The position numbers were made by a program, and so were the translations under genes. Shown one piece after another: positions 1-5,721 of a stretch of DNA of 5,721 nucleotides; the first letter of the stretch is position 1, and each line of letters begins with the position of its first letter. A model generated the notes under the pieces. It ran no database searches. It was not told where the DNA came from and worked only from the letters and a program-made list of their open reading frames with translations. The stretch covers positions 1 to 5,721 of the forward strand of contig DLFX01000376.1 in the NCBI GenBank assembly GCA_002482405.1, in the 5' to 3' direction. The stretch is from Firmicutes bacterium UBA7709. GTDB lineage: Bacteria > Bacillota_A > Clostridia > Peptostreptococcales > Anaerovoracaceae.

Positions 1-2
1 GA

Positions 3-3000
3 GATGGGGCCCGTACGGTAGTTCAAATACGTTCGACCGGCACATCTACTGACTATACCTTTTGGTGTTATGAACAGGTATACGGTGATATGCCGCAGCG
101 GGTAGAGGAATATCTCTGCATTGCATCGCAGTTTACAAACGGCGCCGGAACTGGGTCCTATGGTCTTAACGGTGTAGCGACACTGCGGGGCAACGAACTG
201 ACGAATACTACAAAACTATCCAATCCCAGTGTTAGTGACGAACTCTATGGCAGTAACACAAGCATAAATGGAACCCCCATTTCACTTGGCAACTTTGGCG
301 GCTATATTACATATTACTATGAAAAACCCATCATTGATAACCCCAACAACCCTTACGGAGTGGACTTCATTGTCTATGGCAATTCCCACGATGGCGGACC
401 AGGCTTTGCTGAACCGGGAAATGTGCTCGTTTCAGAGGATGGAGAACACTGGTATTCTCTTGCGGGTTCGCTGCATTACGATGATGCCGCCATATGGGGC
501 TACTCTATGACATATAAACCCAATGCCTCAACATCTATTTGGACGGACAATTACGGCGGTGCAGGCAAGGCAGGAGGTTATCCTGTAAAGGAATTTTATC
601 CACTGTTTCCTTGGACGCCGGAGCTTGAAAGGGAAATCACTCTAACAGGCACGTTGCTTGTGGCAGAATCAGGGAAAAATGAATACGGAAACACCGTGCC
701 GCCATTTCCACATTTCGGTTACGCGGATTGCGGAATCAAGGTTGACACCAATGTTGCTTTGAATCCGTACACGGGATTGGTTGATTGGGTAAGCGCAAGA
801 AATGACGGTTTTGACCTGAAGTGGGCTGTGGATGAGAAAGGAATGCCTGTAGATGTCAGCGACAAGGGATTTCATTACGTCAAAGTCCAGACTGCGACGA
901 ATATTCTCAACAGCGCCATAGGTGAAAAGTCAACGGAAATTAATGGAATGCGCCTTACTGCTCCGACCCCTTCCAAAGTTGGTACAACGCAAGCTCCTGC
1001 TTCTATCACGGTAGACGGCAAAGCCGTGGCGCTGCAGGACGGCGTGTATGTGTATAACGATGTACCCGTCAGCGGCGCATTCGTCGTGAATGTAAACACG
1101 CCCAATGGCTCGAACATCTACATTAACGGTTCCCGGGGAGCTTCCAGCACATACAAAAAAATGCCAAATCATAAGATGCTGAGGATCATCGTGCAGGAAG
1201 GGGAAAAGGAGCCATGGATAGGTTATTTCAACCTTGTGGAAGGACAACCGGACGAGAATGATCAGTACACGCTTGTCAAGTTTGATCCTGGTTATGGCAG
1301 GATAGAGGGCGCTTACGAACGCACCTATACGCCCGACACACCGGATAAGAGCTTTCCGGTTCCCGTGTGGGAAAAACGTGAATTCTTAGGTTGGTATGAC
1401 AAGAGTGGAAAAAAATACGACCAATATACACCTGATATGCCCAAAGAGATTGCATTGACGGCGCAGTGGAAATATATTCTTCAGCCGGATGAGGATCCGA
1501 CCGTAAAGGTTACCTTTCGGCTTATCGGGTCCACCCGTTCAAAGGGAGACGTGGATCTGAGTAAAGGCGACGAAGGATATTACGGTGCAAAATATGTTAC
1601 ATGGAGGGCCACAAGGCAGTGGACGATGGAAAAGGGTTCCACTGTATACGATCTATTTGTGCTGGCCATGGAAGATGCGGGGCTGATCACGAAGGGAGAG
1701 GGCAAGAATTACGTGTCAGATATAACTGCCCCATGCGGCGCCTACAAGTTGTCCGAGTTTACGAATGGGGAGCGTTCCGGATGGATGTATACCGTCAATG
1801 GAAAACATCCCCCGGAAGGTTTGCAGTACTGGGATTTGAAAAAAGGCGATAAGGTGATCTGGCACTATGTAAACGATTATTCCTATGAAGTTGCAGACTG
1901 GGAGAGTCTGGGAGGAAAAGAGTATCCACCTCGAGGGGATGGAAAATATTGGAACAAATGGCTAGAGGCGAAGGATGTAGATCCGAATTGTGACGATGTG
2001 CTCGGTGGCGACGCAGCGACAGGTTCCACCACCTTAGCGCCAAAGGTCACGGCGTTAAAAGGTGTGGCGTCTGTTTCCATCAAGGCTTCGGACATGACCG
2101 GCGCTATCACCGATGCAAAGAAAAACAGCAGCAAGACCATTGTCATTGCTCCGGAGATCACAGGAACTGCCAAGAAGGTAAGCGTTGAACTGCCGAAATC
2201 TTCTCTTTCCTCTGTAGCGTCAGACACTGACGCCGATCTGATGGTTCAGACTCCCGTGGGCAATGTGACGATTCCCAACAGTGTGCTGCCTTCAGTGGTA
2301 TCCCAGGCCGCCGGAAGCGAGGTAATCATCAGCATTGAAGCTGTGGATTCATCAGCCCTGACAGAGAATCAACAAAAAACTGTCGGAAGCGGTCTTGTTT
2401 ACGATGTTTCCATTTTGAGCGGCGGCAAGAAAATCACCAACTTTAGCGGAGGCAGCATTACAGTGTCCTTGCCTTATACCCTCAAAACCGGCGAAGATTC
2501 CAGCGGCGTCACGGTTTGGTACTTAAACGATAAGGGCGAGCTCGAAAAAATCGCCTGCAAGTACGACAAAGCGACAGGCTTTGCAACCTTTACCACGAAC
2601 CACCTGTCCAGGTATCTGGTAGGATACAGCAAGGCATGGCAAAACCCCTTCGCTGATGTGAAGAGCGCAGACTGGTTCTATGGAGCTGTGGAGTACGCTT
2701 CAATGAATGGACTGTTTAACGGCACCGCCGCTACAGCCTTTAGTCCCAACGCACAGATGACAAGGGCGATGCTGGTCACCGTCCTGTACCGCCTGGCGGG
2801 TTCCCCTGCAGTTACGGCGACCGCTGCGGGAGCGGCGGCAACCGGCAGTGCGACTGCAAGCGGGTTCACTGATGTGAAGAGCGGACAGTGGTACAGCGAT
2901 GCTGTGGCCTGGGCCAGTGCCAACGGTATTGTCGCAGGAATGGGCGGCGGCCTGTTCGGAACGGACAACAACGTGACCCGTGAGCAGATGGCGGCGATCC

Positions 3001-3230
3001 TCTACAATTACGCCAAGTACAAGAGCTATGACACGGCAAAGGCGGCGGAACTGAACGCCTTTACAGATGCCCCGGCCATCGGAAGCTGGGCGCAGCCTGC
3101 AATGAGGTGGGCAAACGCCGAAGGGCTGATCACCGGGCGGACGGCAGATACTCTTGCGCCGGGCGGAAACGCCTCCCGTGCCGAGGTAGCCACTATTTTG
3201 AAGAGGTTTGCCGAGGGGATTGCAAAATAA
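3..3230 (+). CDS. SLH-anchored surface protein with InlB-type repeat and DUF4430 domain, 5' partial
   Basis: Predicted exported protein held on the cell wall, probably binding a ligand at the surface. The frame is open from the first full codon at 3, so the Met codon at 90 is internal (no ribosome binding site) and the true start and signal peptide lie upstream. Domains in order: a beta-rich region at about 111-743 with the signature GGYITYYYEKP, then VDFIVYGN and AEPGNVLVSEDGEHWYSLAGS, like a jelly-roll surface-protein domain; an InlB B-repeat (Flg_new type) at 1269-1469 ending in FLGWYDKSG and ALTAQW; DUF4430 at 1503-1880 with GWMYTVNG and KKGDKVIWHYV, related to the C-terminal domain of transcobalamin; a beta-rich spacer at about 2037-2630; three SLH domains at 2643-2801, 2862-3029 and 3054-3218, the first two separated by an Ala/Thr-rich linker. 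SLH triplets bind secondary wall polymer. The stop is TAA at 3228. Domain calls are firm; the corrinoid ligand is inferred from DUF4430 and the riboswitch next door. Confidence 0.9.
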   Translation, partial: DGARTVVQIRSTGTSTDYTFWCYEQVYGDMPQRVEEYLCIASQFTNGAGTGSYGLNGVATLRGNELTNTTKLSNPSVSDELYGSNTSINGTPISLGNFGGYITYYYEKPIIDNPNNPYGVDFIVYGNSHDGGPGFAEPGNVLVSEDGEHWYSLAGSLHYDDAAIWGYSMTYKPNASTSIWTDNYGGAGKAGGYPVKEFYPLFPWTPELEREITLTGTLLVAESGKNEYGNTVPPFPHFGYADCGIKVDTNVALNPYTGLVDWVSARNDGFDLKWAVDEKGMPVDVSDKGFHYVKVQTATNILNSAIGEKSTEINGMRLTAPTPSKVGTTQAPASITVDGKAVALQDGVYVYNDVPVSGAFVVNVNTPNGSNIYINGSRGASSTYKKMPNHKMLRIIVQEGEKEPWIGYFNLVEGQPDENDQYTLVKFDPGYGRIEGAYERTYTPDTPDKSFPVPVWEKREFLGWYDKSGKKYDQYTPDMPKEIALTAQWKYILQPDEDPTVKVTFRLIGSTRSKGDVDLSKGDEGYYGAKYVTWRATRQWTMEKGSTVYDLFVLAMEDAGLITKGEGKNYVSDITAPCGAYKLSEFTNGERSGWMYTVNGKHPPEGLQYWDLKKGDKVIWHYVNDYSYEVADWESLGGKEYPPRGDGKYWNKWLEAKDVDPNCDDVLGGDAATGSTTLAPKVTALKGVASVSIKASDMTGAITDAKKNSSKTIVIAPEITGTAKKVSVELPKSSLSSVASDTDADLMVQTPVGNVTIPNSVLPSVVSQAAGSEVIISIEAVDSSALTENQQKTVGSGLVYDVSILSGGKKITNFSGGSITVSLPYTLKTGEDSSGVTVWYLNDKGELEKIACKYDKATGFATFTTNHLSRYLVGYSKAWQNPFADVKSADWFYGAVEYASMNGLFNGTAATAFSPNAQMTRAMLVTVLYRLAGSPAVTATAAGAAATGSATASGFTDVKSGQWYSDAVAWASANGIVAGMGGGLFGTDNNVTREQMAAILYNYAKYKSYDTAKAAELNAFTDAPAIGSWAQPAMRWANAEGLITGRTADTLAPGGNASRAEVATILKRFAEGIAK

Positions 3231-3248
3231 CAGTATTTTTCTACACAA

Positions 3249-3284
3249 TAAAAAGGGAAAGCCCCGGAGAAATCCGGGGCTTCC
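3249..3284. terminator. Terminator-like hairpin behind the surface-protein gene
   Basis: Ten-base-pair stem at 3259-3268 and 3273-3282 (AAGCCCCGGA / TCCGGGGCTT) with a GAAA tetraloop, starting 28 bases after the stop codon of the SLH gene. The plus-strand side is followed by CCAGACTG rather than a T tract, so it is weak in that direction. On the minus strand the hairpin is followed by TCCCTTTTTATT, a better terminator. It was probably a shared or bidirectional terminator before the insertion sequence arrived. The same stem-loop recurs at 4947-4972. Confidence 0.75.
3258..3283 (+). repeat. Left target-site duplication (26 bp) of the insertion sequence
   Basis: This 26-bp stretch is repeated exactly and in the same orientation at 4947-4972. 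It contains the whole GCCCCGGA-GAAA-TCCGGGGC hairpin. Because the repeat is nearly palindromic it first looks like part of an inverted repeat, but the loop reads GAAA on the plus strand at both sites, which identifies a direct repeat. The next base (C, 3284 and 4973) also matches, so the duplication could be counted as 27 bp. The C is given to the element here because it extends the inverted repeats to 16 bp. Confidence 0.85.
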
Positions 3285-3299
3285 AGACTGCTGACAAAC
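3284..3299 (+). repeat. Left terminal inverted repeat of the IS
   Basis: CAGACTGCTGACAAAC, identical to the reverse complement of 4931-4946. Its last four bases (AAAC) also form the foot of the subterminal hairpin 3296-3323. After that hairpin, weaker similarity between the two ends resumes: TTTTCAAATG here against TTTTTAAATG read inward from the right end. Confidence 0.85.
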
Positions 3300-3324
3300 G
3301 CGGCGAAGATTTTCGCCGCGTTTT
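3296..3324. terminator. Subterminal hairpin and terminator at the left IS end
   Basis: Perfect 12-bp stem, AAACGCGGCGAA at 3296-3307 and TTCGCCGCGTTT at 3312-3323, with loop GATT, followed by a fourth T on the plus strand. It lies 40 bases beyond the transposase stop codon, so it can end the transposase transcript on the minus strand. On the plus strand it can stop read-through from the SLH gene. With its GC-rich stem running straight into TTTT it is a better plus-strand terminator than the hairpin at 3259-3282. Confidence 0.8.
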
Positions 3325-3363
3325 CAAATGTCCAGTTATTAATTTGATTTCTTAATTAGAATT

Positions 3364-4809
3364 TTAGGCAACCAATAATTGGTTGAAATTGGAAATCTGA
3401 AAGCGAATAAGTAGACTTTTAAGTGGATTTTCCCTCCTGCTCAGCAGGAGGGCGATCTTTTTCATATTCTGCACTGCTGCGGTCAGCAGGCATTGTTCAC
3501 GAACTCCATCGATTCCGCGCAACCGACAATAGCGAAGCCCATGCAATTCTTTTGAATCTGCAAAACTTCGCTCTATGTGCTCTTTTCTCCCTTTGTAGAT
3601 CTCCTTGCCCGAGTCACTCAGTGTGTAGAGATGCTGCCATTCCTTGTAGTCTTCCCAGATGTGGCGCTGAAGGCTTTTACATGCCTGCTTTTCTGTCAGG
3701 CATTCGCCCTTTCTCGGGCAGCTGCTGCAGTAAGATTCTTTTGCCCTGTATTCCCGGTAGCCTTCCCGGTTTGTGGTCCTGTATTCCAGGTATTTTCTTT
3801 CCGGGCAGATGTAGGTGTCCCACTCAGGAACATATCGAAACATGTATTTTCCGTAACTGTCCTTTTGCCGATTACTTCTTTTGTAGCCGATTGCCGCATT
3901 GATTCCCATATCCCATAATGATTTGCAGATGTACGAGGTATTGTAACCTGCGTCGATCCCGACGCTCTTTGTTTGAAATCCGAATTTTTCGATCTGCGCC
4001 TTGATTCTCCCCACATATGGATCTGCGTCATTGAGATTCCCGGCTGTAACATGAGTGTCTGTGATGATGTTCGCTCTCTTATCTACTGTACGGTGATCCA
4101 GATAGAAGAACCCTTTTGGTTTTCCGTCCCGGTGCATGAAGCCGCTTTCCGGATCGGTCTTGCTTTGCTTGATCTCTTTGGTCTCTTTTTCGCCTGTGCC
4201 TGATCCGCCGGAATTTCCGTCGTCATCTTTATCCTTCAGGGGTTTTTTACCATGCTTTTTCCGATCTTCAGCAACTGCCTTGTCCAGTTCCTTCAGATAA
4301 GCTTTTGGTGTGACCTCTACGGTGACATTGACGAACTTGTTTTTATTGGCATTTGCCTTAAGATGTGTACTGTCAGTGTAAAGAACTTTCCCTCCAACAA
4401 GCCCTGCATCCATGGCTTGCCTTACGATCTCATCGAAGATCTGTTGTGGGATGTCGGTATTACGGTATCTCCTCCTGCGGTTCTGCCAAATCACGCTTGC
4501 ATCAGGAATTTTATCTTTCAGAGTATATCCAAGGAACCATCGATAGGCAATATTATACTTTACCTCTTCTACAAGTCGTCTTTCACTACGGATTCCAAAA
4601 AGGTAGCCAAGAAACAACATTTTGAACAGGATCTCCGGCTCAACCGCAGGTCTTCCGGTATCCTTGCTGTAATATGGTGAGCAAATTTCGTTAATGAATG
4701 AGAAGTCTATGTATCGATCGATTTTTCTGAGAAGATGGTCCTCTGGAACTAATTCATCGATCATGATAAGTTCTAATTCTGATTGTTTCTTCGTTCCTTC
4801 TGAAATCAT
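3364..4809 (-). CDS. IS1182-family transposase (DDE type), full length
   Basis: Cuts and joins the ends of its own element. The 481-residue protein starts with a DUF772-type helical DNA-binding region (about residues 15-95, including GRPAVEPEILFKMLFLGYLFG) followed by a DDE_Tnp_1-type RNase H-fold domain. The likely catalytic residues are D146 in LYTDSTHLKAN, D286 in SVGIDAGYN and E413 in HIERSFADSKELHG. A Lys/Asp/Gly-rich, probably disordered stretch at about 180-215 separates the first two. Cysteines 335, 361, 364 and 370 (YICPERKY, CSSCPRKGEC) form the metal-binding-like motif common in this family. Start chosen at 4809 because AAGGAG lies six bases upstream. No frameshift or internal stop is visible, so the enzyme is probably functional. 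Family assignment is sure; activity is inferred. Confidence 0.93.
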   Translation of the reverse strand: MISEGTKKQSELELIMIDELVPEDHLLRKIDRYIDFSFINEICSPYYSKDTGRPAVEPEILFKMLFLGYLFGIRSERRLVEEVKYNIAYRWFLGYTLKDKIPDASVIWQNRRRRYRNTDIPQQIFDEIVRQAMDAGLVGGKVLYTDSTHLKANANKNKFVNVTVEVTPKAYLKELDKAVAEDRKKHGKKPLKDKDDDGNSGGSGTGEKETKEIKQSKTDPESGFMHRDGKPKGFFYLDHRTVDKRANIITDTHVTAGNLNDADPYVGRIKAQIEKFGFQTKSVGIDAGYNTSYICKSLWDMGINAAIGYKRSNRQKDSYGKYMFRYVPEWDTYICPERKYLEYRTTNREGYREYRAKESYCSSCPRKGECLTEKQACKSLQRHIWEDYKEWQHLYTLSDSGKEIYKGRKEHIERSFADSKELHGLRYCRLRGIDGVREQCLLTAAVQNMKKIALLLSRRENPLKSLLIRFQISNFNQLLVA

Positions 4810-4815
4810 GGCAAA

Positions 4816-4821
4816 CTCCTT
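4816..4821 (-). promoter_or_regulatory. Ribosome binding site of the transposase
   Basis: AAGGAG on the minus strand, six bases before the ATG at 4809. It supports this start and good translation, although transposases are often poorly translated. Confidence 0.8.
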
Positions 4822-4846
4822 GAAATATCAATGTTTTCTTAACATT

Positions 4847-4852
4847 ATTATA
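4847..4852 (-). promoter_or_regulatory. Transposase promoter, -10 box
   Basis: Perfect TATAAT on the minus strand, 37 bases before the transposase ATG. Only a poor -35 candidate (TCAACA, spacer of about 19) is visible, so the promoter is probably weak. A 6-bp stem, AATGTT and AACATT at 4830-4835 and 4841-4846, lies near the expected transcript start. Confidence 0.55.
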
Positions 4853-4901
4853 CCATGGAATTGCTTTTATTTGTTGATTTTTATTGCTTTTGTCCATTTA
4901 A

Positions 4902-4934
4902 AAACCCTGCATCATAAATTTTGATGCAGGGTTT
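4902..4934. terminator. Subterminal hairpin and terminator at the right IS end
   Basis: Perfect 13-bp stem, AAACCCTGCATCA at 4902-4914 and its complement at 4922-4934, with a 7-base loop. On the minus strand it ends in TTTTTA, so it can stop outside transcription from entering the transposase gene. Its outer four bases are the inner end of the right inverted repeat, the same arrangement as at the left end, but the stem sequence is unrelated to the left one. Confidence 0.8.
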
Positions 4935-4946
4935 GTCAGCAGTCTG
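4931..4946 (-). repeat. Right terminal inverted repeat of the IS
   Basis: GTTTGTCAGCAGTCTG on the plus strand, the exact reverse complement of 3284-3299. It lies next to the right copy of the 26-bp direct repeat and its inner bases form the foot of the hairpin 4902-4934. Confidence 0.85.
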
Positions 4947-4972
4947 AAAGCCCCGGAGAAATCCGGGGCTTC
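4947..4972 (+). repeat. Right target-site duplication (26 bp), again a full hairpin
   Basis: Exact same-orientation copy of 3258-3283, including the stem-loop GCCCCGGA-GAAA-TCCGGGGC, here at 4950-4957 and 4962-4969. It is followed by CCTGATCACTTT, which should be the original sequence downstream of the hairpin before insertion. From here to the promoter at 5056 there are about 80 bases in which I see no gene or clear signal. Confidence 0.85.
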
Positions 4973-5055
4973 CCTGATCACTTTATGATTAAACCAGTGC
5001 GAAAATTTGACTAAATCACCGCCAGACCGCTGCGCTGATATCCAAGAAAATCCCC

Positions 5056-5083
5056 TTGACATCAAAGGTTTTCACGGTATAGG
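5056..5083 (+). promoter_or_regulatory. Sigma-A-type promoter of the riboswitch-led gene
   Basis: TTGACA at 5056-5061 is a perfect -35 box. Sixteen bases later is TATAGG at 5078-5083, a four-of-six match to the -10 box. Transcription would start near 5090, about a dozen bases before the first stem of the aptamer and 110 bases beyond the right end of the insertion sequence, so the promoter is native and intact. Confidence 0.7.
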
Positions 5084-5102
5084 ATATAGGTAATTGAATA
5101 GC

Positions 5103-5261
5103 TTTTCCTGCAGTTGCATCGATTGCCAGCCAGTAAAATATGGACGGCGAGCGGATGCATTGAATGACAAGCCGGTCGGAATCCGGCGCAGTCTTACCTC
5201 TACTGTGTTTCGCAAGTGTTTTGAGCGCGTGCGATAAGCCAGGTTGTCAGCTGCTTGAAGG
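5103..5261 (+). promoter_or_regulatory. Cobalamin-riboswitch-like aptamer (divergent)
   Basis: Several elements of the B12 riboswitch occur in the right order. A closing stem P1 pairs 5103-5107 with 5257-5261 and 5110-5114 with 5250-5254. P2 is TGCATC/GATGCA at 5115-5120 and 5154-5159. TTGAATGACAA at 5160-5170 corresponds to the consensus UUAAUAGGGAA. GCCGG/CCGGC at 5171-5175 and 5183-5187 encloses a seven-base loop. CTACTGT at 5200-5206 matches the consensus GCCACUGU. A stem TCGCA/TGCGA follows at 5210-5214 and 5230-5234. AAGCCAGG at 5236-5243 matches the first half of the B12 box. The second half of the box and the usual GGG/CCC pair are changed (GAC/GTC in place of GGG/CCC, which keeps pairing). 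Binding a cobalamin would be expected to reduce expression of the downstream gene. The class is likely; the ligand form is unknown. Confidence 0.7.
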
Positions 5262-5270
5262 TAATATATC

Positions 5271-5391
5271 AAGGTGGAATATGTTGCTGATTTTTGCAGA
5301 CAGCGTCTGTCGCGGAATGAGCGTCAGGCGGTGTGTTCCGGTGTCCTTGTTTTGACGCCTTGCAGGAATTAGCAACGGATTCCACCTTTTT
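5271..5391 (+). terminator. Long riboswitch-linked terminator hairpin (expression platform)
   Basis: Two arms pair over about 31 base pairs: AAGGTGGAAT 5271-5280 with ATTCCACCTT 5379-5388; GTTGCT 5283-5288 with AGCAAC 5371-5376; 5289-5298 with 5361-5370 (three G-U pairs); and GCGTC 5303-5307 with GACGC 5354-5358. A small cap hairpin is formed by CGGAA/TTCCG at 5313-5317 and 5336-5340. The structure ends in TTTTT at 5387-5391, followed by AATGCG. It lies nine bases after the aptamer and 33 bases before the start codon, as expected for transcriptional control. I could not identify the alternative antiterminator pairing. Confidence 0.7.
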
Positions 5392-5407
5392 AATGCGAGG
5401 AGAAAAG

Positions 5408-5414
5408 AAGGGAG
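5408..5414 (+). promoter_or_regulatory. Ribosome binding site of the exported protein
   Basis: AAGGGAG lies ten bases before the ATG at 5425 but only one base before the in-frame ATG at 5416, so 5425 is the preferred start. A second purine run, GAGGAG at 5397-5402, would serve 5416 with a spacing of 13 bases. Confidence 0.65.
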
Positions 5415-5424
5415 AATGAAGGGG

Positions 5425-5721
5425 ATGAAAAGAATTAAATCTGCGAGAAGAACCGGAGTTTTACTGGCACTGCTTCTGGTTGTTTCCATGACGTTCGGCA
5501 GCGTTTCAGCATTTGCCGCGGGCGGTCAGACGGCTGCGAACGGAGCGCCGTTGCTAGCTGCAAGCGGACAGGGGGCGACGCAGGAAACCATAAAAGCTGC
5601 CATGGACGATACGGCGGCCTACGTTTACAAGACCGTGCAGGACCCCCAGGTGGGCTCCATCGGCGGAGAGTGGGCGGTGCTGGGCCTTGCGAGAAGCGGC
5701 TGCAGCGTGCCTGCGGAATAT
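5425..5721 (+). CDS. Exported protein, probable transcobalamin-like alpha/alpha-barrel, 3' partial
   Basis: The first 99 codons are present; the gene runs off the right edge. The N-terminus is a clear signal peptide: a basic stretch MKRIKSARR, a hydrophobic core GVLLALLLVVSMTFG, and a likely cleavage after AFA (residue 31). A low-complexity Ala/Gly/Gln linker follows. From about residue 55 the sequence ETIKAAMDDTAAYVYKTV and then GSIGGEWAVLGLARSG resembles the first helices of the prenyltransferase/intrinsic-factor-type alpha/alpha barrel seen in Clostridia surface proteins that also carry DUF4430. These are thought to bind corrinoids outside the cell. The gene lies alone behind its own promoter, B12-type riboswitch and long terminator, which supports that role. 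The in-frame ATG at 5416 would add three residues. The signal peptide is sure; the barrel and ligand are inferred from about 40 residues and context. Confidence 0.85.
   Translation, partial: MKRIKSARRTGVLLALLLVVSMTFGSVSAFAAGGQTAANGAPLLAASGQGATQETIKAAMDDTAAYVYKTVQDPQVGSIGGEWAVLGLARSGCSVPAEY

Follow-up and report, generated by a model that had tools for sequence, protein, structure and literature searches.

Background

The target duplications of DDE transposons are normally short and of a single length, since the two active sites act on a straight helix with a fixed stagger; in Tn5 the duplication is fixed at 9 bp. Elements of the IS200/IS605 type use an HUH enzyme that acts on single strands, carry hairpins inside both of their ends and make no target duplication.

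Hairpins are also known as targets within the IS1182 family. IS1272 and TnSha1, from Staphylococcus, target hairpins, confirmed terminators among them, that share no conserved sequence, and the position of the hairpin sets the joint (PMC4923244, PMC5678879). In the parts of these papers available to us, IS1272 is described as deleting its target hairpin and making no target duplication, a loss that Wan et al. propose to arise by joining at the 3' feet; the same authors draw the duplication of a whole hairpin as a hypothetical pathway b for IS1272, and the available parts present no such sites (PMC4923244, PMC5678879). According to a review, as quoted by a paper that cites it, some IS1182 members target palindromes, and the available part of a further source lists ISPse1 with a 4-bp duplication (PMC3281130). 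Members of the IS1182 family are already known to target hairpins; the systematic duplication of a whole hairpin is a variant for which we found no report with data in the open-access literature, and which subscription papers and ISfinder entries may record.

A duplicated hairpin around an IS1182-family element

By comparing the window, i.e. the whole 5,721-nucleotide stretch of DNA analysed here, with itself, we found identical 28-nt stretches at positions 3257-3284 and 4946-4973. With boundaries set by the consensus ends of related elements (CAG...CTG), the duplication is 26 bp long (3258-3283 and 4947-4972) and the insertion sequence, on the minus strand, occupies the 1663 bp from 3284 to 4946; a slide of 1 bp at each end would give a 28-bp repeat and a 1661-bp element. 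Both copies of the repeat read AAAGCCCCGGA-GAAA-TCCGGGGCTTC, which is an uninterrupted 10-bp stem with a GAAA loop and one further base on each side. The preliminary description, which had seen one complete stem-loop in the direct repeat around an IS1182-type element, was therefore accurate in the length of the repeat, its stem and loop, and its coordinates. Each hairpin copy is predicted to fold at -12.9 kcal/mol as single-stranded DNA (z scores of -5.5 and -6.4), and none of 200 shuffled sequences folded as well. The termini of the element, CAGACTGCTGACAAAC at 3284-3299 and GTTTGTCAGCAGTCTG at 4931-4946, form a perfect 16-bp inverted repeat (16 of 16 positions match). Two further hairpins lie within the element, one in its low-coordinate end (3296-3323, 12-bp arms) and one in its high-coordinate end (4902-4934, arms of 16 positions that are 94% complementary).

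The gene upstream of the element (3-3230, plus strand) is open at the window start, encodes three S-layer homology domains and a DUF4430 domain, and ends with a stop codon at 3228-3230, 27 nt before the left hairpin copy. From its position the hairpin is plausibly the terminator of this gene; we go no further than plausible because the hairpin scores as terminator-like solely on the minus strand, where it is followed by the tail CCTTTTTATT, and in the same scan no T-run follows it on the plus strand, which is the direction of the upstream gene. On this point our result departs from the preliminary description. An Rfam search returned no match above the gathering score. To the right of the element there is a promoter-like site at 5056 and an open reading frame (5416-5721, plus strand) that is truncated by the window end and has no Pfam match in the part present.

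The transposase and its relatives

The element carries a single intact gene (3364-4809, minus strand) for a DDE transposase of 481 residues, flanked by the terminal inverted repeats, which is the layout of the IS1182 family. Its product scores 459.7 bits against the NCBI model for that family (NF033551, cut-off 270), matches the Pfam families DUF772 and DDE_Tnp_1_6 and has the RNase H-like fold of DDE enzymes. A sequence search of solved structures with the transposase gave no match; its structural model is similar to the Tn5 transposase.

Relatives were gathered first by scanning genome contigs, which produced 332 pattern matches and 266 relatives, with the best 80 loci taken from these. Family searches covered 16 genomes reached through the loci of that scan, 249 genomes around a Bacillota centre (49 matching at 1e-60) and 249 around a Pseudomonadota centre (27 matching); 100 stretches were picked and fetched from them, in addition to the loci that searches returned. 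The resulting set comprised 239 loci, including the window, and 194 of these contained a frame of at least 380 aa, 143 of them distinct. A set of 30 loci (L081-L110) was excluded from the main analysis, four (L107-L110) as weak or broken matches and the others as already present under different identifiers.

In a quick likelihood tree of the 143 distinct sequences, calculated with SH-aLRT and no bootstrap and with long-branch warnings, the window transposase falls inside a clade of 77 rows with an SH-aLRT support of 99. The 45 loci that have no 380-aa frame are outside the tree, and 32 of them were assigned to the clade by an identity of at least 37% to the window; one locus that holds relatives of two groups (L009) fell outside it. 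Removal of repeats of one site reduced the clade from 140 loci to 130. The 108 copies with both flanks that we discuss below exclude those with less than 60 bp of flank on a side or with an end that was not found.

The window has the two features of this clade, a single whole, dyad-centred hairpin as its repeat and a hairpin inside each element end. Like IS1272 and TnSha1, the clade belongs to the IS1182 family and targets hairpins; it keeps and duplicates the hairpin, whereas IS1272 removes it, and in the window the hairpin is present twice. A separate group that makes no duplication has GGGGC ends, and our guess is that these elements are the kin of IS1272; at the IS1272 locus of an S. warneri plasmid our script found no convincing element ends. 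ISPse1 and ISPmo1 are members of the same family with related ends (GAGGCTG, CAGAGTG) and a target that is partially dyad-symmetric, but their repeat is fixed at 4 bp, GGCC in both, in contrast to the 26 bp of the window. The clade also differs from Tn5, whose 9-bp duplication is fixed, in that its repeats range from 14 to 52 bp. It shares hairpins inside both element ends with IS200/IS605, but is unlike it in having a DDE enzyme, terminal inverted repeats and long duplications.

Hairpin duplication across the clade

Counting a hairpin as adjoining an element end when it has at least seven pairs, with G-T pairs and one mismatch allowed, and a foot no more than 2 bp from the element, we observed that 216 of the 237 distinct ends in the clade adjoin one; of the control positions taken from these flanks, 517 of 4464 do so. 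Direct repeats of 14-52 bp (median 22) surround 84 of the 108 copies. At least seven pairs form in 80 of these 84 repeats and the hairpin is exactly dyad-centred in 79, against 69 of 1344 control windows of equal lengths with at least seven pairs and centring within 1 bp; the longest hairpin per repeat was chosen, which favours centred hairpins, and the same choice was applied to the control windows. Two repeats (L001, L055) are short and form only five pairs. The hairpins, whose loops measure 3-5 nt at 79 of the 84 sites, differ at nearly every site in the clade, and it seems that what decides the position of the cut is target shape and not the letters. The letters at the joint do matter somewhat, since 83 of the 84 repeats begin with a purine (A in 69). 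Among the groups that follow the rule are Bacillota, Pseudomonadota and Lentisphaera. Two elements in one genome stand around three copies of one hairpin, so a duplicated hairpin can be targeted again.

The palindrome extends beyond the repeat by at least one pair at 51 of the 84 sites, and by up to 16 bp per side, which weakens the idea that the cut is made exactly at the outermost foot. For this reason the cut at the foot of the hairpin that had been proposed for the window holds only approximately, as a cut at or near the foot. The related expectation that other copies would duplicate a hairpin is supported by the size and centring of the 84 repeats.

The 24 copies without a strict repeat were sorted by our own judgement. 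Hairpins are present on both sides in 18 of them, mostly two different ones: four (L030, L038, L040, L063) are matched pairs that the strict rule had missed, and 14 carry two complete hairpins that differ between the sides (L004, L005, L006, L025, L031, L036, L050, L057, L062, L071, L158, L186, L220 and L020, the last with one flanking hairpin that is the reverse complement of the other). The pattern of these 14 is as recombination between two element copies would leave it. A further five (L046, L049, L056, L074, L154) have a hairpin on one side. Short non-palindromic duplications had been named as the observation that would count against hairpin targeting, and L032, with a 7-bp repeat and no clear hairpin, is the only such case among the 108 copies and our best counterexample.

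A later scan of viral contigs, made once the rule and the end consensus had been settled, yielded 29 loci; 26 of these were scripted and, with six of the 26 not assessable, 20 could be judged. Hairpin repeats of 15-36 bp surround 15 of the 20 copies, three have different hairpins on their two sides (L304, L314, L315) and two have a hairpin on a single side (L302, L323). Plasmid copies follow the same arrangement, with hairpin repeats of 20 bp for ISBspe1, 19 bp in a B. subtilis plasmid and 23 bp in a Rhizobium plasmid, and ISEfa7, whose two ends were read by eye, has the same hairpin at both sides. The transposases of ISBspe1 and ISEfa7, both assigned to the IS1182 family by their record annotation, are 52% and 39% identical to that of the window, and we found no difference between their sites and those of the clade.

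One element, many repeat lengths

The genome of Clostridium carboxidivorans P7 contains 11 copies of one element of 1611-1612 bp, each in a different hairpin; their repeats measure 18, 21, 22, 24, 27, 34, 36, 36, 37, 41 and 52 bp. Because repeats of 18-52 bp arise from a single element, a fixed stagger is ruled out as their source. The length of the repeat follows that of the palindrome (Spearman 0.79, n=11), a relation that is looser over the whole set (0.56, n=84). All 11 copies have the same interrupted transposase frame, and we assume that the enzyme that was active on them is the transposase they now carry.

Empty sites

The left flank of a Rhizobium leguminosarum copy (CP050563.1) is matched by 107 plasmid records. 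In the three of these that we read (NZ_CP088107.1, CP049732.1 and CP050082.1) the element is absent, the flanks are 96-98% identical, and the two flank alignments overlap by exactly 23 bp, which is a single hairpin. At the site of one C. carboxidivorans copy, the hairpin occurs once in a relative that is 95% identical (L270); four other relatives were read there, of which three show a different hairpin and L271 shows no hairpin. In a third genus, two relatives at about 90% identity to the site of a copy (L282, L283) contain one hairpin, and three more distant relatives were uninformative. The preliminary description had called for a strain with an empty site and one hairpin, and in these relatives' copies, from Rhizobium, Clostridium and the third genus, this is what we observed. 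The search for an empty site of the copy L253 covered 61 genomes and five compared loci, with a right flank that was unusable. For the window itself no empty site was found: the nearest relatives of the upstream gene product, among 398 genomes, are 49-60% identical over a partial length, and a DNA search of 20 genomes from the family of the best relative gave no match.

That last result is the one point in favour of two hairpins that were already present, or were brought in by the element, with no target duplication at all. We regard this as extremely improbable, given that the hairpin differs at nearly every site, even among the copies of one element, and is single in relatives that lack the element. 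An element carrying its own hairpin copies is ruled out by the 11 different hairpins in C. carboxidivorans together with the empty sites.

Hairpins, terminators and genomic context

Most sites of the clade resemble terminators, with an A-rich left flank and a T-rich right flank, and convergent genes surround 29 of the 66 sites with genes called on both sides. Only 5 of the 84 sites lie in a frame that stays open for 300 nt to either side; the corresponding counts in these flanks are 249 of 489 for control positions and 8 of 26 for other hairpins. All three observations would suit an element drawn to terminators by their function, i.e. by RNA polymerase, a terminator-bound host factor or the A/T tracts, with the hairpin repeat as a secondary consequence. 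We consider this quite improbable. It leaves unexplained why the repeat equals the palindrome, selection against gene damage accounts for the context as well, and the direction of the T-tract gives no preference (T-tract on the right at 37 sites, on the left at 29, tied at 18; p 0.39). In addition, the site of L021 has no A/T tracts and lies inside a frame of which the left part matches phage tail proteins and the right part gave no match; a hairpin can therefore suffice as a target. It thus appears that the recognised feature is the hairpin and not the terminator as such, and of the terminator targeting suggested for the window the terminator-like character of most sites stands; terminators may be preferred in their own right, or insertions there may simply be the ones that survive. 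Similarly, the rarity of sites in long open frames fits the safe-harbour strategy that had been suggested, but selection against gene damage predicts the same picture.

A proposed mechanism for the duplication

We think it probable that the window records one insertion by a clade of IS1182 elements that targets hairpin-forming palindromes, with strand transfer near the 5' feet of a cruciform duplicating the whole hairpin. We infer a cruciform as the substrate, recognition by the transposase itself, and the place, order and chemistry of the cuts. A target palindrome of nearly any sequence would extrude as a cruciform, in which the 5' feet of both hairpins would meet at the four-way junction and would therefore lie at a near-constant distance in space whatever the length of the stem. 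A transposase of the Tn5-like DDE type would then join the two 3' ends of the element at these feet or close to them, and the hairpin would be copied onto both sides by gap filling, so that the length of the repeat (14-52 bp) would be set by the hairpin, with no fixed stagger. As for the suggestion made for the window, that the transposase recognises a hairpin or cruciform and leaves a copy on each side, the copies on each side are well supported by the 84 repeats, by 18 of the 20 later copies and by the single hairpins at empty sites, and the part played by the transposase and the cruciform would be as just outlined.

Recognition might instead involve a hairpin in single-stranded DNA, formed either on the lagging strand at a replication fork or inside a transcription bubble, in place of a double-stranded cruciform. 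IS200/IS605 transposons, which use single-stranded hairpins, provide a precedent, and the 3-5-nt loops would suit a hairpin of any kind. We hold this to be unlikely, because both strands are cut at the two feet of the same hairpin, symmetrically about the dyad, and because a one-strand substrate should leave some polarity, whereas orientation shows no bias with respect to the T-tract.

Duplication of the hairpin through a cruciform, as we favour, makes it testable whether a transposase uses extruded cruciforms in living cells, a long-standing question, and these elements would provide a natural probe of cruciform formation. They would also illustrate a way for an element to multiply that does little damage to genes and leaves a hairpin at both of its sides.

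Hairpins inside the element ends

Scoring an end hairpin when at least nine pairs form within 65 nt of the element end, we found that 72 of 81 distinct clade elements have one in both ends (76 of 81 at each end), compared with 54 of 405 internal control windows. The corresponding figures are 1 of 27 for elements with 4-bp repeats (9 of 27 at each end; control 14 of 135) and 4 of 13 for elements with GGGGC ends, which were found by that motif (7 and 8 of 13 at the two ends; control 4 of 65). The joint occurrence of end hairpins and hairpin targets fits a transposase able to read hairpins both at its own ends and in the target. Because the sequence on their inner side is rich in T (on average 4 of 8), the end hairpins may simply block transcription entering the element.

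A broader scheme, which we put forward tentatively and would not yet favour over its being wrong, is that the DDE transposase of the clade reads hairpins throughout, folded inside both of its own ends as well as in the target, and that the geometry of the four-way junction serves as a ruler by which a constant spacing of active sites could give repeats of 14-52 bp. The family might then be divided by the point of joining, which would be near the 5' feet in the clade of the window, where the whole hairpin is duplicated, at the 3' feet in IS1272, where it is lost, and at the centre in the group of ISPse1, where a 4-bp repeat results. Such a scheme would unite hairpin duplication and the hairpin loss of IS1272. 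For the 4-bp group, duplication of the loop is a lead only: over 32 sites, and with no shuffled control, the pairing fraction is 0.47-0.66 at distances of 1-6 from the repeat and uneven further out.

Hairpins within the element ends and target choice in related elements

The IS1182-family element of the window carries an internal hairpin at each of its ends (window 3296-3323 and 4902-4934). Within its clade, a group of transposases whose target hairpin is duplicated whole as a direct repeat, such hairpins were observed at both ends of 72 of the 81 elements, as compared with only 1 of 27 elements with 4-bp repeats. In the related group with 4-bp target duplications (ISPse1 and ISPmo1 type), the repeats lie close to the midpoint of targets with partial symmetry (32 sites: L122-L139, L171, L176, L184-L205, L264-L268 and others), the repeat sequence being GGCC at 8 of the 32; at some of these sites (L125, L126, L127, L139 and L197) the target is a clear hairpin loop.

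Fate of the hairpin repeats and variant elements

In a tandem pair of elements, L250 and L251, one 16-bp hairpin is present three times: a hairpin that had already been duplicated served as a target a second time. A shortened element of 697 bp with a partial transposase gene, from the viral-contig set (L327), is still flanked by a hairpin repeat of 36 bp, one copy at either end. Three loci of a single genome (L229, L231 and L233) are stretches of about 1.9 kb bounded by hairpin repeats of 25-34 bp. Each encloses a member of the 4-bp group, whose sister copies measure 1657 bp; it looks as though this member were carried within a small non-autonomous hairpin-targeting element.

Elements ending in GGGGC[TC]G (L151, L160, L164, L165, L209-L213, L223 and others) have no target duplication around them, and often have runs of A to their left and runs of T to their right, as though a terminator hairpin had been swapped for the element.

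All 11 copies in Clostridium carboxidivorans P7 (L111-L121) share a transposase frame split into two pieces; their number despite this split could reflect recoding, complementation by another copy, or decay that set in once they had spread.

Upstream of the window's downstream gene (5416-5721, forward strand, cut by the window's end), window 5169-5248 weakly resembles the AdoCbl riboswitch aptamer, scoring 20.1 bits (E 0.19) against a gathering threshold of 50.
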